Positions 1 to 64,000 of a DNA stretch of 64,000 bases are shown here, one piece after another; position 1 is the stretch's first letter, and each line of letters opens with the position of its first letter. The notes under the pieces were generated by a model. The model saw only the letters and a program-made list of their open reading frames with translations. It ran no database searches and was not told the origin of the DNA. This DNA comes from Natronolimnohabitans sp. A-GB9. GTDB taxonomy: Archaea > Halobacteriota > Halobacteria > Halobacteriales > Natrialbaceae. Position numbers and translations under genes: made by a program. The DNA lies in NCBI RefSeq assembly GCF_030848565.1, contig NZ_JAVDDV010000003.1, positions 248,001 to 312,000 on the forward strand, read 5' to 3'.

Positions 1-1439
1 ACCGCGACGACGCCGAGCGCTTCGCGTCGGCCCACGGCGGCGACGTCCGCTCGTGGGAGCAACTCCTCGACCGCCAGTTCGACGTCGACGACGCGACGGC
101 CGTCCGCGACCGCGTCGACGAACGCCACGAGCGGGCAGACGAACAGGTCGCGGCCGCAAGCGACCTGACCGAGCGACCGGCAGCGCTCGTCGTCGGCGAA
201 GACACCGAGACGATCCAGGCGGCGATCGAGGAGGCGCCCGCGAACACGACGGTCGTCGTCCCCGACGGAACCTACGAGGAGACGATCACGGTCGATCGAC
301 CGGTGACCGTCGCCGGCGAGGGCAACGCGACGATCCGCGGCGACGAGAACAGTACGGTCGTGACCGTCGAGAGCGACCGGGCCGCCGTCACGGGGGTCCA
401 CGTCACGGGCGTCGGTGAGACGACGACCACGGAGGGAGACCCAACCGACGACGGCGACGCCCTCGAGATGGCCTACGGACAGGGCGACGCCGGGATCGAG
501 GTCGACGGTGGGGCCGACGTGGTGATCGAGGACGTGACGATCGACACGGCGGCAAGCGGCGTCTTGCTCAGGGACAGCCCCGAGTTCGTCGTCCGGAACG
601 TGACCGTCGAGGAAAGCGAACGCGTCGCCGAAGGCTACATGGGCGTCATGACGATCGGATCGCCCGACGGACTCGTCGAAAACTCCCAGTTCAGCGACGG
701 CCGTGACGGCCTCTACACTCACCGGTCGGACGGCCTCGTCTATCGGGACAACGTCCTCGAGCGAAACCGGATCGGCGTCCACCTCATGTATACGTCGAAC
801 GTGTTGATCGCCGACAACCGGATCACCGACGCGAGGGCGACCGGCATCGACGTGATGACCAGCCCTGAACACAACGCGGTCGTCGGCAACGAGATCCGTG
901 GCTCCGATCGGGGACTGCTGATGGCCGGTACCCGATCGTACGTCGCGGACAACCTCATCACCGACACCTCCCTCGGACTGACCGTCGGTGCCGGGGCCTC
1001 GATCTACGAGGGCAACGTCCTCGTCGGCAACGACGACGGGATGCGGGCGACACATCCCCTGCCGACCAACAGCGTCGTCGACAACGATTTCGTCGACAAC
1101 GAGCGACACGCGACGGCCGGAAGCGGCGTCCTCCGGACCTGGTCCGAGGACGGGACCGGCAACTACTGGGAGGGTGCGATCGGCTCGAGTGAGGGCGCGG
1201 TCCTCGACCGGCCGTACTCACCAACCGAGTCGGTCGATCGGAACCTCCACCGCGTCGATGGAACGCCGACGCTCGCCCAGGCGCCGACGACACACGCGAT
1301 CGAAACGGTCGACGACGCGGTTCCCGGAATGCGAGCGGCCAGTATCGTCGATACGGCCCCGCTCTGTGAGCCGGCGAACCCGGATCTGCTCGAGCGAACC
1401 GACGCCGAGTTGCCGGACCGCGACTGTGTGGCGAACTGA
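1..1439 (+). CDS. nosD: NosL-NosD fusion protein (5' end outside window)
   Basis: The frame is open from the first base of the window, so the start is missing; 478 residues are visible. The first 50 or so residues contain DAERFASAHGG followed by SWEQLL, which resembles the C-terminal part of the copper-binding NosL domain. The rest is a right-handed parallel beta-helix of the NosD/CASH type, with repeated V-x-x-N-x-I/V rungs and a GVHLMYTSN segment like the NosD hallmark GVHLMY. In denitrifiers NosL and NosD help deliver and insert copper into nitrous oxide reductase (NosZ) on the outer face of the membrane, and NosD works with the NosF/NosY transporter. The fusion is inferred from one continuous frame. 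The N-terminal signal and metal-binding residues cannot be seen. Confidence 0.78.
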   Translation, partial: RDDAERFASAHGGDVRSWEQLLDRQFDVDDATAVRDRVDERHERADEQVAAASDLTERPAALVVGEDTETIQAAIEEAPANTTVVVPDGTYEETITVDRPVTVAGEGNATIRGDENSTVVTVESDRAAVTGVHVTGVGETTTTEGDPTDDGDALEMAYGQGDAGIEVDGGADVVIEDVTIDTAASGVLLRDSPEFVVRNVTVEESERVAEGYMGVMTIGSPDGLVENSQFSDGRDGLYTHRSDGLVYRDNVLERNRIGVHLMYTSNVLIADNRITDARATGIDVMTSPEHNAVVGNEIRGSDRGLLMAGTRSYVADNLITDTSLGLTVGAGASIYEGNVLVGNDDGMRATHPLPTNSVVDNDFVDNERHATAGSGVLRTWSEDGTGNYWEGAIGSSEGAVLDRPYSPTESVDRNLHRVDGTPTLAQAPTTHAIETVDDAVPGMRAASIVDTAPLCEPANPDLLERTDAELPDRDCVAN

Positions 1440-1466
1440 TTCGTGCCAGTCCAGGCCACGACCCCG

Positions 1467-2402
1467 CTACGGATAATCGGCAACGTCGCTCGAGTGCTCG
1501 GGTGTCCCAGCAGGCGTCCGCTGGCGTCCGAGTTGACGACGCAGTCGCCCGGCGAGGTTTTTCGCGAGTATTCGTCCCGCGAACGCAGGCGTGCGCCGTT
1601 GGTCGCGGTAGTAGAACTCGCCGAGTTGCTCGTCCGGGATCGTCGTCGGTTCGAACGTCGGATCACAGAGGTTCTCGACGCCCTCGGTCAACAGTCGGAT
1701 CTGGAGGGCAGCAAGGCGATCGAAGACGTCCCAGAGCGTCTCACAGCCGGTCAGCGAGACGTCGTCGTAGGCGACGATCTCGCCGCCGTCGATCGACTCG
1801 TCGAGTCGCTGGAGGGTCGATCCGGCACGGTCCCGACCGTCGTGGAAGATCGCCGGCGGTCCCATCCCGCGGTAGCGACGAATGTCGGCCGGATGGAAAC
1901 TCAAGACGCCGTACTCCGGTGCCGTCAGGACGTCCCCTCGGACGAGCCCGAATCCGAAACGAATCACGAGGTCACAGCGGTCGGCGACCGTCTCGACGAC
2001 GTCCTCGGGGAGTTCGTTCCATCTGCCTTCGGTCCGGGGCTCACAGCGGACGTGATCGGCGTCGGAAATACAGTCGACGTTCTCGACGGAGTGGCGATGC
2101 CAGAGGACCTGCTCGTCGCCGAGCAGTCGGCCGACGTTTCGCTCGGCGAGGACGAGCGTCCAGGCCTTCTCCTTCCGGAGGAGGCCGACGAACTGCGCGA
2201 TATCGTCGAGTCCGATTCGATCCCGTTTGTTCCACGATTCGGCCTCCTGGTCGGCGTTGCTAGCGTTGGTGACGACCAACTCGATCGAGACGTCGGTCTC
2301 ACGCTGGAGGCGTTCTAGCGCACGTACCTCCCACTCGAGGAGATACGACTCGGTCAGCAGTCCGACAGTCACTGGCTCGGCATCGGCCTCAGCGTCGGTC
2401 AT
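1467..2402 (-). CDS. Formyltransferase-family protein
   Basis: A 311-residue protein with a formyl-transferase fold. An N-terminal Rossmann-like half is followed by SFHPADIRRYRGMGP at about 168-182 and DESIDGGEIV at 201-210, matching the HPSLLPxYRG and (D/E)xxIDTGxI signatures of methionyl-tRNA or sugar formyltransferases that use N10-formyl-tetrahydrofolate. The usual catalytic N-x-H triad member reads S-F-H here, so the Asn is replaced while the His and the later Asp are kept. It is too divergent to call fmt. An amino-sugar formyltransferase or a hydrolase-like relative is possible. It is convergent with the NosL-NosD gene and stands alone. The start is the ATG at 2400-2402. Confidence 0.7.
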   Translation of the reverse strand: MTDAEADAEPVTVGLLTESYLLEWEVRALERLQRETDVSIELVVTNASNADQEAESWNKRDRIGLDDIAQFVGLLRKEKAWTLVLAERNVGRLLGDEQVLWHRHSVENVDCISDADHVRCEPRTEGRWNELPEDVVETVADRCDLVIRFGFGLVRGDVLTAPEYGVLSFHPADIRRYRGMGPPAIFHDGRDRAGSTLQRLDESIDGGEIVAYDDVSLTGCETLWDVFDRLAALQIRLLTEGVENLCDPTFEPTTIPDEQLGEFYYRDQRRTPAFAGRILAKNLAGRLRRQLGRQRTPAGTPEHSSDVADYP

Positions 2403-2616
2403 ATGGTACCTGTCTCTCGAGAGAGGGGCCCTTAGTTACCGACATCGTTTGGCGTCGAGGCGCGAACGAGCCCGTATCACACGATCAGTCGAGGCGAACA
2501 CCTGTCAGAAAATAGTACTGCTTACGCCGATAGCACGTCGATACTGATCTCGAGCGGGAGGGATACGTCGGCTTACCGTCGAAAGACAGAGGCAGACTGC
2601 GAGTGAATCACTGGTT

Positions 2617-2733
2617 GTGTCCGACGAACCACGGCGTAATCGGACCGAACACCGAACGTGTGAGCTCTGTGGCGAGACTGTCCCCGTGGCGGTCTACCGC
2701 GAGCACCTGCTCAAATCGTGTCCCGGGCGGTAG
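2617..2733 (+). CDS. Small C2HC zinc-finger protein (38 aa)
   Basis: A short frame starting at GTG (2617) encodes about 38 residues that begin MSDEP and contain CELCGE, then VYREHLLKSCPG, ending just after it. The C-x2-C-x13-H-x4-C spacing is a plausible single zinc-binding knuckle. Very small zinc-finger proteins of this style are common in haloarchaea. Upstream in-frame codons contain no ATG, so GTG is the only reasonable start. It lies between the 5' end of the formyltransferase gene and the 3' end of arcS, and runs convergent with arcS. Function is unknown. Confidence rests on the Cys/His pattern alone. Confidence 0.5.
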   Translation: MSDEPRRNRTEHRTCELCGETVPVAVYREHLLKSCPGR

Positions 2734-2771
2734 ACGACGATCGGCGGTACACGAGTCCGTGGCCGACAGCG

Positions 2772-4529
2772 TCACTTCTCTTCGACGTGACGGATCTCGC
2801 AGGCGATCCCGCGCGAGCTCTCGGTCATCTCGCGACCGAACATCTCCGCGCGGCCGACGGCGAAGGCCGACGGCCCCTCGACGACGACCTCGTCGCCGAC
2901 GCGGATCTCGTCGTCGGCGTCGACGACCCCCGGCGCGAGCACGCTGCCGTGGGGGACGAAGCCGTCGATCTCGACGCGTTTCGTCGGCGCGTCGCTTTCG
3001 ACCCACCGGCGGGCACCCTCGAGCGTAAACGAAAGCGTGCCGTACTGGGGCACCATCGTCGCAAGCTGGGTGTCGTCGGCGTCGCGGACCTGGATCTTCG
3101 GGTAGCGACTCGTCGTCTGAATGTCGTCGAAGAGGTCGTCGCCTGCGCCGTCGCCCAGCAGGTAGTCCGCGATGGCGCGGACAGTATTGTGCTCGCGCTC
3201 GCGCTTGCCGTACTTGAGTTCGCCCGACAGCGCCGTTCCGAGATTCGAGAGGGACTCGTCGTCGGTCGGGTGGCCCCCTTCGGGAACGGTGTAAGTGATA
3301 TCGAGGTCTAACGCCTCCTCGACGCGGGAGACGATATCGCGGTAGCCCTCGTCGGGGACGTGGGCGACGATCTTCGGGTACTCGTTGCGCTCGAGGTAGC
3401 GCTGGAGCACTTCGCTGACGAACTCCTTTTCGTCTTCCGACCAGCGGCCCGTGACGACGGTGTCGTAGTGTTGGGCCGGATACGTCGTCTCGAGTTCCTG
3501 GGGGACGACGCCGATCGGTGAGGTCATCGAGACCAGGTGAGCACGCCACTGGATGACGTCGTGGAACTGCCGGTGGCTCTGGGACTCGCTGTACGGTTTC
3601 GCCGCCGAACACGGCACCAACACGAGCGGATTGTCGAACCGGTTTCGGTACCGGGTCGTCACGCGGTCGGCGTAGCGCTGGATCTCGACGCGCCGAAGGG
3701 TGTCCGACGTCGCGGCGTTGATCTCGGCGTCTCGCAGAATGGGCGTCCGCTCCTCGAGATACCCCCACTGGGAGTCGAGTTCGCGCATCGCGGCGGTGAG
3801 CCACTGGTCGTGGCGGGCCTGGCCCTCGACGTAGTCCCGGAGGCGGCCGTCCCGGATGCGACGGCGGACGACTCCGAGTTCGGCCTCGAGTGCGTTTCGG
3901 TTGTGCTCGACGCAGTCCTCGCGGGTGAACTCCTCGCGGGGCTGCTGGCAAGCGGGACAGGAACACGGTAACTCCGCTAAGTCCTCGAGGAAGTACGCCT
4001 CGTCGGTCGTCAGATACCGCCCTTCCGTCCCCTTGACGACGGCTGCGGTCTCGTCGAAGAGGTCGACGCCGGCGTAGGCGAGCAGTGCGACATTGCGTGG
4101 CGTGGCAACGCCGGAAAACAGGAGAGCGGTGTCGGTCGGGATCGCCTCGCGGACGTTGACGACGGCCTCGACGAGCGCTGCGCCGTGGCCCGTGATCGAC
4201 TGGACGTCGGAGACGGCGTAGGCGTCCGTGCCGTGATCCTCGACGTGGTCGCTCGCGACGACGGCGACGCTTGGGTAGTCGACGTCGGGGTGGTCGACGG
4301 CGAACGACTGCTTGACCTCGTCGGCGGTGCCACCGGGAAACGACCGGTGAGGGAGGACGGTGAGTTGTGAGTCGTCGCCGTCGGGCAGGTCCCGATCGGC
4401 ACTCCACAGCGATCCCGCGTCCTCGAGGACGTCGTCGACGAGCGCGGGGGTCCTCACGGACGACTCGAGGCGGAGCTCGCCCACGCGTGCGGCCCCGTCT
4501 CGGGCGTGTACTTCGAAGTACTCGGTCAT
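2772..4529 (-). CDS. arcS: Archaeosine synthase subunit alpha (ArcS)
   Basis: A 585-residue protein of the ArcS/TgtA2 family, which helps convert preQ0 at position 15 of archaeal tRNAs to archaeosine. A TGT-like N-terminal domain holds a zinc-site cluster at about residues 189-206 (CSCPACQ ... EDC). A central domain carries the diagnostic PCSAAKPYSES motif at 306-316, the ArcS P-C-S-x-x-K-P-Y signature whose Lys accepts or transfers to preQ0. The C-terminal 85 residues form a PUA RNA-binding domain (EIDGFVPHGSVLAPGV). Length is typical. The radical-SAM partner RaSEA is not in the window. A regulatory element (4610-4716) and a methyltransferase-like remnant lie upstream. Confidence 0.93.
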   Translation of the reverse strand: MTEYFEVHARDGAARVGELRLESSVRTPALVDDVLEDAGSLWSADRDLPDGDDSQLTVLPHRSFPGGTADEVKQSFAVDHPDVDYPSVAVVASDHVEDHGTDAYAVSDVQSITGHGAALVEAVVNVREAIPTDTALLFSGVATPRNVALLAYAGVDLFDETAAVVKGTEGRYLTTDEAYFLEDLAELPCSCPACQQPREEFTREDCVEHNRNALEAELGVVRRRIRDGRLRDYVEGQARHDQWLTAAMRELDSQWGYLEERTPILRDAEINAATSDTLRRVEIQRYADRVTTRYRNRFDNPLVLVPCSAAKPYSESQSHRQFHDVIQWRAHLVSMTSPIGVVPQELETTYPAQHYDTVVTGRWSEDEKEFVSEVLQRYLERNEYPKIVAHVPDEGYRDIVSRVEEALDLDITYTVPEGGHPTDDESLSNLGTALSGELKYGKREREHNTVRAIADYLLGDGAGDDLFDDIQTTSRYPKIQVRDADDTQLATMVPQYGTLSFTLEGARRWVESDAPTKRVEIDGFVPHGSVLAPGVVDADDEIRVGDEVVVEGPSAFAVGRAEMFGREMTESSRGIACEIRHVEEK

Positions 4530-4609
4530 ACCGGAACTGGGTGGCGGAGGGCGAAAGAGGCTGTCGGTCGCGGTTCGTCCGATCCACTCACTCGAGTCGG
4601 TTCAGTCAA

Positions 4610-4716
4610 ATGCTGTTTGACAGCGCGATTCGAGGATCGGTCACGCGACTGTGGCCGTCCCGCGGAGACGCCGCGAATTCGCGACCGACGGGTCGTTGAC
4701 TGCTGTCCGACAGGTA
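4610..4716. repeat. Family A palindromic element, copy A1
   Basis: A 107-bp element related to copies at 25791, 31355 and 39436. It has near-matching ends (TGCTGTTTGACAGC on the left, TGCTGTCCGACAG on the right) and a shared core GGTCGCGAATTCGCGGC read on the minus strand. Same orientation as the 25791 copy and opposite to the other two. Its right end abuts the truncated methyltransferase-like remnant, so the insertion may have removed the end of that gene. No coding capacity. Confidence 0.75.
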
Positions 4717-4900
4717 CGTTCGCCCGGTCGCCGTACTCGCGTTCGGCGGCGATCGCCGCGGGAGCGGTGCCGGCACAGGGGACCACGATCCGGTCGCCGG
4801 CCTCGGTGTACCGACGCACCCACTCGAGATACGGCGCAAGCGGTTTCACAGTGCCCCAGCCCCAGGCGTTGCGTTGCCGTTGGCACGGGACGTATGGCAA
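4717..4900 (-). pseudogene. DNA-methyltransferase-like gene remnant
   Basis: About 60 codons on the minus strand read WGWGTVKPLAPYLEWVRRYT, then GDRIVVPCAGTAPAAIAAERE. This resembles the end of amino-type DNA methyltransferases (KPLALLEWLIxxYTxPGDxVLDPFxGSGTT), with the usual DPFxGSG changed to VPCAGTA. The frame remains open upstream to about 5080 but has no ATG or GTG; only a TTG near 4900 could start it. Downstream the similarity stops exactly where repeat A1 begins, and the frame then reads repeat sequence. Most likely a decayed gene cut by the element. A small intact protein of unknown type is the alternative. Confidence 0.4.
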
Positions 4901-5170
4901 CTCTGTTGGTCGCGGACAGGCATGGGTCCATACCAGGACCGATGCGTAGCCACCGCTCGAGGCGTATATCCCCGATGTCGAACAGTCTGGCTCACCGTCT
5001 TTCGTGAGGGCCGTCGTCTGAGCGACAGTGTAGCAGTGCTCGCCCCACTCGGTCTGTGCATTATACTTTTGTACGTAGCACTAAGGGCTTCCCAAGCCAA
5101 CTAATGTACAATAAGTGGCCCCAGAAATCACCAGAATCTATTTATATTGCCTCACTTAGATAGAGGACTT
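4901..5170. other. Intergenic stretch with no assigned gene
   Basis: The 5' half of the degraded methyltransferase-like frame may extend into this stretch. Around 5060-5072 an AAAGTATAAT-like box on the minus strand could have been its promoter. From 5080 the base composition becomes AT-rich (runs such as TTTATATTG near 5139). I see no other supportable coding region. Confidence 0.4.
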
Positions 5171-5623
5171 TCATGCACAGGAGAAAGTAGCTCCAATCCA
5201 CTCGTTAGATCTGATATCCATTTCTAATGATAAAGAGTTCTGTCTCCTTTGACATCGTTCAATTGTGGCCTCAGGCACGGTATCAGCAAGATTGAACCAC
5301 TTCATGTCGATATCTTCAACTGCAATTCCGACCTGATACTTCGTAACAGGTTCGCCGAGTTCAGTTTCTGGGATTTGTTCTGACCTAACTGTTTGACCAT
5401 CCATACCATCTACGGTGAATGACCGCCAATGGTCAATCTCATTATCCCAAATGACGATAAGATCTCCAGTGCGGTCTATCTCCGACGTATTTATGAAGAC
5501 AACCTCACCAAGCATTACCGGCGAGTCAGACGGAACCCGCTCACGAATGGATCCGAGGCATCCCGCAACGGACGACGCGGCCGAAATACCCGCAATTCCG
5601 AGGACCGATCTTCTAGAGGGCAT
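5171..5623 (-). CDS. Putative Tat/Sec lipoprotein, unknown function
   Basis: A 150-residue protein with an N-terminal RR pair (MPSRRSVLGIAGI), a short hydrophobic stretch and a lipobox SVAGC with Cys at residue 22, so it is probably a Tat-exported, membrane-anchored lipoprotein. The mature part (about 125 residues) is beta-rich with a FxNTSEIDRTGDLIV segment and two C-terminal-half Cys residues. It resembles small haloarchaeal beta-sandwich lipoproteins, but I do not recognise a family. Codon usage is much more AT-rich than the neighbours (many AAT, ATA and GAA codons), which suggests recent acquisition. No partner gene is adjacent. Confidence 0.7.
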   Translation of the reverse strand: MPSRRSVLGIAGISAASSVAGCLGSIRERVPSDSPVMLGEVVFINTSEIDRTGDLIVIWDNEIDHWRSFTVDGMDGQTVRSEQIPETELGEPVTKYQVGIAVEDIDMKWFNLADTVPEATIERCQRRQNSLSLEMDIRSNEWIGATFSCA

Positions 5624-6121
5624 GTGAGCATTTTTGACACGATATATAATAAAAAGCCATCTATAAATTTGCTGAGATAGTTGGAGGGTTAACCAATCAT
5701 GCTTCAGTTAGCGATCTCTCATCGTTAACGGTGATTGTAATGAGGAACCAACAAATAGTCAGCGGCCGGAGTTCAATATACCCGGTGTAGGACCCTACTC
5801 GACCACAAATCAAGGTTTTCCAGAAGTAGTCGCCTTTGCCCTGGGCGGTGCGTTGGTGCTGGATCGGCACTCGCTCGACAAGCGGGATGGACAACAGCCA
5901 GTACACACCCGATCGCGTCCCGACGCCTGTCACCGAACGCGACAGCGTCTCGAGTGCGATCGGTGTGTGCATCGTTTTGTCCGGCAGTATGAATAGTTCA
6001 TTCGGCACAGATTGCCCGAAACAGTCGAGCAGAACCGTCGATTCGAGTACCACGACTCGAGAGCTGCGAGTCACACGTCGGCTGGACCTTCGCCGGAGTC
6101 TCGCCTCAGAGGCGAGCATGC
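5624..6121. other. Gene-poor intergenic region
   Basis: About 500 bp lacking a convincing gene. The minus frame through 5697-6125 is open, but half of it reads the palindromic element at 5886-5990 and codon use is erratic. The segment around 5800-5870 may be debris from an older gene. At 6100-6116 a 7-bp stem hairpin (CTCGCCT-CAG-AGGCGAG) sits just past the 3' end of the small membrane gene and could act as a terminator for it. Confidence 0.4.
5886..5990. repeat. Family A variant element, copy A6
   Basis: About 105 bp ending TTTTGTCCGGCAGTAT at 5975-5990. The stretch TCGAGTGCGATCGGTGTGTG next to it is the reverse complement of the element at 60186-60265. The left end (GATGGACAACAGCCAGTAC) is a decayed version of the partner terminus. 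It is about 25 bp longer than the 60186 copy because of an extra internal segment. Sits in gene-poor sequence. Confidence 0.65.
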
Positions 6122-6331
6122 TCACCCGTCACCGGCGTTCTCGCGGGGAAGCTCCGTTCGTTTCGAGAGGTAGACGGCGACGACGAGAAAGCCCGCGAGC
6201 GGAACAACGATCCCGTAATAGTACATGCTTGAATTCTCGAGTTCGAGACGTCTCGCGTCGAGATAGACGAGAATACTGATCGGGACCTGAGCGACGAGTG
6301 CGGCGACGAGAAGGAGGGCGGCTGATTCCAT
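6122..6331 (-). CDS. Small membrane protein (69 aa, two TM helices)
   Basis: A 69-residue protein with a hydrophobic helix at about 4-22 (ALLLVAALVAQVPISILVYL), a charged turn DARRLELENS, a second helix at about 38-55 (YYGIVVPLAGFLVVAVYL), and a polar tail. The layout is a helical hairpin in the membrane with an aromatic YYY at the start of the second helix. Haloarchaea encode many such short hydrophobic proteins. No specific function can be assigned. It is followed by a hairpin at 6100-6116 that could end transcription. Confidence 0.65.
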   Translation of the reverse strand: MESAALLLVAALVAQVPISILVYLDARRLELENSSMYYYGIVVPLAGFLVVAVYLSKRTELPRENAGDG

Positions 6332-6400
6332 ATCACAGTATTCTCAGCTGTGTTGAACTGTTTTCGTGGAGATAACGAGATCCGCGAACGGCTGTCCGTC

Positions 6401-6652
6401 TCAGTGGTCGAAAGTGGCTCCACAGTCGCCACAGACGGTCCCGTGGCCGGGTTTGGTTCGCTGGGCGAAGACGGCACCACACTCGTCGCAGATCATGTAG
6501 AGTCGATGCTCCGGTGGGACGCCCGCCTCGAACGTTAGCTGGATCCAGGCGTCGGCGTTGGTTTCGTCGTAGATCGTCACGTCGGCACCGTTCTGGCGCC
6601 AGTTGATCGGGTCGGCATCGGTGTCGACCGCTTCCGTACCTCGCTTGGACAT
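6401..6652 (-). CDS. Zinc beta-ribbon protein (83 aa)
   Basis: An 83-residue acidic protein whose C-terminal third carries MICDECGAVFAQ and then TVCGDCGATFDH, two CxxCG knuckles about 20 residues apart. This is the standard zinc beta-ribbon arrangement. The N-terminal part (WRQNGADVTIYDE ... AWIQLTFEAGV) looks like a short beta module typical of the haloarchaeal DUF7838-like zinc-ribbon family (family name from memory). Such proteins are thought to bind nucleic acid or protein partners, but no function is shown. Transcribed in the same direction as the small membrane gene, 69 bp apart. Confidence 0.72.
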   Translation of the reverse strand: MSKRGTEAVDTDADPINWRQNGADVTIYDETNADAWIQLTFEAGVPPEHRLYMICDECGAVFAQRTKPGHGTVCGDCGATFDH

Positions 6653-6787
6653 CGGGTCGTCTCCGTAAAGACCGTCAGTAGATATAATTTTTCTGATGGT
6701 AATTTACACACCCTCGAGTTAATCACGGACTACACCGGCGCCCGTCCGACCGCTGACTTTTTGCGAGTGGACTGAGCGACACCGAGT

Positions 6788-8068
6788 ATGACACTCGATC
6801 CGGTTCACTTCGACGGCATCGCGCAACTCGCGAGGCGGATCGACCACGGGGCCGACGAGCGCGATCGCCGCGCGTTCGCCGAGACGGTCTGGGCGGAGTT
6901 TCTCGATCCCTTACGCGACGAGGGCCGGACGATCGTCGAGCCACTCGACGACCAACACCGACGACTCGTCGACTGCGAGGACATTGCGCTTCGCGAGCGA
7001 CCGTTCGCGACCGAGCACGGGCTCGACGCGGGGACGATCAACCCGACGACGTTCAAAAACGGTCTCGTCATCGACATCGCCCAGGCCGCGATGGCCGCGA
7101 CGCCGAGCGATCTCGATCTTCATCGCTCGCGGACGACCGTGATGACGGTCCACTCGAACGACGAGACGATGACCGTCGACGAGTCGTGGGGAAAATTCGA
7201 CGGCGGCTACAGCAAGAGCCGTGCCGTGAAGATCCCGCCGCTGCCACGTTTCGCCGAGGGCGTCGTCCACGCGCTCGCACTCTACCTCGCCGAGAGCAAC
7301 CACGCGCTCGATCACATCGACGACGTCACTGACCTCCTCGTCCTCGATGGGCCGATCTACCCCCGCGGGCTGTTGCGCTGGGCCGACCAGCATCCCGACC
7401 TCGCCGACTTCCTGCTCGAAGATCCCCGGCCGACGACGGTACTCGAAAACTACGTCCGACTGGTCGAGCGGTTCCTCGAGCGCGAGGTTCCTCTCGTCGG
7501 GTTCGTCAAGAATCCGGCGACGCGGGTCATCACGCGCACGCTGAAAGGCAAGCGCGACGTCGACGTTCCCACACCCTGGAACGACGACGCGGCGATGTTC
7601 ACCCGGCTGCTAGAGCGTGGCGAGTACGTCGACGACGTCGACGGCGAACGCTGGGAACGGGACACCTCGGCGCTTTCCTACACCAACTGGTTTCGCTCCC
7701 GTGGCGGCGTCGACCGCCCGCTATCGGTCGCGGGCGACGCCCTCGGTGTCGAGCGAGAGCGGTCCCTCGAGGACTACGAAGTCACCTTCTTCGTCGTCTA
7801 CGATCCCCGCGACGACCTCGTCTATCGAATCGAGGCCCCCTACGCGTTCACACGGGATCCGGAGCGTCGCGACGCGTTGACGATGCAACTCCTCCAGGAC
7901 ATCGCCGTCGCCCACGGTCCGCCGACGATCGTCGAGAAGGCGGACGAACTCGCCCGGATCAGCCGTTCCGAAAAAGCGTCGCTGCGCGAGACACTCGAGA
8001 CGCAGTTCGATACGTCACAGGATCGCAGCTACGACGATCACCGGTGGAACGGGGACGAGTCGTACTGA
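6788..8068 (+). CDS. nurA: NurA-domain 5'-3' nuclease
   Basis: A 426-residue NurA nuclease. The metal-binding aspartates of the NurA fold are visible at NGLVIDIAQA (Asp about 96) and DLLVLDGPIYPRG (Asp about 187), and a conserved FVKNPATR segment follows near 240. NurA forms a complex with the hexameric HerA translocase and resects DNA ends for homologous repair. A HerA-type ATPase is encoded 1.6 kb downstream on the same strand, with two small genes in between. The ATG at 6788 follows an AT-poor leader. The stop codon TGA (8066-8068) runs straight into GACGGTCTGCTGTAACCG, a family B-like end. Confidence 0.9.
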   Translation: MTLDPVHFDGIAQLARRIDHGADERDRRAFAETVWAEFLDPLRDEGRTIVEPLDDQHRRLVDCEDIALRERPFATEHGLDAGTINPTTFKNGLVIDIAQAAMAATPSDLDLHRSRTTVMTVHSNDETMTVDESWGKFDGGYSKSRAVKIPPLPRFAEGVVHALALYLAESNHALDHIDDVTDLLVLDGPIYPRGLLRWADQHPDLADFLLEDPRPTTVLENYVRLVERFLEREVPLVGFVKNPATRVITRTLKGKRDVDVPTPWNDDAAMFTRLLERGEYVDDVDGERWERDTSALSYTNWFRSRGGVDRPLSVAGDALGVERERSLEDYEVTFFVVYDPRDDLVYRIEAPYAFTRDPERRDALTMQLLQDIAVAHGPPTIVEKADELARISRSEKASLRETLETQFDTSQDRSYDDHRWNGDESY

Positions 8069-8146
8069 GACGGTCTGCTGTAACCGCTTTCGAAGCGTCC
8101 GTACGAAAAGAGTCACCGACCGATCGCTCGTGGGTCGCCGAGAGTG

Positions 8147-8512
8147 CTATCCGCCGTTCTCGGCGGCAGTGCTCGGTTCGACGGCGTCGCGTTTCTCGAC
8201 CTCGAGGTCGACGTCGTCGGGGTCGATGCCGATCCGGGCGAACTGCGTCTTGATGTGTTCTTTCGCCCCCTCGATCGCCTGTTTACGAGTATCGAACCCC
8301 CGCGGCATCGGCGATTCGAACGCGAGGTTCACTTCGCGGCCGTCGACGAGCTGGGTCGAGCCACCGCTGTCGACCTCGTAGAACTCGTCGCATACCCAGA
8401 CGTACGCGGCGTCTTCGTCCGGGGCGCCGCGGAACGTGGGCGCTCGTTCGCCCCGCTCGTACAGCGTGCCAGTGAGCTCAGTACCGCCGGCACGACCGCG
8501 TACCAGTATCAT
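8147..8512 (-). CDS. Haloarchaeal hypothetical protein, DUF7113-like (121 aa)
   Basis: A 121-residue acidic protein starting MILVRGRAGG at the ATG at 8510-8512. A longer upstream reading exists, but its first 42 residues are basic and unlike the rest. Features are a beta-rich N-terminal half (GTLYERGERAPTF, AYVWVCDEFYEVDSGG) and a C-terminal helix-strand unit (TRKQAIEGAKEHIKTQF ... GIDPDDVDLEVEKR). I associate this pattern with the DUF7113 family from memory. The family is restricted to haloarchaea and has no known function. It lies opposite in strand between nurA and the HTH regulator. Confidence 0.7.
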   Translation of the reverse strand: MILVRGRAGGTELTGTLYERGERAPTFRGAPDEDAAYVWVCDEFYEVDSGGSTQLVDGREVNLAFESPMPRGFDTRKQAIEGAKEHIKTQFARIGIDPDDVDLEVEKRDAVEPSTAAENGG

Positions 8513-8819
8513 ACGTTTGGCTAGGGGCCGTGGCTGCAAAAAGACAGTGGCAGTTCTCGGTCGGCACCTCGAGATCGGGGCGACTGCTCGGCTGGACGGT
8601 CGAACGACGGTCGACTGCACCGATCGTTCGGGAATCACATCCGTCGGTATCGGAGACAGTATGCAGTATCACCTCGTTTCTCGGCGGTTGGGAGACGTCG
8701 CTATACCGGCATTTTACGCCCACTCGGAGTAATACGCGTCTTCTCCGAGTAATCACTTGTTCTCGAGCCAAATCGTTTTGGAAACGGGCTTATCCCCGTT
8801 CCACTAGTGGGAATGAGTA

Positions 8820-9452
8820 ATGAGTTCAGACGCCCACTTCGGCGGTGGAAGCGAGCCGGACCCGCTGAGAAACGTTCCGACGGAGTGTTACGACGTCTTC
8901 CGCCATCCGCGCCGCCTTCGCATCCTGGAGATTCTCGGTACGCGTCGCACGCGACTGTCGCTGACGGAGCTGACGACCGAAATCATCGACCGCGAGGAGC
9001 CTGACGTTCCGACCGGACAGGCCCGGTACGAGATCCGGACGAATCTCGTCCACAACCACCTGCCTCGGCTGGCCGACCACGGTCTCGTCACGTTCGACAC
9101 CGAGAGTGGCGTCGAACTCGCCGACCAGCCGCCGGTCCACCCCACGGAGCTCTCCGGACTGCTCGAACTCTGTAACAGCGGGGCGTGTAAGGAGCTGCTC
9201 GAGGCGATCGTCCATCCCGTTCGGCTTCGAATCGTCTCGATGATCGCAGAGACGAATCGGCCGCTGTCGCTCGAGCGACTCGCTGCGAAGCTCGTCGAGC
9301 GCGACGTCGGATCAGTTTCTGACCCAGAACGTGTGGCAATCTCCCTTCACCACACTCACCTCCCGATGCTGGCCGACGTCGGCGTTCTCGAGTTCGACGC
9401 CGACTCCGGACTGATCGTCCCCGACGAGCAGCCGATGTCGATTCCACAGTAA
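8820..9452 (+). CDS. Tandem winged-helix regulator (two DUF7344-type repeats)
   Basis: A 210-residue protein made of two similar winged-helix units. Unit 1 (about 15-110) reads CYDVFRHPRRLRILEILG ... LVHNHLPRLADHGLVTFD. Unit 2 (about 120-200) reads LLEAIVHPVRLRIVSMIAE ... SLHHTHLPMLADVGVLEFD. Each has the recognition-helix pattern H-x2-LP-L-AD-G-(V/L)-x-FD typical of haloarchaeal DUF7344 transcription factors, and the duplication suggests an intramolecular dimer. It sits between nurA and herA on the same strand and may regulate them, which is an inference from position only. Start ATG at 8820; the ATG at 8813 is in another frame. Confidence 0.8.
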   Translation: MSSDAHFGGGSEPDPLRNVPTECYDVFRHPRRLRILEILGTRRTRLSLTELTTEIIDREEPDVPTGQARYEIRTNLVHNHLPRLADHGLVTFDTESGVELADQPPVHPTELSGLLELCNSGACKELLEAIVHPVRLRIVSMIAETNRPLSLERLAAKLVERDVGSVSDPERVAISLHHTHLPMLADVGVLEFDADSGLIVPDEQPMSIPQ

Positions 9453-9636
9453 CCGAGACCGACCGGCAAATCGAAGACGTCTACCGCGGACAACGAGAAG
9501 CGAACCGCTCACCGCCGAACCGATCGTCTCCGTCTTTCTCGCCGTCCCCGAGTCGAAATCGATTCGAATCGATCCATCCACAAGCGGTCGCGCCCGGAGG
9601 GAAACGGGTTTGTAGACCGGGCCGGATGGAACCCAT

Positions 9637-11490
9637 ATGACCGATCTGGGTGATTTCGGTGATTTCAGCGCCGACTCAGAGGAAGATTCTGGCGCTGGAA
9701 GGGCCGACGCGTCCGATTCCGCGGGAGGGTCGACGAACGAATCTCGTACCGAAGCGCCGACAGGAACGGCCGACACAACGAGCGACGAGTTCGAGCGGAC
9801 GTCCGTCGAGCCCCGCGGCGAGGACGTCGGCATCGGCGCGCTCTGTGTCTCCCAGGGGTTGCGCGTCGCCGAAGACGAAGCGGACACGACGCTGCAGGCG
9901 TACGTGACTCGAGGCAACCGATCCTCGATTCGCATCGGGAGCTATCTGCTGGCCCCTTACCCCGACGGAGAGACACTGTTCTGTCGGATCACCGGACTCG
10001 AGTACGCCCAGCAGTACCACGCCGACGACGCCACCGAAATCCACGCCCGCCGTGCGATGCGCTCCGATGGCGTCGACGAGGCCGACTACAAGTTCGTCGC
10101 GAGCCTCGAGCCCGTCGCGGTCCTCTACAGCGACGACGGCGAGTTGAAACGCCGGATGACCGACCGCGTCCCGAAACCCCAGACGGTGATCCGGGAAGCC
10201 GACGACACCGAACAGATCAAGACGGGATTGAAGATGCCCGACGATGGCGTCTTCCTCGGTCACCTCTCGGTCGGCGGTGAGAAGGTCCGAACCGCCGCGT
10301 CGCCGCCGACGATCGACTACCGGCTGAAAGACGACTACGAGGCGGGCGATCCGCTCGTCTTCCGGCACACGCTGATCGCCGGTGGGACGGGGTCGGGGAA
10401 GACCCACGCTGCCAAGAACGTCCTGCGACAGTTCCTCGCCGACGACCGGACGTATCCGATGGCCGACGGTCGCGAGGTCAGTCCCGCCGTCGTTCAGTTC
10501 GACCCCCAGGACGAGTACGCCCAGATGCACGACGACAACCCCGAGTTAGACGACGCGTTCGCGCGCCGACTCGAGCGCGAGGACATCGCCTACGGCGGGG
10601 TCTCGGACACGACGGCGTTCGTTCCGAAGGTCGGCGACGCGAGCTACGCCGCGGGCCACCACCGCGCCCAGCAAGTCGAGTTCACGATCCCCTTTCGGAT
10701 GTGTCGTAGTCGGCCGTGGCTCGTCTCCGGCGGCTCGCTCAACGACAACCAGTACGGGGCGCTTACGTACCTGATCGATCGCTTCTTCGATCAGTACGGC
10801 GACGACGGTACCTACGCGGAGTTTACCTCCTTCCTCGACGATCCGGCGCTCCGGGAGGAACTCGACGAGTCCGGTCGCGTCCACGAGGCCACCTACGACG
10901 CCGTCCGGCGGCGTGTCTTCGGCTTCGACGACGTCTTCGATCAGGACGCCAGGCCGATCACCGAACTGGTCCACCAGTTCGTCCGTCCTGGCGGCCTCAG
11001 TGTCGTCCCGACCTACCACATCACGGACACCCGGGCGACCGAAGCCGTCGTCCTCGCGCTCTCCTCGCTGCTGATCGACGAGAAGCTCTCGAACGACCCG
11101 ACCTACGATCGGATCAAAGAGACGCCGCTCGTGTTGGGGATGGACGAGGCCCACAACTTCCTGACCGACGCCGACAGCGTCCAGGCCCGGAAGGTCATCT
11201 CCAAGTTCACCGAGGCGGCCAAACAGGGTCGCAAGGAGCGGTTAGGACTGTTCCTGATCACGCAGGACCCACAGGACATCGACGACGCCGTCTTCAAACA
11301 GATCAACACGACGATCGTCCTCAACCTCGGCGACGAAGACGCGATCAAAAGCGTCAATATACCGAGCAACCTCGAGTCGAAAGTCCCCTACATGGAGAAA
11401 GGACAGATGGTCGTCTACTCCCCGGACAACTCCGAGCCCGTCGAACTGATCGGGCTCTCGACGTGTCTGACTCGACACGGGCGGGACTGA
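9637..11490 (+). CDS. herA: HerA-like DNA translocase ATPase
   Basis: A 617-residue HerA/FtsK-type ATPase. An acidic, low-complexity N-terminus (1-60) precedes a HAS-barrel-like beta domain (about 60-200). The Walker A motif GGTGSGKT lies at 249-256, the Walker B GMDEAH at about 501-506, and a sensor region LGLFLITQDPQDIDDAVF follows. HerA hexamers pump DNA ends into NurA during resection, and a nurA gene lies upstream on the same strand. The family also includes defence-associated paralogues, but the neighbourhood favours the repair role. The TGA at 11488-11490 forms the first bases of palindromic element B1, which fills the whole gap to the convergent CAP gene. Confidence 0.87.
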   Translation: MTDLGDFGDFSADSEEDSGAGRADASDSAGGSTNESRTEAPTGTADTTSDEFERTSVEPRGEDVGIGALCVSQGLRVAEDEADTTLQAYVTRGNRSSIRIGSYLLAPYPDGETLFCRITGLEYAQQYHADDATEIHARRAMRSDGVDEADYKFVASLEPVAVLYSDDGELKRRMTDRVPKPQTVIREADDTEQIKTGLKMPDDGVFLGHLSVGGEKVRTAASPPTIDYRLKDDYEAGDPLVFRHTLIAGGTGSGKTHAAKNVLRQFLADDRTYPMADGREVSPAVVQFDPQDEYAQMHDDNPELDDAFARRLEREDIAYGGVSDTTAFVPKVGDASYAAGHHRAQQVEFTIPFRMCRSRPWLVSGGSLNDNQYGALTYLIDRFFDQYGDDGTYAEFTSFLDDPALREELDESGRVHEATYDAVRRRVFGFDDVFDQDARPITELVHQFVRPGGLSVVPTYHITDTRATEAVVLALSSLLIDEKLSNDPTYDRIKETPLVLGMDEAHNFLTDADSVQARKVISKFTEAAKQGRKERLGLFLITQDPQDIDDAVFKQINTTIVLNLGDEDAIKSVNIPSNLESKVPYMEKGQMVVYSPDNSEPVELIGLSTCLTRHGRD

Positions 11491-11570
11491 TACGGATTGC
11501 TGTACCGATGAACCGGTGAAACGATACGCGGGTCGTGGTTTCACCGGGAAATCGGTACAGGGGACCGTCT
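11490..11570. repeat. Family B palindromic element B1 between convergent genes
   Basis: An 81-bp element with ends ATACGGATTGCTGTACCGAT and ATCGGTACAGGGGACCGTCT, plus an inner repeat CCGGTGAAAC ... GTTTCACCGG that forms a 10-bp stem. It occupies the full space between two convergent genes, and the stop codons of both (11488-11490 plus, 11570-11572 minus) overlap its edges. Likely a bidirectional transcription stop or a mobile palindromic repeat. Confidence 0.8.
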
Positions 11571-12433
11571 CAGCAGAAGTTCTGCGTGACGAACACCTGA
11601 TCGTCGTCAGTCACGTAGACGCCGATTCCCTGGCTCTCCCATTGGTCGGCGAGGAGGTTCTCCGTGTGACCCGGCGAGTTCATCCACTGTTCGACGACAC
11701 CGTAGCCCAGTTCCCGTTCGCCTTCGTAGTGGACGGTGTCGCGGTCGTCAGTATCGACGGGCGTATCGTACCACGTCTGGGCGATGTTCTCACCGCCGAC
11801 GTAGCCGTCGACGTCACACTCGTAGCCAGCTTCCTCGTACCGGTCGGTGAAGTCGTTCCCCTCCGGATCCTCGTGTGAGAAGTAGCCGCGCTCGGCCATG
11901 TCTTCGCTGTGAGCGCGAGCGATATCTCGAAGTTCGGTGTCGAACTCGAGTTCGTTGACGTCCGCGTCGGCACGTTCCTCGTTCACTGCCTCGTGGACGT
12001 ACTGTTCGACCGCCACTCGGTCGACATCATCGGTCTCGTCGTCCGCCTCGGGCTCCTCGTCGGGGCCGTCTTCAGGTGTCTCGTCGTCGATTTCGTCGAC
12101 GATATCGCCGGTCTCGGTACCGATGATGTCGTCGATGTCGACGTCCTCGAGGAACGAGACAGGAGCGTCGATATCGGGATCGATCGCGGTCGACTCGGCA
12201 GTAGCGTCGGCCACCATCGTATCGCTTCCATCGACGGCGTCGTCTGCGGTGTCAACCGCCGACGTCTCGTCGGCCTGGTCGACGACGTTCGACTGCGAGA
12301 CGACGGCGCTATCGACCGACGACGCTCCGTCGGTCGTATTCGAACCGGGTGCGGCGGCGCCCACACCGATCATACTCGAGACGAGTATCGCTACGACTGC
12401 TGCAGTAACTATCGATCTCCAGCGTTGTTTCAT
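11570..12433 (-). CDS. Secreted CAP/SCP-domain protein
   Basis: A 287-residue protein from the ATG at 12431-12433 (a GTG nine bases earlier is less likely). It has a Sec-type signal (MKQRWRSIVTAAVVAILVSS, then GVGAAA), a long acidic Ser/Thr/Asp linker (about 35-150) and a C-terminal CAP domain. CAP signatures present are VNEERADADVNEL, ARAHSEDMAERGYFSHEDP, GENIAQTWYD, MNSPGHTENLL and the final IGVYVTDDDQVFVTQNFC. The conserved His and Glu residues of the CAP cavity are kept. CAP proteins are extracellular and in bacteria and archaea have no settled function (lipid binding or cell-surface roles are proposed). The acidic linker fits a salt-exposed surface protein. Confidence 0.87.
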   Translation of the reverse strand: MKQRWRSIVTAAVVAILVSSMIGVGAAAPGSNTTDGASSVDSAVVSQSNVVDQADETSAVDTADDAVDGSDTMVADATAESTAIDPDIDAPVSFLEDVDIDDIIGTETGDIVDEIDDETPEDGPDEEPEADDETDDVDRVAVEQYVHEAVNEERADADVNELEFDTELRDIARAHSEDMAERGYFSHEDPEGNDFTDRYEEAGYECDVDGYVGGENIAQTWYDTPVDTDDRDTVHYEGERELGYGVVEQWMNSPGHTENLLADQWESQGIGVYVTDDDQVFVTQNFC

Positions 12434-12442
12434 CCGCAGCAC

Positions 12443-12763
12443 ACATTAGAAGATAGTCCACAATAGTAATCCGTAATCTACGAGAAGAAATAATGCGGGT
12501 GGTGGCTCGAGAGATGATATTGTCGGCTGATAGGGGATAAAACGGCCGTCAGGAGACGTACGAGTCGCGTTCTACCGTTTCGTCGCACGAAACGGCAGGT
12601 GTATGTATCCGATGCGACGGAAGTCACCGATTCGAGACGGAGACGCGACGAGCTCCGTACTCGTCTGCTCGCCGGGGTGTACGCTCTACCGATCAGCTCG
12701 CGTGGTCGCCGGGATTGACTTTCGTACTGTCGGACAATGCTATTTACGTGAGAGTGTCGGCAA
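12443..12763. other. Intergenic region with a strong hairpin
   Basis: A 320-bp gap between the 5' end of the CAP gene and the 3' end of the acyl-CoA ligase gene. A perfect 9-bp stem with 3-base loop (CCGTTTCGT-CGC-ACGAAACGG) sits at 12575-12595. GTACTGTCGGACAATG at 12724-12739 resembles a solo family A end, close to the 3' end of the ligase. No open frame with haloarchaeal coding character was found. Confidence 0.5.
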
Positions 12764-14377
12764 TTATCCCTGTCCGACCATCGACTCTTCTTCGTCCCAC
12801 TCCTGTTCGCGGAGTTCGTACTTCTGGATCTTTCCGGTCGCCGTCGTCGGGAGGTCGTCGACGAACTCGACGCGGTGGACGACCTTGTAGCCGGCGAGTC
12901 GCTCGCGGGTGAACTCGGTCAGCTCGTCAGGGGAGACGGGCGGGTTCTCCGGATCGTCGTTCGACGGCACGACGAACGCTTTCGGCGTCTCGCCCCACTT
13001 CTCGCTCGGGGACGGGATCACTGCCACGTCCGACACCGCGGGGTGATCGAACAGCGTGTCCTCGAGTTCGATACTCGAGATGTTCTCGCCACCGGAGATG
13101 ATGATGTCTTTCTCTCGGTCCTGGATCGACAGCATGCCGTCCTCGTTGACGACGGCCAGGTCGCCGGTGTGGAACCAGCCCTCACGCTTCTCGTTGAACG
13201 CCTCCTCGGTCGCGTCAGGCTTTTCCCAGTAGCCTTCCATCACCTGGTTGCCACGGACGAGGATCTCGCCGATCGTCTCGTCGTCCCAGGGAACTTCGTT
13301 GCCGTCGTCGTCGACGACCTCGACCTCGGTCGCCAGCGGCGCGATCCCCTGGCGCTTTTTCAGCGCGAACCGGTCGTCGCTGTCCTCGTCGATGAGCCGG
13401 CGGGTCGCGGACGTACCGATGAGCGGCCCCGTCTCGGTCGCGCCGTAGAGCTGGCGGAAGTGCCAGCCGAACTCGTCTTCGACGGTCTCGATGACGGTCT
13501 CCGGCGGCGCGGCGCCGGCTGCGGTGACGCGCATCGGGTTGTCGCCCTCGGTCTGGACGTCGTTTTCCTCGTAGTACTCGCCGAGCATGCTGAGGACCGT
13601 CGGCGCACAACAGAGGAACGAGACGTCCTCGTCGGTGATCTGCTGGAAGATCTCCGCTGCGTCGACGCCGCGGGTACAGACGTGTTTCGCGCCCATGCCC
13701 GTGATCGCGTAGATGTGACCCCAGCCGTTGACGTGGAACATCGGCAGCGTCCAGAGGTAGACGTCGTCGTCACGGATCTCGTGGTGGATCGTCACGAGCT
13801 GGGCGTGCAGCGACTCGGTGCGGTGGGTCCGCATGACGCCTTTCGGATCACCGGTCGTCCCTGAGGTGTAGTTGATCGTGATGACGTCGTCCTCGCTCAT
13901 CTCGGGCCGTTCGTAGTCCGGCTCGACGTCTGCGATGAGGTCGTCGAACTCCTCCCAGTCGCCGTCGACTTCGTCGGCGTCGTTCGTGATGAAGATCTCC
14001 GTCGGGACCTCGTCGCGGATCGCTTCGATCTTCTCGGCGTACTCGTAGTCGGCGATTACGACCTTGGAATCGGAATCGCTGAGCAGGTACTCGTAATCCT
14101 CGGGCGTCAGCCGGTAGTTAAGCGGCGTGTGAATCGCCCCGAGCTGCATGATCCCGTAGGCCGACTCGAGGTGGTAGTGGGTGTTCGGGTCGAGCACTGC
14201 CACCCGGTCCCCTTTCTCGACGCCGCGGTCCTGTAGCACCGTCGAGAGTCGGTCGGCTCGGTCGGCGAGGTCCTCGTACGTGAACCGCTCGCCGGTCGTT
14301 GCGACGACTGCTTCCTCGTCGCCGTAGTATTTGCGCGCCCGGTCGATGAAATCGGTCACCAGGAGTGGGACTTCCAT
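12764..14377 (-). CDS. AMP-forming acyl-CoA ligase
   Basis: A 537-residue member of the ANL (acyl-CoA synthetase) superfamily, activating a carboxylic acid to its acyl-AMP and then acyl-CoA. The P-loop-like [11 protein letters not shown] lies at 170-180, the adenine-binding YGATETGP at about 320, and [10 protein letters not shown] and the hinge/A8 region at about 410-440. The C-terminal TATGKIQK carries the catalytic Lys. The closest-looking groups are medium/long-chain fatty-acid ligases that feed beta-oxidation; substrate cannot be fixed from sequence. The upstream region is AT-rich with TTTATAATATTC on the plus strand (14397-14408), a likely promoter for leaderless transcription from the ATG at 14375-14377. 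Confidence 0.88.
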
Positions 14378-14616
14378 GCATGCAGTTCGATTTTTGTTTA
14401 TAATATTCTTTATGGACTGACTTCGTCGTCTCTCCTCTCTATTATCGATATATTATTCAGTTAATTAAACTATTTATAAATAAGACATTACATAGGAGAC
14501 ACCAGGCGCCATCGTTGACATTGTGGCGATACGCGACGGACGAGTCGTTCCATGCCGGATACTGCCCGGAGTCGCCACCAGGGGACGACGAAGATCACGC
14601 CTCGATTCGGCGAGAC

Positions 14617-14636
14617 ATCGGTACAGCAATCCGTAT
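14617..14636. repeat. Family B terminus at a stop codon (B7)
   Basis: ATCGGTACAGCAATCCGTAT, the same terminus as copies B1 and B2. Read on the minus strand, the hydrolase stop codon TGA (14636-14638) is followed directly by this sequence. The opposite end of the element is not clear; it may lie in the 80 bp to the left. Confidence 0.6.
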
Positions 14637-15259
14637 CAATCGCCGTGTCTCGATGGATACTCGAGCAGCGTCCGTTCGAAGAACGCACCGACGTCGTCTG
14701 CAACGGTATCGTGGTTCCCGACGAAGAAGTGGTCGGCCGACAGATCGGTGACCTCGTCACCGCGCTCGCGGGCGCGGTCGACGATCGGTTCCCAGTCGAC
14801 GGTCGTGTCCCGTTCGCCGTAGAGAACGTGAACCGGTACCGCGAGTCCCTCGAGGGCCGCGAGTGCGTCGAGGTCGTCGGCCAGCCGTGCCGTCGGTGCG
14901 AGAACGGCGACAGCGTCGGGGTCGACGTCGCCTGCAGCGAGCAATGCCAGGCTCGCGCCGAAACTGTAGCCAAAGAGCCCGACTCGATCGAAACGGTCGT
15001 CTCCACGGGCCCAGCGGACGGCGTTGCGGACGTCTTCGCGTTCGCCGTACCCCTCGTCCCACGGGCCGTAGTCAAAGCGCATGCAAGCGATTCCGCGCTC
15101 CGTAAGCGCCTCGGCGACGGCGGTCAGCCGGCCGTCCGATCGGGAGCCGCCGTGTTGGGGGTGGGGTGGTGCGGCGACGACGATCGCGTCCGTTTCGTCG
15201 TCGGCGTCCTCGAGCGTCCCGCGAACGTCGCGGCCGCCAGGGATCAGGACGTCGGTCAT
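14636..15259 (-). CDS. Alpha/beta hydrolase (dienelactone-hydrolase-like)
   Basis: A 207-residue alpha/beta hydrolase. The HPQHGG segment near 33-38 forms the oxyanion region. The nucleophile elbow LFGYSFGAS places Ser at about 99, the acid is within YGERDTTVDW (about 150-160), and the catalytic His is in SADHFFVGNHD near 180. Length and motif order match small cytoplasmic esterase/acylhydrolase proteins of the dienelactone hydrolase group. The ATG at 15257-15259 was preferred over an upstream GTG because the extra residues are not conserved-looking. Its 3' end merges with a family B terminus. Substrate unknown. Confidence 0.82.
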   Translation of the reverse strand: MTDVLIPGGRDVRGTLEDADDETDAIVVAAPPHPQHGGSRSDGRLTAVAEALTERGIACMRFDYGPWDEGYGEREDVRNAVRWARGDDRFDRVGLFGYSFGASLALLAAGDVDPDAVAVLAPTARLADDLDALAALEGLAVPVHVLYGERDTTVDWEPIVDRARERGDEVTDLSADHFFVGNHDTVADDVGAFFERTLLEYPSRHGD

Positions 15260-15311
15260 ACGGGCGTCTCTGTCGGGAAGGATAACAGACCCTGGGATCG
15301 ATCCCGACAAC

Positions 15312-16229
15312 CTACCGAACCGACGACGAACGAACCGTCACGGTTGCTATCGCCACCTCCTCGTCGACGACGACCGTCACTGTTCCAGTCTCACCGTCGA
15401 GATCGACGGTCAGTCGCGTCGGATCGCGGGACTCGAGGCGGACAGTCCCTGCGGGAAGCTCCCAGAGGTACTGGTGAGGATCGATCCCGAGCTCGCGCAG
15501 CGCCATGGCGACTCGATCGTCGGTTACTGTCGCCGAGAGGAGATCGATACCGAGGACGAACGAACAGGTGGAACACTCGAAGGCCATCCAGTGAGCGTCG
15601 TCGTCGACGGCCTCAATTCGGGGGTCGACGGCTATCTCGCCGGCGCAGTCGGGACACTGGCCCCGCCGAGCGATAGCGAGATCGTGACGGACGCGTGCGT
15701 CGAGGACCTCGAGCACGGCGTCGACGTCCTGCCGGTCGAACGCCCGCTGGGGAAGCGAGTAGGTGAAGCCGACCCACTCCTCGCAGTCGTCGCAATCGAT
15801 CGAGACGAACCCCCGTTCGTATCGCAGGACAGCACCCGAACCGCAGACCGGACAGTCGGCATCGATCGGCGTCGGCTCGAGGGCGAACGTCTCGGTCGGC
15901 CGGTGGGCGAGAACGGCCCGATAGAGAGCGGTCGCACTCGCCGTCGGCACGTAGCCGTCGTCGACCTTGCGGACGTAGATCCCGCGGAGTTGCTCGAGGT
16001 GGTAGTTGAACTTGCCCGAGTCACGGATCCCGACGGCCTCCATCAACTCGGCGTAGGACTTCGGTTCGGTGTAGATCGCCACCCAGTCCTCGAGCAGGGC
16101 GAGCAGAATCTCGAGGCGGATCTCGTGGCCCAAAAGCGAGAACGCCTCTCGGGCGTCGATGTCGGGTTCGTCTTCGAGAGGGTTCTGGTCGACGCTCTCC
16201 TTGACTGGGCCGTCGTCCTCCGACACCAT
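15312..16229 (-). CDS. ArsR-like winged-helix protein with two zinc ribbons
   Basis: A 305-residue cytoplasmic regulator. A winged helix (about 28-105) contains AFSLLGHEIRLEILLALLEDW and SGKFNYHLEQLRGIYVRKVDDGY, typical of ArsR-type DNA-binding domains. It is followed by a first zinc-ribbon (CPVCGSG ... CDDCEEW, about 125-155), a helical link, and a second Cys set (CPDCAGE ... CSTCSF, about 192-225). A beta-rich C-terminus ends the protein. This arrangement is seen in haloarchaeal regulators of the DUF7351 kind (name from memory). It is divergent from the M23 gene; the shared 138-bp region holds a candidate operator at 16314-16331. Confidence 0.78.
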   Translation of the reverse strand: MVSEDDGPVKESVDQNPLEDEPDIDAREAFSLLGHEIRLEILLALLEDWVAIYTEPKSYAELMEAVGIRDSGKFNYHLEQLRGIYVRKVDDGYVPTASATALYRAVLAHRPTETFALEPTPIDADCPVCGSGAVLRYERGFVSIDCDDCEEWVGFTYSLPQRAFDRQDVDAVLEVLDARVRHDLAIARRGQCPDCAGEIAVDPRIEAVDDDAHWMAFECSTCSFVLGIDLLSATVTDDRVAMALRELGIDPHQYLWELPAGTVRLESRDPTRLTVDLDGETGTVTVVVDEEVAIATVTVRSSSVR

Positions 16230-16313
16230 AGCGGTGTATCGTTGGCCAACTCAATGACGGTTCCGGGTCGTGGAGGATCCGTTTCAGAAGATAAGTGATG
16301 TGTTAGCACGAAG

Positions 16314-16331
16314 TGTGAACTGGAGTTCACA
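16314..16331. promoter_or_regulatory. Inverted-repeat candidate operator
   Basis: TGTGAACT-GG-AGTTCACA, an 8-bp perfect inverted repeat with a two-base centre, lies between two divergent genes. A TATA-like TTACATAAA follows at 16338-16346, about 22 bases before the ATG of the M23 gene, so a protein bound here would overlap the BRE/TATA region. The adjacent winged-helix gene is the natural candidate regulator. Confidence 0.5.
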
Positions 16332-16367
16332 AAACGGTTACATAAAGACCTGACGTTCGTCCCAACA

Positions 16368-17891
16368 ATGACGGAAACCCACGCCTCAGAACAGCGTGTT
16401 GCACGCATCCGCCGGACTCTCCGCGAACTTGATCCGGCCAGATACGGCTGGCTCGGCCTGCTCTCCGTACCGGGGTATCTGTTGGAATCACTGGCGTTCA
16501 TGCAGCTCTTCGCGCTGTTTTTCCTCCTGTTCCTGTGGGTGTTCGTCGAGCCGCTCGTCGACCGCATGCTGCAACGCGGGGCCGACGAGGAGACCGAACC
16601 CACCGACTGGATCCATATGGGCGACTGGCGCGAGTGGGCCGTCTCCTACCTCTCGATCCCGATCGCGTTCGTGAACCCCCTAATACTCGCCCAGGACGGT
16701 CTCCAACTCCTCGGGTCGGCGGTCGCCTTCGTCCGCCACCGCGGCTCGGTGCCCGACCCCGACGACGAGCGCCCGATCACCTACCGGCTGCCCGTCGACG
16801 GCACCTGGACCGTCGTCAACGGCAGCCTCGAGAAGGAGTACTCCCACTCGTGGCTCCCGACGACCCAGCGCTACGCCTACGACCTCGTGATTACGGACGA
16901 CGATGGCCGCTCGAGACCCGCGGGGACGAAACCGGCTCTCGAGGAGTACTACTGCTACGACGAACCCGTCCTCGCGCCTGCTGACGGCGTCGTCGTCGAT
17001 GTCTTCGATACCGACCTCGAGCCCTCTCGGGGCGGCGGGTTCGCCCACCCACTGAAACGGGATCTCCGGGGCAACTACGTGACGATCAAGCACGCGCCCG
17101 ACGAGTACAGCTGTCTTGCCCACCTCGTCCCCGGAAGCATCGCTGTCGTGCCGGGTGAGCGAGTCGAGCGCGGACAGCGGATCGGTCGGTGTGGCCATTC
17201 GGGTAACTCCTCGGAGCCACACCTCCATTTCCAGTTCCAGGATCATCCGACGTTCGAGATGGCCGCGGGGATCCCGCCCCGATTCGCGAACGTCGACGTC
17301 GAGTCGCCCTGGCTGGACGACGACGAAAGCAGGGAGTCACCTGCCGACGGCGAACCCGACCACGACGGGCCGACCGCGATCACTGCCGGCCAGCGAGTGA
17401 CGACCGTCGAGCCGGATCGTCTCGAAACCGATGCGGACACTGGCCGAGTGGAGACAGAACCGGCGACTGATGGCGCGGGGCCGTCGCACCCGACACGTAC
17501 ACCGTTACGACACCGGGCGCTCGCGACGCTCGAGCGACTGGGGCTCGGCATCGCGGTCGCCGGCGTGTTCGTGGTACTCGTGGGTATCGGTGGCGGAATC
17601 GCGGGCGTCGGCGTCGGGGTACTCGAGGTAGCGACCGTTCTCGCGGGTGCCGTAGTCGTCGGCCTCGGCTGGCGTACCATCGCCAGCCGAAGAGGAAGGG
17701 TCGCGAGGCCGGGTGGTCTCGGGGTGCCACTCGGAGTCGCTGGAGTAGCGCTTCTCTGGGCTGTCGCTCCGGCCGCTCGTTCGCCTGGAGAACTACTTTT
17801 CGTCGGCGTCACTGCATACGTCGCGTTCGCGGAGTGTGACCGGTACGTCCGCCGACGCTCGAGGCGACGAATCGGCGTCTCGCAGGGGTAA
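16368..17891 (+). CDS. M23-type (LytM) metallopeptidase-domain membrane protein
   Basis: A 507-residue protein. An N-terminal hydrophobic stretch (about 28-65) precedes a LytM/M23 domain (about 140-310). It shows the first metal site of the QRYAYD type (preceded by SHSW), a central RGNYVTIKH, and the second site GHSGNSSEPHLHFQF with HxH. A polar linker (about 315-385) and three to four hydrophobic helices at the C-terminus (about 390-490) follow. Archaea lack murein, so the target is not peptidoglycan; a role in cell-surface protein processing is an inference. The gene is leaderless-looking, with a TATA-like box at 16338-16346. Confidence 0.83.
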   Translation: MTETHASEQRVARIRRTLRELDPARYGWLGLLSVPGYLLESLAFMQLFALFFLLFLWVFVEPLVDRMLQRGADEETEPTDWIHMGDWREWAVSYLSIPIAFVNPLILAQDGLQLLGSAVAFVRHRGSVPDPDDERPITYRLPVDGTWTVVNGSLEKEYSHSWLPTTQRYAYDLVITDDDGRSRPAGTKPALEEYYCYDEPVLAPADGVVVDVFDTDLEPSRGGGFAHPLKRDLRGNYVTIKHAPDEYSCLAHLVPGSIAVVPGERVERGQRIGRCGHSGNSSEPHLHFQFQDHPTFEMAAGIPPRFANVDVESPWLDDDESRESPADGEPDHDGPTAITAGQRVTTVEPDRLETDADTGRVETEPATDGAGPSHPTRTPLRHRALATLERLGLGIAVAGVFVVLVGIGGGIAGVGVGVLEVATVLAGAVVVGLGWRTIASRRGRVARPGGLGVPLGVAGVALLWAVAPAARSPGELLFVGVTAYVAFAECDRYVRRRSRRRIGVSQG

Positions 17892-17929
17892 GAAACGGGA
17901 GAGTTGCGGAGACTGTCGTTGAAGTGATG

Positions 17930-17938
17930 TTTTTAAGG
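17930..17938 (+). promoter_or_regulatory. TATA box of pspA
   Basis: TTTTTAAGG lies about 24 bases upstream of the pspA ATG in otherwise GC-rich sequence. This is the spacing expected for leaderless haloarchaeal transcripts. Confidence 0.5.
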
Positions 17939-17960
17939 GTGACGAGCGATACGTACGAGT

Positions 17961-18797
17961 ATGGGCATCCTCTCGCGGACCTCCTACATCATCCGGTCGA
18001 AGCTCAACTCGGTGCTCAACCGTGCCGAGGACCCGACGGAGACGCTCGACTACTCCTACGAGCAGATGCGCGACCAGCTCCAGGACGTCAAGCGGGGCAT
18101 TGCGGATCTGACGACACAGAAAAAGCGCCTCGAGATGCAAAAACGGCGCCTCGAGGACAACGTCGAGAAACACAACGAGCAGGCTCGAACCGCGGTCCAG
18201 CAAGACCGTGAGGATCTGGCACGACGTGCATTAGAGAAAAAGAAGACGAAGATGAGCCAGATCGAGGACCTCGAGCGCCAGATCGCAGATCTCCAGAACC
18301 AACAGGATCAGCTGATCGAGAAGAAAAACGAACTCCAGAACCGCATCGAGGAGTTCCGCACGAAAAAGGAGACGATGAAAGCGCGATACGAGGCCGCCGA
18401 AGCGAGTTCGACGGTCTCGGAGGCGATGACCGCGACCGGCGAGGAGTTCGAGGACGTCGGCCGCGCCATCGAACGCGCCGAGGAGAAAACCGAGGACATG
18501 GAGGCCCGTGCCGCCGCACTCGACGAACTTCACGAATCCGGCGCCTTCGACGACGTCATCTCCGACAAAGACCAGATCGACCGTGAACTCGAGCAGCTAT
18601 CGAGCGACAGCGGCGTCGAGGCCGAACTCGAGACGCTGAAATCCGAGGTGGGCGAAAGCGAGACCGAGACGCCGAGCGAACCGGCCGACGACGTCGAGGA
18701 GGGCGACCTCGAGGACGTCGCGGACATCGAGGACGACGTCGAAGACAGCGAAATCGAGGCAGAACTCGCGGAGCTTCAAGACGAAGAGAACAACTGA
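17961..18797 (+). CDS. pspA: PspA/IM30 family membrane-protection protein
   Basis: A 278-residue PspA/Vipp1-family protein. The N-terminus MGILSRTSYIIRSKLNSVLNR is the membrane-binding amphipathic helix. AEDPTETLDYSYEQMRDQL is a conserved family segment. Long coiled coils cover about 30-195 (repeated K/E/Q-rich heptads, LEDLERQIADLQNQQDQ), and an acidic tail (about 200-278) is of haloarchaeal style. ESCRT-III-related PspA proteins polymerise on damaged membranes. A TTTTTAAGG box at 17930-17938 lies about 24 bases before the ATG, giving a leaderless promoter. The stop TGA (18795-18797) opens palindromic element B5. Confidence 0.92.
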   Translation: MGILSRTSYIIRSKLNSVLNRAEDPTETLDYSYEQMRDQLQDVKRGIADLTTQKKRLEMQKRRLEDNVEKHNEQARTAVQQDREDLARRALEKKKTKMSQIEDLERQIADLQNQQDQLIEKKNELQNRIEEFRTKKETMKARYEAAEASSTVSEAMTATGEEFEDVGRAIERAEEKTEDMEARAAALDELHESGAFDDVISDKDQIDRELEQLSSDSGVEAELETLKSEVGESETETPSEPADDVEEGDLEDVADIEDDVEDSEIEAELAELQDEENN

Positions 18798-18884
18798 TAG
18801 GGCTGCTAGGGGCTGCTGTACCGATCTCTGCCGGTCGACAGCGTGGGTCGGCGATCGCCGGTCGGTGACCACAGTAGTCCGTAT
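18797..18884. repeat. Family B element B5 after pspA
   Basis: About 88 bp starting at the pspA stop (TGATAGGGCTGCT...). GGCTGCTGTACCGAT is near the left and CACAGTAGTCCGTATGAG at the right. The inner core GTCGGCGATCGCC is shared with B3, B4 and element C1. The left end has a short direct duplication of GGCTGCT. Confidence 0.7.
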
Positions 18885-19003
18885 GAGACGCTCCCATCGT
18901 TCGAATCGCCGGCTTGTCGATCGACCATCACAGTGAGTGATGTGTTCTTCAGCGTATGTATGTGAGAACAACACCTACCAGGCATGACCTCGTACCGTGA
19001 CAT

Positions 19004-19345
19004 ATGGCCACAGAACTGACCCTCGATGACATCTCACTGACCAACCAGCTAGTCCTGCTCGGTGTCGTCGATCGCTACCGAAACGACGAGACGCCAGTCC
19101 AGACACACGAAATCCGCCACGTCTGTACGAACCGACTCGAGAACGTCGACACCGGTGTCGTCGGAACGGTCACCGAAGCCGACGTCACCCGATCGCTGTA
19201 CCGACTCGAAGCCGAAGGATTCGTCGAGGAGGTCGCTCCCGAGGGGACGTCGCCGACCGGAAAAGGTCGTCCCGCCTACACGCTCGATGCCGATCCCGAG
19301 GCGGTCTATGAGGGTGTCGACGACGAACTCATCGCGGACGAGTGA
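19004..19345 (+). CDS. Small winged-helix DNA-binding protein (113 aa)
   Basis: A 113-residue protein with one winged-helix fold. The helix SLTNQLVLLGVVDRYRN is followed by QTHEIRHVCTNRLENVD (helix-turn), VTEADVTRSLYRLEAEGFVEEV as recognition helix and wing, and a GRPAYTLD beta strand. PadR-like or MarR-like haloarchaeal regulators have this layout, and the G-(R/K)-P-AY-(T/R)-L strand is typical. It is isolated, with palindromic elements on both sides and no obvious target operon. The start is the ATG at 19004. The stop TGA (19343-19345) continues directly into ATACGGTCTCCTGTCG of element B4. Confidence 0.75.
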   Translation: MATELTLDDISLTNQLVLLGVVDRYRNDETPVQTHEIRHVCTNRLENVDTGVVGTVTEADVTRSLYRLEAEGFVEEVAPEGTSPTGKGRPAYTLDADPEAVYEGVDDELIADE

Positions 19346-19422
19346 TACGGTCTCCTGTCGTCACTGACCGCCGATCGCCAGAACGGGGCCGGCGATCGGC
19401 GGTAACTAGTTACAGCAGTTGT
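19345..19422. repeat. Family B element B4
   Basis: About 78 bp. The left terminus ATACGGTCTCCTGTCG sits at the stop codon of the winged-helix gene. The stem-forming core GCCGATCGCC ... GGCGATCGGC is the same module as in B3, and the right end GTTACAGCAGTTG is degenerate. The next gene on the opposite strand ends about 39 bp further on. Confidence 0.7.
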
Positions 19423-19460
19423 TGGAACGGGCGAGAAAAGAGTCGGGCGTCGTCGAGGAC

Positions 19461-19964
19461 TCACGTCGGCGTTCCGAGCACCGTAATATCGTAGTCGGCG
19501 ATATCGGTCGGCGACTCGAGAAGGATCACCTGAAACTCCCAGGCCGTCCCGCCGTCGAGATCGCCCGTCGTGTCGAGATAGCGCCCGATCTGATCGCCAT
19601 CGTCGGTGTAGACTCGCACGCGAACCTCGGCGACGTCGACGCGCTCGTCGCCGGTGTATTCGACGACACCCTGAACGGTCGATCCGTGGTAATCGTCCTC
19701 GAGGACGAACTCGTGGGCCTCGAGTGTGAGGTCGTCGAGGGAGGTCACGCCTTCGGTGACCTCCTGTTCGGCGAGTGACTGCGCCGCGGTCAGCTCCTCG
19801 GGCGAGCGGTCCTCGCCGTCGACGTCGTCGACGGTACCGTTCTCGTAGTGAGGATCGCCCTCGATACCGACGCCGTTGTCGCCGGTACAGCCGGCGAGGA
19901 CGGTCACGGCGCCGCCGCCGAGTGCAGTGAGGAGGAAGCGGCGGCTCGGTGTCGACCGCGTCAT
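19461..19964 (-). CDS. Tat lipoprotein with FxLyD-like domain
   Basis: A 167-residue protein from the ATG at 19962-19964. The signal is TRSTPSRRFLLTALGGGAVT with lipobox VLAGC (Cys about 26), a Tat lipoprotein. The mature region has an acidic segment and then a C-terminal beta-sandwich (about 85-165) with VVEYTGDERVDVAEVRVRVYTDDGD and WEFQVILLESP. This resembles FxLyD-domain extracellular proteins. It is anchored on the outside of the cell membrane and the ligand is unknown. Longer readings upstream were rejected because the extra residues lack signal features. Confidence 0.75.
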   Translation of the reverse strand: MTRSTPSRRFLLTALGGGAVTVLAGCTGDNGVGIEGDPHYENGTVDDVDGEDRSPEELTAAQSLAEQEVTEGVTSLDDLTLEAHEFVLEDDYHGSTVQGVVEYTGDERVDVAEVRVRVYTDDGDQIGRYLDTTGDLDGGTAWEFQVILLESPTDIADYDITVLGTPT

Positions 19965-20145
19965 CGCTGACCTCGTGTTCCGCGGCGCCTCACAGACGGA
20001 GGGGTTTCCTGGCCATGCATCGTCGTACTCGACACGGCGGATTCCTTTCAGTGTGGGCCCTGAACCAGCAGCGCCGCTATTGTAGACATCCGGAGTCGGT
20101 ATGTGCAACGCAGTCCCTTATTGTCACTTCCGGCGACCATGATGT

Positions 20146-21231
20146 ATGGGGTCTTCCGAGGACGACGAGACGCTCGAGTCCCACGGTACCGATATCGGGA
20201 AGCGGACGAGTTCGCTGACGAGAGTCCGGGAGTGGGTACTGGTCGAGGGAGACCGGCTGTTCGTCGCGACGCTCGTCTCGGTCGCCGTCTTCGTCCTGTT
20301 TCTCCTCCTGAACGAGGTCGGTATCATCGCGTTTACCAACGACGACTCGATCACCCGACTGGCCGGCGGGATGATCGCTGGCACGTTCTCGCTCGTGACG
20401 CTCGTCGTCTCGATCAACCAGCTGATCCTCTCACAGGAGTTCGCCTCGGCCGGCGATGCCCGCGACCAGCTCGCCGGCGTGATGGAGTTTCGGTCGAACG
20501 TCGCCGACGCAGCCAACGTCCCGGCGAGTCCGGCCTCGCCGTCGCGGCTCCTCGAGCTACTCGTCGAATCGACTCGGTCTCGAGCGCGGGGACTCGCCGA
20601 CGCGACCGCAGACTACGACGATGCCAACGCCGAACAGTTGATCGACGAGTATTCGAACAGGATCGAAGAGAGCGCCGATCGAGTCGACGAGACCCTCGAG
20701 CGAACGAAGTTCGGCTCGTTTCAGGCGGTGTCGGCAGCGATCAGCTACGACGCTGCCTGGCAACTGTACGTCGCCAAAAACATCCGGGAGCGATACGAAA
20801 ACTCGCTCCCTGACGAGGCAGTCGCAGAACTCGACGAACTGATCGAGACGCTGGAGCTGTTCAACACGACCCGCGAGCACTTCAAGACGACCTATCTACA
20901 GAAGGAACTTACGCGTTTCTCACAGCTGACGATCTACTGTGGCGTCCCGGCGATTCTCTCGGCGATGTTGATCGGCTTCGTCTACGCGGATCTCACCGGG
21001 CCGACCGTCAGCGCCGTGGCCCTTCCGTACGTCGTCAGCGCACTCATCGCGATCGTCGTCTCGCCGCTTGCTCTGCTTACCGCTTTCATTCTCCGGACGG
21101 CGACCGTCACTCGCCGGACGGCCTCTATCGGCCCGATGTTGCCACAGAAGGATCCCGAGGCCGGACCGTTCGGGGTGACCGACAGCAGTGGATCAGACGC
21201 TCCCAGCGGGAGCGTCGCCGAGACGGACTGA
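20146..21231 (+). CDS. Four-TM membrane protein, paralogue 1 of 3
   Basis: A 361-residue membrane protein with two N-terminal helices (about 38-60 and 75-95, ending in LVVSINQLILSQEF). A long, charged helical region of about 150 residues follows, then REHFKTTYLQKELTRFSQ and two C-terminal helices (about 262-285 and 292-320). The same architecture and the motifs S-I-N-Q-L-(I/V)-LSQE, REHFKT-x-Y-x-Q-x-EL and a YxxVPA turn recur in two more genes at 22675 and 23839. I know no function; the helical hairpin separated by a long cytoplasmic or external coil suggests a channel or signalling protein. Most diverged of the three copies. Confidence 0.78.
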   Translation: MGSSEDDETLESHGTDIGKRTSSLTRVREWVLVEGDRLFVATLVSVAVFVLFLLLNEVGIIAFTNDDSITRLAGGMIAGTFSLVTLVVSINQLILSQEFASAGDARDQLAGVMEFRSNVADAANVPASPASPSRLLELLVESTRSRARGLADATADYDDANAEQLIDEYSNRIEESADRVDETLERTKFGSFQAVSAAISYDAAWQLYVAKNIRERYENSLPDEAVAELDELIETLELFNTTREHFKTTYLQKELTRFSQLTIYCGVPAILSAMLIGFVYADLTGPTVSAVALPYVVSALIAIVVSPLALLTAFILRTATVTRRTASIGPMLPQKDPEAGPFGVTDSSGSDAPSGSVAETD

Positions 21232-21293
21232 ACGCGTTCCCGTGCAGATGACGGCCGACAGCTTATGACGCCGTCGTCGCTATTTCCCTGCCG

Positions 21294-21860
21294 ATGGAGT
21301 TGCTGGAGCGACTGCGTATCAGCGTCGACGAGTCGGTCGACATCCGAGACGACCTGAGCGCAGGGATCAACGTCACGTTGCACTTCATCCTACTGGGCGG
21401 CCTGGCGTGGGGATCCGGTCAGCCGTTTCTCTTTCCCAGCCTCGGTCCGTCGGCGTATCTCCTCGCGACCGGCGAGAAGCCACGTGCCGAAGGTGCTTAT
21501 CACGTCGTCGGTGGCCACGCGGTCGCCGCCGTCTGTGGACTGATCGCGTACCTGGTTTTCGCGGACGGGCTCGTCGTCACCGAGGCCTTCGAACAGGGCG
21601 AACGGTTCTCGAGCGAGGTCGGGTTGCTCGTCGTCAGCGGCGTCGTCTCTATGGTGTTGACGACGATCGGGATGCTCTGGACGAACACGAACCATCCGGC
21701 GGCCTGTGCGACGACGCTGATCGTCGCGCTCGGACTGATGTCGACGGCCGTCGAGGTCGGCATCATCGTCGTTGCGGTGACGATACTCGTCTGGGTTCAC
21801 GGACGCATCGTCGAGCGCGTACAGACCGTCTGTGGCGTCGAGCCGAAGGACCCGCGGTAG
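21294..21860 (+). CDS. HPP family integral membrane protein
   Basis: A 188-residue protein with four to five hydrophobic helices. Conserved HPP-family segments are present: FLFPSLGPSAYLLATGE in the first half and WTNTNHPAACATTLIVALG in the second, matching the H-P-P-A signature with Ala in place of the second Pro. Some HPP proteins have been implicated in nitrite or ion transport, but most are uncharacterised. It sits between paralogues 1 and 2 of the four-TM family on the same strand, 62 bp after the first. An HPP domain fused to USP occurs at 40818-42182. Confidence 0.82.
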   Translation: MELLERLRISVDESVDIRDDLSAGINVTLHFILLGGLAWGSGQPFLFPSLGPSAYLLATGEKPRAEGAYHVVGGHAVAAVCGLIAYLVFADGLVVTEAFEQGERFSSEVGLLVVSGVVSMVLTTIGMLWTNTNHPAACATTLIVALGLMSTAVEVGIIVVAVTILVWVHGRIVERVQTVCGVEPKDPR

Positions 21861-21888
21861 CCGTCGCTCGTCGGTCGAAAGCGACAGA

Positions 21889-22455
21889 CTACCTCGACTC
21901 GTCGGCCTCCTCGAAGGGTGCCTCGGCCGCTTTCACGTCGGACTCGAGTTTGGCGACCAGCGCGAACAATGCGCCGAGCAACAGTCCGTACAGCAGGTGA
22001 CCGACGAGGCTCTCGAAGGCCAGTCCCGGGAACGCGGTTTCGCCGGCGCCGACGGCCGCCCAGATCGGCAACACGATCATCGGAAGGAGGGCCCAGACGG
22101 CCAGCCCGTAGACGAACCCGGCGAGGGTCAATCGCAGCCCGGGCCCCATCGCCGCGAGGAAGCCGGTCTCGACGTCTGCCATGAGCGTCCCGAAGATCGG
22201 ATCGCGGGTGACCAGAAAGCCGAAGACGCTTCCGAGGACGAGCCCGTGAGCCAGGTGGAACAGCCAGCCTGCGGTACCGGCGGTCTCGAGGCCGTATATC
22301 GCAGGGACGGCCTCGGTGATGATCGCTGGATCGACCAGCCACAGGACCACTCCAAACAGGAGCGATCCGATCGCCCCGCCGACCGCGCCGCCGACCAGCC
22401 AGTTGAACGAGCCGCCGATACCGAACGTGGTCGGGTTGTTTACTTCGAAGCTCAT
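21889..22455 (-). CDS. Multi-pass membrane protein, unknown function
   Basis: A 188-residue protein with about five hydrophobic helices and many Gly residues (GGSFNWLVGGAVGGAIGSLLFGVV, then LFHLAHGLVLGSVFGFLV and VGHLLYGLLLGALFALVA). Two His residues in similar HLAHG and VGHLLYG contexts hint at an internal duplication. The polar C-terminus is acidic. Resembles haloarchaeal DUF6789-like membrane proteins, though this is a loose match. Convergent with the HPP gene, with 28 bp between their ends. Confidence 0.68.
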   Translation of the reverse strand: MSFEVNNPTTFGIGGSFNWLVGGAVGGAIGSLLFGVVLWLVDPAIITEAVPAIYGLETAGTAGWLFHLAHGLVLGSVFGFLVTRDPIFGTLMADVETGFLAAMGPGLRLTLAGFVYGLAVWALLPMIVLPIWAAVGAGETAFPGLAFESLVGHLLYGLLLGALFALVAKLESDVKAAEAPFEEADESR

Positions 22456-22674
22456 CGTACGTAATCGTCCGTCGGCAGGCAGAAAAGGACCGGCGCCCGT
22501 TCACGTATTTACGACCGCTTATACGCAGGTGTATCCCGCGTTAGCGGCGTTTATCGTCGATTACTTTCTGGGGCGACAATATAACTCATCCGTGATCGAC
22601 GGTACCGATCCTCGTGAACCGTCGTCTTCCGGGTGTAGTATTTTCCGAGTCGAACTTCTCTCTGCTGACGGGAA

Positions 22675-23700
22675 ATGAGCGACGCGGAGTCAGACGACGA
22701 TTCAGACGGACAGCGACGCCTGGGCGGCGTTCGAATGTGGCTTTTGCTCCGGGTCAACCGGTGGGTGCTCTCTGCCGGAATCCTGGTGGTCGTCTACGTC
22801 GTCCTCGTCGCCGCGAGCCAGCTCGATCTCACGCCGGTGCGGACGATCGTCGAGCAACACGACGGGACGTTCTGGCTCTTCTCGGCCTTTATCGGGGCGA
22901 TCATCACGGGGACGTCCATCGTCGTCACGATCAACCAGCTCGTACTCTCTCAGGAGCTCGGCGCGATCGGCGACCAACGCGAGCGAATGCAAGACTCTAT
23001 CGACTTCCGGCAGGACATCGAAGACACGATCGAGGAGGACGCGAGCCCGCCCGAACCCGCCGCGTTCCTGTGGGAACTCGTCGACGGGATCGAGGAACGG
23101 GGCCGCGAACTCGAGACGGTCATGGAGGACGAACGCGACGAGGAACTCAAACGGAAGGTCGAGCAGTACGTCGACGACGTCGCCGACAACGCACAGGCGG
23201 TGAAAGACGACCTCGAGGATGCACAGTTCGGAACGTTCGAAGTCATCTGGAGCGCACTCGAGTTTAATTACTCGCGGAAGATCTACGACGCGCGCAAGAT
23301 CTGTGCCGACCATCAGGAGTCGTTGTCCGACGAGGCCAACGAGAAGATCGACCACATGATCAAGACGCTGAAGTTCTTCGGCCCGGCACGAGAACACTTC
23401 AAGACGCTGTACTTCCAGTGGGAGCTGATCAATCTCTCGCGGGCGTTGTTGTACATCTCGGTACCCGCGTTGACGGTGATGGGGTTCATGCTCATGTACG
23501 TCGATGGGAGTACGCTGCTCGGCTCGACGCTGGGGATCGACAACCTGGTCTGGGTCACCAGCTTCGGGTTCGTCGTCGGCATCTCGCCGTTCGTCGTCTT
23601 CATCACCTACGTCCTGCGGGTCGCGACCGTCGCCAAGCGAACGCTGGCGATGGGGCCGTTCATCCTCCGGGAGTCCGAGCGAGACCAGGATCTGGGTTGA
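22675..23700 (+). CDS. Four-TM membrane protein, paralogue 2 of 3
   Basis: A 341-residue paralogue of the 20146 and 23839 proteins. It has two N-terminal helices (about 24-46 and 65-85), then INQLVLSQELGAIGDQRERM. A helical domain of about 150 residues contains AQFGTFEVIWSALEFNYSRKIY. The C-terminal half begins REHFKTLYFQWELINLSRALLY and contains two more helices plus the conserved exit AKRTLAMGPFILRESER. It is closer to paralogue 3 than to paralogue 1. Start ATG at 22675. The stop TGA (23698-23700) starts element B2. Function unknown. Confidence 0.8.
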   Translation: MSDAESDDDSDGQRRLGGVRMWLLLRVNRWVLSAGILVVVYVVLVAASQLDLTPVRTIVEQHDGTFWLFSAFIGAIITGTSIVVTINQLVLSQELGAIGDQRERMQDSIDFRQDIEDTIEEDASPPEPAAFLWELVDGIEERGRELETVMEDERDEELKRKVEQYVDDVADNAQAVKDDLEDAQFGTFEVIWSALEFNYSRKIYDARKICADHQESLSDEANEKIDHMIKTLKFFGPAREHFKTLYFQWELINLSRALLYISVPALTVMGFMLMYVDGSTLLGSTLGIDNLVWVTSFGFVVGISPFVVFITYVLRVATVAKRTLAMGPFILRESERDQDLG

Positions 23701-23779
23701 GACGGACCGCTGTCCGTCAGTACCAGCACGACCGCGATCCATCCTGGTCGCGCCGGGAAATCGGTACAGCAGTCCGTAT
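23700..23779. repeat. Family B element B2
   Basis: 80 bp between two tandem paralogues. The left end AGACGGACCGCTGTCCGTC sits at the stop codon of paralogue 2, and the right end ATCGGTACAGCAGTCCGTAT matches B1/B7. The inner CACGACCGCGATCC ... TGGTCGCG gives a second stem. Confidence 0.75.
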
Positions 23780-23838
23780 GTGCGGACGGTTCCTGCCGTA
23801 GCTATTTCCGACGAACGGTGGTACCCTCGCGTCGAGCG

Positions 23839-24876
23839 ATGAGCGGCGACGGTTCCCAGCCCAGCGACACGATGGCCGAGCGCAGCGAGTTACCGACCTG
23901 GATACACGAGATTCTATTGAACGCCAACCGGTGGCTCGTCACGGCCGGGCTCGTGGCGTTCGTCTTCGTCGGCCTGCTCATCGTCGCCGAACTCAGCCCC
24001 GTCTCCCTGCAGGCGCTGATGGACGAGAAAGAGCCCGTTCACACGCTCTTCCAGGCGCTGACGACCGCGCTCATCACCGGCGTCACGCTCGTCGTCACCA
24101 TCAACTCGCTCGTGCTCTCCCAGGAACTGGGCGCCGTCGAAGACCAGCGAAAGCGACTCGAGGGAGCCCTCGAGTTCCGTCGAAACATCGAAGAGTCGAT
24201 CGACGCCCCGATCAGCCCGCCGGAGCCGGCGTCGTTCGCGCAGGCGATCGTCGCGGCCTCCGCCGATCGGGCGACGGATTTTCGTCAGTCGGTTTCGGAC
24301 AGCCACGACGAGGAGCTGATCGAACGCGTCGACGACTTCGTCGACAACCTCACTACTCACGCCGACTCGATCCGTGACGAACTCGAGACGGCCCAGTTTG
24401 GTACCTACGACGTCGTCAAAGCCGCCCTCGACTACAACTACTCCTGGAAGATCTTCCGGGCACGTCGGATCAAAAACGCCCACGCCGACTCGTTTACCGA
24501 CGAGGCCCGCGAGGCCTACGACGAACTGCTCGAGTCGCTGAAACTGTTCGGCCTCGCCCGCGAGCACTTCAAGACGCTGTACTTCCAGTGGGAACTGATC
24601 AACCTCTCGCGGGCGATGATGTACGTCGCCGTCCCTGCGCTCGTCGTCACGATTTCGATGCTGTTGTTCTTCGACGCCGACACCGTGACGGGAACCGTCC
24701 TGGGGATCGACGCGGTCGTCTGGGTCGTCGTCGCGGCGTCGACCGTCGCGGTCACACCGTTCCTGTTGCTGATCGCGTTCGTCTTGCGGATCGCGACGAT
24801 GGCAAAGCGGACGCTCGCGATCGGCCCCTTCATCCTCAGAGACTCGAGTCGCGGCGAGGAGATCGAGTGGGAATGA
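23839..24876 (+). CDS. Four-TM membrane protein, paralogue 3 of 3
   Basis: A 345-residue protein from the ATG at 23839 (an in-frame GTG at 23818 adds seven residues). It is a close paralogue of the preceding gene, sharing INSLVLSQELGAVEDQRKRL, ISPPEPASFAQ, TAQFGTYDVVKAALDYNYSWKI, REHFKTLYFQWELINLSRAMMY and AKRTLAIGPFILRDS. Topology is two helices, a long charged coil and two helices. Tandem duplication followed by insertion of element B2 explains the arrangement. No known domain. Membrane stress sensing or ion conduction are guesses only. Confidence 0.8.
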   Translation: MSGDGSQPSDTMAERSELPTWIHEILLNANRWLVTAGLVAFVFVGLLIVAELSPVSLQALMDEKEPVHTLFQALTTALITGVTLVVTINSLVLSQELGAVEDQRKRLEGALEFRRNIEESIDAPISPPEPASFAQAIVAASADRATDFRQSVSDSHDEELIERVDDFVDNLTTHADSIRDELETAQFGTYDVVKAALDYNYSWKIFRARRIKNAHADSFTDEAREAYDELLESLKLFGLAREHFKTLYFQWELINLSRAMMYVAVPALVVTISMLLFFDADTVTGTVLGIDAVVWVVVAASTVAVTPFLLLIAFVLRIATMAKRTLAIGPFILRDSSRGEEIEWE

Positions 24877-24922
24877 TCGCCACCGGCGGAGCTATTTGTA
24901 TCTCGCCGGCCGAGGAATTAGT

Positions 24923-25207
24923 ATGGCAGGAACTACCACAGAAACCGTCCGCGTCTGGCTCGTCGAACGTACGTATTCCGACGACGAGCAGAACCTCATC
25001 ATCCTGACGTACGCGACCACCGACGGCGACCGATTCTTCCGCAAGGAGCGTGCGCTTACCTCGTATACCGACGTCAGGGAGACGACCGCCGCGGTCGACG
25101 CCGATCCCGTGAACCTCGGTACCGTCGAGGACTCCGACCTCCAGGAACAGTACGCTGCCGAGGCACAGCGGATGGCCGACGTTCACGATCCAGACGACGT
25201 CATCTAG
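24923..25207 (+). CDS. Haloarchaeal hypothetical protein (94 aa)
   Basis: A 94-residue acidic protein from the ATG at 24923; an upstream in-frame TTG was discounted. It is beta-strand rich in the first half (TETVRVWLVERTYSDDEQNLIILTYATTDGDRFFRKERAL), with a helical, acidic second half (DLQEQYAAEAQRMADVHDPDD). No signal, membrane segment or metal motif. The pattern fits a small cytoplasmic haloarchaea-specific family whose name I do not recall with certainty. It follows the third membrane paralogue closely and is followed by palindromic element C2. Confidence 0.65.
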   Translation: MAGTTTETVRVWLVERTYSDDEQNLIILTYATTDGDRFFRKERALTSYTDVRETTAAVDADPVNLGTVEDSDLQEQYAAEAQRMADVHDPDDVI

Positions 25208-25279
25208 CTGACTGTTTGCACCCCGATCACACAGTCCTCGTGTGATCTGGTTCGCACCGACGTTCAGTGGCTACTATAG
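25204..25279. repeat. Family C-like palindromic element C2
   Basis: About 76 bp with an 8-bp stem GATCACAC ... GTGTGATC at its centre and the right terminus AGTGGCTACTATAG. That terminus is the reverse complement of the left terminus of element C1 at 60387. It overlaps the stop codon of the 94-aa gene and a GTG at 25267, which makes that GTG unlikely as a start for the kinase that follows. Confidence 0.55.
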
Positions 25280-25314
25280 GCCTCCGACCGCGTACCGTCG
25301 TCCGTGACCATCGC

Positions 25315-25791
25315 GTGATCCTCGTCATCTGCGGGCCCCCGGGTGCAGGCAAGACCACGATCGCCGAGGAACTTCGCCGGCGACTCGAGGCCCGCGGCGA
25401 ATCCGTCCGGCTACATCACTCCGACGACTTCTCGAGTCGGACCTACGAGCAACTGTACGAGCGAGCGAGCGACGATCCCGAGGACGCGATCACGATCGTC
25501 GACGGAACGTTCTACCGGCGCACGTGGCAGGTCCAGTTTCGGACCCTCGAGTCGCGGACGGACGTTCGGTTCGTCTACGTCACGGCCGATCTCGAGACCT
25601 GCCTCGAGCGCAATCGGTCGCGGGCGGATTCGATCGACGAACAGGGCGTTCACGTCGTCTATCGGGAGTTCGACGCGCCCGAGGACGCCCTCGAGATCGA
25701 CACCGACGAGTACGACGTCGCGGCGGCAGTCGACGAAATCGTCGACGCGCTCGAGTCGTGGGGCTGGATCGCTACCGACAGTAACAGGTGA
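25315..25791 (+). CDS. P-loop kinase (adenylylsulfate-kinase / L-seryl-tRNA kinase-like)
   Basis: A 158-residue nucleotide kinase from GTG 25315 (MILVICGPPGAGKTTIAEEL). Walker A GPPGAGKT lies at residues 7-14. The segment LHHSDDFSS gives a DxD-like catalytic site, IVDGTFYRRTWQ follows, and VYVTADLETCLERNRSR provides a lid with Arg residues. The size and motif order fit the zeta-toxin, APS-kinase and PSTK superfamily. Substrate cannot be stated. The alternative GTG at 25267 lies in element C2 and adds residues unlike the family. The stop TGA (25789-25791) leads straight into element A2. Confidence 0.75.
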   Translation: MILVICGPPGAGKTTIAEELRRRLEARGESVRLHHSDDFSSRTYEQLYERASDDPEDAITIVDGTFYRRTWQVQFRTLESRTDVRFVYVTADLETCLERNRSRADSIDEQGVHVVYREFDAPEDALEIDTDEYDVAAAVDEIVDALESWGWIATDSNR

Positions 25792-25898
25792 TACTGTCAG
25801 ACAGCACGATTCGACGATCGGTCGCGCGACTGCGGCCGTCCTCACGGGGACGTCGCGAATTCGCGACCGACTGCTCACTGACTGCTAGCCAAGAGTAT
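25791..25898. repeat. Family A palindromic element A2
   Basis: 108 bp. The left terminus ATACTGTCAGACAGCA begins at the kinase stop codon, and the core GGACGTCGCGAATTCGCGACC is nearly identical to A1. The right terminus TGCTAGCCAAGAGTAT is decayed. Same orientation as A1. Confidence 0.75.
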
Positions 25899-25926
25899 GA
25901 AAGCCGGGCAGTCACGACTCGAGCGG

Positions 25927-26799
25927 TTAGAGTCCCGGCACCAGCTTCGCGAGTTCGTCCGGTCGCTGCTCGGGCTCGAGGTCGTCCGGGATCGCGTCCC
26001 AGTCGAGTTCGTCAGTTCCGGGTTCGGCGTCGGTCTCGAAACCAGGGTCGTCGGCCGGCTCCCGATCGCGATACGCCGGCGGCGGGCCGCCGTGGGCGTA
26101 GACGCCGTCGGGGTGGTCGACCGTCCAGACGTGCATCATACAGGGCGTCCGGCAGGGGAGCCGAACGTCGCCGTCGGCGAAGTCACGTTCGTAGGCCTGT
26201 CGGTAGTACCACCACGCGAATCGACCTGGGAGACCGGCGTGGTAGTGCCAGGGTGAACACCGATCCGCGGGCTCGCTTTCGTCGCCGTACACCGCCGGTG
26301 GCTCGACTGCCTCGCCGTCTTCGGTCGCGATGAACATGACACCGATCGAGCGCCAGCTCTCGTTGTCGACGAGCACCGACTCCGGTCGTTCGGGATCGAG
26401 CATCGCGTCGTCGCCGACGTAGTCGGGGTTGATCCAGTGAGACCAGCCGTCGGCGTCACAATCGAGGGTGTCGAAGTACGGTTTGAATCCCGCCTCGACC
26501 AGCGCGCCAGCGTCTGGGTAGCGCTCCTCGAGCGACGCACGAACCGTCTCCTGAAGTTCGATCGTCTCCGGGTGATCGTCCACACAGCCGTCCATACTCG
26601 CGTCCTCGCAGTGACCCATACTCGGCTCGAGGGTGGCCTCCGGACAGCGGTCGTCGAGCCACGACTGTGAGCCACCAGCCGTTTCACTCGCAGTTGCCTG
26701 TGCCTGTCCGACACCGATCGTAGAAAACGCAGCTGTGCCCGCCGACGCTCGCAACAGCCGTCGCCGAGTTACCTTCGTGCCGTCGAAACGGTCGTCCAT
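25927..26799 (-). CDS. Tat-exported protein of unknown function
   Basis: A 290-residue protein with a clear Tat signal (KVTRRRLLRASAGTAAFSTIGVGQAQA) and no lipobox. The mature part opens with a Cys-rich segment (CPEATLEPSMGHCEDASMDGCVDDHP). LEERYPDAGALVEAGFKPYFDTLDCDADGWSHW follows, then a His/Trp-rich block (CSPWHYHAGLPGRFAWWYYR) and CRTPCMMHVWTVDHPDGVYAH. The recurring H, C and W residues suggest a metal- or cofactor-binding extracellular protein. I do not recognise the family. The tail is acidic and Pro-rich. It stands alone next to element A2. Confidence 0.73.
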   Translation of the reverse strand: MDDRFDGTKVTRRRLLRASAGTAAFSTIGVGQAQATASETAGGSQSWLDDRCPEATLEPSMGHCEDASMDGCVDDHPETIELQETVRASLEERYPDAGALVEAGFKPYFDTLDCDADGWSHWINPDYVGDDAMLDPERPESVLVDNESWRSIGVMFIATEDGEAVEPPAVYGDESEPADRCSPWHYHAGLPGRFAWWYYRQAYERDFADGDVRLPCRTPCMMHVWTVDHPDGVYAHGGPPPAYRDREPADDPGFETDAEPGTDELDWDAIPDDLEPEQRPDELAKLVPGL

Positions 26800-26869
26800 A
26801 CCAGCAGTTCCACACCGACGACGGTCCTAAACCCCTGTTACCGGTCGGCCTGACAGTCACGTAGAGCGA

Positions 26870-27910
26870 CTACTCGCGGACCGCGCCCGTCCCCGGACGG
26901 TCGAGACCGGCCAGATCGATTCGGCCGGCGGACATCGACACGCCGTCGTAGGGATCTTCGGCGAGCAACAGCGACCCGTCGAGGTCGGCGTAGTCGAGCA
27001 GCGGTGCGAGGTGACAGGCCGCGGCGATCGACGCGTTGGACTCGGTCATACAGCCACACATCACCTCGAGGTCGTGGGCGCGGGCCGTATGGATCATCCG
27101 TTTGGCCTCCCGAAGGCCGCCACACTTCATCAGTTTCAGGTTCGCGATGTCACAGCGGTTGGCGATCCGTGGGATATCCTCGAGTGTCACACAGGACTCG
27201 TCGGCGGCGATCGGCAGCGTCGAGCGCTCGTAGACGAATCGCAGCCCCTCGTGATTCTCGGCGGGGACGGGCTGTTCGACGAACTCGAGGTCGAACGCGG
27301 CCAGGCGATCGATCTTCGAGACCGCTTCGCGGGGCGTCCAGGCCTCGTTGGCGTCGACGAACAGCGAGACGTCGGGGGCGACCGAGCGGATCGTCTCGAC
27401 GATCTCTATATCTCGGTCCGTACCGAGTTTGACCTTCAGGCGGTCGTAGCCCCGCTCGAGTGCCGTCTCGGTCTTCTCACGCATCCGTTCGGTGTCGTCG
27501 AGTCCGATGGTGTAGGAGGTCTCGAGCGTGTCGTCGGGATCGAGTCCCCAGTACTGGTACAGCGGCACGTCGAGACGTTTCGCTGCGAGGTCGTGACAGG
27601 CGATGCTGACCGCGGTCCGGGCGGCCGGATTTCGTTCGACGGTCTCGCGCATGCGGCGTTCGATCAGCGCGAGGTTGTGGGGGTCGTCGACGTCCTCGAC
27701 GACCGCGAGCAGGTCGGGCAGGACGGCCTCGACGGTGGCCGGCGTCTCCCCGTAGTGTGACGACGGCCCCGCGCCGCCGACGCCGACCCGTCCGTCCTCG
27801 TCTTCGATCCGGACCGTCACGACCTCGGCCTCGGTCTGGGTTCCGCGTGCGATCGTAAAGGGGAATTCGAGTGGCAGCGAGTGGCGTTCGAACGTCGTCT
27901 CGAGACTCAT
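26870..27910 (-). CDS. dgcA: Dipeptide epimerase / N-acetyl-D-glutamate racemase-type enolase (DgcA-like)
   Basis: A 346-residue enolase-superfamily protein of the muconate-lactonising/dipeptide epimerase subgroup. The catalytic KxK is at K159/K161 (LKVKLGTD). Metal ligands are D186 (FVDANEAW), E212 (FVEQPVP) and D237 (IAADES), and the second catalytic Lys is near K259 (NLKLMKCGG). Its start codon overlaps the stop of the upstream DUF1611 gene by four bases (ATGA), so the two are translationally coupled. In the DgcN-DgcA pathway known from marine bacteria and halophilic archaea, DgcA converts N-acetyl-D-glutamate to the L form. The gene pair supports that role over a general dipeptide epimerase. 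Confidence 0.87.
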   Translation of the reverse strand: MSLETTFERHSLPLEFPFTIARGTQTEAEVVTVRIEDEDGRVGVGGAGPSSHYGETPATVEAVLPDLLAVVEDVDDPHNLALIERRMRETVERNPAARTAVSIACHDLAAKRLDVPLYQYWGLDPDDTLETSYTIGLDDTERMREKTETALERGYDRLKVKLGTDRDIEIVETIRSVAPDVSLFVDANEAWTPREAVSKIDRLAAFDLEFVEQPVPAENHEGLRFVYERSTLPIAADESCVTLEDIPRIANRCDIANLKLMKCGGLREAKRMIHTARAHDLEVMCGCMTESNASIAAACHLAPLLDYADLDGSLLLAEDPYDGVSMSAGRIDLAGLDRPGTGAVRE

Positions 27911-28926
27911 AGTAGTTCGTCGAGGACCGTCTCGCTGTCGAACCGAACGACGTCCGTCGCGGGGACGTCGAGAGCGCTCGCGTACTCGTCGATGGCCTCG
28001 CGTGCGGCGGCGTCGTCCTCGAGATCCGACGTGTTGAGCGCGCCGGCGACGACCTCGCTCCCGCCGACCGGGGCAGCGAGGTTCTCGTAGAGATCGACGT
28101 ACGTCGGGAGGTCGGGGAGGGAAAACGACTCGTAGCCGTGGATCGCCTCTCGGCCGGCGTCGTGACAGAGCACCAGTTTGTCGGCCATCGAGCCGTGGAG
28201 AATACCACAGGTAACCGCGGAGTAGGCCGGGTGGACGATGCTGCCTTGCCCCTCGACGAAGAGGTAGTCGTGTTCGTCGCCTTTCTCGAGGATCATCTCC
28301 TCGACGGCGCCGGCGGTGAAGTCGCTGACGACCCGGTCGATCGGGTTCCCCCAGCCCTCGATCATGATCCCCGTCTGGCCGGTCGGGATCACGGCGGCGT
28401 CGTAGCCGGCCTCGCGGGCGTCGCGGGCGAGTTCCATCGAGACGGTCATCTTCCCGACCGAGCAGTCGGTGCCGACGGTGAGGATGACCTCGGCGTCGAC
28501 CTCATCGGCGACGCCGTCGCCGACCGTCAGATCTGCAGGCGGTTTGCGGACGTCCCACAGCTCGCAGTCGTTCTCGGCCGCCAGCCGTGCGAACTCCTCG
28601 TCCTCGGCGAGGAAGTAGTGTAGGCCCGAGATGACGTCACAGCCGTCCTCGAGGGCCGTGCGGACGTCGTCGCGCCAACTCTCGTCGAAGCCGCCGCCGA
28701 TCGGAGCGATGCCGATCAACAGGGCGTCGACGTCGTTGGTCTCGAGGTCGGCCATCCCCTCGTAGATCGGCGCGTCCTGGACGTCGGAGACGAAGTCGTT
28801 GACTCGCTTGCCCGCGGATTCGCGGTCGAGGACGCCGACGACGTCGTAGTCGCCGTAGCGGAGGACGCCGAGTGCAGTTTTCGCGCGGTCGGGGAACTTC
28901 TCGTGGGCGAGAATTGCAACGCGCAT
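27907..28926 (-). CDS. dgcN: DUF1611 protein, D-glutamate N-acetyltransferase-like (DgcN)
   Basis: A 339-residue DUF1611 protein. An N-terminal Rossmann-like part (MRVAILAHEKFP ... IGIAPIGGGF) is followed by a P-loop-like domain with TVGTDCSVGKMTVSMEL (about 150-166), TGQTGIMIEGWG and a FVEGQGSIVHPAYS segment. DgcN acetylates D-glutamate, the first step in the two-enzyme D-glutamate breakdown pathway; the partner epimerase gene follows with an ATGA overlap. It is the first gene of the operon. An AT-rich box (TTATTTAAATAGC, 28949-28961) and a short palindrome lie just upstream. The activity is inferred from family and gene order, not tested. Confidence 0.85.
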   Translation of the reverse strand: MRVAILAHEKFPDRAKTALGVLRYGDYDVVGVLDRESAGKRVNDFVSDVQDAPIYEGMADLETNDVDALLIGIAPIGGGFDESWRDDVRTALEDGCDVISGLHYFLAEDEEFARLAAENDCELWDVRKPPADLTVGDGVADEVDAEVILTVGTDCSVGKMTVSMELARDAREAGYDAAVIPTGQTGIMIEGWGNPIDRVVSDFTAGAVEEMILEKGDEHDYLFVEGQGSIVHPAYSAVTCGILHGSMADKLVLCHDAGREAIHGYESFSLPDLPTYVDLYENLAAPVGGSEVVAGALNTSDLEDDAAAREAIDEYASALDVPATDVVRFDSETVLDELL

Positions 28927-28946
28927 ATCGATGCATGGGGGGAGAT

Positions 28947-28976
28947 ATTATTTAAATAGCTCATGTTGTACGCAAC
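28947..28976 (-). promoter_or_regulatory. Promoter and small palindrome upstream of dgcN-dgcA
   Basis: Read on the minus strand, GCTATTTAAATAA lies about 25 bases before the dgcN ATG and would serve as TATA box. Immediately upstream is GTTG-TACG-CAAC (28965-28976), a 4-bp arm inverted repeat placed where a regulator could block or aid TFB binding. Confidence 0.45.
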
Positions 28977-29075
28977 AGTATCCGTTTCCTGACAACTTGG
29001 ACGGCTCTTACTGCGAACAGAACGTGGCGGCGAGCCCCGAGTCGTACGGTCTTCCACTCCGACGCCCCACGCAGA

Positions 29076-30014
29076 TCAGAGCACTCGCAGGGTCGTCGTC
29101 CAGAACGATCGATGAGCGTCCTCGAGGGCCGGTTTCGGGTCGCCGGTCGCGTCGACGGCGGCGGTGGCGGCGGGCTCGAGATCGGCTTCCGCGACGAGCG
29201 CGTCGACGACGCCGCGCTGGCCGACCACGAACAGGCGGTCGGCGTCGACGTCGGCTACGGCGTCCGCACAGCGCTCGAGGTGGGCGTCGATCTGGTCGTC
29301 GCGGATCCGTTCGAACCGGGCCTGCGAGAAGCCGCCCTTCGAGTGGCTCCCCTTGACGTCGCTCTCGAAACCACGGTAATCGATGCGCTCGTCACCGTCG
29401 TAGCGGCCGAGGGCAAAGAGATCGGTTCGAACGAGTGCGAGCGCGTACCGACCAGTCGGCAGGAACCACTCGCGCTCGAGGGCGAACCGATCGCCCCAGG
29501 TGGTGTGGGCTTCGAGGTCGGCGTCGGGAAGCGCCGGCGGCTCGAGCGCGACGGCGACCAGCCCCGCGTCGTCGACACAGAGCACACAGGGGGCGGCGTC
29601 GTCGACGAGCGCGGCCCGATCGCCAAGGAGGGTCCCGAGGTCGACGTCCGACTCCTCACGGAGGGTCTCGACGGCGTCGCCGTCCTCGAGGACGGCCGTC
29701 AGCGCACCCTCGGGGGCCGTCCGGAACGACGCGAGCCGGTCGATCACCTCGGCGAGTCGCGCCCCACGGAGACGGTCGCGATGCCGGGGCTCCAAGGTGG
29801 TCTCCTCGTCCTCGAGCCGTTCGAGTTCGCCTTCGAGCTGGGCGATACGGTCCTCGAGCCGGTTTACCTCCGCCTCGGCCTCCTGTTTGGCCGTGGTCGC
29901 TTCGGCCCGGCGCTCGGATTCGGCCTCGTAGCGGTTTTGCAGCCGCTCGTTTTCCTCCTCGAGTTCGTCGATACGCTCCTTGAGCGAGGCTCGGCCGAGC
30001 AACTCATCGAGCAT
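29076..30014 (-). CDS. Vms1/Ankzf1-type peptidyl-tRNA hydrolase (VLRF1 domain)
   Basis: A 312-residue protein with an N-terminal coiled coil (about 9-75, ERIDELEEENERLQ ...) and a VLRF1/eRF1-like domain. The hallmark segment KGSHSKGGFSQARFERIR spans 221-238, containing the GGxSQ loop whose Gln (here Q231) is catalytic in eukaryotic Vms1. Such proteins release nascent chains from stalled 60S/50S ribosomes by cleaving peptidyl-tRNA. The C-terminus (DRLFVVGQRGVVDALV) is the pelota/eRF1-like beta-alpha unit. The coiled coil is typical of the haloarchaeal form. Minus strand, one gene downstream of a DUF5802 gene, 30 bp apart. Confidence 0.86.
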   Translation of the reverse strand: MLDELLGRASLKERIDELEEENERLQNRYEAESERRAEATTAKQEAEAEVNRLEDRIAQLEGELERLEDEETTLEPRHRDRLRGARLAEVIDRLASFRTAPEGALTAVLEDGDAVETLREESDVDLGTLLGDRAALVDDAAPCVLCVDDAGLVAVALEPPALPDADLEAHTTWGDRFALEREWFLPTGRYALALVRTDLFALGRYDGDERIDYRGFESDVKGSHSKGGFSQARFERIRDDQIDAHLERCADAVADVDADRLFVVGQRGVVDALVAEADLEPAATAAVDATGDPKPALEDAHRSFWTTTLRVL

Positions 30015-30043
30015 CTAGCTAACGGCGCGAAGCGAGTGCACTT

Positions 30044-30427
30044 CTAGGTTCCGACGTTTGGCAGCCCGTCGTCACCGTCGGTTTCCGACCACCCTCCCGA
30101 GAAGGAGAGCAGTTGCTGGGCCCGCTCGCGGCGAGCGAGGAGGACCTCCCGGAGCGAGGGCGGGTTCCGGACGTCGGTGTCCTCGAGCATCTCCTCGGGA
30201 ACGGCGAGCGTATTCGCCGGCACGCCCTCGTCGCCGTGGACCGGGAAATGGTGGGACTCGAGTTTCATCACCAGCGGCGCGTCGAGTCGCTCGAGGCCCT
30301 CGCCGGTCGCGTAGACTTCCTCGTTGATCCGCTCGTGTTGGTCGTTGTGCATGAACGCACGATCACCGTCGATCGGGGTCACGTAGAGTCGTCCGAGATA
30401 GTAGCTCCGCGAGAACACCTCGAACAT
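30044..30427 (-). CDS. DUF5802-like haloarchaeal protein (127 aa)
   Basis: A 127-residue cytoplasmic protein starting MFEVFSRSYYLGRLYV at the ATG at 30425-30427. An in-frame upstream start adds five residues (MCIVT) and is less likely. Beta-rich core with AFMHNDQHERINEEVYATGEGLERLD, VMKLESHHFPVHGDEGVP and a C-terminal helix SLREVLLARRERAQQLLSF. The arrangement fits the haloarchaea-only DUF5802 family as I remember it. Function unknown. It probably forms a unit with the Vms1-like gene downstream, hinting at translation quality control, but that is inference from adjacency. Confidence 0.72.
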   Translation of the reverse strand: MFEVFSRSYYLGRLYVTPIDGDRAFMHNDQHERINEEVYATGEGLERLDAPLVMKLESHHFPVHGDEGVPANTLAVPEEMLEDTDVRNPPSLREVLLARRERAQQLLSFSGGWSETDGDDGLPNVGT

Positions 30428-30673
30428 GGTAACTATACACAAGGGTTCACGCGGGATAACTATTTTCGAACAGATTTAAACCGTCGGGCTATCAGAGGAA
30501 AAGTCCCACACTCTCGGACAGTCACTCCGAGATACCTACAGGATTCAATCCATCCGTTTCAGAAACGATACGAATCCGCAAATCACACGAACTCGAGAAA
30601 CGGACTCGGTAACGACCGGCAGATGACGGTTACAAGTCACATAACTACGGTCGGACAGTAACTGGGATAAACC

Positions 30674-31237
30674 ATGTGGCCCTGGGGACATTTCGGCGTC
30701 GCGTATCTCCTGTACTCGTTGTACGCTCGTGGACGGTTTCGACGACCGCCGGGGCCCGAGGCCGCACTCGCGGTACTCGTCGGCTCGCAACTCGCCGATC
30801 TGATCGACAAACCGCTCGCCTGGGGGCTCGGAGTTCTGCCCGGCGGACGAACGCTCGCTCACTCCCTGCTGTTTGCCGCCGTCGTGATCGTCGTCGCGTA
30901 TGCCGTTGGATTCGCCTACAACCGTGTCGAGACGGCGACCGCGTTCGTCATCGCACACCTGTCTCACCTCCTGGCGGACCTGCCGCCACGGCTTCTCCTC
31001 GGCTATCCCTTCGGCTCCGAATTTCTGTTCTGGCCGTTTCTGCCCCATCCGACGTTCGGGTACAACGAGCGGCTCTTCGAACCGCCGGCAGTCGTCGAAG
31101 CGGTCGTCACTCCGTTTACTGACCCGCTGGTGTTCTTTCTGTTCGACGTGTCGCTGTTCGTCGTGGGGGTCGTGCTCTGGTATATCGACGGCTGTCCGGG
31201 ACTTCGATACGTGACGTCGCGGTTCGGCTCGGCGTGA
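30674..31237 (+). CDS. YdjM/DUF457-type membrane-bound metal-dependent hydrolase
   Basis: A 187-residue membrane protein with the layout of the YdjM/LexA-regulated hydrolase family. The opening MWPWGHFGVAYLLYSLY carries the first His, GSQLADLIDKPLAW an Asp motif, GGRTLAHSLLF a second His, and AHLSHLLADLPPR the H-x2-H-x2-D type motif. A PHPTFGYNE loop and a last hydrophobic helix near 155-175 complete the protein. The conserved His and Asp residues lie at membrane borders and could bind a metal. The enzymatic role is not proven for the family. The stop TGA (31235-31237) opens element B3. Confidence 0.82.
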   Translation: MWPWGHFGVAYLLYSLYARGRFRRPPGPEAALAVLVGSQLADLIDKPLAWGLGVLPGGRTLAHSLLFAAVVIVVAYAVGFAYNRVETATAFVIAHLSHLLADLPPRLLLGYPFGSEFLFWPFLPHPTFGYNERLFEPPAVVEAVVTPFTDPLVFFLFDVSLFVVGVVLWYIDGCPGLRYVTSRFGSA

Positions 31238-31317
31238 TACGGACTGCTGTACCGAGTGGCCGCCGATCGCCAGGGTGGGGTCGGCGATCAGCGGGACGTG
31301 ACGACAGGAGATCGTAT
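31237..31317. repeat. Family B element B3
   Basis: 81 bp. Left terminus ATACGGACTGCTGTACCGAG at the stop of the YdjM-like gene; core GCCGATCGCCAGGG ... GTCGGCGATCAGC. The right terminus CGACAGGAGATCGTAT belongs to the sub-type seen at B4 and near 54890. Element A3 follows 37 bp further on, so the two families sit side by side. Confidence 0.72.
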
Positions 31318-31354
31318 GAACGGACGATCGACCATCGGTTCCGACACGACTGTG

Positions 31355-31464
31355 ATACTGCCGGACAGCAGTCAGTAACCCGTCGGTCGCGAATCCGCGG
31401 CCGTCACCGTCGGGAACGGCCGCAGCCGTGCGACCGATCGGTGAATCGTGCTGTCCGGCAGTAT
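31355..31464. repeat. Family A palindromic element A3
   Basis: 110 bp with perfect 16-bp terminal inverted repeats ATACTGCCGGACAGCA / TGCTGTCCGGCAGTAT and the core GGTCGCGAATCCGCGGCCG. Orientation opposite to A1/A2. Compared with A4 the ends differ at one position on both sides in a way that keeps them complementary. Confidence 0.85.
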
Positions 31465-31737
31465 GAGCCATCTCGTGTGTCGACGACTCCCGTCTGCTGG
31501 TTCACGTTCTCGTCAAATACCTCGCTGCAAACGATCGTGAATAGTGAAAACAGTGCCCATTAATCGGGAGTACGAATTCCGCTGTCGAGACGGCAGTAGC
31601 CACACCACCGTTCGGTGATGTACTCATTCGAACGGACATACCCACCCCGTAAAACCGTTCGACGGACGGTTTCGAACCGATTGAACGGTTCGAACGAAGG
31701 TCAGTCTTTTTAGTATGTTCGCTCTAACGAAGGGATA
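31465..31737. promoter_or_regulatory. Upstream region of the secreted coiled-coil gene
   Basis: No gene seen. Between 31655 and 31700 there is a cluster of related words (AAACCGTTCGA, GGTTTCGAACCG, GAACGGTTCGAAC) forming several overlapping inverted repeats around TTCGAA, possibly an operator array. TCTTTTTAGT at 31704-31713 is a TATA-like box about 26 bases before the ATG at 31738. Confidence 0.45.
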
Positions 31738-32493
31738 ATGACCACTCGGTCGGTCGTCATCATCGCGTTGATCGCCATCGTCGGATTACTTGGTGCACCC
31801 CTCGTGAGTGGTGCCGTCGTCGGCGTCTTCGACGACGATCCTGCCGAATCGACCGCTGAATCGAACGGCGAACCGAACGCGTCCGTGTCGGCACACATGC
31901 AAGCCAGTGCCGCCGACACCGAGACCACCGTCGAGTCCGAACTGTTCGACGCACAGTACGAGCGCGCCGACAACGACAGTCAGGTAGCGATGATCGCCGA
32001 TCGGACGGGCGACCTCGAGGACCGGCTCGACGCACTCGAGGCCGAACGCGAAACGCTCCGTGAACAGGATGACGATCTCCACCGCGGAGAGTATCAGTCT
32101 CGAATGGCGACGCTGACCGTCGAGATTCGGTCGCTCGAGCGCGAAATCGAGCACACTGAACGCCGAGCGAACCACCACGGCGTCGACGTCGACGGACTCG
32201 AGGAACTCCGCGAGAACGCCGCCGAACTCGACGGACCCGACGTCGCCGCGATGGCGCGTGGACTCGGCGTCGACGGAGCCCCGGGCCAGGGTCCACCTGC
32301 CGACCGCGGCGGCGACGGGGGCAGTCAGGGCCCACCCGCTGACCGCGGCCAGCAGGCTCCGTTCGACGACGATGGCGACGGGGCCGTAACCGACCGACAG
32401 CCGGACCGCGAGGAGGTCGACGATCCTCAGGCCGACCACGCCGACAGCGACTCCACGACGGCGTCGAACGAGAGCGAGACGCCGGCGCAGTAG
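31738..32493 (+). CDS. Secreted or membrane-anchored coiled-coil protein
   Basis: A 251-residue protein with an N-terminal signal or anchor helix (MTTRSVVIIALIAIVGLLGAPLVSGAVVG). A Ser/Ala/Asp-rich segment is followed by a coiled coil at about 75-155 (DRTGDLEDRLDALEAERETLREQ, VEIRSLEREIEHTERRAN). The C-terminus is acidic and Gly/Pro/Gln-rich, with the duplicated phrase GPPADRG (about 185-203). Exported to the surface, probably oligomeric. No enzymatic motif and no recognised family. Its promoter region contains clustered TTCGAA palindromes. Confidence 0.7.
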   Translation: MTTRSVVIIALIAIVGLLGAPLVSGAVVGVFDDDPAESTAESNGEPNASVSAHMQASAADTETTVESELFDAQYERADNDSQVAMIADRTGDLEDRLDALEAERETLREQDDDLHRGEYQSRMATLTVEIRSLEREIEHTERRANHHGVDVDGLEELRENAAELDGPDVAAMARGLGVDGAPGQGPPADRGGDGGSQGPPADRGQQAPFDDDGDGAVTDRQPDREEVDDPQADHADSDSTTASNESETPAQ

Positions 32494-32590
32494 CGATCGA
32501 ACCACGGCAGTCGATTTTCCTCTGGTCGCCGACCCGACGCAGACCTCCGAGCAGACACGCTTTTCAGCGGCGACCCCCAACCGTCACTCG

Positions 32591-33283
32591 ATGGACTCCG
32601 CCGCATTGCTTGATTTGCTGGGGAACGAGAACCGGAGACGCATTCTCCGGTTGCTCGCCCGCAAACCCTGTTATGTCACCGAAATATCCGACTATCTCGG
32701 CGTGAGTCCCAAGGCGGTCATCGAACACCTGCGGAAACTCGAGGAGGCGGGACTGATCGAGAGCCGGGTCGACGACCAGCGCCGGAAGTACTTTCACATC
32801 GCCCGTCACGTCCGCCTCGAGGTCAACGTCTCACCCTACGGCTTCGCGAGCAAGAGCGCCTATCCCGCAAGCAGCAGCTTCGACATCACGACCTGTCGAC
32901 ACCTCACGCTCGACGTCAACTGGGACGAAAACGAGGAGCTCGACGAGCTCCTCTCGGCGCTCGAGGACTTAGAACAGCTCGAAAACGAACTCTCACTCGC
33001 CCAACGGTGGGTACAGGGGCGGCTCTGTGACGTGCTCGATCAGATCTCCGAGACCGTCGGGTCCGGCCCCGAGAGCCGGATCTACGCCGACGTGCTGGGG
33101 AGCATCCGAACCGAGCCGAAATCGGTTGGCGAACTCAGCCAGGACGTCGACGCACCCCGCGAAGTGGTCGCCGACCTCCTCGAGTCGATGGCCGACGAGG
33201 GAATCGTGCGCCGGACCGAACGGGGCTGGGAGCTGACGACGGGAACGGAGTCGGAGTCGGGGTCCGGGTCCGAGGCGGAGTAA
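32591..33283 (+). CDS. ArsR-type winged-helix transcriptional regulator
   Basis: A 230-residue regulator. The N-terminal ArsR winged helix (about 1-75) reads LLDLLGNENRRRILRLLARKPCYVTEISDYLGVSPKAVIEHLRKLEEAGLIESRVDDQRRKYFHIA. A beta region with FASKSAYPASS and a helical middle (about 115-155, LLSALEDLEQLENELSLAQRWVQGRL) follow. The C-terminal second winged-helix-like unit (about 165-220) contains LGSIRTEPKSVGELSQDVDAPREVVADLLESMADEGIVRR. Two DNA-binding units in one chain are frequent in haloarchaeal ArsR-like regulators. No metal-binding Cys cluster of classical ArsR is visible. Followed by a convergent membrane gene. Confidence 0.83.
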   Translation: MDSAALLDLLGNENRRRILRLLARKPCYVTEISDYLGVSPKAVIEHLRKLEEAGLIESRVDDQRRKYFHIARHVRLEVNVSPYGFASKSAYPASSSFDITTCRHLTLDVNWDENEELDELLSALEDLEQLENELSLAQRWVQGRLCDVLDQISETVGSGPESRIYADVLGSIRTEPKSVGELSQDVDAPREVVADLLESMADEGIVRRTERGWELTTGTESESGSGSEAE

Positions 33284-33334
33284 CCGTTAGGAACCCCTCG
33301 AGTCTCGCGGATCTCGCCCCGCTACCGGTTTCTC

Positions 33335-33982
33335 TCATACGGATTCGACGTCCTGGAAGAGTCCGTTTCGCAGGTCACGACCGAAGTAGTAGCCGAGCAC
33401 ACATCCGACCAGTCCCGTCGCGACGCCGACGGCGATGACGGCCTGGAAGGAACCGGCGACCGCGAGCATGGCGTGACCCGCCAGCGCGGAGATCGCCCCG
33501 ACCGACGCGCCGGCGACACCCATCTCGAGGTAGTGGCGGTTCGACGCGACCAGCCCGACGGCGAAGGCGACGCCGAACATCCCGATCGTCCGGCCGGCGA
33601 TGGGGAGTACCGTCCCGCCCGCGAGCAGCCCCGCGCCGATCAGCAGGAGGAAGACGAAAAACAGCCGCGGCGAGAAGTACCGCTGTGGCGAGAGCCGCGA
33701 CGTGAGCCCGCCGAGGCGCGACCTGGATCGCGACGACGTCTCGGACGAGGGCTCGGACGAGGGCTCGGACGCGACGACGTCGTCAGGCTCGTCGGCCGAC
33801 CACCACGAGCCGCGCTCGCTCGAGTCGTCGACCGCGGTGTCGCGTCGGTCGTCGACGTCTCGTGCGGTCGACGGAGAGCTCGAGTCGGTCCCGACACCCG
33901 ACTCCGAGAGGAGGTCCTCGGTCTCGGACAGCAGATCCTCGGTGTCGCGGCTCTCGGTCACCTCGTCCGAGCGGTCGCTCAT
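33335..33982 (-). CDS. Membrane protein with acidic N-terminal region (DUF456-like)
   Basis: A 215-residue protein from the ATG at 33980-33982. The first 95 residues are disordered, rich in Ser, Asp and Glu, with repeats such as EDLLSETEDLLSE and SEPSSEPSSE. Four hydrophobic helices follow (about 105-125, 130-148, 152-175, 180-200), including FVFLLLIGAGLLAGGTVLP and VGVATGLVGCVLGYYFGRDLR. Gly-rich helices suggest a small-solute or structural membrane protein. Any DUF456 resemblance is weak. The last ten residues lie inside. Unknown function. Confidence 0.68.
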   Translation of the reverse strand: MSDRSDEVTESRDTEDLLSETEDLLSESGVGTDSSSPSTARDVDDRRDTAVDDSSERGSWWSADEPDDVVASEPSSEPSSETSSRSRSRLGGLTSRLSPQRYFSPRLFFVFLLLIGAGLLAGGTVLPIAGRTIGMFGVAFAVGLVASNRHYLEMGVAGASVGAISALAGHAMLAVAGSFQAVIAVGVATGLVGCVLGYYFGRDLRNGLFQDVESV

Positions 33983-34114
33983 ATCGATTCCTTCGGCGGC
34001 CGGCAGCATGGGCTTTTCCCTGTCCGGTCACAGGTGGTCGTTTCGAACTACCCATAGTGCTATCGCCGAACACAGGGCCCCCCTTTTTGATCACAGGCAG
34101 GGTATCGGCGAGCG

Positions 34115-34312
34115 ATGAACGCCGAACTGCTCGCGTTCGGTGTCGGTGCCATCGGCCTCGGCATCGCGATACTGGCCGCCGCGCGCCGTCTCTACCCCCG
34201 ACTCGACGTCCCCGAGGACGCAGAAGCGTCGCTCGAACTCCTGACGGCGATGCTCGTCGGGATCCTGCTGTTGACCGGGCTGGGACTCGTTTTGCTCGCG
34301 CTGTTTGCGTGA
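34115..34312 (+). CDS. Small two-helix membrane protein (65 aa)
   Basis: A 65-residue protein. Helix 1 spans about 3-22 (AELLAFGVGAIGLGIAILAAA), the basic turn ARRLYPRLDVPEDAEASLEL follows, and helix 2 covers about 44-64 (AMLVGILLLTGLGLVLLALFA), ending at the last residue. The positive-inside rule puts the loop in the cytoplasm. Located between a divergent membrane gene and gatD. No function can be assigned. Confidence 0.6.
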   Translation: MNAELLAFGVGAIGLGIAILAAARRLYPRLDVPEDAEASLELLTAMLVGILLLTGLGLVLLALFA

Positions 34313-34391
34313 CCGGGCAGGTAGGTAGTCTCGAACCGAGCACGACTCGAGAAAGCGTGCCTTCAAGTCTTCCGGTGCGCAACGCCCACGC

Positions 34392-35642
34392 ATGAATCCA
34401 GGCGATCGCGTTCGCGTCGACCGCGCGGATCGCACGTACGAAGGCGTGTTACTCCCCTCGAGTACCGACGATCACCTCGTCGTGAAACTCGAGGGCGGCT
34501 ACAACGTCGGCATCGACCGGGACGCGGCCGACGTCGAGTTGCTCGAGGAGGACGTCTACGAGATCGACGGGAACGGCACGGCCGAGGGTGAGACCGGCTC
34601 CGAGATCGAGTTCGACGAGGATCTGCCGACGATCTCGCTGATCTCGACGGGTGGGACGATCGCGTCGACGGTCGACTACCGCACCGGCGCGGTGACGGCA
34701 CAGTTCGACGCCGAGGACGTCCTGCGCGCCGTCCCCGACCTCGCCGGCCGCGCGAACTACCGCGGACGGGTCGTCGCCAACATCCTCTCGGAGAACATGG
34801 AGCCGCCGCTCTGGCAGGACCTCGCCCGTGCCGTCTCCGAGGAGATCGAAGCCGGTGCCGACGGCGTCGTCGTCATGCACGGCACCGACACGATGCAGTA
34901 TTCCGCCTCGGCGCTTTCGTTCATGCTCGAGACGCCCGTTCCAATCGTCTTTACCGGCTCCCAGCGCTCGGCGGACCGCCCGTCCTCGGACAACGTGATG
35001 AACGCCGTCTCGGCCGTCGAGGCCGCAAAGAGCGACTGCGCGGAGGTACTTGTCTGTATGCACGCCACGGAGAGCGACGACCGCTGTGCGCTCCACCGGG
35101 GCACCCGCGTCCGGAAGAACCACACCTCGCGACGGGATGCCTTCGAGACCGTCGGCGCGGAGCCACTGGGTGAGGTCGACTACGAGACGGAGACGGTCGA
35201 GTTCCGCCGAGAGTACCGCGAGCGAGACGAGGCCGACGTCGAGTTGGTCGACGACCTCGAGGACGACGTCGAACTGCTGAAGTTCACGCCGGGGATGGAC
35301 CCCGAGTTCCTCGACGTCGTCGAGGGAAGCGAGGGGCTGATCATCGAGGGAACCGGTCTGGGCCACGTCCACACCGATCTGATCCCCCGGATCGAGGAGC
35401 TAATCGACGACGGCACGACGGTCGTCATGACCAGCCAGTGTCTCGAGGGCCGGGTCTGTGACCGGGTCTACGATACGGGTCGAGACCTACTCGAGGCCGG
35501 CGTCGTCGAGGCCGGCGACACGCTGCCCGGAACGGCGAAGGTGAAGGTGATGTGGGCGCTGGCAAACAGCGAGGACGTCGAAGAAGCGATGGGGACGTCG
35601 CTGGCCGGCGAGATCCAGGAGCGGTCGGTGCCCTGGGAGTAG
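34392..35642 (+). CDS. gatD: Glutamyl-tRNA(Gln) amidotransferase subunit D
   Basis: A 416-residue GatD, the asparaginase-like subunit that frees ammonia from glutamine for the GatE subunit to amidate Glu-tRNA(Gln); archaea use GatDE to make Gln-tRNA. The N-terminal small beta domain (about 1-75) is GatD-specific. The asparaginase core carries ISTGGTIAS (85-92, first catalytic Thr), VMHGTDTMQYSASAL (about 162-175) and ANSEDVEEAM near the end. Length is typical. No gatE in the window. Start ATG at 34392. Confidence 0.95.
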   Translation: MNPGDRVRVDRADRTYEGVLLPSSTDDHLVVKLEGGYNVGIDRDAADVELLEEDVYEIDGNGTAEGETGSEIEFDEDLPTISLISTGGTIASTVDYRTGAVTAQFDAEDVLRAVPDLAGRANYRGRVVANILSENMEPPLWQDLARAVSEEIEAGADGVVVMHGTDTMQYSASALSFMLETPVPIVFTGSQRSADRPSSDNVMNAVSAVEAAKSDCAEVLVCMHATESDDRCALHRGTRVRKNHTSRRDAFETVGAEPLGEVDYETETVEFRREYRERDEADVELVDDLEDDVELLKFTPGMDPEFLDVVEGSEGLIIEGTGLGHVHTDLIPRIEELIDDGTTVVMTSQCLEGRVCDRVYDTGRDLLEAGVVEAGDTLPGTAKVKVMWALANSEDVEEAMGTSLAGEIQERSVPWE

Positions 35643-35742
35643 CGTCGCCGCGGCGAGACAGTCGGCGAAACGTGGCGTCGTCGCCGTCGTTCGCCGGATC
35701 GGGGAGTGAATTCTTTGTCAGCGCGTGCCAAACACTCGGGCG

Positions 35743-36738
35743 ATGACCGACGCGTTCGACCTCGAGATCCGCCGTGCGACACACGACGACTACGAGGCCG
35801 TCGTCGAATTCACCAGCGACATCTGGCGCGACCGCGGCGGCGACTACATCCCCGATATCTACCATGACTGGCTCGAGGACGACGACGAGGAAGGGCGGAA
35901 GACCTTCCTCGCGACGGTCGACGGCGAGGCCGCAGGTATCGTCCAGGCGGTGATGGTAAGCGACGACGAGGCCTGGTTTCAGGGAATGCGCGTCGCGGCC
36001 GAACACCGGCGCAAAGGCGTCAGCCACCGGCTCAACGAAGCCTGTTTCGACTGGGCCCGCAGGCGAGGCGCGACGATCGGTCGCGTCATGATCTTCTCGT
36101 GGAACCAGGCCTCGCTGGGCGCCGCGCGAACCGGCGGCTTCGAGCCCATCACCGAGTTTCGCTTTGCCCATCCCGATCCCGACCCGGACGCCGAGAGACC
36201 GGTCTCGGTCTCGGTCTCGAGCGATCCCGCGATCGCCTGGCGCTACTGGACCCACAGCGACGCACGCGAGCACCTGTCCGGTCTTGGACTGGCCCCAGAA
36301 GAGTCGTGGGCCGTCCGGGAGCTCACGCGCGCGGATTTCGAGCAGTTCGCCGACGAGAGGGTCGTCTTCGCCGTCGCGAGCGAAACAGGGCCCGCTGGCG
36401 CGGCCTACCGGTGTCGGACGTTCGAACGGACGGTCGACGCCGACGAGGTCGACGATCCCGAGCAGCCGGACTCGAACGCCGAATCGGCGCCGGAGACCGA
36501 GACGGTCGCCGAGTACGGGATCGCCGCGTGGGACGGCATCGACGCTGCCCGCTCGCTGTTCGCGGCGATCGCCCGCGACGCCGCCGACTGCGGCGCCGAC
36601 ACGACCCGGGTGCTGATCCCCGAAACCGCTCGAACGGTCAGTGACGTCCCGTGTGTCGGCGTCGAGATCGCCGAGGAGCCCGACTTCGTGCTCGGGATCG
36701 ATCCGACGGCGGCGAGTGACCGAATCGAAAGATCGTGA
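35743..36738 (+). CDS. GNAT-family N-acetyltransferase
   Basis: A 331-residue protein with an N-terminal GNAT domain (about 1-150). The acetyl-CoA pyrophosphate-binding loop is in MRVAAEHRRKGVSHRLNEACFDWARRRG (about 82-110), and FSWNQASLGAARTGGFEP is the usual late GNAT segment. The C-terminal half (about 160-331) looks like a second, more diverged GNAT-like unit, as in mycothiol-synthase-type double-domain acetyltransferases. Substrate unknown. The start at 35743 is preferred to 35725, which adds MPNTRA. Stop TGA (36736-36738) is followed by GACGATACTTCCGGACAACACG, a solo family A end. Confidence 0.82.
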   Translation: MTDAFDLEIRRATHDDYEAVVEFTSDIWRDRGGDYIPDIYHDWLEDDDEEGRKTFLATVDGEAAGIVQAVMVSDDEAWFQGMRVAAEHRRKGVSHRLNEACFDWARRRGATIGRVMIFSWNQASLGAARTGGFEPITEFRFAHPDPDPDAERPVSVSVSSDPAIAWRYWTHSDAREHLSGLGLAPEESWAVRELTRADFEQFADERVVFAVASETGPAGAAYRCRTFERTVDADEVDDPEQPDSNAESAPETETVAEYGIAAWDGIDAARSLFAAIARDAADCGADTTRVLIPETARTVSDVPCVGVEIAEEPDFVLGIDPTAASDRIERS

Positions 36739-36742
36739 GACG

Positions 36743-36763
36743 ATACTTCCGGACAACACGATA
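36743..36763. repeat. Solo family A terminus
   Basis: ATACTTCCGGACAACACGAT directly behind the acetyltransferase gene matches the left terminus of element A5 (ATACTGCCGGACAACACGAT) at all but one base. No right partner is seen before the next ATG at 36795, so this is a remnant or a half element. Confidence 0.5.
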
Positions 36764-36794
36764 CTTACCGCATGACGTTGAGAGAGGAGATGGT

Positions 36795-38057
36795 ATGGTA
36801 GCCGAAGGTCCACGCGAGAGTCGACACGAGGAGATCGAGGCGATCGTCGAACGGAAAGACGGCGGCGTGTGCTCGGTCCGCGACGAGGCGGACAAGTATA
36901 CGGTCGTCGGCGCCGCCGACCGGGACACGTTCGCAAACTGGCTGACGCCGATCGAGGAGCACTTCGTCTGTCACCGAAACGACATTCCGGAGCGCGATGC
37001 CGACGCGTGGGAGATCTCGCTTACCGGCGGCCTCGAGGGGACGCTCTCGGTGGCCGACCTCGAAGACGAGTATCCGACGGTGTCGGTCGCCCACACGATG
37101 GAGTGTGCGGGGAACGGACGCGGCCAGCACGATCCCGAGACCGGCAGCGTCCAGTGGGGGTTCGAGGCCGGCGCCACCGCGTTCTGGAGCGGCGTTCCCG
37201 TTCGCTCGATCCTCCGTGACCACGGCGTGGACGCAGCCGACGATCGGTGGTTGACGGTGGTCGGCGGCGACCAGTCGGACGGCGACGACGTGTTCGCACG
37301 GTCGATTCCCCTCGAGAAGGCCCTCGACGACTGTATCCTCGCCCTCGAGATGAACGGCCAGCGGCTCCCGCGGGAACACGGCTATCCGGTCCGGCTGATC
37401 GTCCCCGGCTGGTACGGCGTCAACAACGTCAAGTGGGTCGAGGAGCTGCGGGTCACGGACTCGATGGTCGTCGAAGGAGCCCTCGATCGACCCGGCGAGC
37501 ACGCCGTCTGGCAACAGGAGTCCTATCGTATCCACCCCGAGGGCGTCGAGCCCGAGACGAACGAGACGGTCGAAGCGGTCGACACGTGGGAGCAACTCGA
37601 GGGCGCAGTCGAGCAACCGTACACGTTCGACGCGAACGTGATGTCGGTGATCGGTACGCCGGACGGCGCGTCACCAATCACGCTGGACGACGACGGCACG
37701 GTCACCGTCTACGGTGTCGCCTGGGCCGGTGACGACGCGGTCGAGCGCGTCGAGATCTCGACCGACGGCGGCGAGACGTGGACCGATGCGGAGCTGTTCG
37801 GTCCCGACTACACCGGCGCGTGGCGGCTGTTTCGCTACGAGTGGGACGCGGAACCCGGGAGCCACACGCTGTACTCGCGAGCGACGGACGAACTGGACCG
37901 GACCCAGCCAGCCCGGATCTCTGATCCCGACGAGTGGCGCGACGCCCTCGAGGACGACGCGTACCCGTGGAACGAGGGCGGCTACGCCGCAAACGCCTAC
38001 GAACCGAACGGCGTCGACGTAGACGTTCGGCCCGCCGACTCGAGTAAAAACGAGTGA
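36795..38057 (+). CDS. Sulfite-oxidase-type molybdopterin oxidoreductase
   Basis: A 420-residue molybdoenzyme. The molybdopterin-binding domain covers about 30-250, with the Mo-ligating Cys at about 104 in SVAHTMECAGNGRGQ. GGDQSDGDDVFARSIPLEKAL, LPREHGYPVRLIVPGWYG and NNVKWVEELRV are all typical of the sulfite oxidase family. A C-terminal immunoglobulin-like dimerisation domain (about 275-400) contains GVAWAGDDAVERVEISTDGGETW and YEWDAEPGSHTLYSRATDE. There is no signal peptide, so it is cytosolic, unlike YedY-type enzymes. It may oxidise sulfite or a related compound. The next gene, on the opposite strand, is MoaD/SAMP1-like, which may link to molybdopterin supply. Confidence 0.9.
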   Translation: MVAEGPRESRHEEIEAIVERKDGGVCSVRDEADKYTVVGAADRDTFANWLTPIEEHFVCHRNDIPERDADAWEISLTGGLEGTLSVADLEDEYPTVSVAHTMECAGNGRGQHDPETGSVQWGFEAGATAFWSGVPVRSILRDHGVDAADDRWLTVVGGDQSDGDDVFARSIPLEKALDDCILALEMNGQRLPREHGYPVRLIVPGWYGVNNVKWVEELRVTDSMVVEGALDRPGEHAVWQQESYRIHPEGVEPETNETVEAVDTWEQLEGAVEQPYTFDANVMSVIGTPDGASPITLDDDGTVTVYGVAWAGDDAVERVEISTDGGETWTDAELFGPDYTGAWRLFRYEWDAEPGSHTLYSRATDELDRTQPARISDPDEWRDALEDDAYPWNEGGYAANAYEPNGVDVDVRPADSSKNE

Positions 38058-38081
38058 GGTCGTCGGAACGGCGGGCTGTCA

Positions 38082-38366
38082 CTATCCGCCGCTGACCGGC
38101 GGGAACAGTGCCAGTTCGTCGCCCTCTTCGATTTCGGTCTCGAGGCCCGACTCCTCGACCAAGACGTTCGTTCCGTTCCGCAAGACGTTGATCTGGGAGC
38201 GCAACTCGCCGTCGTCGGTCAGCACGCGGTCCTCGAGGGCGGGCCGGTCGCCGACGAGTTCCTCGAGAGCGTCCCCGACGGTGTCGCCGGCGGCGGCGTC
38301 GACGGTGACGTGTTTCTCGCCCGCGCGTTCGGCGAGGTCCGCGAACAGTTTCCAGTCCGTTGGCAT
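38082..38366 (-). CDS. samp1: MoaD/SAMP1-type ubiquitin-like protein
   Basis: A 94-residue beta-grasp protein from the ATG at 38364-38366, ending in the diglycine PPVSGG needed for C-terminal adenylation by the E1-like UbaA. Conserved MoaD features are DWKLFADLAERAG, GDTVGDALEELV, LRNGTNVL and EGDELALFPPVSGG. In Haloferax volcanii the MoaD-like SAMP1 serves both as sulfur carrier for molybdopterin synthesis and as a protein modifier. It is convergent with the molybdoenzyme gene (24 bp between stops), a setting that supports a molybdopterin role here. Paralogues elsewhere in the genome could share the function. Confidence 0.88.
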   Translation of the reverse strand: MPTDWKLFADLAERAGEKHVTVDAAAGDTVGDALEELVGDRPALEDRVLTDDGELRSQINVLRNGTNVLVEESGLETEIEEGDELALFPPVSGG

Positions 38367-38464
38367 ACGTGGCGGTATCGGTGCCGGCGGCAAGTAGCTA
38401 CCGCTCCGCCTCGCGCCCGTCGCAGGCGGAACGAACTTCACACCGGACGTGATACGAGCGCGAC

Positions 38465-39436
38465 GTGAGTTCCGACTCCGAGACGCCGACGGTTGCGATC
38501 GCCTGCCAAGGCGGTGGGAGCCACACCGCCTTCACCGCGGGCGTTCTCGACCGGCTGCTGGGCGATCCCACCTTCGAGCGCGAGGTCGACCTCGTCGGCT
38601 TCAGTGGCACCTCCGGCGGTGCGGTCTGTGCGCTGCTCGCGTGGTACGGGCGCGAACACCCCGACGAAACGCCCGGCGAGTTACTCGCCGACTACTGGGC
38701 CGATCTGGCCGCCGAGGAGCCGTTCGAACGGATGGTCAACGGGGTCGTTCGCTGGACGAGCCAACTCGAGCGCATGGGCGTTCCCCTCCCCGACGTCAGC
38801 CCGTACAACTCGCCGGCAGCGAGTTGGGGGCGCCGGGAGTTTCTCGCCTCTCTCGAGCGCCACGTCGACTTCGAGGCGATCCCCGGCCTGCTCGAGGGCG
38901 ACGAGCCGGCGCTGTTGATCAGCGCGATCGACGTGCTCACCGGCGAGTTCGAGCTGTTCCGCGAGGACGAACTCTCCCCGGAGGCGATTCTGGCGTCGGC
39001 CGCGATCCCCTACGTTTTCCGGGCGGTGGAAGTCGACGGCAGCTACTACTGGGACGGGCTGTTCTCGAAGAACCCGCCGGTCAAGGACTTCGTGACGAAC
39101 CGCGAGACGCCCGACCCCGACGAAGTCTGGGTGATCAAGATCAACCCCGAGCGACGGGACCGTGTGCCGACGTCGGCCGACGGGATCGCCGACCGGCGCA
39201 ACGAGCTGTCCGGGAACAAGGCGCTAAACGCCGAGATCAGCTTCGTCGAGCACGTTAACGAGTGGATCGAGGCGGGATATCTCCCCGAGAAGTTTACTCA
39301 CACCGAGATCGAACGGATCCGGTTCGGTCGTCCGGATCTGCACTGGCGGACGAAACTCGAGCGCGATCCCGACTTCGTCGAGAAGCTGTACGCCGACGGC
39401 GAGGCGGCGGCCGAGACGTTTCTCGACGAGCGATGA
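38465..39436 (+). CDS. Patatin-like phospholipase
   Basis: A 323-residue patatin-fold lipid acyl hydrolase starting at GTG 38465. Oxyanion loop CQGGGSHTAFTAG lies at 14-26, the nucleophile motif GFSGTSGGAV at 45-54 with Ser about 50, and the dyad Asp in YYWDGLFSKNPP near 197. These are the Ser-Asp dyad elements of patatins, which hydrolyse phospholipids or other esters without a His. There is no signal peptide, so it is cytosolic and may act on archaeal or ingested lipids. The stop TGA (39434-39436) is also the first base set of element A4. Confidence 0.87.
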   Translation: MSSDSETPTVAIACQGGGSHTAFTAGVLDRLLGDPTFEREVDLVGFSGTSGGAVCALLAWYGREHPDETPGELLADYWADLAAEEPFERMVNGVVRWTSQLERMGVPLPDVSPYNSPAASWGRREFLASLERHVDFEAIPGLLEGDEPALLISAIDVLTGEFELFREDELSPEAILASAAIPYVFRAVEVDGSYYWDGLFSKNPPVKDFVTNRETPDPDEVWVIKINPERRDRVPTSADGIADRRNELSGNKALNAEISFVEHVNEWIEAGYLPEKFTHTEIERIRFGRPDLHWRTKLERDPDFVEKLYADGEAAAETFLDER

Positions 39437-39544
39437 TACTGTCGGACAGCAGTCAGTGACCCGTCGGTCGCGAATTCGCGGCCGTCACCGTTGGAGACGG
39501 CCGCAGTAGTGCGACCGACGGTGAATCGTGCTGTCCGACAGTAT
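39436..39544. repeat. Family A palindromic element A4 (best copy)
   Basis: 109 bp with perfect 16-bp terminal inverted repeats ATACTGTCGGACAGCA / TGCTGTCCGACAGTAT. Each terminus is itself palindromic (CTGTC-G-GACAG). The core GGTCGCGAATTCGCGGCCG pairs with CGGCCGCAGTAGTGCGACCG. Begins at the stop codon of the patatin gene and ends 53 bp before the K+ channel ATG. No coding capacity. Confidence 0.88.
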
Positions 39545-39596
39545 GAGAACGTTCAGAGACGGAGCCGTTAACTGATCCCGTCGCGCATCGGAGTAT

Positions 39597-40784
39597 ATGG
39601 CTGACGGCCGGTCATGGCGTGATCGCCTCCCCGACAACTGGCGTCGGATTCTTTCGACACGGGCAGCCGTCACGCTCGCGCTGACCGTCGCCCTGCTCTC
39701 GGTCGCGACGGCGATCGTCAACATCGGTACCGACGTCGTCTACAGACCGCTCGCGCCGTATCTCCCCGATGCCGTTCAGGACGCAGCCGGGTTCACCGGG
39801 GCGCTGACGGGATTCCTGATGGTCGGAAGCGCGCTCGCGCTCCGTCGTGGCCTTCGTATCGGCTGGTGGGCGACGTTCCTGCTTCTCCCGCTGACCGCAG
39901 CACAGGGCTTTCTGCAGGCAAGCCAGTACTCGCTGCCGCTGATCGTCGTTTCGATCGTCGCGATGCCGGTGCTGTTGATCAGTCGAAAGCGTTTCACGAA
40001 ACCGCTCTCGCTGAATACGACGCAGATCGCCGCCGGAACAGCGTTGCTCGGCGTCCAGCTGTACGGCACGATCGGCGCGTACGCGCTCCAAGATAACTTC
40101 GAGGGCGTCGACAACATCCTCGACGCCTTCTATTTTACGCTGATCACCTCGAGTACGGTCGGCTACGGCGACATCACGCCGAACCCCGAATCGACCGAAG
40201 CGATGCTGTTTACGATGTCCGTCCTCGTCCTCGGGGTGGCCAGCTTCGGTATCGCCATCGGGGCGCTCGTCGGACCGGCGATCCAGGCTCGAATCTCGAA
40301 GACGCTCGGAAAGATGACCGATTCACAGCTCGAACTGCTCGAGGACCACATCCTCGTCCTCGGCTACGGCAAACTGACGGAACCGATCGTCGACGAACTC
40401 GCGTCCAGCGACCGGGAGTTCGTCGTCGTCACGAACGATCGCGACGCGGCCTCGGAGCTCTCCGACCGGAACATCGCGGTTATCACTGCCGACCCGAGCG
40501 ACGAGGAACCGCTTCAGCGGGCGAAGATCGACAACGCTCGCGCGGTCCTCGTCGCGACGAACCACGACGGCCAGGACGCCCTCTCGATCCTCACCGCACG
40601 CCAGCTTATGCCTGACGTCCGTATCGTCGCCGCTGCGACCGACCGCGAGAACTCCACGAAACTCGAGCACGCCGGCGCGGACATGGTGATCAGTCCCACC
40701 GTACTCGGCGGCCATCTGCTCGTCCGGTCGGCACTCGGTAGCGACGATAGCGAACTGATCGAGCGGATTATCAGCGAGGAGTAA
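39597..40784 (+). CDS. Potassium channel with RCK (TrkA-N) domain
   Basis: A 395-residue ion channel. Five to six hydrophobic helices cover about 22-235. The K+ selectivity filter TVGYGD lies at 187-192 after a pore helix AFYFTLITSS. A cytosolic RCK/TrkA-N domain (about 245-385) begins DHILVLGYGKLTEPIV, a slightly altered GxGxxG NAD-binding loop, and continues with VVVTNDRDAASEL and ARAVLVATNHDGQDAL. Haloarchaea accumulate molar K+, so K+ channels gated by nucleotides are expected. There are four helices ahead of the classical two-TM pore unit, an enlarged form typical of halophile channels. Confidence 0.9.
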   Translation: MADGRSWRDRLPDNWRRILSTRAAVTLALTVALLSVATAIVNIGTDVVYRPLAPYLPDAVQDAAGFTGALTGFLMVGSALALRRGLRIGWWATFLLLPLTAAQGFLQASQYSLPLIVVSIVAMPVLLISRKRFTKPLSLNTTQIAAGTALLGVQLYGTIGAYALQDNFEGVDNILDAFYFTLITSSTVGYGDITPNPESTEAMLFTMSVLVLGVASFGIAIGALVGPAIQARISKTLGKMTDSQLELLEDHILVLGYGKLTEPIVDELASSDREFVVVTNDRDAASELSDRNIAVITADPSDEEPLQRAKIDNARAVLVATNHDGQDALSILTARQLMPDVRIVAAATDRENSTKLEHAGADMVISPTVLGGHLLVRSALGSDDSELIERIISEE

Positions 40785-40817
40785 CCGACGACCGGGCGAG
40801 CGTCTCGCCGGAGAACG

Positions 40818-42182
40818 TCACCGGCGTCGGCCGCGGTGGACGATCGCTACGTCGGCCTCGAGGGCGTCGAGTTTCCGGAACGTCGGCGGGGAGAGAAATC
40901 GTGAGGCGGCCGACCGATCGGTGCTCGAGCCGACGACGACCACGTCGTACTGCGGGGCGACGCGAGCGAGATACGACTCGACCGGTTCGGTGACGACGTG
41001 GGTCTCGAACCGGCCATCGAACGCATCGAGGAGATTCGCGAGCGTGTTCTCGGCGATCCGCCGTTCGGACTCGCGATCGATACAGGTACAGATCCCGGTC
41101 GGCTGCCAGGTGCCGGTCAGCCGCTGTGCGAAGTCGACCATCGCGCGAGCGGTGTCGCCTGCGCCTCGCACCGCGACGAGCGATCGGTCCCACCCTCGAC
41201 TGCCGTCGGCCGACCGGAACGCGATGACGTCGCGTTCACTGTCGAACAACCCCTTGATGAACGGCGAGAGCCCACCCCGGTCGCCTTCGGCATACGGCGC
41301 CACCACGAGGTCACAGTTGTGCTCTCGAGCGGCCCGGAGTACGAGACCAGCCGTGCGATCGCCGGCGGCCACGGCGACCTCACAGGGGACGTCGTACTCC
41401 GACTCGAGGTCGTCAGCGAGGGACTCGAGGTGGCCAACCGCGTGGCCCGGTTCGTTCGTCGTCGCTGTGGCATCGTCGACGGTCTCGAACAGGACGACTT
41501 TCCCGGCCTCGTGTGCGCTCGCGAGTTCGGCGGCGAAGTGGGCCACGGCCGGGTCGCCCTCGCCGAGAGGAACGAGTACGTGGTCGTCGGCATCGGTCGT
41601 CCGGTAGAGATACTGGGCGCGTTGCTCGTAGAAGCGGTCGCGCCAGACGGCGAAGGTGACCGCGACGAACGCACTCGAGACGACGATACCCACCACGTAG
41701 GCGGCCTGTGCGTCACCGATGACCAACACGAGCAAAGCAGTCGAGAACGCGGACGGCTCCTCGAGGTCGAGGGCCACGGTCGTGACGCCGGTAAAGAAGA
41801 CGCCCAGTGCTGCGGCGGTCGCGCTGACGGTGCCGGCCGCTCCCGGCCCGCCCGCGAGTTCGAGCGCGATCCAGCCACAGAGCGCCCCGGCAGTCATCCC
41901 ACCGACGAACCGTCCCGGCGTGGAGTATCGCCCTTCCGGATCGGCAAAGAGCGTGTACGTACCCGACGCCAGCGGGGGAAAGAGGAGAAACGACACGATC
42001 GGCGAGATGTTCGCCAGCCACGTGACCGCCGCGATGAGCAGCGGGACGAACACGAGCACGGAGAGTTGCAACAGGTTTCCCGTGTGTTCGATCCACCGGA
42101 CGAACGCGTCGAGTTCGCGCCGCTCGACGCGCCGGAGACGAACCGCGAGTGTTCGGACGTACGTCCGAATCGCCTCGAGCAT
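40818..42182 (-). CDS. HPP transmembrane domain fused to universal stress protein
   Basis: A 454-residue protein with two parts. Residues about 35-180 are an HPP-type membrane module with five helices, including PIVSFLLFPPLASGTYTLF and LEEPSAFSTALLVLVIGDAQAAY. Residues about 190-454 are cytosolic, made of two universal-stress-protein-like units (VLVPLGEGDPAVAHFAAELA ... TAGLVLRAAREHNCDLVVAPYAEGDRGGLS; SLVAVRGAGDTARAMVDFAQ ... YDVVVVGSSTDRSAASRFLS). The later G-x2-G-type nucleotide loops are present in altered form. The design suggests a transporter or channel with a nucleotide-sensing tail. The stand-alone HPP gene at 21294 is a relative. Confidence 0.82.
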   Translation of the reverse strand: MLEAIRTYVRTLAVRLRRVERRELDAFVRWIEHTGNLLQLSVLVFVPLLIAAVTWLANISPIVSFLLFPPLASGTYTLFADPEGRYSTPGRFVGGMTAGALCGWIALELAGGPGAAGTVSATAAALGVFFTGVTTVALDLEEPSAFSTALLVLVIGDAQAAYVVGIVVSSAFVAVTFAVWRDRFYEQRAQYLYRTTDADDHVLVPLGEGDPAVAHFAAELASAHEAGKVVLFETVDDATATTNEPGHAVGHLESLADDLESEYDVPCEVAVAAGDRTAGLVLRAAREHNCDLVVAPYAEGDRGGLSPFIKGLFDSERDVIAFRSADGSRGWDRSLVAVRGAGDTARAMVDFAQRLTGTWQPTGICTCIDRESERRIAENTLANLLDAFDGRFETHVVTEPVESYLARVAPQYDVVVVGSSTDRSAASRFLSPPTFRKLDALEADVAIVHRGRRR

Positions 42183-42238
42183 GATAGCTGGTGCTGACTA
42201 CGCGGCGAACGTTATACTACCGGGCAAAACGAGTGTGA

Positions 42239-42874
42239 TTACTCGGGAGCGCTCTCGAGGATGTCGACCCCGCTCGAGGCGCCGATCCGTTCGGCGCCGG
42301 CCTCGAGCATGGCGACGGCCTCGTCGTAGCTACCGATGCCGCCGCTTGCCTTAACGGGCAGATACTTGCTCATACGCTCGACGTCCGGGATCGTGGCCCC
42401 GCCGTCGGCGAAGCCGGTCGACGTCTTCACCATCGCCGCGTCGGCCGCTGTGGCAGCCTGACAGGCCCGATCGATCTCGTCGTCGGTCAACAGCGCGGTC
42501 TCGACGATCACCTTGACTGGGATCGGCACCGCAGCGACGACCTCCGCGAGTTCGGTACGGACGACGTCGTCTTCGCCGGCTTGCAGCCGACCGACGTTCA
42601 GGACGACGTCGAGTTCGTCGGCACCGGCCTTCCAGGCGGTGACCCCTTCGTGGCGTTTGACGTCGGGGTCGTTCTGGCCGTGGGGGAAGCCGACGACCGT
42701 CGCGATCGTCACGTCCGGAGCGTACTCGGCGGCCATCTCGACCGCGTAGGGCGGAATACAGGCGTTCATGCCGTACTCGCTGGCCTCGTCGAGGATCGCC
42801 CGGACGTCGGCGGGCGACGTCTCGGGACCGAGTACGGTGTGGTCGATCAGCGGCGCGAGATCGCTGCGGTTCAT
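42239..42874 (-). CDS. deoC: Deoxyribose-phosphate aldolase
   Basis: A 211-residue DeoC, which splits 2-deoxyribose-5-phosphate to glyceraldehyde-3-phosphate and acetaldehyde. The Schiff-base Lys is K150 in [10 protein letters not shown], the second active-site Lys K175 in PVKASGGI, and the conserved Asp D89 in ELDVVLNVG. The TIM barrel is complete and of normal archaeal length. Start ATG at 42872-42874. Nucleoside-catabolism genes (ribose-1,5-bisphosphate isomerase, PfkB kinase, nucleoside phosphorylase) resume at 46.9 kb, with the HRAMP operon in between, so deoC probably belongs with them. Confidence 0.95.
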
Positions 42875-43031
42875 ACGTACTGACAGTCCCCCCACGGGCA
42901 AAAATCCGCCCGATCACTTTTGCCCTCAGCTATCAATTATTGGTAATACGATTTCTTTATTCAGCCGCACGTTGTATTTTTCTCGCCCGATTCATCCTGA
43001 TTCTGGTGTTGCATTGGTGGCCTGTTAGTCG

Positions 43032-43937
43032 TTACTCCTCTGATTCCTGACACTGTTCGTCGAGGGGCTTCAGTCGCAGTTCGCCGAAGCCGTATCGGGA
43101 GTGAGAGCCGACTCGTTGGAGGCCGTTCTTCGCGGTCTCCACCGGGCGGTCGCCGAGGTACTTCACGACCTGGCCGTGATCGACCGTCTCCAGCCGGAAC
43201 ACCTCACGCTGTTCGAGGATCTTCTCCTCGCGGAGCCGGAGATCGTCGCGGTTCTCGCCCCACCACCACGGGACGGTGCGGTCGTTCGCCGCTGGATACT
43301 CCGACTTCAACACGAACGGCGTCACCAACTCGATGAGGGACGTCTCCGCGCCTTCGAGCCGCGAGTAGTCCAGTTCGTTGAGGTCCACCATCTGCGTGTC
43401 CTTCAGCTGGACCTCGCCGTAGCCGTAGTTGCGCTTTCCGCCGAACTGGAGGCCCTCCAGCTCATCCTCGCCGAGCGGGAGTACCGCCGGGTCATCGGCG
43501 TAGAGGTACGCATGGACGTACCACTTCGTTGTCTGCTGCTGTTTCCGCTGGTCTTCCCGGCGGCCCATGATGGTCTCGTGAGCGAGCACCGGGTGGCCGC
43601 CCTGGACGCGGAGATCGTGCGTGTTCAGCGCGTCCCGAGCGCGGGTATCCAGCAACCACGGGTGCATCGCCTCCCGCTGGAGGAAGAGGTCGTCGTACGC
43701 CTCCACGTCGGGTAGGCCGCTCCCGAGGTACGGGCGGATGCCCGATTGGCTGTGTTCCTCCGGGAAGGTCCCGAACTGGCCGGGCACGAAGATGCCGTGA
43801 CTGGCCGACACCGCCACGTGCGTCTCGGGGTCGAGGTGCTGGCCGAGGGCGTGCAGGATGGCGTTCCCGCTCACGTAGTACGGGTGGCCGATGTAGTCCA
43901 TCCGCAGCTCCCACAGCACTTGCTGAATCGCCGTCAT
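43032..43937 (-). CDS. Diverged Cas5-like RAMP protein of an HRAMP-type system
   Basis: A 301-residue protein starting at the ATG at 43935-43937, which overlaps the stop of the preceding gene as ATGA; an in-frame ATG 15 bases earlier is less likely. It shows two glycine-rich loops typical of the RAMP (RRM-type) superfamily, FGGKRNYGYGEVQL at 165-178 and GSHSRYGFGELRL near 277-289. The N-terminal ferredoxin-like strand is LWELRMDYIGHPYYVSGNAIL. Together with the Cas7-like gene it fits the Cas5 homologue of the array-less HRAMP module predicted in haloarchaea. Last gene of the operon. Assignment to Cas5 rather than another RAMP group is an inference from gene order and loops. Confidence 0.7.
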   Translation of the reverse strand: MTAIQQVLWELRMDYIGHPYYVSGNAILHALGQHLDPETHVAVSASHGIFVPGQFGTFPEEHSQSGIRPYLGSGLPDVEAYDDLFLQREAMHPWLLDTRARDALNTHDLRVQGGHPVLAHETIMGRREDQRKQQQTTKWYVHAYLYADDPAVLPLGEDELEGLQFGGKRNYGYGEVQLKDTQMVDLNELDYSRLEGAETSLIELVTPFVLKSEYPAANDRTVPWWWGENRDDLRLREEKILEQREVFRLETVDHGQVVKYLGDRPVETAKNGLQRVGSHSRYGFGELRLKPLDEQCQESEE

Positions 43938-44674
43938 CGGTCGGGCCTCCATTCAGCGTAGTCCTCGATGTACTGGAGTGCCGCGCTCCACGACTGCATC
44001 CGCCGAAGGTTGGCGTCGATCGTCATATCGTATTTGTCGTGGTCGGTATCGAGCGGATGCGACGTCAGGCGATTCCACGCCGACGCCCATGACCGCCACG
44101 GGCGACTCCCGAGCCGGGCCGACGGATTCCCGTCCGCGCTCTCGTCGATCCGGAGCGCGAAGCGGTTGCCGTCGAAGACGGTGCGGAACGGGACGATGTC
44201 ACCTGCCGGATCGATGATGAGACGGAGATCGGCAAACTCGTGGTCGGTGCGGTAGTTGTCCAGCAGCGCCGCCACGAGCAGCGTGTGGTACTTCAGCGAG
44301 GTATACGGGTGATACACCGACTCGTTGAACGCGGCGGCCACGTCGGATTCCAGCCACCGTTCGTGGGCCGCCTCTGAGTCCTCGATGCCGATGAGGCCCG
44401 CCACCTCGCTCTCGATGGTCGCCCGTGAGAACTCACCGGGATCGTAGGCAGTCTCGCCGGTCAGCAGCGAGAGTCGGTAGTGATCGTCGTGAGTCGGGAC
44501 GGTCTGCTCCTGCTTCTGCTGCGGGCGCGAGAGCGCCGCTGCGTCGCCGTCCGCGCCCTCGGGCACCGACTGGTTCACAGGGACACCAGCGAACTCCTCA
44601 CGGGCGTCCTCGTGGCTCTCGCCAGTGAACTTATGGGCGTCGTGCCGGAAAGCGGTGAGCATCGCGTCGCTCAT
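43934..44674 (-). CDS. Conserved protein of the HRAMP operon, unknown function
   Basis: A 246-residue cytoplasmic protein from the ATG at 44672-44674, overlapping the stop of the Cas7-like gene by four bases and overlapped likewise by the Cas5-like gene. N-terminal helices (MLTAFRHDAHKF) lead to a polar Gln-rich linker and a helical core (AAFNESVYHPYTSLKYHTLLVAALLDNYRTDHEFADL). Beta strands LRLIIDPAGDIVPFRTVFDGNRFALRID and a C-terminal WSAALQYIEDYAEW helix follow. No known domain. Published HRAMP descriptions include one uncharacterised conserved protein beside Cas5 and Cas7, and this is the natural candidate. A large-subunit-like or scaffold role is only a guess. Confidence 0.7.
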   Translation of the reverse strand: MSDAMLTAFRHDAHKFTGESHEDAREEFAGVPVNQSVPEGADGDAAALSRPQQKQEQTVPTHDDHYRLSLLTGETAYDPGEFSRATIESEVAGLIGIEDSEAAHERWLESDVAAAFNESVYHPYTSLKYHTLLVAALLDNYRTDHEFADLRLIIDPAGDIVPFRTVFDGNRFALRIDESADGNPSARLGSRPWRSWASAWNRLTSHPLDTDHDKYDMTIDANLRRMQSWSAALQYIEDYAEWRPDR

Positions 44675-45524
44675 ACGTCTATCACGCATTCCGCGAGCGC
44701 CTCTTGGAACTCCGGCAGATACTCCTCTTCCCACCGGTCGTCCTTTTCGTCCATCTTGTTCGTGTTGCCCTTCCCGCGGTCGAAGATGCGGCGGAGCTCG
44801 TGTTCCTCGTAGAGCGGGTTCACAAGGTCGCAGTCCACGATCCCACCGCCGAAGTTCCGGGCGCCACCGAGTTGGTGCATGAAGTCGGTCTGATGCTCAT
44901 CGAGGAAGTCGATTGCCTCGGCGAGCAGCGCGACGAACTCGGGCTTGGTCTCCCGGAAGGAGAGATGCCAGCAGCCGTCGAGGTTCCCGACAGCGTCCAG
45001 TTCGGCGTTCCGCAGCGGTTCGCGGTTGTCTTCCTCGTTCCGGGAGACGACGTTCCGATTGATGCGGCGGTAGTGGCCTTCGGCCTGGCCGCGCGTGTAG
45101 TCCGTCGGGAGACCGGCGAGAACTGGATTGGACGGCGCATCACCTTGCCGGGGCGGTTCCCGAAGCCGCCGAAGAGGTCGAGAATCACGCACCCGTCGTC
45201 GCCATCATCGTCGAGGCACCCGCCCTTCTCGTGGTAGCCGGCGTCAAGGTCGCGGTTGTAGACGCCGTCCTTCCGGAAGTTCGCGTTGGATTCGCCGGGG
45301 TGACAGGCAGTACCGCCGCGCTTCTGGACGACCTTCTCCATCCCGTGGCGAAGCCACCCGGAGAGCGAGAACGCCGGGATGATGCCGCCGATCTGGTTCT
45401 GCGGGTCGTTGTCTTCGTAGTTGCCGTTCGAGGCGTGGTGTCTGTCCGTTATGATGCTATCCCCGACCACCAACAGGTCGGTCTGAATCCGGACGAACAC
45501 GTCGTGGTCGATGTCTTCAATCAT
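44671..45524 (-). pseudogene. Diverged Cas7-like RAMP gene, split by a frameshift
   Basis: Two minus-strand frames together encode one Cas7-like protein of about 284 residues. The first part (from ATG 45524) has VRIQTDLLVVGDSIITD, IIPAFSLSGWLRHGME (48-63) and CVILDLFGGFG (112-122), matching the Cas7 pattern of a GxSLxGxLR segment and a C-x-x-x-x-LFG segment, then RRPIQFSPV. The frame shifts between about 45085 and 45135, after which TDYTRGQAEGHYRRINRNVV ... RNFGGGIVDCDLVNP (with the late G-rich RAMP loop) runs to 44671. One missing base or a -1 ribosomal shift would join them. A sequencing or assembly error, a real mutation or a programmed shift are all possible. Confidence 0.72.
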
Positions 45525-45529
45525 CGGTA

Positions 45530-45667
45530 TTATCGGGTGTTCAGTGCTATTTCGAGGGCGTCAAGACTCCCGTAGCCGACGCCGTCGATCCGGTATTCTG
45601 TATAGTTCTCACCATCGTCCGTTCGAACGATTCGAGCGGTCACGCGGGTGTCACTCGTCTCCATCAT
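45530..45667 (-). CDS. Small protein in the HRAMP operon (45 aa)
   Basis: A 45-residue frame beginning MMETSDTRVTARIVRTDD and ending GYGSLDALEIALNTR. Its ATG follows the stop of the helical 140-aa gene without a gap (TGAATG), and its TAA lies five bases before the ATG of the Cas7-like gene. This tight packing and haloarchaeal codon use support translation. Predicted as two or three beta strands and a C-terminal helix. No known family; possibly a small accessory subunit. Confidence 0.5.
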   Translation of the reverse strand: MMETSDTRVTARIVRTDDGENYTEYRIDGVGYGSLDALEIALNTR

Positions 45668-46090
45668 TCACCTCTGCTCGTTGTGCTCCTCTTCCAGCTC
45701 ATCAAGCAGATCTTCGGCGTCTGCCAGAACGTGACGGGTGTGCTCGAAGTCTGAACACCCCAGGCCGCTCCCGACAGTATCGTCTTCGATGGCTCTCCCC
45801 AAGCTGAGGAACGACGCATGGATGAACCGAACGAGGTTGAAAAGACGTGTCTTCGGGCTTTGGTTGTCAAGGACACCGATCCGTTCGAGGTCATCACTCA
45901 CGCGCTCGAGGTACTCATCGGACCGAGCAACCAGTAGCCAGAACTCATCTTCAACGTCTTCGCCGTGCTCAATACCGTCGCTGATTCGGTGAGCGTGCGG
46001 GGCGACCTCTTCAGTGAAGAACGACTGGGTGTTGATGGATATCTCTCGTCTGGCGATATACTCCCAGTTCGGCCCGTTGTCGCCAGACAT
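45668..46090 (-). CDS. Helical protein in the HRAMP operon, possible small subunit (140 aa)
   Basis: A 140-residue protein predicted to be almost entirely alpha-helical: ARREISINTQSFFTEEVAPHAHRI, EDEFWLLVARSDEYLERVSDDLERIG, TRLFNLVRFIHASFLSLGRAI and HVLADAEDLLDELEEEHNEQ. Its ATG overlaps the previous stop (TGATG). Size, helicity and place next to Cas7-like and Cas5-like genes recall the small (Cas11-type) subunits of class 1 CRISPR effectors, but there is no sequence proof. Other possibilities are a HEPN-like or DUF86-type helical protein. No R-x4-6-H HEPN motif was noticed. Confidence 0.62.
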   Translation of the reverse strand: MSGDNGPNWEYIARREISINTQSFFTEEVAPHAHRISDGIEHGEDVEDEFWLLVARSDEYLERVSDDLERIGVLDNQSPKTRLFNLVRFIHASFLSLGRAIEDDTVGSGLGCSDFEHTRHVLADAEDLLDELEEEHNEQR

Positions 46091-46314
46091 CAGGCGGACA
46101 CCCTCGTTTCGATGGTACGTGCGAGCGGCTCGACCGGGTCCTCGTCAACGGAGTGCCCATCTAGATCGAACTGCTGGACGAGCCCCCCGTTCTGAACGAC
46201 AAGAATGGTGTGAGACGCTTCTTCGGTGTCCTCGCCCAGTACGATGTGGTCTGGGCGAACACCACTTCGCTTGCGAGCGATGCCTTCAATTGAGTTGGTG
46301 TTTGAGTTCTTCAT
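46090..46314 (-). CDS. Small protein in the HRAMP operon (74 aa)
   Basis: A 74-residue protein from the ATG at 46312-46314 (a TTG further upstream gives 92). A basic N-terminus (MKNSNTNSIEGIARKRSG) precedes a beta-rich body (DHIVLGEDTEEASHTILVVQNGGLVQQFDLDGHSV) and a helix (DPVEPLARTIET). Its TGA overlaps the ATG of the helical gene by one base. Not recognised. Membership of the operon is the main information. Confidence 0.55.
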   Translation of the reverse strand: MKNSNTNSIEGIARKRSGVRPDHIVLGEDTEEASHTILVVQNGGLVQQFDLDGHSVDEDPVEPLARTIETRVSA

Positions 46315-46402
46315 GCTTCGTCTGGTTGGCGAAGCGCGGTCGAGCGTGCTCCAACACGCCCCGGCCAACTTCTGACCGGTGTTCCACGCTGCTCATCCTC
46401 AT
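46286..46402 (-). CDS. Possible leader ORF of the HRAMP operon (38 aa)
   Basis: A frame of 38 residues beginning MRMSSVEHRSEVGRG and ending HEELKHQLN. Its ATG (46400-46402) lies about 20 bases downstream of a TATA-like CTTAAGTG (minus strand, near 46417-46424), the expected position for a leaderless transcript. It overlaps the 74-aa gene by 29 bases in another frame. It may be a real small protein or a regulatory leader peptide. Evidence is only position and composition. Confidence 0.35.
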   Translation of the reverse strand: MRMSSVEHRSEVGRGVLEHARPRFANQTKHEELKHQLN

Positions 46403-46498
46403 TTCTAGCCCCTGTTCACTTAAGAGTTACTTCGTAACATCTAATCAAACATCTTTAGTAACTTACCTTGAGGGTTCTCCCGAAACTGTAAGTAAAAC
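46403..46498. promoter_or_regulatory. Divergent promoter region of HRAMP operon and winged-helix gene
   Basis: An AT-rich 96-bp region between divergent genes. GTTAC-TTC-GTAAC (46426-46438) is a palindrome beside the likely TATA box of the minus operon. Further GTAAC- and GTAAG-type words (AGTAACTTAC at 46459-46468, TGTAAGTAA at 46488-46496) are spaced toward the plus-strand ATG. These could be operators for the winged-helix protein encoded at 46499, which would then repress itself and the operon. Confidence 0.5.
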
Positions 46499-46756
46499 AT
46501 GAGCGTATTTGCAGGCATAATGGTCAATGAGGAATTCGAACCCGATGAACGTCAAGAAGCCATCCTAGATGTTCTCAAAGAGGGGCGAGATGAAGGATGT
46601 CCATGGGGTTACGCGAACCCGAAACGACTCGAAGAGAGAATTGATACACGGAGGCAGTACATTAACCGTGCGCTGAAGGGATTAGTTGACGCAGGGTGGA
46701 TAGAGAAAGTAAACCGTGGACTCTACCGATTCGTTGCCGATCCGCGCGAGGACTGA
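46499..46756 (+). CDS. Winged-helix (PhiH1-repressor-like) protein, divergent to HRAMP
   Basis: An 85-residue protein (ATG 46499; ATG 46520 is an alternative that removes MSVFAGI). DERQEAILDVLKEGRDEGCPWGYANPKRLEERIDTRRQYINRALKGLVDAGWIEKVNRGLYRF is a compact winged helix like haloarchaeal phage PhiH1-type repressors and MarR relatives. Codon usage is AT-richer than in the chromosome core (AGA, ATA, TTA and GTA are frequent), as expected for mobile DNA. Divergent from the HRAMP operon across 96 bp, so a regulator role is likely but untested. Confidence 0.68.
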   Translation: MSVFAGIMVNEEFEPDERQEAILDVLKEGRDEGCPWGYANPKRLEERIDTRRQYINRALKGLVDAGWIEKVNRGLYRFVADPRED

Positions 46757-46969
46757 GAGGTTTCTATAATCCCAACCGGTATCTATCCTCTCATTAACTT
46801 CGAAAATTAGCAAGTAAGAAAACTGAGCGCAAGAATTAAAGAATTAGTTCATTATAGTGACAGACACCTGTTGGCTATTGAGTACCTAGTTTGAACGCCG
46901 ACTGATTCTCGGGCCGAGCCACTGAATGAAACCGCCGTATTTTCAACTACTGCTATGCAAGGTACTCTC

Positions 46970-47953
46970 ATGGATGACCGTGGGCCAGACGTCGATTCGG
47001 CCGTCACGTCGACTGCCGAGCGGATCGCCGCGATGGAAGTCCGTGGCGCGGCGGCGATCGCCGACGCAGCCGCCGAGGCGCTCGCGACCCAGGCCAGGGA
47101 ATCCGACGCGGACCGGCCAGAGGCGTTTACGCGTGAGCTCCGCGAGGCCGCACGCACCCTCTACGAAACCCGCCCGACCGCGGTGAGCCTGCCGAACGCC
47201 CTCCGATACGTCCTCCGCGGAATGGATGGTGACACCGTCGCGGAGCTGCGTGCGGCGACGATCGCCCGTGCCGAGGCGTTCCAACACGATCTGGCACACG
47301 CCCAGACGGAACTGGGTGCGATCGGGGCCAACCGGCTGCGCGACGGCGACGTCGTGATGACACACTGCCACTCGACTGACGCGTTAGCCTGCGTCGAGGC
47401 CGCCCTCGAGGACGGCAAAGAACTCGAGGCGATCGTCAAAGAGACCCGGCCCCGAAAACAGGGCCACATCACGGCCCAGCAGTTACGGGAGTGGGACGTC
47501 CCGGTGACGTTGATCGTCGACAACGCGGCGCGGCGCTACCTCGATCGAGCCGACCACGTCCTGGTCGGCGCCGACAGCATCGCCGCCGACGGCAGTGTGA
47601 TCAACAAGATCGGGACCAGCGGGCTGGCGGTGTCCGCCCGCGAGCGCGGCGTTCCGGTGATGGTCGCCGCCCAGACGATCAAGCTCCACCCGGATACGAT
47701 GACCGGCCACACCGTCGAGATCGAGATGCGAGACGAACGCGAGGTACTCGAGGACGACCACCGAGCCGAGATCACTGGCGATGGCGACGGTGACAGTGAC
47801 GGACTCACCGTCGAAAACCCCGCGTTCGACGTCACACCGCCGCGGTACGTCGACGCGATCGTCACCGAACACGGCCAGTTCCCGCCCGAGAGTATCGTGA
47901 CGCTGATGCGCGAGCTGTTCGGCGAGACGACTGGCGAGCCGTGGGAGCCGTAG
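46970..47953 (+). CDS. Ribose-1,5-bisphosphate isomerase (e2b2 family)
   Basis: A 327-residue eIF2B-related isomerase converting ribose-1,5-bisphosphate to ribulose-1,5-bisphosphate. Numbered from the ATG at 46970, the catalytic Cys is C133 (VMTHCHSTDAL) and the Asp D202 (VLVGADSIAADG), the same numbers I recall for the Thermococcus enzyme, which supports this start over ATG 46955. Other family segments are AVSLPNALRYVLRG, ETRPRKQGHITAQQL and INKIGTSGLAVSAR. It links nucleoside breakdown to the pentose bisphosphate route. A kinase and a phosphorylase for the same route follow. An extra acidic insert lies near 265-280 (DGDGDSDG). Confidence 0.9.
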   Translation: MDDRGPDVDSAVTSTAERIAAMEVRGAAAIADAAAEALATQARESDADRPEAFTRELREAARTLYETRPTAVSLPNALRYVLRGMDGDTVAELRAATIARAEAFQHDLAHAQTELGAIGANRLRDGDVVMTHCHSTDALACVEAALEDGKELEAIVKETRPRKQGHITAQQLREWDVPVTLIVDNAARRYLDRADHVLVGADSIAADGSVINKIGTSGLAVSARERGVPVMVAAQTIKLHPDTMTGHTVEIEMRDEREVLEDDHRAEITGDGDGDSDGLTVENPAFDVTPPRYVDAIVTEHGQFPPESIVTLMRELFGETTGEPWEP

Positions 47954-48079
47954 CTCGAGACGCCTGGATCTCGAGGTCGAGAGGAACGAGCCAGCCGCTG
48001 GCGATCGACGGTACCCGTCACTGGATCGGATCAATAGCAATCGGAAACTGTTAGTCGCTGGTAAGTGCCACGTACTGGT

Positions 48080-48901
48080 ATGGTGTTACCCGAGGGGTTC
48101 GTCCTTCCGCCGTGGTATCTCCTCGTCCCGATTATCGTGGTACTTGCGGGGGTCGTCGCACTGCTTTGGGCGCTCGAGCCGCCGGTGGCCGACCGGACGG
48201 TTCTCGCGTTCGCGCCGTGGATGATGTTCGGTTCGGCCCTGCACGTACTCCACCGACTCGAGGCCTACCCCGACACGGTCGAGGTGTTGTTCGCCACACC
48301 GACCGTCTATCTGGTGACGGCGATCGTCGCGGGGATCGCCTGGATTATCGGAAGCGTCCTCTATGCCGGTGGGCTCCAGCCGACGATCGAGCGGTTCGTC
48401 GGTATCTCCGGGACCGCCTTCTTCGCGGTCTTCGCGATGATCGTCCTCAACGTCGGCTGGGCCGACGGGACGTTCAGTCTGTTCTGGCCGGTTATCGCGG
48501 TCGTCGGCGCCGGGATCGTCACCGCACTCGCCTGGCTCGTGCTCGGGCTCTGGTTTACCGACGTCGCTGCAGTGACCGGCTACACTGGTGCGCTCGTCGT
48601 CTTCGGACACACGCTCGACGGCGTCTCGACGGCGATCGGCTACGACGTTCTCGGTGCCGGCGAGGAGGTCCCGCTCTCGCGGCTCATCCTGGAGACGGCC
48701 GGCGACCTGCCGACCGCCGAGTACATCGGCGCTGGCTGGCTGTTCATCCTGGTGAAGGTCGCACTCTCGCTTGTGATCCTTGGACTGTTCAAGGAGTACG
48801 TCGAGGAACGGCCCCAGCAGGCGCGGGTGTTGCTGGCAGCGATCGCCGCGGTCGGATTCGGGCCGGGCGTTCACAACGTCTTGCTGTTTATCGCCACCTA
48901 G
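48080..48901 (+). CDS. DUF63 integral membrane protein
   Basis: A 273-residue protein from the ATG at 48080, an internal methionine of a longer reading frame that begins at 48065. Seven or so hydrophobic helices: PWYLLVPIIVVLAGVVALLWAL, APWMMFGSALHVLHRLEAYP, VYLVTAIVAGIAWIIGSVLY and others, plus VFGHTLDGVSTAIGYDVL and AGWLFILVKVALSLVILGL. The DUF63 hallmark residues HV-x-(H)-x-L and HTLDG-x-(S/A)T are present and could line a catalytic or transport cavity in the membrane. Function unknown for this archaeal family. Same direction as the kinase gene that follows 38 bp later. Confidence 0.87.
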   Translation: MVLPEGFVLPPWYLLVPIIVVLAGVVALLWALEPPVADRTVLAFAPWMMFGSALHVLHRLEAYPDTVEVLFATPTVYLVTAIVAGIAWIIGSVLYAGGLQPTIERFVGISGTAFFAVFAMIVLNVGWADGTFSLFWPVIAVVGAGIVTALAWLVLGLWFTDVAAVTGYTGALVVFGHTLDGVSTAIGYDVLGAGEEVPLSRLILETAGDLPTAEYIGAGWLFILVKVALSLVILGLFKEYVEERPQQARVLLAAIAAVGFGPGVHNVLLFIAT

Positions 48902-48939
48902 ATTTTTTTCGGACGGTCACGTCTTCCTTGTCGTATCGA

Positions 48940-49827
48940 ATGGCCCCCACCGTACTCACTGCCGGGCACGTCAACTGGGACGTGACACTTCGCGTCGATC
49001 GGCTCCCCGTCGCCGACGGCGAGGCGACGATCCGTTCTCAACGCCAGTCCGGCGGCGGCAGTGCCGCCAACGTCGCCACCGCACTCGCCGGCCTCGAGGT
49101 CGACACCGGCCTGATCGGGAGCGTCGGCGACGACGACAACGGCCTGCTCGCCCGACGCAGCCTCGAGGAGGCCGGTGTCTCGGTGACGGGCGTCCGCGTC
49201 ATCGAGGACGCCGAGACGGCCGTCAAGTACCTGCTGGTCGACGACGGCGGCGAGGTGTCGATTCTCGGTAACGACGGCGTCAACGAGGCCGTTCGGCCGG
49301 AGGACCTCGATCCGGATCGCATCCGATCGGCCGAGCACGTCCACCTCACGAGTCAGCGCCCCGACACCGCCGCCGCGATCGCACGAATCGCGACCGAGGC
49401 CGGCGTCACCGTCAGTTTCGATCCCGGACGGCGTTTCGGTGACCGCGAGTACGGCGAGACCCTCTCGAGGGCCGATATTCTCTTCGTTACCGAACGGGAG
49501 GCGACGGCACTGGCCGACGAGTCGGGCGCCAGCCGACGCCCGGACGATCAGCTCGTCGTCGTCACCTCCGGCGCCGACGGTGCCGAGATCCAAGCCGGCG
49601 ACGAGACCTACACCCACGACGGCTTCGACATCGACCCCGTCGATACCGCCGGTGCCGGTGACGCGTTCGCGGCGGGCTTTCTCGCGGTCCGACTCGAGGG
49701 CGGCGACGTCGACCGAGCCCTCGAGTACGCGAACGCCTGTGGCGCCTTGACGGCGAGTCGGGAAGGGGCACGCAGCGCACCGACGGCGACCGTGGTCGAA
49801 CGCTTTCTCGGCGATCGAGACGGTTAA
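48940..49827 (+). CDS. PfkB-family sugar/nucleoside kinase (candidate ribose-1-phosphate kinase)
   Basis: A 295-residue ribokinase-fold kinase starting MAPTVLTAGHVNWDVTLRVDRL. PfkB signature 1 is SGGGSAANVATALAGLEVDTGLIGSVGDDDNG (about 35-68). Signature 2 is DTAGAGDAFAAGF (236-248) with catalytic Asp D241. The reading frame is open far upstream, but the ATG at 48940 is where homology should begin. Its place between ribose-1,5-bisphosphate isomerase and a nucleoside phosphorylase suggests it makes ribose-1,5-bisphosphate from ribose-1-phosphate in the non-carboxylating pentose bisphosphate pathway known in halophilic archaea. A general ribokinase is the alternative. Confidence 0.88.
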   Translation: MAPTVLTAGHVNWDVTLRVDRLPVADGEATIRSQRQSGGGSAANVATALAGLEVDTGLIGSVGDDDNGLLARRSLEEAGVSVTGVRVIEDAETAVKYLLVDDGGEVSILGNDGVNEAVRPEDLDPDRIRSAEHVHLTSQRPDTAAAIARIATEAGVTVSFDPGRRFGDREYGETLSRADILFVTEREATALADESGASRRPDDQLVVVTSGADGAEIQAGDETYTHDGFDIDPVDTAGAGDAFAAGFLAVRLEGGDVDRALEYANACGALTASREGARSAPTATVVERFLGDRDG

Positions 49828-49961
49828 AAACGTTTGGGACGGCGAGTTCGACTCGTCCCGGCGTCGTCTGGTGGTTCTCACCGGGTGGTGTCTGACGGTA
49901 GTTATATGGGCGGAGACGTTGGCCACTCGAATAGAAAGTCACGGAGACGTGACGGAGAGAC

Positions 49962-50267
49962 ATGACGGAACGAAGGATCAGCGAGTCCCCAGGATGCGAG
50001 TTCGAACGGCGTATCCAGTACGAACGAGCCACGGACGAACCGCCGAGTATCGCCACCGCAATGGCGCTGGCACAGTACTTCGACGACGACGTCGAAGCCA
50101 CCAGCGTACGGCTGTACGATTACGTCGATCCGGACGCACTCGACGCCCTGTTTGCGGAGACCAACAGGGGAGCGAGTCGCACGACGGGAACCGTCGAGTT
50201 CCAGGTCGAAGACGCGACCGTCCGAGTTACGCCCGATCGTGTAGAGGTGAGTCCGAACAACGGCTGA
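49962..50267 (+). CDS. HalOD1 output-domain protein (101 aa)
   Basis: A 101-residue HalOD1 domain protein. PPSIATAMALAQYFDDDVEATSVRLYDYVDPDALDALF and GTVEFQVEDATVRVTPDRVEV form the small alpha/beta domain common in haloarchaeal signalling output proteins. No partner domain is attached. Stop TGA (50265-50267) is followed by TTCTGTCGGACGGAACGAT, one base different in spacing from the family A left end, so it probably ends in a decayed element. Confidence 0.8.
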   Translation: MTERRISESPGCEFERRIQYERATDEPPSIATAMALAQYFDDDVEATSVRLYDYVDPDALDALFAETNRGASRTTGTVEFQVEDATVRVTPDRVEVSPNNG

Positions 50268-50290
50268 TTCTGTCGGACGGAACGATACTC
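50268..50290. repeat. Decayed family A terminus
   Basis: TGATTCTGTCGGACGGAACG (50265 onward) resembles the left end TGATACTGTCAGACAGCACG of copy A2. The rest of the gap to 50387 shows only weak similarity (GACCGGTCGCAG), so this is a remnant or very diverged copy. Confidence 0.4.
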
Positions 50291-50387
50291 GGCACGAGGG
50301 TGGGCCGAGACCGGTCGCAGATCGCCCGACGGACGTTCGGGACCCGTCCTCGAATCTTTTTTCTCGCCGCCAGGGAAAGCGAGAGGT

Positions 50388-51164
50388 ATGGCAACCCAAC
50401 CGCATCTGTTAGTCGACGAGGGCGACCTGACCGACCGCGCGCTCATTCCGGGCGATCCTGGCCGGGTCGACCGCATCGCCAGTCACTGTGACGAGAGCGA
50501 AACGGTCGCCGAGAACCGCGAGTACAAGGTGGTCAACGCCACCTACGAGGGCCAGGAGCTGACGATCTGTTCGACCGGGATCGGCTGTCCGTCCGCGGCC
50601 ATCGCCATCGAAGAACTCGCAAACGTCGGCGTCGAGACGTTCATCCGCGTCGGGACGACCGGCGCCCTCCAGTCGGAGATCGAGATCGGCGACATGGTCG
50701 TCGCCACCGGTGCCGCGAAAAACGAGGGGACCTCGAAACGATACGAGGCCGTCGAGTACCCTGCCGTTCCGGACTACGACGTGCTGTCGGCGCTGGTCGA
50801 CGCCGCGGAGGCGCACGCGGCCCAACGGGTCGCGGATAGTGCGAACGGTGAAACCGTGAGCGGAGACGAGGAGGTCCACGTCGGTCCGATCGCCTCCGAC
50901 GATGCCTACTACGCCGAGTCCGGGGATACCGTCACCGACTGGGAGACTGCCGGTCTGCTTGCCGTCGAGATGGAAGCCGCCGCCGTCTTCTCGCTGGCCC
51001 GGCGCAAAGGACTGCGCGCCGGCGCGATCTGTACCGTCGACGGCAACCTCGTCGAGGGCACCCAGAAGGGGACCGACACCGAGGACGACGAACTCCCCGA
51101 GAAGGCAAAGAACAACGTCGGCCGCGCCATCGACATCGCACTCGAGGCCGCCGTCGAACTGTAG
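50388..51164 (+). CDS. udp: Nucleoside phosphorylase (uridine phosphorylase type)
   Basis: A 258-residue PNP_UDP_1 family phosphorylase. Phosphate-binding GDPGRVDRIA (about 23-32) and RVGTTGAL (about 86-93) are present. STGIGCPSAAIAIEELANVG, GLLAVEMEAAAVFSLARR (nucleoside/ribose contact, Glu and Met residues) and AICTVDGNLVEG complete the fold. It cleaves a nucleoside with phosphate to a base and ribose-1-phosphate. Uridine specificity is suggested by length and motif but not certain; guanosine or broad activity is possible in halophiles. It would feed the PfkB-type kinase and isomerase upstream in the same direction. Start ATG at 50388. Confidence 0.92.
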   Translation: MATQPHLLVDEGDLTDRALIPGDPGRVDRIASHCDESETVAENREYKVVNATYEGQELTICSTGIGCPSAAIAIEELANVGVETFIRVGTTGALQSEIEIGDMVVATGAAKNEGTSKRYEAVEYPAVPDYDVLSALVDAAEAHAAQRVADSANGETVSGDEEVHVGPIASDDAYYAESGDTVTDWETAGLLAVEMEAAAVFSLARRKGLRAGAICTVDGNLVEGTQKGTDTEDDELPEKAKNNVGRAIDIALEAAVEL

Positions 51165-51257
51165 GTCGACAGTTCTGTCGCAATCGACGTTCCGACTCTC
51201 GATTTCTGTGCCGTCGGTGCTTCCTCGAGCGTGGACGGGGACCACGCCGAGGCGGTC

Positions 51258-52067
51258 TCATCGCGAGCCGGCGGTCTCTCGTTCGCTCCCGGGTTGGGGA
51301 TCCAGATGCGAAGCGGGCATGAGCTCTTCGAACGGCCGTTCGTCGAGCCACTCGAGGAGGGCGACGAGCTGTTCGGTCGCCGCCTCGAACAGCTCCGCAC
51401 CGATCTCGGGTGTCGCGTCGGTCTGGTCCCCGAAGACGCCGTTGGGACTGTTCTCGATCGAGTCGTAGAACGTCGTCGCGCCGTGGACCCGTTCGGCGTC
51501 GTAGTCGAAGGTCGCGCCGCCGTCACGGGCCTCCTCGAGGCGGTCCTCCCGGACGAGTTCCTCGGCGATGTGCATGATCATCGCGGTCTCCTTGGGTCCG
51601 CCGTGGGGGCCGGGGGTATCGAAGTGGTCCTCGATCAACTGGGGGATCGATTCGTCCCACATCCACTCGATCGCAAACGCGGTTTCGTCCCGGTGGAGCC
51701 GACGGCCGACCTCCCGGAGATGATCGACGTTGCCGCCGTGGGCGTTGACGTAGACGATGCGGTCGATGCCGTGATACGTGAGATTCCGCGAGAGGCTCTC
51801 GACGTAGTCCCGGAACACCGACGGCTCGACCCACATCGTTCCGTGGAACTGTCGGTGATGAGAGCTGACACCGATCGGAATCGGCGGGGTACAGAGGAAG
51901 CCGCTCCGTTCGGTGGCCTCGCGAGCGAGCGCCTCGGCGATCATGTGATCGGTCCCTTCGGGGAGATGAGGGCCGTGTTGTTCCGTACTGCCGAGCGGAA
52001 CAACGGCGAGGGAGTCGCTCGCGACGTACTCACCGAGTTCCGGCCAGGTATGGTCTGGAAGGTACAT
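51258..52067 (-). CDS. Creatininase-family amidohydrolase
   Basis: A 269-residue creatininase-fold metalloenzyme from the ATG at 52065-52067 (a GTG six bases upstream is also possible). Metal-binding segments are [21 protein letters not shown] (about 26-46), [28 protein letters not shown] and [18 protein letters not shown]. The family cleaves cyclic amides (creatinine, and the FAPy compound of archaeal riboflavin synthesis, ArfB). Length and motif spacing agree with the archaeal group, but the substrate cannot be decided. Divergent from nikR. Confidence 0.88.
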
Positions 52068-52183
52068 ACACACTGCTCACGGTGAAGCGGGAAAACAGTG
52101 GCTACCGTCCTCGACGTGACTATTTCGCCACTCCCACCACGGAGACGATTACTATCGATACCGGCTCGAGACGCGGCTCTATG

Positions 52184-52216
52184 ATAACTCTTAATAGATT
52201 ATCGACGCTGAGTTAT
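52184..52216. promoter_or_regulatory. Candidate NikR operator and promoter
   Basis: A perfect 7-bp inverted repeat ATAACTC-N19-GAGTTAT sits immediately upstream of the nikR ATG (52220) in AT-rich sequence (TTAATAGATT, TTATTATA). NikR tetramers elsewhere bind 6-bp arms about 16 bases apart, so this is a good autoregulatory candidate. Confidence 0.55.
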
Positions 52217-52219
52217 TAT

Positions 52220-52648
52220 ATGGCAGTCGTAAGCGTCTCGATGCCGGATGAACTCCTCGAACGACTCGATCAGTTCGCGGACGAACACGGCTACACCGGT
52301 CGTAGCGAAGTCGTCCGGGAAGCTTCCCGGAACTTACTCGGTGAGTTCGAAGACACCCGCCTCGAGGACCGAGACCTGATGGGAATCGTCACTGTTCTGT
52401 TCGATTACGAGACCACAAGTGTCGAAGAGCGGATGATGCACCTGCGCCACGAACACGAGGACCTCGTGGCCTCGAACTTCCACAGCCACGTCGGCGACCA
52501 CTACTGCATGGAACTGTTCGTCCTGGAGGGTGAACTCGAGGACATCTCGACGTTCGTCGGGAAGATCCGTGCGACCCAGGATGCGCTGACAGTCGACTAC
52601 TCGGTGATCCCGGTCGACGACTTCAATCCGATCGCTCAGGACCACTGA
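52220..52648 (+). CDS. nikR: Nickel-responsive regulator NikR
   Basis: A 142-residue NikR. The ribbon-helix-helix domain (about 1-50, [36 protein letters not shown]) is followed by an ACT-like metal domain. All four high-affinity nickel ligands are present with E. coli spacing: His in RHEHEDL (position equivalent 76), FHSH (87, 89) and YCMEL (Cys 95). It represses nickel uptake when Ni2+ is bound; no nickel transporter is in this window. The ATG at 52220 is right behind the candidate operator. Stop TGA (52646-52648) leads into a family B-like element. Confidence 0.93.
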
Positions 52649-52711
52649 TACGGACCGTTGGAGATCGGTTTCCCCGCGGTCGTACCGATGGTGACGTACA
52701 GCCGTCGGTAT
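52648..52711. repeat. Family B-like element B8
   Basis: About 64 bp beginning ATACGGACCGTTGGAGATCGG at the nikR stop and ending ACAGCCGTCGGTAT. Ends are partial matches to the family B termini, and the centre pairs weakly (GATCGGTTTCC ... GTACCGATGG). A diverged copy. Confidence 0.5.
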
Positions 52712-52859
52712 ACCGCTCCGAAAGCGGCGTTCTCACTGTCGGGGAAGTACCACAGGTGTTTTTTCGTGTTCGACCGACCGTGCTGACGAGCAATGTGAAG
52801 CGGTTCGTTGCGCTCCACCGATCAGTATCGTTTACTGGATGCCCGTCGAAGACAGTGAC

Positions 52860-53231
52860 ATGAGCTACCGGAAAGTCAACTACGAGGAGGTCGAGCAGGT
52901 TTCTAGCGCGATGCACTTCCTTTCGGACCCACTCGAGACCGAGCAGGTCGGAGTGACGGTCGCGCGGTGTGACCCGGGCTGGAACAGCAAGCCACACGAT
53001 CACACCGACAACGACCACGAGGAGGTCTACGTGCTGATCGAAGGACAGGCGACGGTGGTCGTCGACGACGATCCGGTCGAGATGGAGACCGGAGACGCGC
53101 TGTGGATCCCGCCGGAGTCGACCCGCCAGATCCGCAACGGAGACGAAGAGAGTGCGTTCGTCCTCGTCAGCGCGCCGAGCATCGGCGACGACGAGGGCGA
53201 CGAGTGGTTGCTCTCCGGATTCGCCGGCTAG
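52860..53231 (+). CDS. Cupin-domain protein (123 aa)
   Basis: A 123-residue single-domain cupin from the ATG at 52860 (an in-frame start seven codons earlier, at 52839, is possible). The metal-binding motif 1 reads KPHDHTDNDHEEVYVLIEGQ (two or three His plus Glu) and motif 2 is GDALWIPPESTRQIRNG; the typical late His is replaced by Gln/Arg residues, so metal binding may be incomplete. Such small cupins bind sugars, aromatic compounds or act as sensors. Follows nikR, 211 bp downstream, in the same direction. Confidence 0.8.
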   Translation: MSYRKVNYEEVEQVSSAMHFLSDPLETEQVGVTVARCDPGWNSKPHDHTDNDHEEVYVLIEGQATVVVDDDPVEMETGDALWIPPESTRQIRNGDEESAFVLVSAPSIGDDEGDEWLLSGFAG

Positions 53232-53351
53232 TACCGTTCCACCCTCGGCTGCTGGGTGAACGCAGCCGACAGCCATCGATTGCACCCAGCAGTGCAGGCG
53301 TGGACCGCCACTGGACGATCCGGACGTGCGTCGAAACGTACGTTCACTGAC

Positions 53352-53367
53352 TGTTGTCCGACAGTAT
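53352..53367. repeat. Family A terminus before a start-less gene
   Basis: TGTTGTCCGACAGTAT, the family A right end (as in A4 and A5), 33 bp ahead of the first codon of the membrane gene that lacks a start. A second copy of the word, ACTGTCCGGCGG, follows at once. Confidence 0.5.
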
Positions 53368-53399
53368 TACTGTCCGGCGGCCGTCGAACCGATCGGTGA

Positions 53400-53858
53400 G
53401 CGTTCATCTACTCGAAACATCACGCCCTTCTCTCGCTCGTTGTCGCCGGCGTTCTCGTTTCCGTTCTCCCACCCGTTACCGTTGCCGGCCACACCGTTCC
53501 CGCCGTCGCCCTCGTCGTCTACGGCACTGCAGTCGGCGTTCTCGTCGACCTCGATCACTTCCTCATCGCCCGTCTCGAGACCGGAAACTGGGATGCCGTC
53601 CGGTTCTGTCTCGCTAACCCAGCGGCAGTCGTCGTCGACCAGCGACGGATCTTCGATCGCGGCGACGTCGGCGCCCTCTCGCGACTGTTGAGTCATCTTC
53701 TCATCGTCGGCATCGTCGTCCCAGCCGTCGCACTCTCGAGTCCCCCGCTTGCGATCCTCACCGGCGGAGTGCTCTACGTCCACCTCGTCAGTGACGTCGC
53801 CTGGGACATCAGGCGACTGGATCGGGCCGCCGATGTCTCCGTAGACGAGGTCATATAG
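53400..53858 (+). pseudogene. Membrane-bound hydrolase-like gene without a start codon
   Basis: An open frame of 152 codons encodes a hydrophobic protein. It reads FIYSKHHALLSLVVAGVLVSV, VVYGTAVGVLVDLDHFLIARL (DxDH motif), GDVGALSRLLSHLLIVGIVV and VLYVHLVSDVAWDIRRLD. This strongly resembles small haloarchaeal YdjM/DUF457-related membrane proteins. A TGA precedes the first codon (GCG), and no ATG, GTG or TTG occurs before the middle of the frame, so normal initiation is impossible. A family A terminus lies just upstream, and loss of the start by element insertion or excision is likely. A base error in GCG (for ATG) is the alternative. The antisense acidic frame is a shadow. Confidence 0.55.
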
Positions 53859-53892
53859 GGGCCCGACAGCCTGTTGCTATCGAGTTCCGGGC

Positions 53893-54777
53893 CTACGATT
53901 CGTCGTCAGTCGCCGAGCTCTCGTCGGCGTCGTCGTCCCCGTCGTCACCGTCATTGTCGTCGCCAGCGTCGCTATCGTCCTCCTCGCTGGCTTCGTCGGC
54001 CTCGTCGTCTTCGTCGGCCGGAACCTCCTCGACAGCGACGTCCTCGCCCGCGACGCCGCTTTCCGAGATCACGGGCGTCAAGTTGTAGTCGTTGCCCTGT
54101 CCACGTTTGACCACGTTGATGTCGAACACGAAACTGACGGGCTCGTCGCCCTCGATCTCGAAGGAGTGTGTAATCTGGAGTTTCTCGCTGGGAACCTTCA
54201 CGTTCGCCTCCTTGCCGTCGACGATCCCCTCGACGTCTTCGACGTGGAGTTCGATCTTCTCGTAGGTCCCCGGCGACAGTTCCCCGTCGAAGACGGGCGT
54301 CGCTTTGTCGCCGATCACGGTCGTGAGGTCGACCGTCGCCCCCTCGAGATCGAGGACGTAGAATCCACGTCGGCGATCGATCCCGTCGTTTGCCCCGTCG
54401 CCCGGTTCGGGGACGTCTTCGTCGTCCGATTCGGGGTCGGCGTCGCTATCGTGCTCACCGTCAGCATCGTCGGTATCCGGCTCGCTTGATTCGCCGTCGA
54501 AGACGCGAGCGGAATCGAAGCTGACGTCCAGTCGATCGAAGTCACCGATGTCGGCCGGCATGTCGCTGATGAGCAGTCGGAAGTTCCCGTCGGCGGTCGA
54601 ACCCGTCTGTGTCTCCTCGTCCGTGGGTTCGCCGTCGGTCGATCCGTTCTCCGATACACAACCGGCAACCGCCATCGCACTCAGGCCGCTCCCAGCGGCG
54701 AGAAACGTTCGCCGGCCGACGTCGTCCAGGAGGTCAGTGGTCCGCTCGTAATCGCCGTTGGTCTCTCGGTTTGTCAT
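53893..54777 (-). CDS. DUF4382 lipoprotein
   Basis: A 294-residue lipoprotein with a Tat-type signal (DVGRRTFLAAGSGLSAMAVAGC, Cys about 40). An acidic, Thr/Gly-rich linker precedes a DUF4382 beta-sandwich domain (about 65-240): FRLLISDMPADIGDFDRLDVSFDSARVF, YVLDLEGATVDLTTVIGDKATPVFDGELSPGTYEKIELHV and KLQITHSFEIEGDEPVSFVFDINVVKRG. The C-terminal 50 residues are almost only Asp, Glu and Ser. Extracellular and membrane-anchored. The domain is thought to bind carbohydrate or other ligands, but no function is established. Divergent from the acyl-CoA dehydrogenase gene. Confidence 0.86.
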   Translation of the reverse strand: MTNRETNGDYERTTDLLDDVGRRTFLAAGSGLSAMAVAGCVSENGSTDGEPTDEETQTGSTADGNFRLLISDMPADIGDFDRLDVSFDSARVFDGESSEPDTDDADGEHDSDADPESDDEDVPEPGDGANDGIDRRRGFYVLDLEGATVDLTTVIGDKATPVFDGELSPGTYEKIELHVEDVEGIVDGKEANVKVPSEKLQITHSFEIEGDEPVSFVFDINVVKRGQGNDYNLTPVISESGVAGEDVAVEEVPADEDDEADEASEEDDSDAGDDNDGDDGDDDADESSATDDES

Positions 54778-54883
54778 ACTCGCTGCGTCGAACTCGAGTC
54801 ACAAAACAACCGAACGTCGTTTTGAGTATTCAGAACCGTTTATAACTGTTTCAGTAGCGACTGTCACGGCTGATTACCGGGAC

Positions 54884-54903
54884 ATGACGACAGGAGACCG
54901 TAT
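54884..54903. repeat. Family B right-type terminus
   Basis: ATGACGACAGGAGACCGTAT matches the right end of element B3 (GTGACGACAGGAGATCGTAT). Lies about 56 bp before the acyl-CoA dehydrogenase ATG; no clear left partner. Confidence 0.45.
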
Positions 54904-54959
54904 CAGTGCTTGCACAGTTGCCCCGCGGCTATATCCACCGTGCCACCGTATGCCAGTAC

Positions 54960-56111
54960 ATGGAACTGCTCGACGACAGCATCGTTCCGGAACACGCCCG
55001 CGACATCAAGTCCGAAGCCCGGGAGTTCGCACGCGAACACATCGAACCGAACGCACAGGAGTACTTCCAGGCCGGGGAGTACCCCGAGGAGATCCTCGAG
55101 GCGGGCCGTGAAGCCAACCTCGTCGCCCAGGACATCCCGGAGGAGTGGGGCGGTCGCGGACTGGACCTTCCGCAGTTGCTCGCGCTCACCGAGGAGTTCT
55201 ACCGGGCGGACGCGGGTATCGCGCTGACGCTTCAGTTGGCCAGTTTCGGCTGTGAGATGACCTACGAGTACGGAACCGACGAGCAGTGCGAGGAGTACAT
55301 TCGACCGGTCGCAGAAGGCGAGATGCGCTCGGGACTGGCCGTCTCGGAACCGGACACCGGCAGCGACCTCACGGGGATGGAGACGACGGCGGAGAAAGAC
55401 GGCGACGAATACGTCCTCGACGGCGAGAAGTACTGGATCGGCAACGGCGTCGAGGCCGACTGGATCACCCTCTATGCGCGAACCGACGACGACGAGACCA
55501 ACCGCTATGGCAACCACTCGTTGTTTATCGTCCCGACCGACACCGACGGCTACGAGGCCGAACACATCCCCGAGAAGATGGCGATGCGCGCCTCAAAGCA
55601 GGCCCACATCGAACTCGAGAACTGCCGAATTCCCGAAAAGAATCTGATCGGTGCGGAGGGGGCCGGCTTCTGGATGCTCGCGGAGTTCTTCAATCACGGC
55701 CGCGTCGCCGTTGCTGGCCACGGGCTGGGGCTTTCGGCTGCGGCCATCGAGACGACCTGGGAGTTCGTCCACGACCGCGAGGAGTTCGGCCGAACGATAA
55801 ACGAGTTTCAGGCCGTCCAACACGGGCTCGCGGACATGCTCCTGGATTTCGAACGCGCCCGAGCGCTCACGTGGCGAGCCTGCGAAAAGGTTGCAAACGG
55901 CGAGAACGACGGCTACTGGGCAGCGCTGGCGAAGACGTGTGCGACGGAGGCGGCCGTCGACGTCTCCGAGCAGGGGATGCAGTTCCACGGCGGCCGGTCG
56001 GTGCTCGACGAACGACGGATCGCTCGCGTCTACCGTGACGCTCGCGTTCCGGTCATCTACGAAGGTGCAAACGAGATCCAGCGGAACCTGATCTACGGGC
56101 AGGCGCCGTAA
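54960..56111 (+). CDS. Acyl-CoA dehydrogenase 1
   Basis: A 383-residue FAD-dependent acyl-CoA dehydrogenase catalysing the first oxidation of beta-oxidation. FAD- and substrate-binding segments are present: [23 protein letters not shown] (about 125-147), YWIGNGVEADW, FGRTINEFQAVQHGLADM and QFHGGRSVLDERRIARVYRDARVPVIYEGANEIQR, which is the usual C-terminal region. The catalytic Glu is expected in the YEGANEIQR part. Start ATG at 54960. Distinct from the second dehydrogenase at 58987 (lower similarity), so chain-length or branched-chain preferences may differ. Confidence 0.92.
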   Translation: MELLDDSIVPEHARDIKSEAREFAREHIEPNAQEYFQAGEYPEEILEAGREANLVAQDIPEEWGGRGLDLPQLLALTEEFYRADAGIALTLQLASFGCEMTYEYGTDEQCEEYIRPVAEGEMRSGLAVSEPDTGSDLTGMETTAEKDGDEYVLDGEKYWIGNGVEADWITLYARTDDDETNRYGNHSLFIVPTDTDGYEAEHIPEKMAMRASKQAHIELENCRIPEKNLIGAEGAGFWMLAEFFNHGRVAVAGHGLGLSAAAIETTWEFVHDREEFGRTINEFQAVQHGLADMLLDFERARALTWRACEKVANGENDGYWAALAKTCATEAAVDVSEQGMQFHGGRSVLDERRIARVYRDARVPVIYEGANEIQRNLIYGQAP

Positions 56112-56181
56112 GCGATCTGCTGACGACGACTCGTCGAAAGCGCTAAACAGATCGCCTCGAGTTCGACAGTGTGTCTCGCGG

Positions 56182-56754
56182 TCAGTTCGTGGACTGCAGA
56201 TCCTGAAACGCTCCGACGAACTCCTCGTGTGTCGAGAGGTCGGCGACCTGCTCGTCGACACAGGTCTCGAGTTCGCTGATGCGATCACGGAGGTCCAGAT
56301 ACTCCTCGTTGTCCGCGAGTTCGCGGTCAGTCTTTTCGGATTCCAACAGCGCCTTCTTCGAGACGAGCGCGTAGTACTCGCGGATGTCCGACTCGTACGC
56401 CGATCTGGCGGCGACGTCGTCGACGATGTCGACGAGTTCGTCCTTCGAGACCGGCTTGACCAGGTAATCGTCGAACCCCATCTCGATGATATCGAAGTCG
56501 GGGTCGACCGCCGTCACCATCACGATCCGCGAGTCGTACCCCAGCTCGCGGATTCGCTCGAGGACCTCGTCGCCGGACAGCCCCGGCATCCGGCGATCGA
56601 GCAACACGACGTCGACCGAATCGGACATCTTCTCGAGGGCCTCTCGACCGTCGTAGGCCGTCTCGACGGCCCACTCTCCTCGAAGCCACGCCGCGAAGAG
56701 ATCCGCGAGACGCGTCTCGTCGTCGACGACGAGTACTTCGCGGTCGTCACCCAT
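56182..56754 (-). CDS. HalX-domain response regulator
   Basis: A 190-residue response regulator. The receiver domain (1-118) has acidic pocket residues DD at 11-12, phospho-acceptor Asp53 (VVLLDRRMPG) and Lys about 102 in DYLVKPVSKDEL. The C-terminal HalX domain (about 125-185) has ESDIREYYALVSKKALLESEK and EYLDLRDRISELETCVDEQVADL, a coiled coil found in haloarchaeal regulators. No histidine kinase gene is beside it, so its partner is elsewhere. It lies between the two beta-oxidation gene groups, but a regulatory link is only a positional guess. Confidence 0.9.
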   Translation of the reverse strand: MGDDREVLVVDDETRLADLFAAWLRGEWAVETAYDGREALEKMSDSVDVVLLDRRMPGLSGDEVLERIRELGYDSRIVMVTAVDPDFDIIEMGFDDYLVKPVSKDELVDIVDDVAARSAYESDIREYYALVSKKALLESEKTDRELADNEEYLDLRDRISELETCVDEQVADLSTHEEFVGAFQDLQSTN

Positions 56755-56897
56755 CGGTCGCCCCCTCCGTTCTTTTCATCGTTACAGCCACGGATCAGCA
56801 ATGGTGCTTCCGGATGATAAATCTCGCGCCCACCATTATTTACTAACAGTATAGTAAATAACACGATCAGATCGGATAGCGGTCGCCGATCGAGCGA

Positions 56898-58871
56898 CTA
56901 CGTTCCTTCGAACTCCGGTTCGTCGTCACCCATGAAGGCCGTGATCCCCTCCATGAGGTCGTCGGTCGCCATCAGTTGGCCGAAAGCAGAGGCCTCGTAC
57001 TCGAGGCCAGCGTCGGTATCGTCGCGGCCGGCGAGCATCGCGCGTTTGGTGTATCGGTGGGCGATCGGCGGACCGCCGGCGAGGTCGGCCGCGAGCTCGA
57101 GTGCGCGATCCTCGAGTTCGTCGTTGTCGACGACCTCGTTGACGAAGCCGTACTCCGCCATGGTCTCGGCGTCGAAGCGGTCGGCCGTGAGGATGATCTC
57201 TTTTGCGCGACCTTCGCCGACGATGTTCGGCAGTCGCTGGGTGCCGCCCCAGCCGGGGATGAGACCGAGGTCGAGTTCGGGCTGGCCGAACTCGGAGCGT
57301 TCGCTGGCGATACGGAGGTCGGCACACATCGACAGCTCCATCCCGCCACCGAGACAGTAGCCGTCGATACCGGCGACGACCGGCATCTCGCAGGCTTCGA
57401 GCTTCCCGAAGACCGTCTGACCGGTCTTCGAGAGCTCCGTCGCCTCGATCGGATCGGCGCCGCCCGCGGCCATGCTCTGGATGTCCGCGCCCGCGGAGAA
57501 CGCTTTCTCCCCGGCACCCGTAAGCAGGATCGACCGAACCTCGTCGTCCGCTTCGAGGAGGTCGATCGCCTCGGAGAGTTCCGCAAGCAGCTGGCTGCTG
57601 ATCGTGTTCATCCGGTGGGGGCGGTCGACGACGATGTGGCCGACCATCTCATCGGGGTACTCGATGCGGATCGCCTCGAACTCGGTCGCCCCTTCGTCGG
57701 CGTCGGTCTCGTAGAAGCCGCCTTCCTCGGCGCGCTCTTCGAGGTAGTCTGCGGGTTCGTAGCGCTCGTGGCCCGTTTCCTCGTAGGCTTCTTCGAGGGT
57801 CTCGAGGGCGTCTTCGATGCCGAACTCGTCGACCAGCTTGACGGGGCCGTCGGGGAAACCGGCGCCGAGTTTGGTCGCCTCGTCGATCGATTCCGGCGGG
57901 GCGACGTCGTTGCCGATCAGTTTGGCCACCTCGTTGGCCATCGAGGCGACGAGGCGCCGCTCGACGAGTTCGGACTGTTCGTCGGAGGGGATCTGGGCGC
58001 CGTCCCCGTCCTCGTAGTCGTAAAAGCCCTTCCCGGTCTTCTTGCCGAGCTCTTCGTTCTCGACTTTCTCCTCGAGGAGCGGACACGGCTCGTAGGCGTC
58101 GCCCAGCACCTCGTGCATGTACTCGAGGACGTGGTAGCTGACGTCGTTGCCGACCTGGTCGCCGAGTTCGAAACTGCCCATCGGCAGTCCCATGCCGTAT
58201 TTCGTCGTCGAGTCGACTGCGGCGATCGTCGCCTCGTCCTCGTGGACGAGCCAGCAGGCCTCGTTCATGAGTGGAACGAGTACGCGATTGACGATGAACC
58301 CGGGCGAGTCCTTGTGGACACGGACGGGCGTCTTGCCGACGTCCTCAGCGAGGGCTTCGATTACCTCGAGGGTCTCCTCGTCGGTTTCGGCGCCCGAGAT
58401 GACCTCGACGAGATCCATCCGGACCGGCGGGTTGAAAAAGTGCATCCCGCAGAACTGGCCGGGACGCTCGGTGACGTCGGCGAGCTCCGAGATCGAGAGA
58501 CTCGAGGTATTGGTCGCGAAGATCGCCCGATCGGGGGCGACGTCCTCGAGTTCAGTATAGACGTCTTTCTTGATCTCCATCTGCTCGGGAACGGCCTCGA
58601 TGACGACGTCGGCGTCGCCACAGGCCTCCCCCATGTCGACGAACGGTGTCACACGCTCGAGGGCGGCGTCAGCTTCCTCCTCGGAGAGCTGGTCGTTCTC
58701 GGCGAGTTTGTTCAGCGACCACTCGATCTGTTCGTAGCCGTTCTGGACGAACTCCTCTTTGATATCGCGCATGTTGACGTCGTAGCCGGCCATCGCGACG
58801 ACCTCCGCGATACCGTGGCCCATGTTTCCTGCGCCGAGAACTGCGACGGTGTTGATATCTTCCAGTTCCAT
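56898..58871 (-). CDS. 3-Hydroxyacyl-CoA dehydrogenase / enoyl-CoA hydratase fusion
   Basis: A 657-residue bifunctional beta-oxidation enzyme. The N-terminal NAD-binding part carries [22 protein letters not shown] (9-30), [20 protein letters not shown] and [18 protein letters not shown]. 3-Hydroxyacyl-CoA dehydrogenase C-terminal domains follow at about 185-285 and 305-380. The crotonase domain occupies about 400-657, with [15 protein letters not shown] and [21 protein letters not shown], the oxyanion-hole loops, and the segment [18 protein letters not shown]. Order is dehydrogenase then hydratase, reversed from bacterial FadB/FadJ and as in many archaea. Divergent from acyl-CoA dehydrogenase 2, with a 115-bp shared control region. 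Confidence 0.94.
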
Positions 58872-58986
58872 GATTACAGTACCAATGGGAACGGGTTTGA
58901 ACGTTTCCCTCGCGGAACATGAAACTGGAGTTCCGTTTACTTCAGGTTACAAACTTCTTTATCGCTGGGGGTCGCAACTCGTTCCC
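58872..58986. promoter_or_regulatory. Shared promoter region of divergent beta-oxidation genes
   Basis: 115 bp. An imperfect inverted repeat GGGAACG ... CGTTTCCC lies at 58887-58909, a few bases from the start of the fusion gene. ACTTCTTTATCG near 58952-58963 is a TATA-like box about 24 bases before the dehydrogenase ATG. Both genes could respond to one fatty-acid-sensing regulator bound here. Confidence 0.45.
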
Positions 58987-60186
58987 ATGGAATTCGGTCT
59001 CACCGACGAGCAAGCGCAAATCCGTGACGAGGTCGCCCGGTTCGCCGAGAACGAAATCGTTCCGGTCGCCGAAGAGTACGACACGGAAGAGAAGTACCCA
59101 CACGACGTCGTCGACAAAGCCGCCGAGATGGGACTGACCGGCCCGTACATTCCGATCGAGTACGGCGGCGCTGGCTACTCCATCCTCGATACCGCGATCA
59201 TCACCGAGGAGTTGTTCTCCTACGACCCAGGAATCGCGCTCTCGATCGTCTCGGCGTCGTTCGGCTGTGAGGCGATCATGAACTTCGGGACCGAAGACCA
59301 GAAAGAGCGGTTCCTCGAGCCAGTCGCACTCGGCGAGAAGGTCTCCGGTGCCGCGATCTCCGAACCCGACACTGGATCGGACGTCTCCTCGGTCTCGACG
59401 CGTGCCGAGAAACGCGAGGCCCAAGACGGCGCGGAACTGAGCGGCGCAGCCGCGGAGAAAGACGGCGACGAATGGGTGATAAACGGCACCAAGATGTGGA
59501 TCACCAACGGGACCGTCGCCGACTTCCTCGTCGTGCTCTGTGAGACGAATCCCGACGCCGAGGGCCGCTACAACGGCTTCAGCCAGATCATCGTCGAGAC
59601 CGACCGCGACGGCGTCAACACGGAGAAGATCACCGGCAAGCTCGGGATCCGCGCTTCCGACACCGCCGAAGTCGTCTTCGACGACGTCCGCGTCCCCGAG
59701 GAGAACCTCGTCGGTACCAGAGACGCCGCGTTCATGCAACAGATGCAGTTCTTCGACGAGACCCGCACCGCAGTCGCCGCACAGGGCGTCGGCATCGCAA
59801 AGGGCGCGACGCGTGCCGCCCTCGAGTACGCCCAGGACCGCGAACAGTTCGGCCAGTCGATCAGCGAGTTCCAGGCCATCCAGCACAAACTCGCCGACAT
59901 GGAGACTCGGACCGAAGCCGCCCGTAACCTGACCTACAAGGCCGCCTGGAACGTCGACCAGGGCAAGGACATCACGAAGCTCGCCTCGATGGCCAAGGAG
60001 TACGCCTCGCGTGTGGCCGTCGACGTCGCCGACGAGGCCGTCCAGATCCACGGCGGCGCCGGCTACGTCAACGACTTCCCCGTCGAGCGGCTCTACCGCG
60101 ACGCCAAGATCACGCAGATCTACGAGGGCACCACCGAGATCCAGAAGAACATCATCGCTCGCGAGATGCTCGGCAAGGGCTTCTAA
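58987..60186 (+). CDS. Acyl-CoA dehydrogenase 2
   Basis: A 399-residue acyl-CoA dehydrogenase starting [80 protein letters not shown] and [37 protein letters not shown] are family hallmarks, with the catalytic Glu in the YEGTTE segment. Oxidises acyl-CoA to trans-2-enoyl-CoA and passes electrons to ETF. A short insert (about 140-158, [17 protein letters not shown]) before EWVINGTK is unusual. The ATG at 58987 was chosen because the upstream extension is not conserved-like. Stop TAA (60184-60186) is followed by family A element A5. Confidence 0.94.
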
Positions 60187-60265
60187 TACTGCCGGACAAC
60201 ACGATGCACACACCGATCGCACTCGAGACGCGATTGGGTGGGTAGTGACTGTTGTCAGGTAGTAT
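60186..60265. repeat. Family A short variant, copy A5
   Basis: 80 bp with ends ATACTGCCGGACAACA and TGTTGTCAGGTAGTAT and the internal word CACCGATCGCACTCGAGACG shared (inverted) with copy A6 at 5886-5990. Begins at the acyl-CoA dehydrogenase stop codon. Confidence 0.75.
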
Positions 60266-60603
60266 AACCACCGCTTGTCCAGCTGAGGCATAGCCGACCC
60301 TCGCTTTGCTTTCCGTTTTCGTTCTGTTCGGGCACTCGACTCGCAGCCGTGTGGATCGACGGTGTCGTGTCTCATCGGTAGAACGGCTATAGTAGCCACT
60401 GCAAGTCATTGCACACCTGATCGCCAGACGGATCGGCGATCAGTGTGTAAACCGTTGCAGTTGTTACTATAGAAATCGCCGAGTCGTCCCTCGATCGTCG
60501 GAGCGGCTATCGAGGTGATGTACGGTTCCCGAGCGGAAATTCGGTGGGACGTGTCGGGTTCACAACACCGGCGACGTACCGGTTTCCACCGGGCGCGTCG
60601 CTC
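60266..60603. other. Intergenic region without gene
   Basis: Between element A5 and the end of the gamma-glutamyltransferase gene. Apart from palindromic element C1 (60387-60472) nothing recognisable is present. Reading frames here are short and without haloarchaeal codon bias. Confidence 0.5.
60387..60472. repeat. Family C palindromic element C1
   Basis: 86 bp. Ends CTATAGTAGCCACTGCAA and TTGCAGTTGTTACTATAG are inverted repeats of each other with two mismatches. The inner stem TGATCGCC ... GGCGATCA is the same core module as in family B copies B3 and B4. Single complete copy in this window, plus a diverged relative at 25204-25279. Confidence 0.75.
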
Positions 60604-62466
60604 TCAGTCGGACCGGCCGCGTCCCTGGCCGGCGCCGCGAGCCCGGTCGAGACCGCCGCGGTCGTAGCCGACAGCCTGACCGTCGCGGCTGGGGTCGGCG
60701 GCACCGACCAGTTCGTCGTCCTCGACGCCGATGGCCTGGACGTTGCCGATGGTGCTGGGTGATTCGTCCAGATCGTGGCCCCAGTCTGCGAGTGTCTCTC
60801 GAGTCTCGGTTGGGACGCCTTCTTCCCACTCGACGCCGCCGAAGTGGTGCGTGTACACCTGCGGCTCGGTGATCGAACCGAGCGGGTCGAGGTCGTAGAC
60901 GTACCGGTGGAGGATGGTCTGGAACGTCGCACTGACGATCGCCCAGCCGCCCGGCGAGCCCGCCGTAAACTCCGGCGTCCCGTCGCGCATCACCATCATC
61001 GGACTCATACTCGAGAGCGGGCGCTTCCAGGCGTCGGGCTCGTTCGGTCCGCCCGGCTCCGCGTCGAAGTCCGTGAGTTCGTTGTTGAGCAGGAATCCGC
61101 GCCCAGGGACCATCTTGCCCGAGCCCATGAACTGCTCGATAGTCGAGGTGTACGAGACGGCGTTGCCCCACTTGTCGATCACGGAGAAATGGGTGGTTTC
61201 ACCGGCACCACGTCCGTCCGGCGTTGGGTCACCCGGCGGCATGGTCCCATCGTCGGGGAAGACCGTGTCGCCGAACTCGATCTCGTCGGCGCGCGACTGG
61301 AGGTAGTCGTCCGAGAGCAGTTCGTCGACTGGCACGTCGACGAACTCGTCGTCGCCCATGTACTCCATCCGATCGGCCCAACAGGAGTACAGCGACTCCG
61401 CGATCAGGTGGTACTTTTCGGCCGAACGGACGTCGTACTCGTCGACGTCGAGGAACTCGAGCACCCGAAGGACCATCGCCGCGACCGTCGGTCCGGAGCT
61501 TGGCATCGGCTGACCGACGAGTTCGACGTCGTACCACTCCTTGCGGACCGGCTCGTCGAGCGTCACGTCGTAGTCGGCGAGGTCGCGTTCGTCGACGACC
61601 TGATCGGGATCCCGAGCGTAGGACGCGATCGTCTCGGCGACGTCCTCGGCGACCGGCCCCTCGTAGAAGCCCTCGGCGCCCTCGCGTCTGATGATCTCCA
61701 GGGTGTCCGCGAGGTCCGGGTTCGTCATCGTGTCCCCCTCCTCGTAGAGGTTCCCCTGGGCGTCGCTGTAGGCCCCGAGGGCCGCGTCGTTGAACTTGTT
61801 CGTGTTCTCGTGGATCTGCTCGGCGAGGAACCAGTCGACCGTGAACCCGCGGCGTGCGAGGTCGATCGCCGGGTTGATCAGCCGCTGGCGGGACCTGGTC
61901 CCGAACAGTTCGCGGGCGGTTTCGAGGCCGGCCACGGTACCGGGTGTCCCCATCGCCTCTCCGGTCTGGATGTCCTGGTCGTACTCCCCCTCGTGGCGGT
62001 AGAGGTCCGGCGTTGCAGTCTGAGAAGCACGTTCTCGGCTGTTGACCACTTCGACCGAGTCGGACTCAGCGTCGTAGATGACCATGAAGCCACCTCCGCC
62101 GATGCCCGAGCCGTGAGGCTGGGTGACGGTCAGGACGTACTGGATCGCGATCGCCGCGTCGATGGCGTTCCCGCCCTCACGTAGGACCCGCGCGGCGACG
62201 CCACCGGCGATCGGATCGACCGTCGAGATCATCCCGTCGGCGGCTCGCACCTGCCGACCGCAGGTGAACTGCGGGTGGTCGCAACTGAAGCCGGAGACGT
62301 CGGTGACGTCCTGGTACTCCGGCCCGGCAACCGCCGGCGTCGATCCGATCGCCAGCGCGCTGGCACTCGCTCCGGTCAACGCGAGGAACCGACGGCGATT
62401 GAGATCGGATCTAGTCGCGTCGCTTCCGTCTCGTTTCTCTTTCGATGGGTTGTATTTTCTTCCCAT
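60604..62466 (-). CDS. ggt: Gamma-glutamyltransferase
   Basis: A 620-residue gamma-glutamyltransferase precursor. An RR-containing signal (DLNRRRFLALTGASASALAIG) indicates Tat export. The N-terminal large-subunit part has GGNAIDAAIAIQYVLTVTQPHGSGIGGGGFMVIYD. The autoprocessing nucleophile is Thr about 424 in GETTHFSVIDKWGNAVSYT, and MVPGRGFLLNNELTDF and SSMSPMMVM follow. The C-terminal GVPTETRETLADWGHD part is complete. It cleaves gamma-glutamyl bonds outside the cell, for example of glutathione-like thiols or poly-gamma-glutamate. A low-complexity Gly/Arg tail (DRARGAGQGRGRSD) is unusual. Confidence 0.93.
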   Translation of the reverse strand: MGRKYNPSKEKRDGSDATRSDLNRRRFLALTGASASALAIGSTPAVAGPEYQDVTDVSGFSCDHPQFTCGRQVRAADGMISTVDPIAGGVAARVLREGGNAIDAAIAIQYVLTVTQPHGSGIGGGGFMVIYDAESDSVEVVNSRERASQTATPDLYRHEGEYDQDIQTGEAMGTPGTVAGLETARELFGTRSRQRLINPAIDLARRGFTVDWFLAEQIHENTNKFNDAALGAYSDAQGNLYEEGDTMTNPDLADTLEIIRREGAEGFYEGPVAEDVAETIASYARDPDQVVDERDLADYDVTLDEPVRKEWYDVELVGQPMPSSGPTVAAMVLRVLEFLDVDEYDVRSAEKYHLIAESLYSCWADRMEYMGDDEFVDVPVDELLSDDYLQSRADEIEFGDTVFPDDGTMPPGDPTPDGRGAGETTHFSVIDKWGNAVSYTSTIEQFMGSGKMVPGRGFLLNNELTDFDAEPGGPNEPDAWKRPLSSMSPMMVMRDGTPEFTAGSPGGWAIVSATFQTILHRYVYDLDPLGSITEPQVYTHHFGGVEWEEGVPTETRETLADWGHDLDESPSTIGNVQAIGVEDDELVGAADPSRDGQAVGYDRGGLDRARGAGQGRGRSD

Positions 62467-62640
62467 ACCAACAAATAAAGTATTGATAGCCTGTAATGAG
62501 CGTCTCGTCTGACATCACGTACTGAAAACGAAACGATAGCGAATCGACAGATCGGACCGTTCGAGATCGTTCTCGTAGTGACTACTGTTCGTGATGCGAT
62601 AACCGGGACTCCTATTCAGGACGGCCACGTCGACGCTAGT

Positions 62641-63393
62641 ATGAGAAAGTTCGTCTTCGCCCTCGAGTACGAAGCCGGGACGAACCCGGTCGCCGACGTC
62701 CTCGCCGACTACCCCGAGGCGTCGATCCGCTCGCTGTCGTGTCACGTCACCAGCGACAGCCTCTGGCGGGTCGATCACGCGGAGGGGCCGGCGGAAGCAC
62801 TGGAAGCCCTCGAGGAGGCCTACGAGACCAGCGAGTTCTTCGCGGACTGTCTGGTCAAGGACGACTGCGGCGCGGATTGCGAGGTGCAGGTACTGGACCG
62901 ATCGAGCGACACCCTGGTGGTCTATACCTACTGGGACCGCACCGACGTTTGTACGTCGGTCCCCCACGTCGCGCTCGAGTACCTCGGCGAGGGGCTGCTG
63001 TTCGAGACCTACCGCGAGGGCCGGCGCTACCGCTGGCGAATCGTGCTGGGAAACGACGCGCCGATTCACGACTTTTTCGACGCGCTGGGTCAAGAGGTCG
63101 GCGACTGTACGGGGATGGAGATGTTGCGACTGACGGAACTCGATCCCGATCACGGTGACGTCGACGTTGGTCCTGAGACCTCGTTGCCGAGCGAACAACG
63201 AGAGGCGCTTCACGCGGCCGTCGAACACGGCTACTACGAAACGCCGCGGCAGATCGAACTCGGCGACCTCGCCGACGACCTCGGCGTGCCGCGATCGACG
63301 CTCTCCTATCGGCTCCGCCGGGCCGAGGAGAGCCTCGCGACGGCGTTCGTCGCGGAAGACGACTCGATCGAGGCACTCGCTGCGGAACGCTGA
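62641..63393 (+). CDS. Bacterio-opsin-activator-type HTH regulator
   Basis: A 250-residue haloarchaeal regulator starting MRKFVFALEYEAGTNP. The N-terminal sensor-like domain (about 1-150) is rich in beta strands and contains CLVKDDCGADCEV with three Cys, possibly metal- or redox-sensitive. The C-terminal HTH-10 domain (about 183-240) reads LPSEQREALHAAVEHGYYETPRQIELGDLADDLGVPRSTLSYRLRRAEESL, the signature of bacterio-opsin activator (Bat-like) regulators. Divergent from the gamma-glutamyltransferase gene, 174 bp apart. The target is unknown. An earlier in-frame start at 62578 was not used. Confidence 0.86.
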   Translation: MRKFVFALEYEAGTNPVADVLADYPEASIRSLSCHVTSDSLWRVDHAEGPAEALEALEEAYETSEFFADCLVKDDCGADCEVQVLDRSSDTLVVYTYWDRTDVCTSVPHVALEYLGEGLLFETYREGRRYRWRIVLGNDAPIHDFFDALGQEVGDCTGMEMLRLTELDPDHGDVDVGPETSLPSEQREALHAAVEHGYYETPRQIELGDLADDLGVPRSTLSYRLRRAEESLATAFVAEDDSIEALAAER

Positions 63394-63430
63394 ACTGTCG
63401 AGTGTGGTTGAACAGGAAGCAACTGACAGA

Positions 63431-63878
63431 CTACAGGAAACGGCCGACGACGTCGATTGCGCCGGGGTATCGCCACACCGAACCGGAGATCGCCCTCAGG
63501 GTGGCGACGACAGCGTACGCGAACGTGGCGAACACCGCGACCATAGTTGCGAGCAACGCGAGTAAGCCGACGACTGTAAACACCGTATCGACCGGTGACG
63601 GGAGCAGTGATAGTTCGGTTGCTGCTCCGCCGACGGTGATCTCGTCAGCACCGAGAAGGACCGTTGTGGCTGTAAGAATCACCAACGCAACCACAGTGAC
63701 GTGCCAGTTGAGGGCGTGGCGGGCGTTCTCCCGGGTGAACTCGTCGTCCGAAACGGCGTACACGACGGCGGGACCGACGAAGGCAGTGAAAAGCGCCAAC
63801 GGGTGGACGAGAACGCCGGTGACCGTTCGTTCGTTCGTAAGGGTGTTCAGGGCCAGGCATAGTGGATGTCGTCTTCAT
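63431..63878 (-). pseudogene. DUF4870 membrane protein gene shifted by a GTTC repeat
   Basis: From ATG 63876-63878 one frame reads MKTTSTMPGPEHPYER and then runs out of family sequence. A second frame from about 63840 encodes ERTVTGVLVHPLALFTAFVGP ... VYAVSDDEFTRENARHALNWHV and two further helices, typical of DUF4870. The switch lies at a GTTC tandem repeat (three full units, 63825-63838, plus strand). Removing one unit joins the frames into a 147-residue protein. So the gene is off in this sequence by a 4-base slippage, or carries a phase-variable repeat. Function of the domain unknown. Confidence 0.62.
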
Positions 63879-63937
63879 GATACTTGTATGTGAGTTTAAG
63901 TATGGGGAAAGAGGGATAAAAGTGTGCTGTTATTCAG

Positions 63938-64000
63938 TCAGAACTCGAATTCGATACTCATATCGTCGCACTCTTCAATTCTCCACCCACCGACACAGAC
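63938..64000 (-). CDS. C-terminal fragment of a gene cut by the window edge
   Basis: The minus frame is open from the window edge to a TGA at 63938-63940, giving GGWRIEECDDMSIEFEF at the end. Only 20 residues are visible, so no family can be named. It lies 60 bp past the start region of the DUF4870 gene, transcribed in the same direction. Confidence 0.35.
   Translation of the reverse strand, partial: VCVGGWRIEECDDMSIEFEF

Follow-up and report, generated by a model that had tools for sequence, protein, structure and literature searches.

A palindromic repeat of about 108 bp directly follows the gene at 38465-39436 in the window, by which we mean the whole 64,000-nucleotide stretch analyzed (GC content about 64%). 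The question raised by this locus is what kind of element the repeat is, and whether its two ends have been kept matched through a folded form. A sequence-only reading had called it MITE-like, and had taken matching changes in the ends as a sign of selection on, or copying through, a fold. We find that it very probably belongs to a family of MITE-type DNA transposons that are non-autonomous, insert at TNA, duplicate these 3 bp and accumulate at stop codons.

Copies in the Window

All copies named in the sequence-only reading were present, including four full-length elements of family A, two in each orientation. Element A4 (107 bp, plus strand) has perfectly inverted ends, TACTGTCGGACAGCA and TGCTGTCCGACAGTA, and the 16-bp inverted arms described for it are indeed perfect. 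Its borders had been set at 39436-39544; the element proper spans 39437..39543 and has a TGA on each side, the left one (39434..39436) being the stop codon of the gene at 38465-39436 and the right one lying at 39544-39546. Elements of the family start with TACTG and end with CAGTA, and the outermost A/T of the arms as first read lies outside the element because it falls in the 3-bp TNA target duplication. Element A3 (108 bp, 31356..31463, plus strand) carries the matching change noticed before, C/G at position 5 of its two ends, and is flanked by TGA at 31353-31355 and 31464-31466. Element A2 (106 bp, 25792..25897, minus strand) has a decayed right end and lies between TGA at 25789-25791, the stop codon of the gene at 25315-25791, and TGA at 25898-25900. 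Element A1 (4611..4715, minus strand) is decayed and its duplication is no longer present.

The copy at 60186 had been regarded as a shorter variant of family A. It is short (78 bp, 60187..60264, plus strand), but belongs to a sibling family, B; its TAA duplication is found at 60184-60186, the stop codon of the gene at 58987-60186, and at 60265-60267. The copy at 5886, placed in the same class, is instead a decayed family B element of roughly full length (5882..5989, minus strand), with one end decayed and TGA (5990-5992) outside the intact end. Three solo ends were located. The one at 53352..53366 (minus strand) is flanked by TTA at 53367-53369, which is the TAA stop codon of the minus-strand gene at 53367-53783. 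The two others are decayed and lie on the plus strand, at 50268..50282, directly 3' of the TGA stop codon of the gene at 49962-50267, and at 36744..36758, a few bases beyond the stop codon of the gene at 35743-36738.

Family Size and Kinds of Element

The genome scanned is haloarchaeal and comprises 4.30 Mb in 72 contigs. The 15-bp end TACTGNCGGACANCA, with at most one mismatch, had 527 matches (270 and 257 for the two strands) vs. 3 for the reversed control (1 and 2), so this search, which had been proposed as a check, did not find the family to be one of few copies. Within the window the 16-mer first read, ATACTGTCGGACAGCA, had 13 matches with up to three mismatches, compared to 0.28 expected from shuffled sequences. 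In 2.06 Mb, taken in stretches from the same genome, we identified 186 end pairs, spaced by 35-220 bp, besides 79 solo ends of the family. At least 40 full-length copies resemble A4 at 88-100%.

The conserved end, TACTGTCGGACAGCA, is itself a near-palindrome and caps several palindromic, gene-free interiors. Family A comprises elements of 107-108 bp in three subfamilies, with a palindromic interior. Family B, which is capped by the same end, has a form of about 108 bp and one of 78 bp, and the family A end is found on further forms of 78, 75, and 53-54 bp. Conservation thus resides in the end, which is what recognition by an enzyme would lead one to expect. Terminal inverted repeats were found both in the window and in the genome pairs, and the elements are short (53-108 bp), lack a transposase gene and have about 500 ends genome-wide.

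Each end (39437-39451 and others) reads as a near-perfect palindrome, TACTGTC-G-GACAGCA, and full palindromic ends, TACTGTCGGACAGTA, are present in genomes G125 (Halobellus) and G126 (YIM A00010). The near-palindromic form suggests binding of each end by a dimer.

Target Site Duplication, Nesting, and Empty Sites

We gathered 98 inverted pairs irrespective of their flanks. Of the 48 that were flanked by TNA, 43 had the identical N on both sides, and no duplication longer than 3 bp was seen among the 98. In the 2.06-Mb set the triplet was identical in 92 of 101 TNA-flanked pairs (TGA 42, TCA 31, TTA 12, TAA 7); the pairing score used there favored duplications, and 43/48 is the unbiased figure. 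The reconstructed target is TNA, preferably as S-TNA-S. The same duplication of fixed length was observed in nested copies, where one family B copy is split by a family A copy at TGA and two family A copies are split by elements of a second family, X, at TCA.

Empty orthologous sites were found at three positions in the sister species G098, the one congener compared, with a stop codon in place at each. At 39434-39436 and 25789-25791 the stop codon is TGA here and TAA at the end of the G098 gene, while at 60184-60186 it is TAA in both species, the G098 gene ending TTC TAA; the element is absent from all three. The junctions in G098 are clear to the single base at the stop codon and diverged downstream. 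Those of loci L095 and L136, compared with the genome under study, were diverged and gave no single-base detail. No recent insertion polymorphism was seen in the comparison with this congener. A TA duplication with shifted borders, as for IS630-like elements, was rejected, since the same N is present on both sides and the empty sites hold a single TNA. Shared inverted ends, absence of genes, hundreds of copies, a 3-bp duplication, nesting and empty sites all agree with the MITE-like nature first proposed, and the checks suggested for it, target duplication and empty sites, were borne out.

Abundance, palindromic form and intergenic location would also fit the copying of a REP/BIME-like element by a RAYT (IS200/IS605-type Y1) transposase. 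IS200/IS605-type transposition is not known to make a target duplication. IS605-type elements are described as never generating one (PMC10264941). The ends of family A are transposon borders with a clean 3-bp TNA duplication at both ends, unlike those of the abundant intergenic palindromes of the REP/BIME kind; on the strength of this duplication the REP/RAYT reading was rejected, and we regard it as extremely improbable.

Paired End Changes and the Predicted Fold

Position 5 was concordant between the two ends in 79 of 95 aligned full-length copies (T-A 48, C-G 30, G-C 1), and the two ends disagreed in the other 16. A mismatched end at position 6, with C opposite A, is found in 26 copies; of the three subfamilies that were compared, these copies form the tightest. 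Changes in the stem were counted on a tree built from element interiors only. There were 404 single-side changes and 26 double changes; 13 of the latter were complementary, six of them at position 5. Slid controls gave 9-17 double changes compared to the 26 observed, and outside positions 5 and 13 complementary double changes in the stem hardly occur. Where nearest neighbors differed in their left end, both ends had switched together in 12 of 27 pairs.

Most of the pattern at position 5 reflects subfamily inheritance, with a residual. With a successful mismatched subfamily of 26 copies and 404 single changes against 13 complementary ones, most of the evidence does not support the claim that co-varying ends reveal selection on the fold, or copying through it.

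The matching of the two ends might be kept by a process in which one arm of the palindrome is corrected from the other, through repair or template switching. The concordance at position 5 exceeds the prediction from interior similarity, the 12 of 27 neighbors that differ at both ends fit such a process, and the copy C9:30593 has a private G/C pair. Along the rest of the stem, however, there is no such pattern (13 complementary doubles beside 404 single changes), and mismatched ends persist in a successful subfamily; we consider correction of this kind quite unlikely.

Stop Codon Occupancy

In 30 of 92 well-delimited copies (TGA 23, TAA 7) the duplicated TNA coincides exactly with a neighboring gene's stop codon. 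The share expected from non-coding TNA sites is 8.5%, which rises to 10.3% with weighting for target sequence (p = 5e-9). Gene ends were taken from a purpose-written gene finder based on codon usage. Each of the TNA triplets is a stop codon on one strand (TGA, TAA / TCA, TTA), and because the duplicated triplet is the stop codon, insertion into it rebuilds it. The stop codon is older than the insertion, since the upstream sequence and frame are untouched, and the sister species agrees at three sites. Insertion in the stop codon is thus without obvious harm and leaves the protein unchanged.

Most insertions were found at or near gene ends, and 22 of the 92 copies lie in divergent gaps, which have no gene end. 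The rate per TNA in tandem gaps was 3.0% at the stop codon vs. 0.2-0.7% within the 100 bp that follow; the corresponding rates in convergent gaps were 2.0% and 1.2-1.6%. Convergent gaps tolerate every position near the end and tandem gaps mainly the stop codon, from which we infer that the stop occupancy of family A is mainly a matter of survivorship. In the distant genome G126, 5 of 30 copies were at stop codons, which is not significant.

The many copies directly following stop codons could also be hairpins kept as gene-end signals, i.e., terminators or protectors of mRNA 3' ends. The predicted fold of A4 is very stable (-73.5 kcal/mol), and the concordance at position 5 would fit a maintained stem. 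Co-variation of stem pairs beyond the controls is limited to position 5, however, and the 26-copy subfamily is mismatched; the sister orthologues at the three empty sites do without the element, and divergent gaps house close to a quarter of the copies. This function is very unlikely. An Rfam search of the window gave no match.

A Second Family With TNA Duplication

The elements of family X have the ends TACGGACTGCTGT/TACGGTCTCCTGT and are mostly 77-80 bp long. We found 97 copies in the 2.06 Mb, with TGA or TCA in 94, and 48 of the 97 lie exactly at stop codons. Convergent gaps showed the excess at stop codons as well, with an odds ratio of 2.7 (p = 0.003), or 2.3 (p = 0.02) when target-matched, and given this excess family X may have some target preference for stop codons. 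The form TACGGACTGCTGT...ACAGGAGACCGTA is represented in the window by a 79-bp copy (31238..31316, plus strand), next to TGA at 31235-31237, the stop codon of the gene at 30674-31237; decayed copies lie near 11491-11570 and 19346-19424.

In both families the mobilizing enzyme, or some property of the DNA where genes end, might direct insertion into stop codons. The excess in tandem gaps survives matching for pentamers, with an odds ratio of 3.7 for family A (p = 0.003) and 5.8 for family X (p = 2e-5), and for family X the excess in convergent gaps (2.3-2.7, p = 0.003-0.02) points the same way. Against this, family A has an odds ratio of 0.75-1.4 (not significant) for stop codons where gaps are convergent, and hence no excess there, and G126 has no significant excess. 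Such targeting is rather unlikely. That the ends TAC...GTA and the 3-bp TNA duplication belong to an undescribed haloarchaeal transposition system steered to stop codons, not just tolerated there, is a reading we hold to be doubtful. On that reading the duplicated triplet would make the insertion self-repairing at the one coding position where an interruption costs nothing, and several MITE families without relation to each other could thereby have grown to hundreds of copies.

Search for a Mobilizing Enzyme

No transposase locus tested, whether from the same genome or among the loci examined in relatives, had the ends of the family; a search for a transposase with matching ends had been proposed in the sequence-only reading. 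PF13586 had no match in the genome itself, PF13340 had one sub-threshold match in 125 genomes of the taxonomic family, and PF13359 had no match in the family genomes; loci with PF01609 bear other ends. Long end-to-end pairs did not enclose a transposase. The best of them, C2:21031-22370, was rejected as a partner since it encloses an apparently ordinary host gene of the DHH type. No autonomous partner with the same ends was found in the stretches read (about half of the genome), the loci examined in relatives or the long pairs. Viral contigs with the 16-mer had lone matches without partner ends, and a phage search gave no match. Haloarchaeal plasmids bear unannotated copies of the family.

The conserved end caps palindromic, gene-free interiors of several kinds (53-108 bp), and insertion at T-N-A, preferably S-TNA-S, duplicates those 3 bp. 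We propose that the insertions were made by a cut-and-paste (DDE-type) transposase, which would act in trans on the shared end and may since have been lost or be undescribed. The family has amplified to about 500 ends here, and other haloarchaea have this end on different interiors. When an element enters the TGA or TAA that closes a gene, one duplicated copy stays in frame, and elements accumulate there; downstream positions in tandem gaps would be purged, probably because of promoters, the stop site being harmless.

The agreement between a TNA target, a 3-bp duplication and stop codons offers a simple explanation of why a densely packed genome can bear insertions by the hundred. The MITE load of this archaeon is heavy and follows a clear target rule; as no enzyme is known for it, the footprints define the missing transposase. 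Copies at stop codons may confuse the annotation of gene 3' ends and of operon spacing.

Comparison With Known Systems

A 3-bp target duplication is made by the IS5 group (IS1031, ISL2, IS427) and by PIF/Harbinger elements, with TNA or TWA in some groups. No transposase of these groups with matching ends was found in the genome or in the relatives searched, which does not favor a derivative of either; the domains searched for these groups are absent from this genome and, apart from one sub-threshold match, from 125 family genomes.

MITEs are known from haloarchaea, e.g., the HqIRS MITE families of Haloquadratum (PMC3119063) and ISH2 and MITEHsal1/2 of Halobacterium (PMC10264941). These share inverted ends, absence of a transposase gene, multiple copies and target duplication with the elements described here. 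For those that have been mapped there, a partner transposon bearing the same ends exists, whereas none was found here, and the duplications tabulated for Halobacterium are 5-10 bp (PMC10264941) vs. the 3-bp TNA of this family. The closest described archaeal elements are SMR-A of Haloquadratum walsbyi, which are about 110 bp long with prominent inverted ends, occur in tens of copies and have no mobilizer named (PMC3119063). SMR-A elements are reported to lack target duplications and to be aimed at PATE and IS605-type palindromes (PMC3119063). As described, they are set apart from family A, which has the TNA duplication and is mostly inserted at or near gene ends. In the literature searched we found no description of haloarchaeal MITEs that duplicate TNA or occupy stop codons, which is weak evidence of novelty. 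The family is ordinary in kind, and is notable for its duplication, abundance, missing enzyme and residence at stop codons.

Distribution in Relatives and Other Repeats

The same end with other interiors was found in Halobellus inordinatus (138 ends), YIM A00010 (215), Natronorubrum sulfidifaciens (97) and Salinadaptatus (125), and TNA duplications are present at the copies in relatives too. Exact ends numbered 237 here; among the 124 further genomes of the family that were searched, the maximum was 34. YIM A00010 (G126) also has a distinct related end, TACTGTCGGTCA, on further TNA-flanked elements that are nested with the first kind (L137, L254, L267-L286).

A third repeat of about 86-90 bp lies at about 60387-60475 in the window. 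Many copies of it, in part back to back, are present in the sister genome G098, and it is possibly the same as the repeat that flanks the L139 element and recurs across the genome under study. Outside the window, the genome under study carries about 138 copies, within the 2.06 Mb, of the repeat ACCCCACAAGG/GACGAACCCTT, which resembles the repeat unit of a CRISPR array.

Follow-up and report, generated by a model that had tools for sequence, protein, structure and literature searches.

The DUF4870 gene and its interrupted frame

The window, by which we mean the whole stretch of 64,000 nucleotides at 248001-312000 of contig C23 analysed from Natronolimnohabitans sp. A-GB9, carries close to its right end a DUF4870 gene that starts at an ATG at 63878 on the minus strand and changes reading frame at a tetranucleotide tract, the frame change and the tract coinciding. 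The features of this gene are as follows:

63645-63878, minus strand: open reading frame read from the ATG in the present allele, 77 residues, those past the tract being out of frame
63831-63878, minus strand: codons 1-16 in the frame of the ATG, MKTTSTMPGPEHPYER, which match homologues such as MTSTSTASGPELLEER in length and in the GPE..ER pattern
63824-63838, minus strand: tetranucleotide tract of 15 nt, ACGAACGAACGAACG in the gene and (CGTT)3.75 on the plus strand, at positions 41-55 of the coding sequence
63431-63827, minus strand: continuation, in the next frame, of the DUF4870 coding sequence, with no stop until a TAG at 63431-63433
63431-63799, minus strand: longest open reading frame with a start codon in the DUF4870 frame, from a TTG at 63799, 122 aa

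The gene belongs to DUF4870/HOTT by its PF09685 match (E 8.5e-13, 48.7 bits against a curated cut-off of 25 bits, over residues 3-117 of the 63434-63799 translation), but not by an intact coding sequence, the 445 nt from ATG to stop changing frame at the tract. Tail to tail with it on the plus strand lies a regulator with HVO_2928_N and HTH_10 domains (62641-63393).

The plus-strand letters across the tract are CGTTCGTTCGTTCGT. The preliminary description had placed a repeat at the frame break, at 63825-63838, and this tract is real and slightly longer than claimed (63824-63838, 15 nt, 3.75 units). It is a coding tract in which a change of unit number alters the frame, one of the properties of SSR phase-variable (contingency) genes; the minimum for a tetranucleotide SSR in Haemophilus influenzae, with which its 3.75 units may be compared, differs between the parts of PMC2651432 used here, being 3 units in the methods and Table 2 and 4 in Table 3. 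The window contains the exact 12-mer (GTTC)3 a single time, where shuffled sequences average 0.06 copies and 6 of 100 shuffles have at least one; it also contains two tetranucleotide tracts of at least 15 nt, where Markov sequences of four orders give means of 0.03-0.13. A genome sample of 843 kb, made up of three chosen contigs and covering about 20% of the genome, holds four tracts of at least 15 nt against 0.5-1.3 in Markov sequences (two orders, six runs each), a modest excess. By these counts the tract is unusual at its own site, yet not unique genome-wide.

Scanning the DUF4870 frame upstream of the TTG at 63799, we found no ATG, GTG or TTG start codon. A start inside the repeat region, where this frame reads LTNERT, was thereby rejected, and is also contradicted by the 25 coding sequences described below, which start 19 (n = 20) or 21 (n = 5) codons before a conserved GxLVH motif.

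In the excerpts of PMC11628618 on which we draw, DUF4870 is HOTT (homologs of Tic Twenty), a family related to Tic20 and otherwise uncharacterised, and integral membrane helices are described for HOTT/Tic20. The genome holds an intact paralogue of the window gene (L004:3026-3466, contig C22), 147 aa long and 58% identical to it over the aligned part, with hydrophobic segments at about residues 17-41, 53-81 and 93-129, three stretches that may be set beside the helices of those excerpts. As the reading frame of the window gene breaks after codon 16-17, all three segments, placed by their positions in the paralogue, lie at or after the break. The paralogue resembles a gene of another genus (L010) far more closely than it does the window gene and so may have been acquired separately.

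Length, start and decay of the homologues

Of the 125 genomes of the family covered by a protein search, among them that of the window, 75 gave matches, and the N-terminal region was examined in 30 loci (the window being one) plus the genome's own second copy. Local tblastn returned 38 rows, 37 with the GxLVH motif, and among these an in-frame start lies upstream of the motif in all 36 motif-bearing places other than the window, which alone lacks one. The preliminary description had named homologues starting downstream of the repeat as an outcome that would speak against its reading, and such homologues are ruled out by the upstream starts in these 36 places.

For comparison we used the 25 coding sequences with an ATG 19 or 21 codons before GxLVH, leaving out the window, the second piece of L029 and 11 rows of a longer class, which starts 24-29 codons before the motif and in most cases has frames of 280-310 residues. 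Nineteen of the 20 sequences with the ATG at -19 are exactly 147 codons long (441 nt), and the twentieth (L029) has its own frameshift, which leaves 81 codons; the five with the ATG at -21 measure 149, 149, 149, 154 and 179 codons. The 19 homologues of 441 nt include the genome's own paralogue and several near copies, 15 being distinct over the last 130 codons, and in plasmid records of Natronorubrum daqingense and Natronococcus occultus this gene is annotated as a CDS of 444 nt with the stop counted. Because the window gene measures 445 nt where 19 of its 20 same-start homologues measure 441 nt, it carries four additional nucleotides. Deletion of one repeat unit had earlier been said to restore a 147-residue protein, and 147 codons proves to be the normal length of the class (19 of 20 homologues). 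The window copy shares this 147-aa class of DUF4870/HOTT with genes of Natrialbaceae and differs in being frame-broken by +4 nt. In this respect its pattern fits an indel pseudogene or null allele, with homologues intact at the site (19 of 20 open, the twentieth broken elsewhere) and the break confined to one lineage.

Of the two genomes of the genus that were compared, the other one has no DNA match to the gene and contains distant DUF4870 proteins alone (best 1.0e-12, 35% identity). No relative was found in the viral contigs searched, nor in a contig search with the bare window protein as query.

Broken copies occur elsewhere in the family. L029 (1468-2100; Natrinema thermotolerans DSM 11552, also L091), which shares the class and the ATG at -19 with the window gene and is likewise frame-broken, has a one-base deletion about 80 codons in and over 2.66 kb shares 97% identity with an intact copy; the cause there is a single-base deletion away from any repeat, unlike that in the window. 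A longer-class copy in Halobiforma haloterrestris (G082) has a TGA in the matched stretch and G086 gives a partial match in which the first 62 query residues are missing, so DUF4870 copies outside the window have decayed too. In the homologue of Natronococcus jeotgali DSM 18795 (L028:474-1010) an ambiguous codon is flanked by a repeated C-terminal part, which may mark a join in the assembly.

Closely similar DUF4870 genes are spread across Natrinema, Natribaculum and Haloterrigena (L015-L020, L029), one of them on a plasmid; elsewhere, too, such genes lie on plasmids, and in one case such a gene adjoins an IS6 transposase; the gene seems to travel. At six loci (L007, L011, L014, L021, L022 and L023) a longer-class DUF4870 frame directly follows the 147-aa gene, the second copy of L014 carrying a TGA. 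The window copy stands alone, with no adjoining longer-class frame.

Origin and age of the extra four bases

The closest homologue, L006 (70% identity), reads ACGAACGA at the site, two exact units that begin at coding position 41, where the window tract also begins. This two-unit seed exists because the codons of the conserved (D/Y)-E-R-(S/T) stretch happen to read ACGAACGA. In the other 24 coding sequences there is no CGAA repeat at the site, four of them showing other four-base periods over 8-10 nt of this stretch, and a four-base period longer than 10 nt, that is more than two full units, is found at the site in none of the 25 homologous coding sequences. In the longer class, L082 (Halorubrum alkaliphilum DSM 23564) has CGGT three times at the ERSxGG motif in a 283-residue open frame, which shows that three units can occur at the site; here the same protein motif yields a four-base repeat from different codons. 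L082 was found with a motif pattern that located the site in 14 of the 23 named loci.

It is likely, in our view, that one recent slippage event duplicated four bases in tandem and thereby silenced this locus, a 147-codon gene whose product is a small DUF4870/HOTT membrane protein. The seed would have slipped once in replication, from about 2.75 to 3.75 units, which explains the break; the slip is inferred, the four-nucleotide excess observed. Ribosomes starting at the ATG at 63878 would then leave the frame after codon 16-17, ahead of the first membrane segment, and terminate at 77 residues, with the result that the frame-broken allele would produce no DUF4870 protein, a loss that the intact paralogue on another contig could make good. 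A one-time duplication had been offered in the preliminary description as an equal alternative to phase variation, and it is now the better supported of the two. The phase-variation part fares worse: no more than two full units occur in the 25 coding sequences, tracts of similar length do not, by eye, lie at frame breaks, and a related gene is broken by a repeat-free indel.

The 130 codons past the tract read as those of a normal family member, with no extra stops, from which the silencing is probably recent. The dN/dS ratio of the window gene, which falls within the range of other pairs, is 0.27 against L006 (0.20 for L006 against L009), 0.25-0.35 against L009, L007 and L014, and 0.13-0.21 against L008 and L004, the values involving L008, L004 and L014 being unreliable as dS exceeds 1. 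At 38 columns invariant in 15 other distinct sequences the window departs in five, and those others depart in 0-3 of 33-36, at most a faint sign of relaxation. Such conservation downstream would also be expected of a gene that is occasionally repaired, or of a consensus error.

Indels outnumber base substitutions in the chromosomal pyrF/pyrE2 of Halobacterium salinarum in the sections of PMC2816208 cited here, where a 9-nt direct repeat is a hotspot, most chromosomal indels outside the pyrE2 hotspot are +/-1 and mutations of a plasmid-borne pyrF are nearly all base substitutions. Given the plasmid substitutions and the mostly +/-1 indels of that account, a +4 event is a less typical one. With the GeneTack singleton frameshift genes and indel pseudogenes, as presented in extracts of PMC3711429, the window gene shares one frame transition in one genome with homologues mostly intact, and it differs from them in that its indel is a clean duplication of a tandem unit. 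On the reading preferred here it is one clear example of a slippage-made null allele in a haloarchaeon, with the two-unit seed still visible in a relative.

Consensus error, switching and other tracts in the genome

Under the reading in which the extra unit is a sequencing or assembly error, the true sequence would have the family length and the gene would be intact. This is a draft genome of 72 contigs (4.3 Mb) with an estimated contamination of 3.94%, and the downstream frame still looks functional, as it would in an unbroken gene; however, the seed for a real slippage is present in the closest homologue, L006, and an exact additional four-base unit in a 15-nt tract is an atypical consensus error for short-read data, which we count against an error. 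We regard this explanation as improbable.

Just as improbable, in our judgement, is a phase-variable archaeal contingency locus in which gain and loss of CGAA units would switch a Tic20-like (HOTT) membrane protein on and off within the population, the assembly having captured the gene while OFF and the paralogue keeping up a basal supply. The tract does lie within the first 12% of the coding sequence, where a one-unit change moves between frames, the downstream frame stays conserved, and L082 carries three units of another tetranucleotide (CGGT) at the same motif. In the portions of PMC2651432 cited, moreover, a GACGA x4 tract in hsdM of H. influenzae switches about as fast as tetranucleotide tracts that are much longer. 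The hypermutability given there for tetranucleotide SSRs of that species is about 1e-4 per generation. Its phase-variable genes, as they appear there, share with the window gene a tetranucleotide tract near the 5' end of the coding sequence in which a change of unit shifts the frame; the window gene differs in having 3.75 units, a single allele, a seed derived from conserved codons and an archaeal membrane protein as its product.

Against such a switch, the one genome of the species shows one tract length, and a tract exceeding two full units at this position is found in 0 of the 25 homologous coding sequences. The Natrinema thermotolerans homologue was broken by a plain one-base deletion, and similar repeat-switched genes are absent from the sample of about 20% of the genome. 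By the criteria given in extracts of PMC3711429, an isolated frameshift gene is taken as a sign of an indel or error, phase variation being called only in clusters of at least five. By analogy with polyploid Haloferax volcanii, which according to passages of PMC4056108 equalises its genome copies by gene conversion without selection (selection can retain heterozygous cells), mixed alleles might be evened out in this haloarchaeon as well. Homopolymeric tracts are the regulatory device treated in PMC2831843 for prokaryotes, with mention of archaea; titles and the opening lines of abstracts yielded none on tetranucleotide phase variation in archaea, a search that at this depth says little. If both tract lengths occurred in reads or isolates, repeat-driven switching of a coding frame would be open to direct test in an archaeon.

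Expression despite the break, whether by programmed +1 frameshifting of the ribosome or from an internal start codon, for example the TTG at 63799, is hardly credible: the two frames overlap and a TTG is present in the DUF4870 frame, but 19 of the 20 same-start homologues are open with no frameshift at all, and the TTG, which corresponds to codon 26, is unlikely to be a real start as it lies inside the first hydrophobic segment and past the conserved ERSxGGILVH part, which would be lost.

The sampled 843 kb contain five tetranucleotide tracts of at least 14 nt, one being that of the DUF4870 gene, two lying inside open frames and two seemingly intergenic, as judged by eye from translations; the open frames look, by eye and without family searches, like an ABC-transporter ATPase and a P-loop kinase. 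A genome-wide class of repeat-switched genes was accordingly rejected, as by eye the DUF4870 tract alone of these five coincides with a frame break. The tract in the P-loop-kinase-like frame, at 25458-25472 of the window, is a (CGAG)3.75 equal in length to the one studied here, and that gene is seemingly unbroken. The genome's second exact (CGTT)3.75 (C8:62617) occupies the 3' end of a frame that stays open and looks like cobyric acid synthase, and causes no break. Searched across the 125 genomes as a 19-base pattern with up to two mismatches, the tract was matched in 47, the window giving the sole exact match among those listed, and none of the other listed places coincides, compared by eye, with a listed DUF4870 place. 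The longest tetranucleotide tract in the sampled 843 kb is a G-rich (GGGT)5.75 of 23 nt (C23:57580-57602, L037 17580-17602), which by eye is intergenic and lies ahead of a small membrane-protein-like frame; it is a better candidate for length variation than the (CGTT)3.75 tract.
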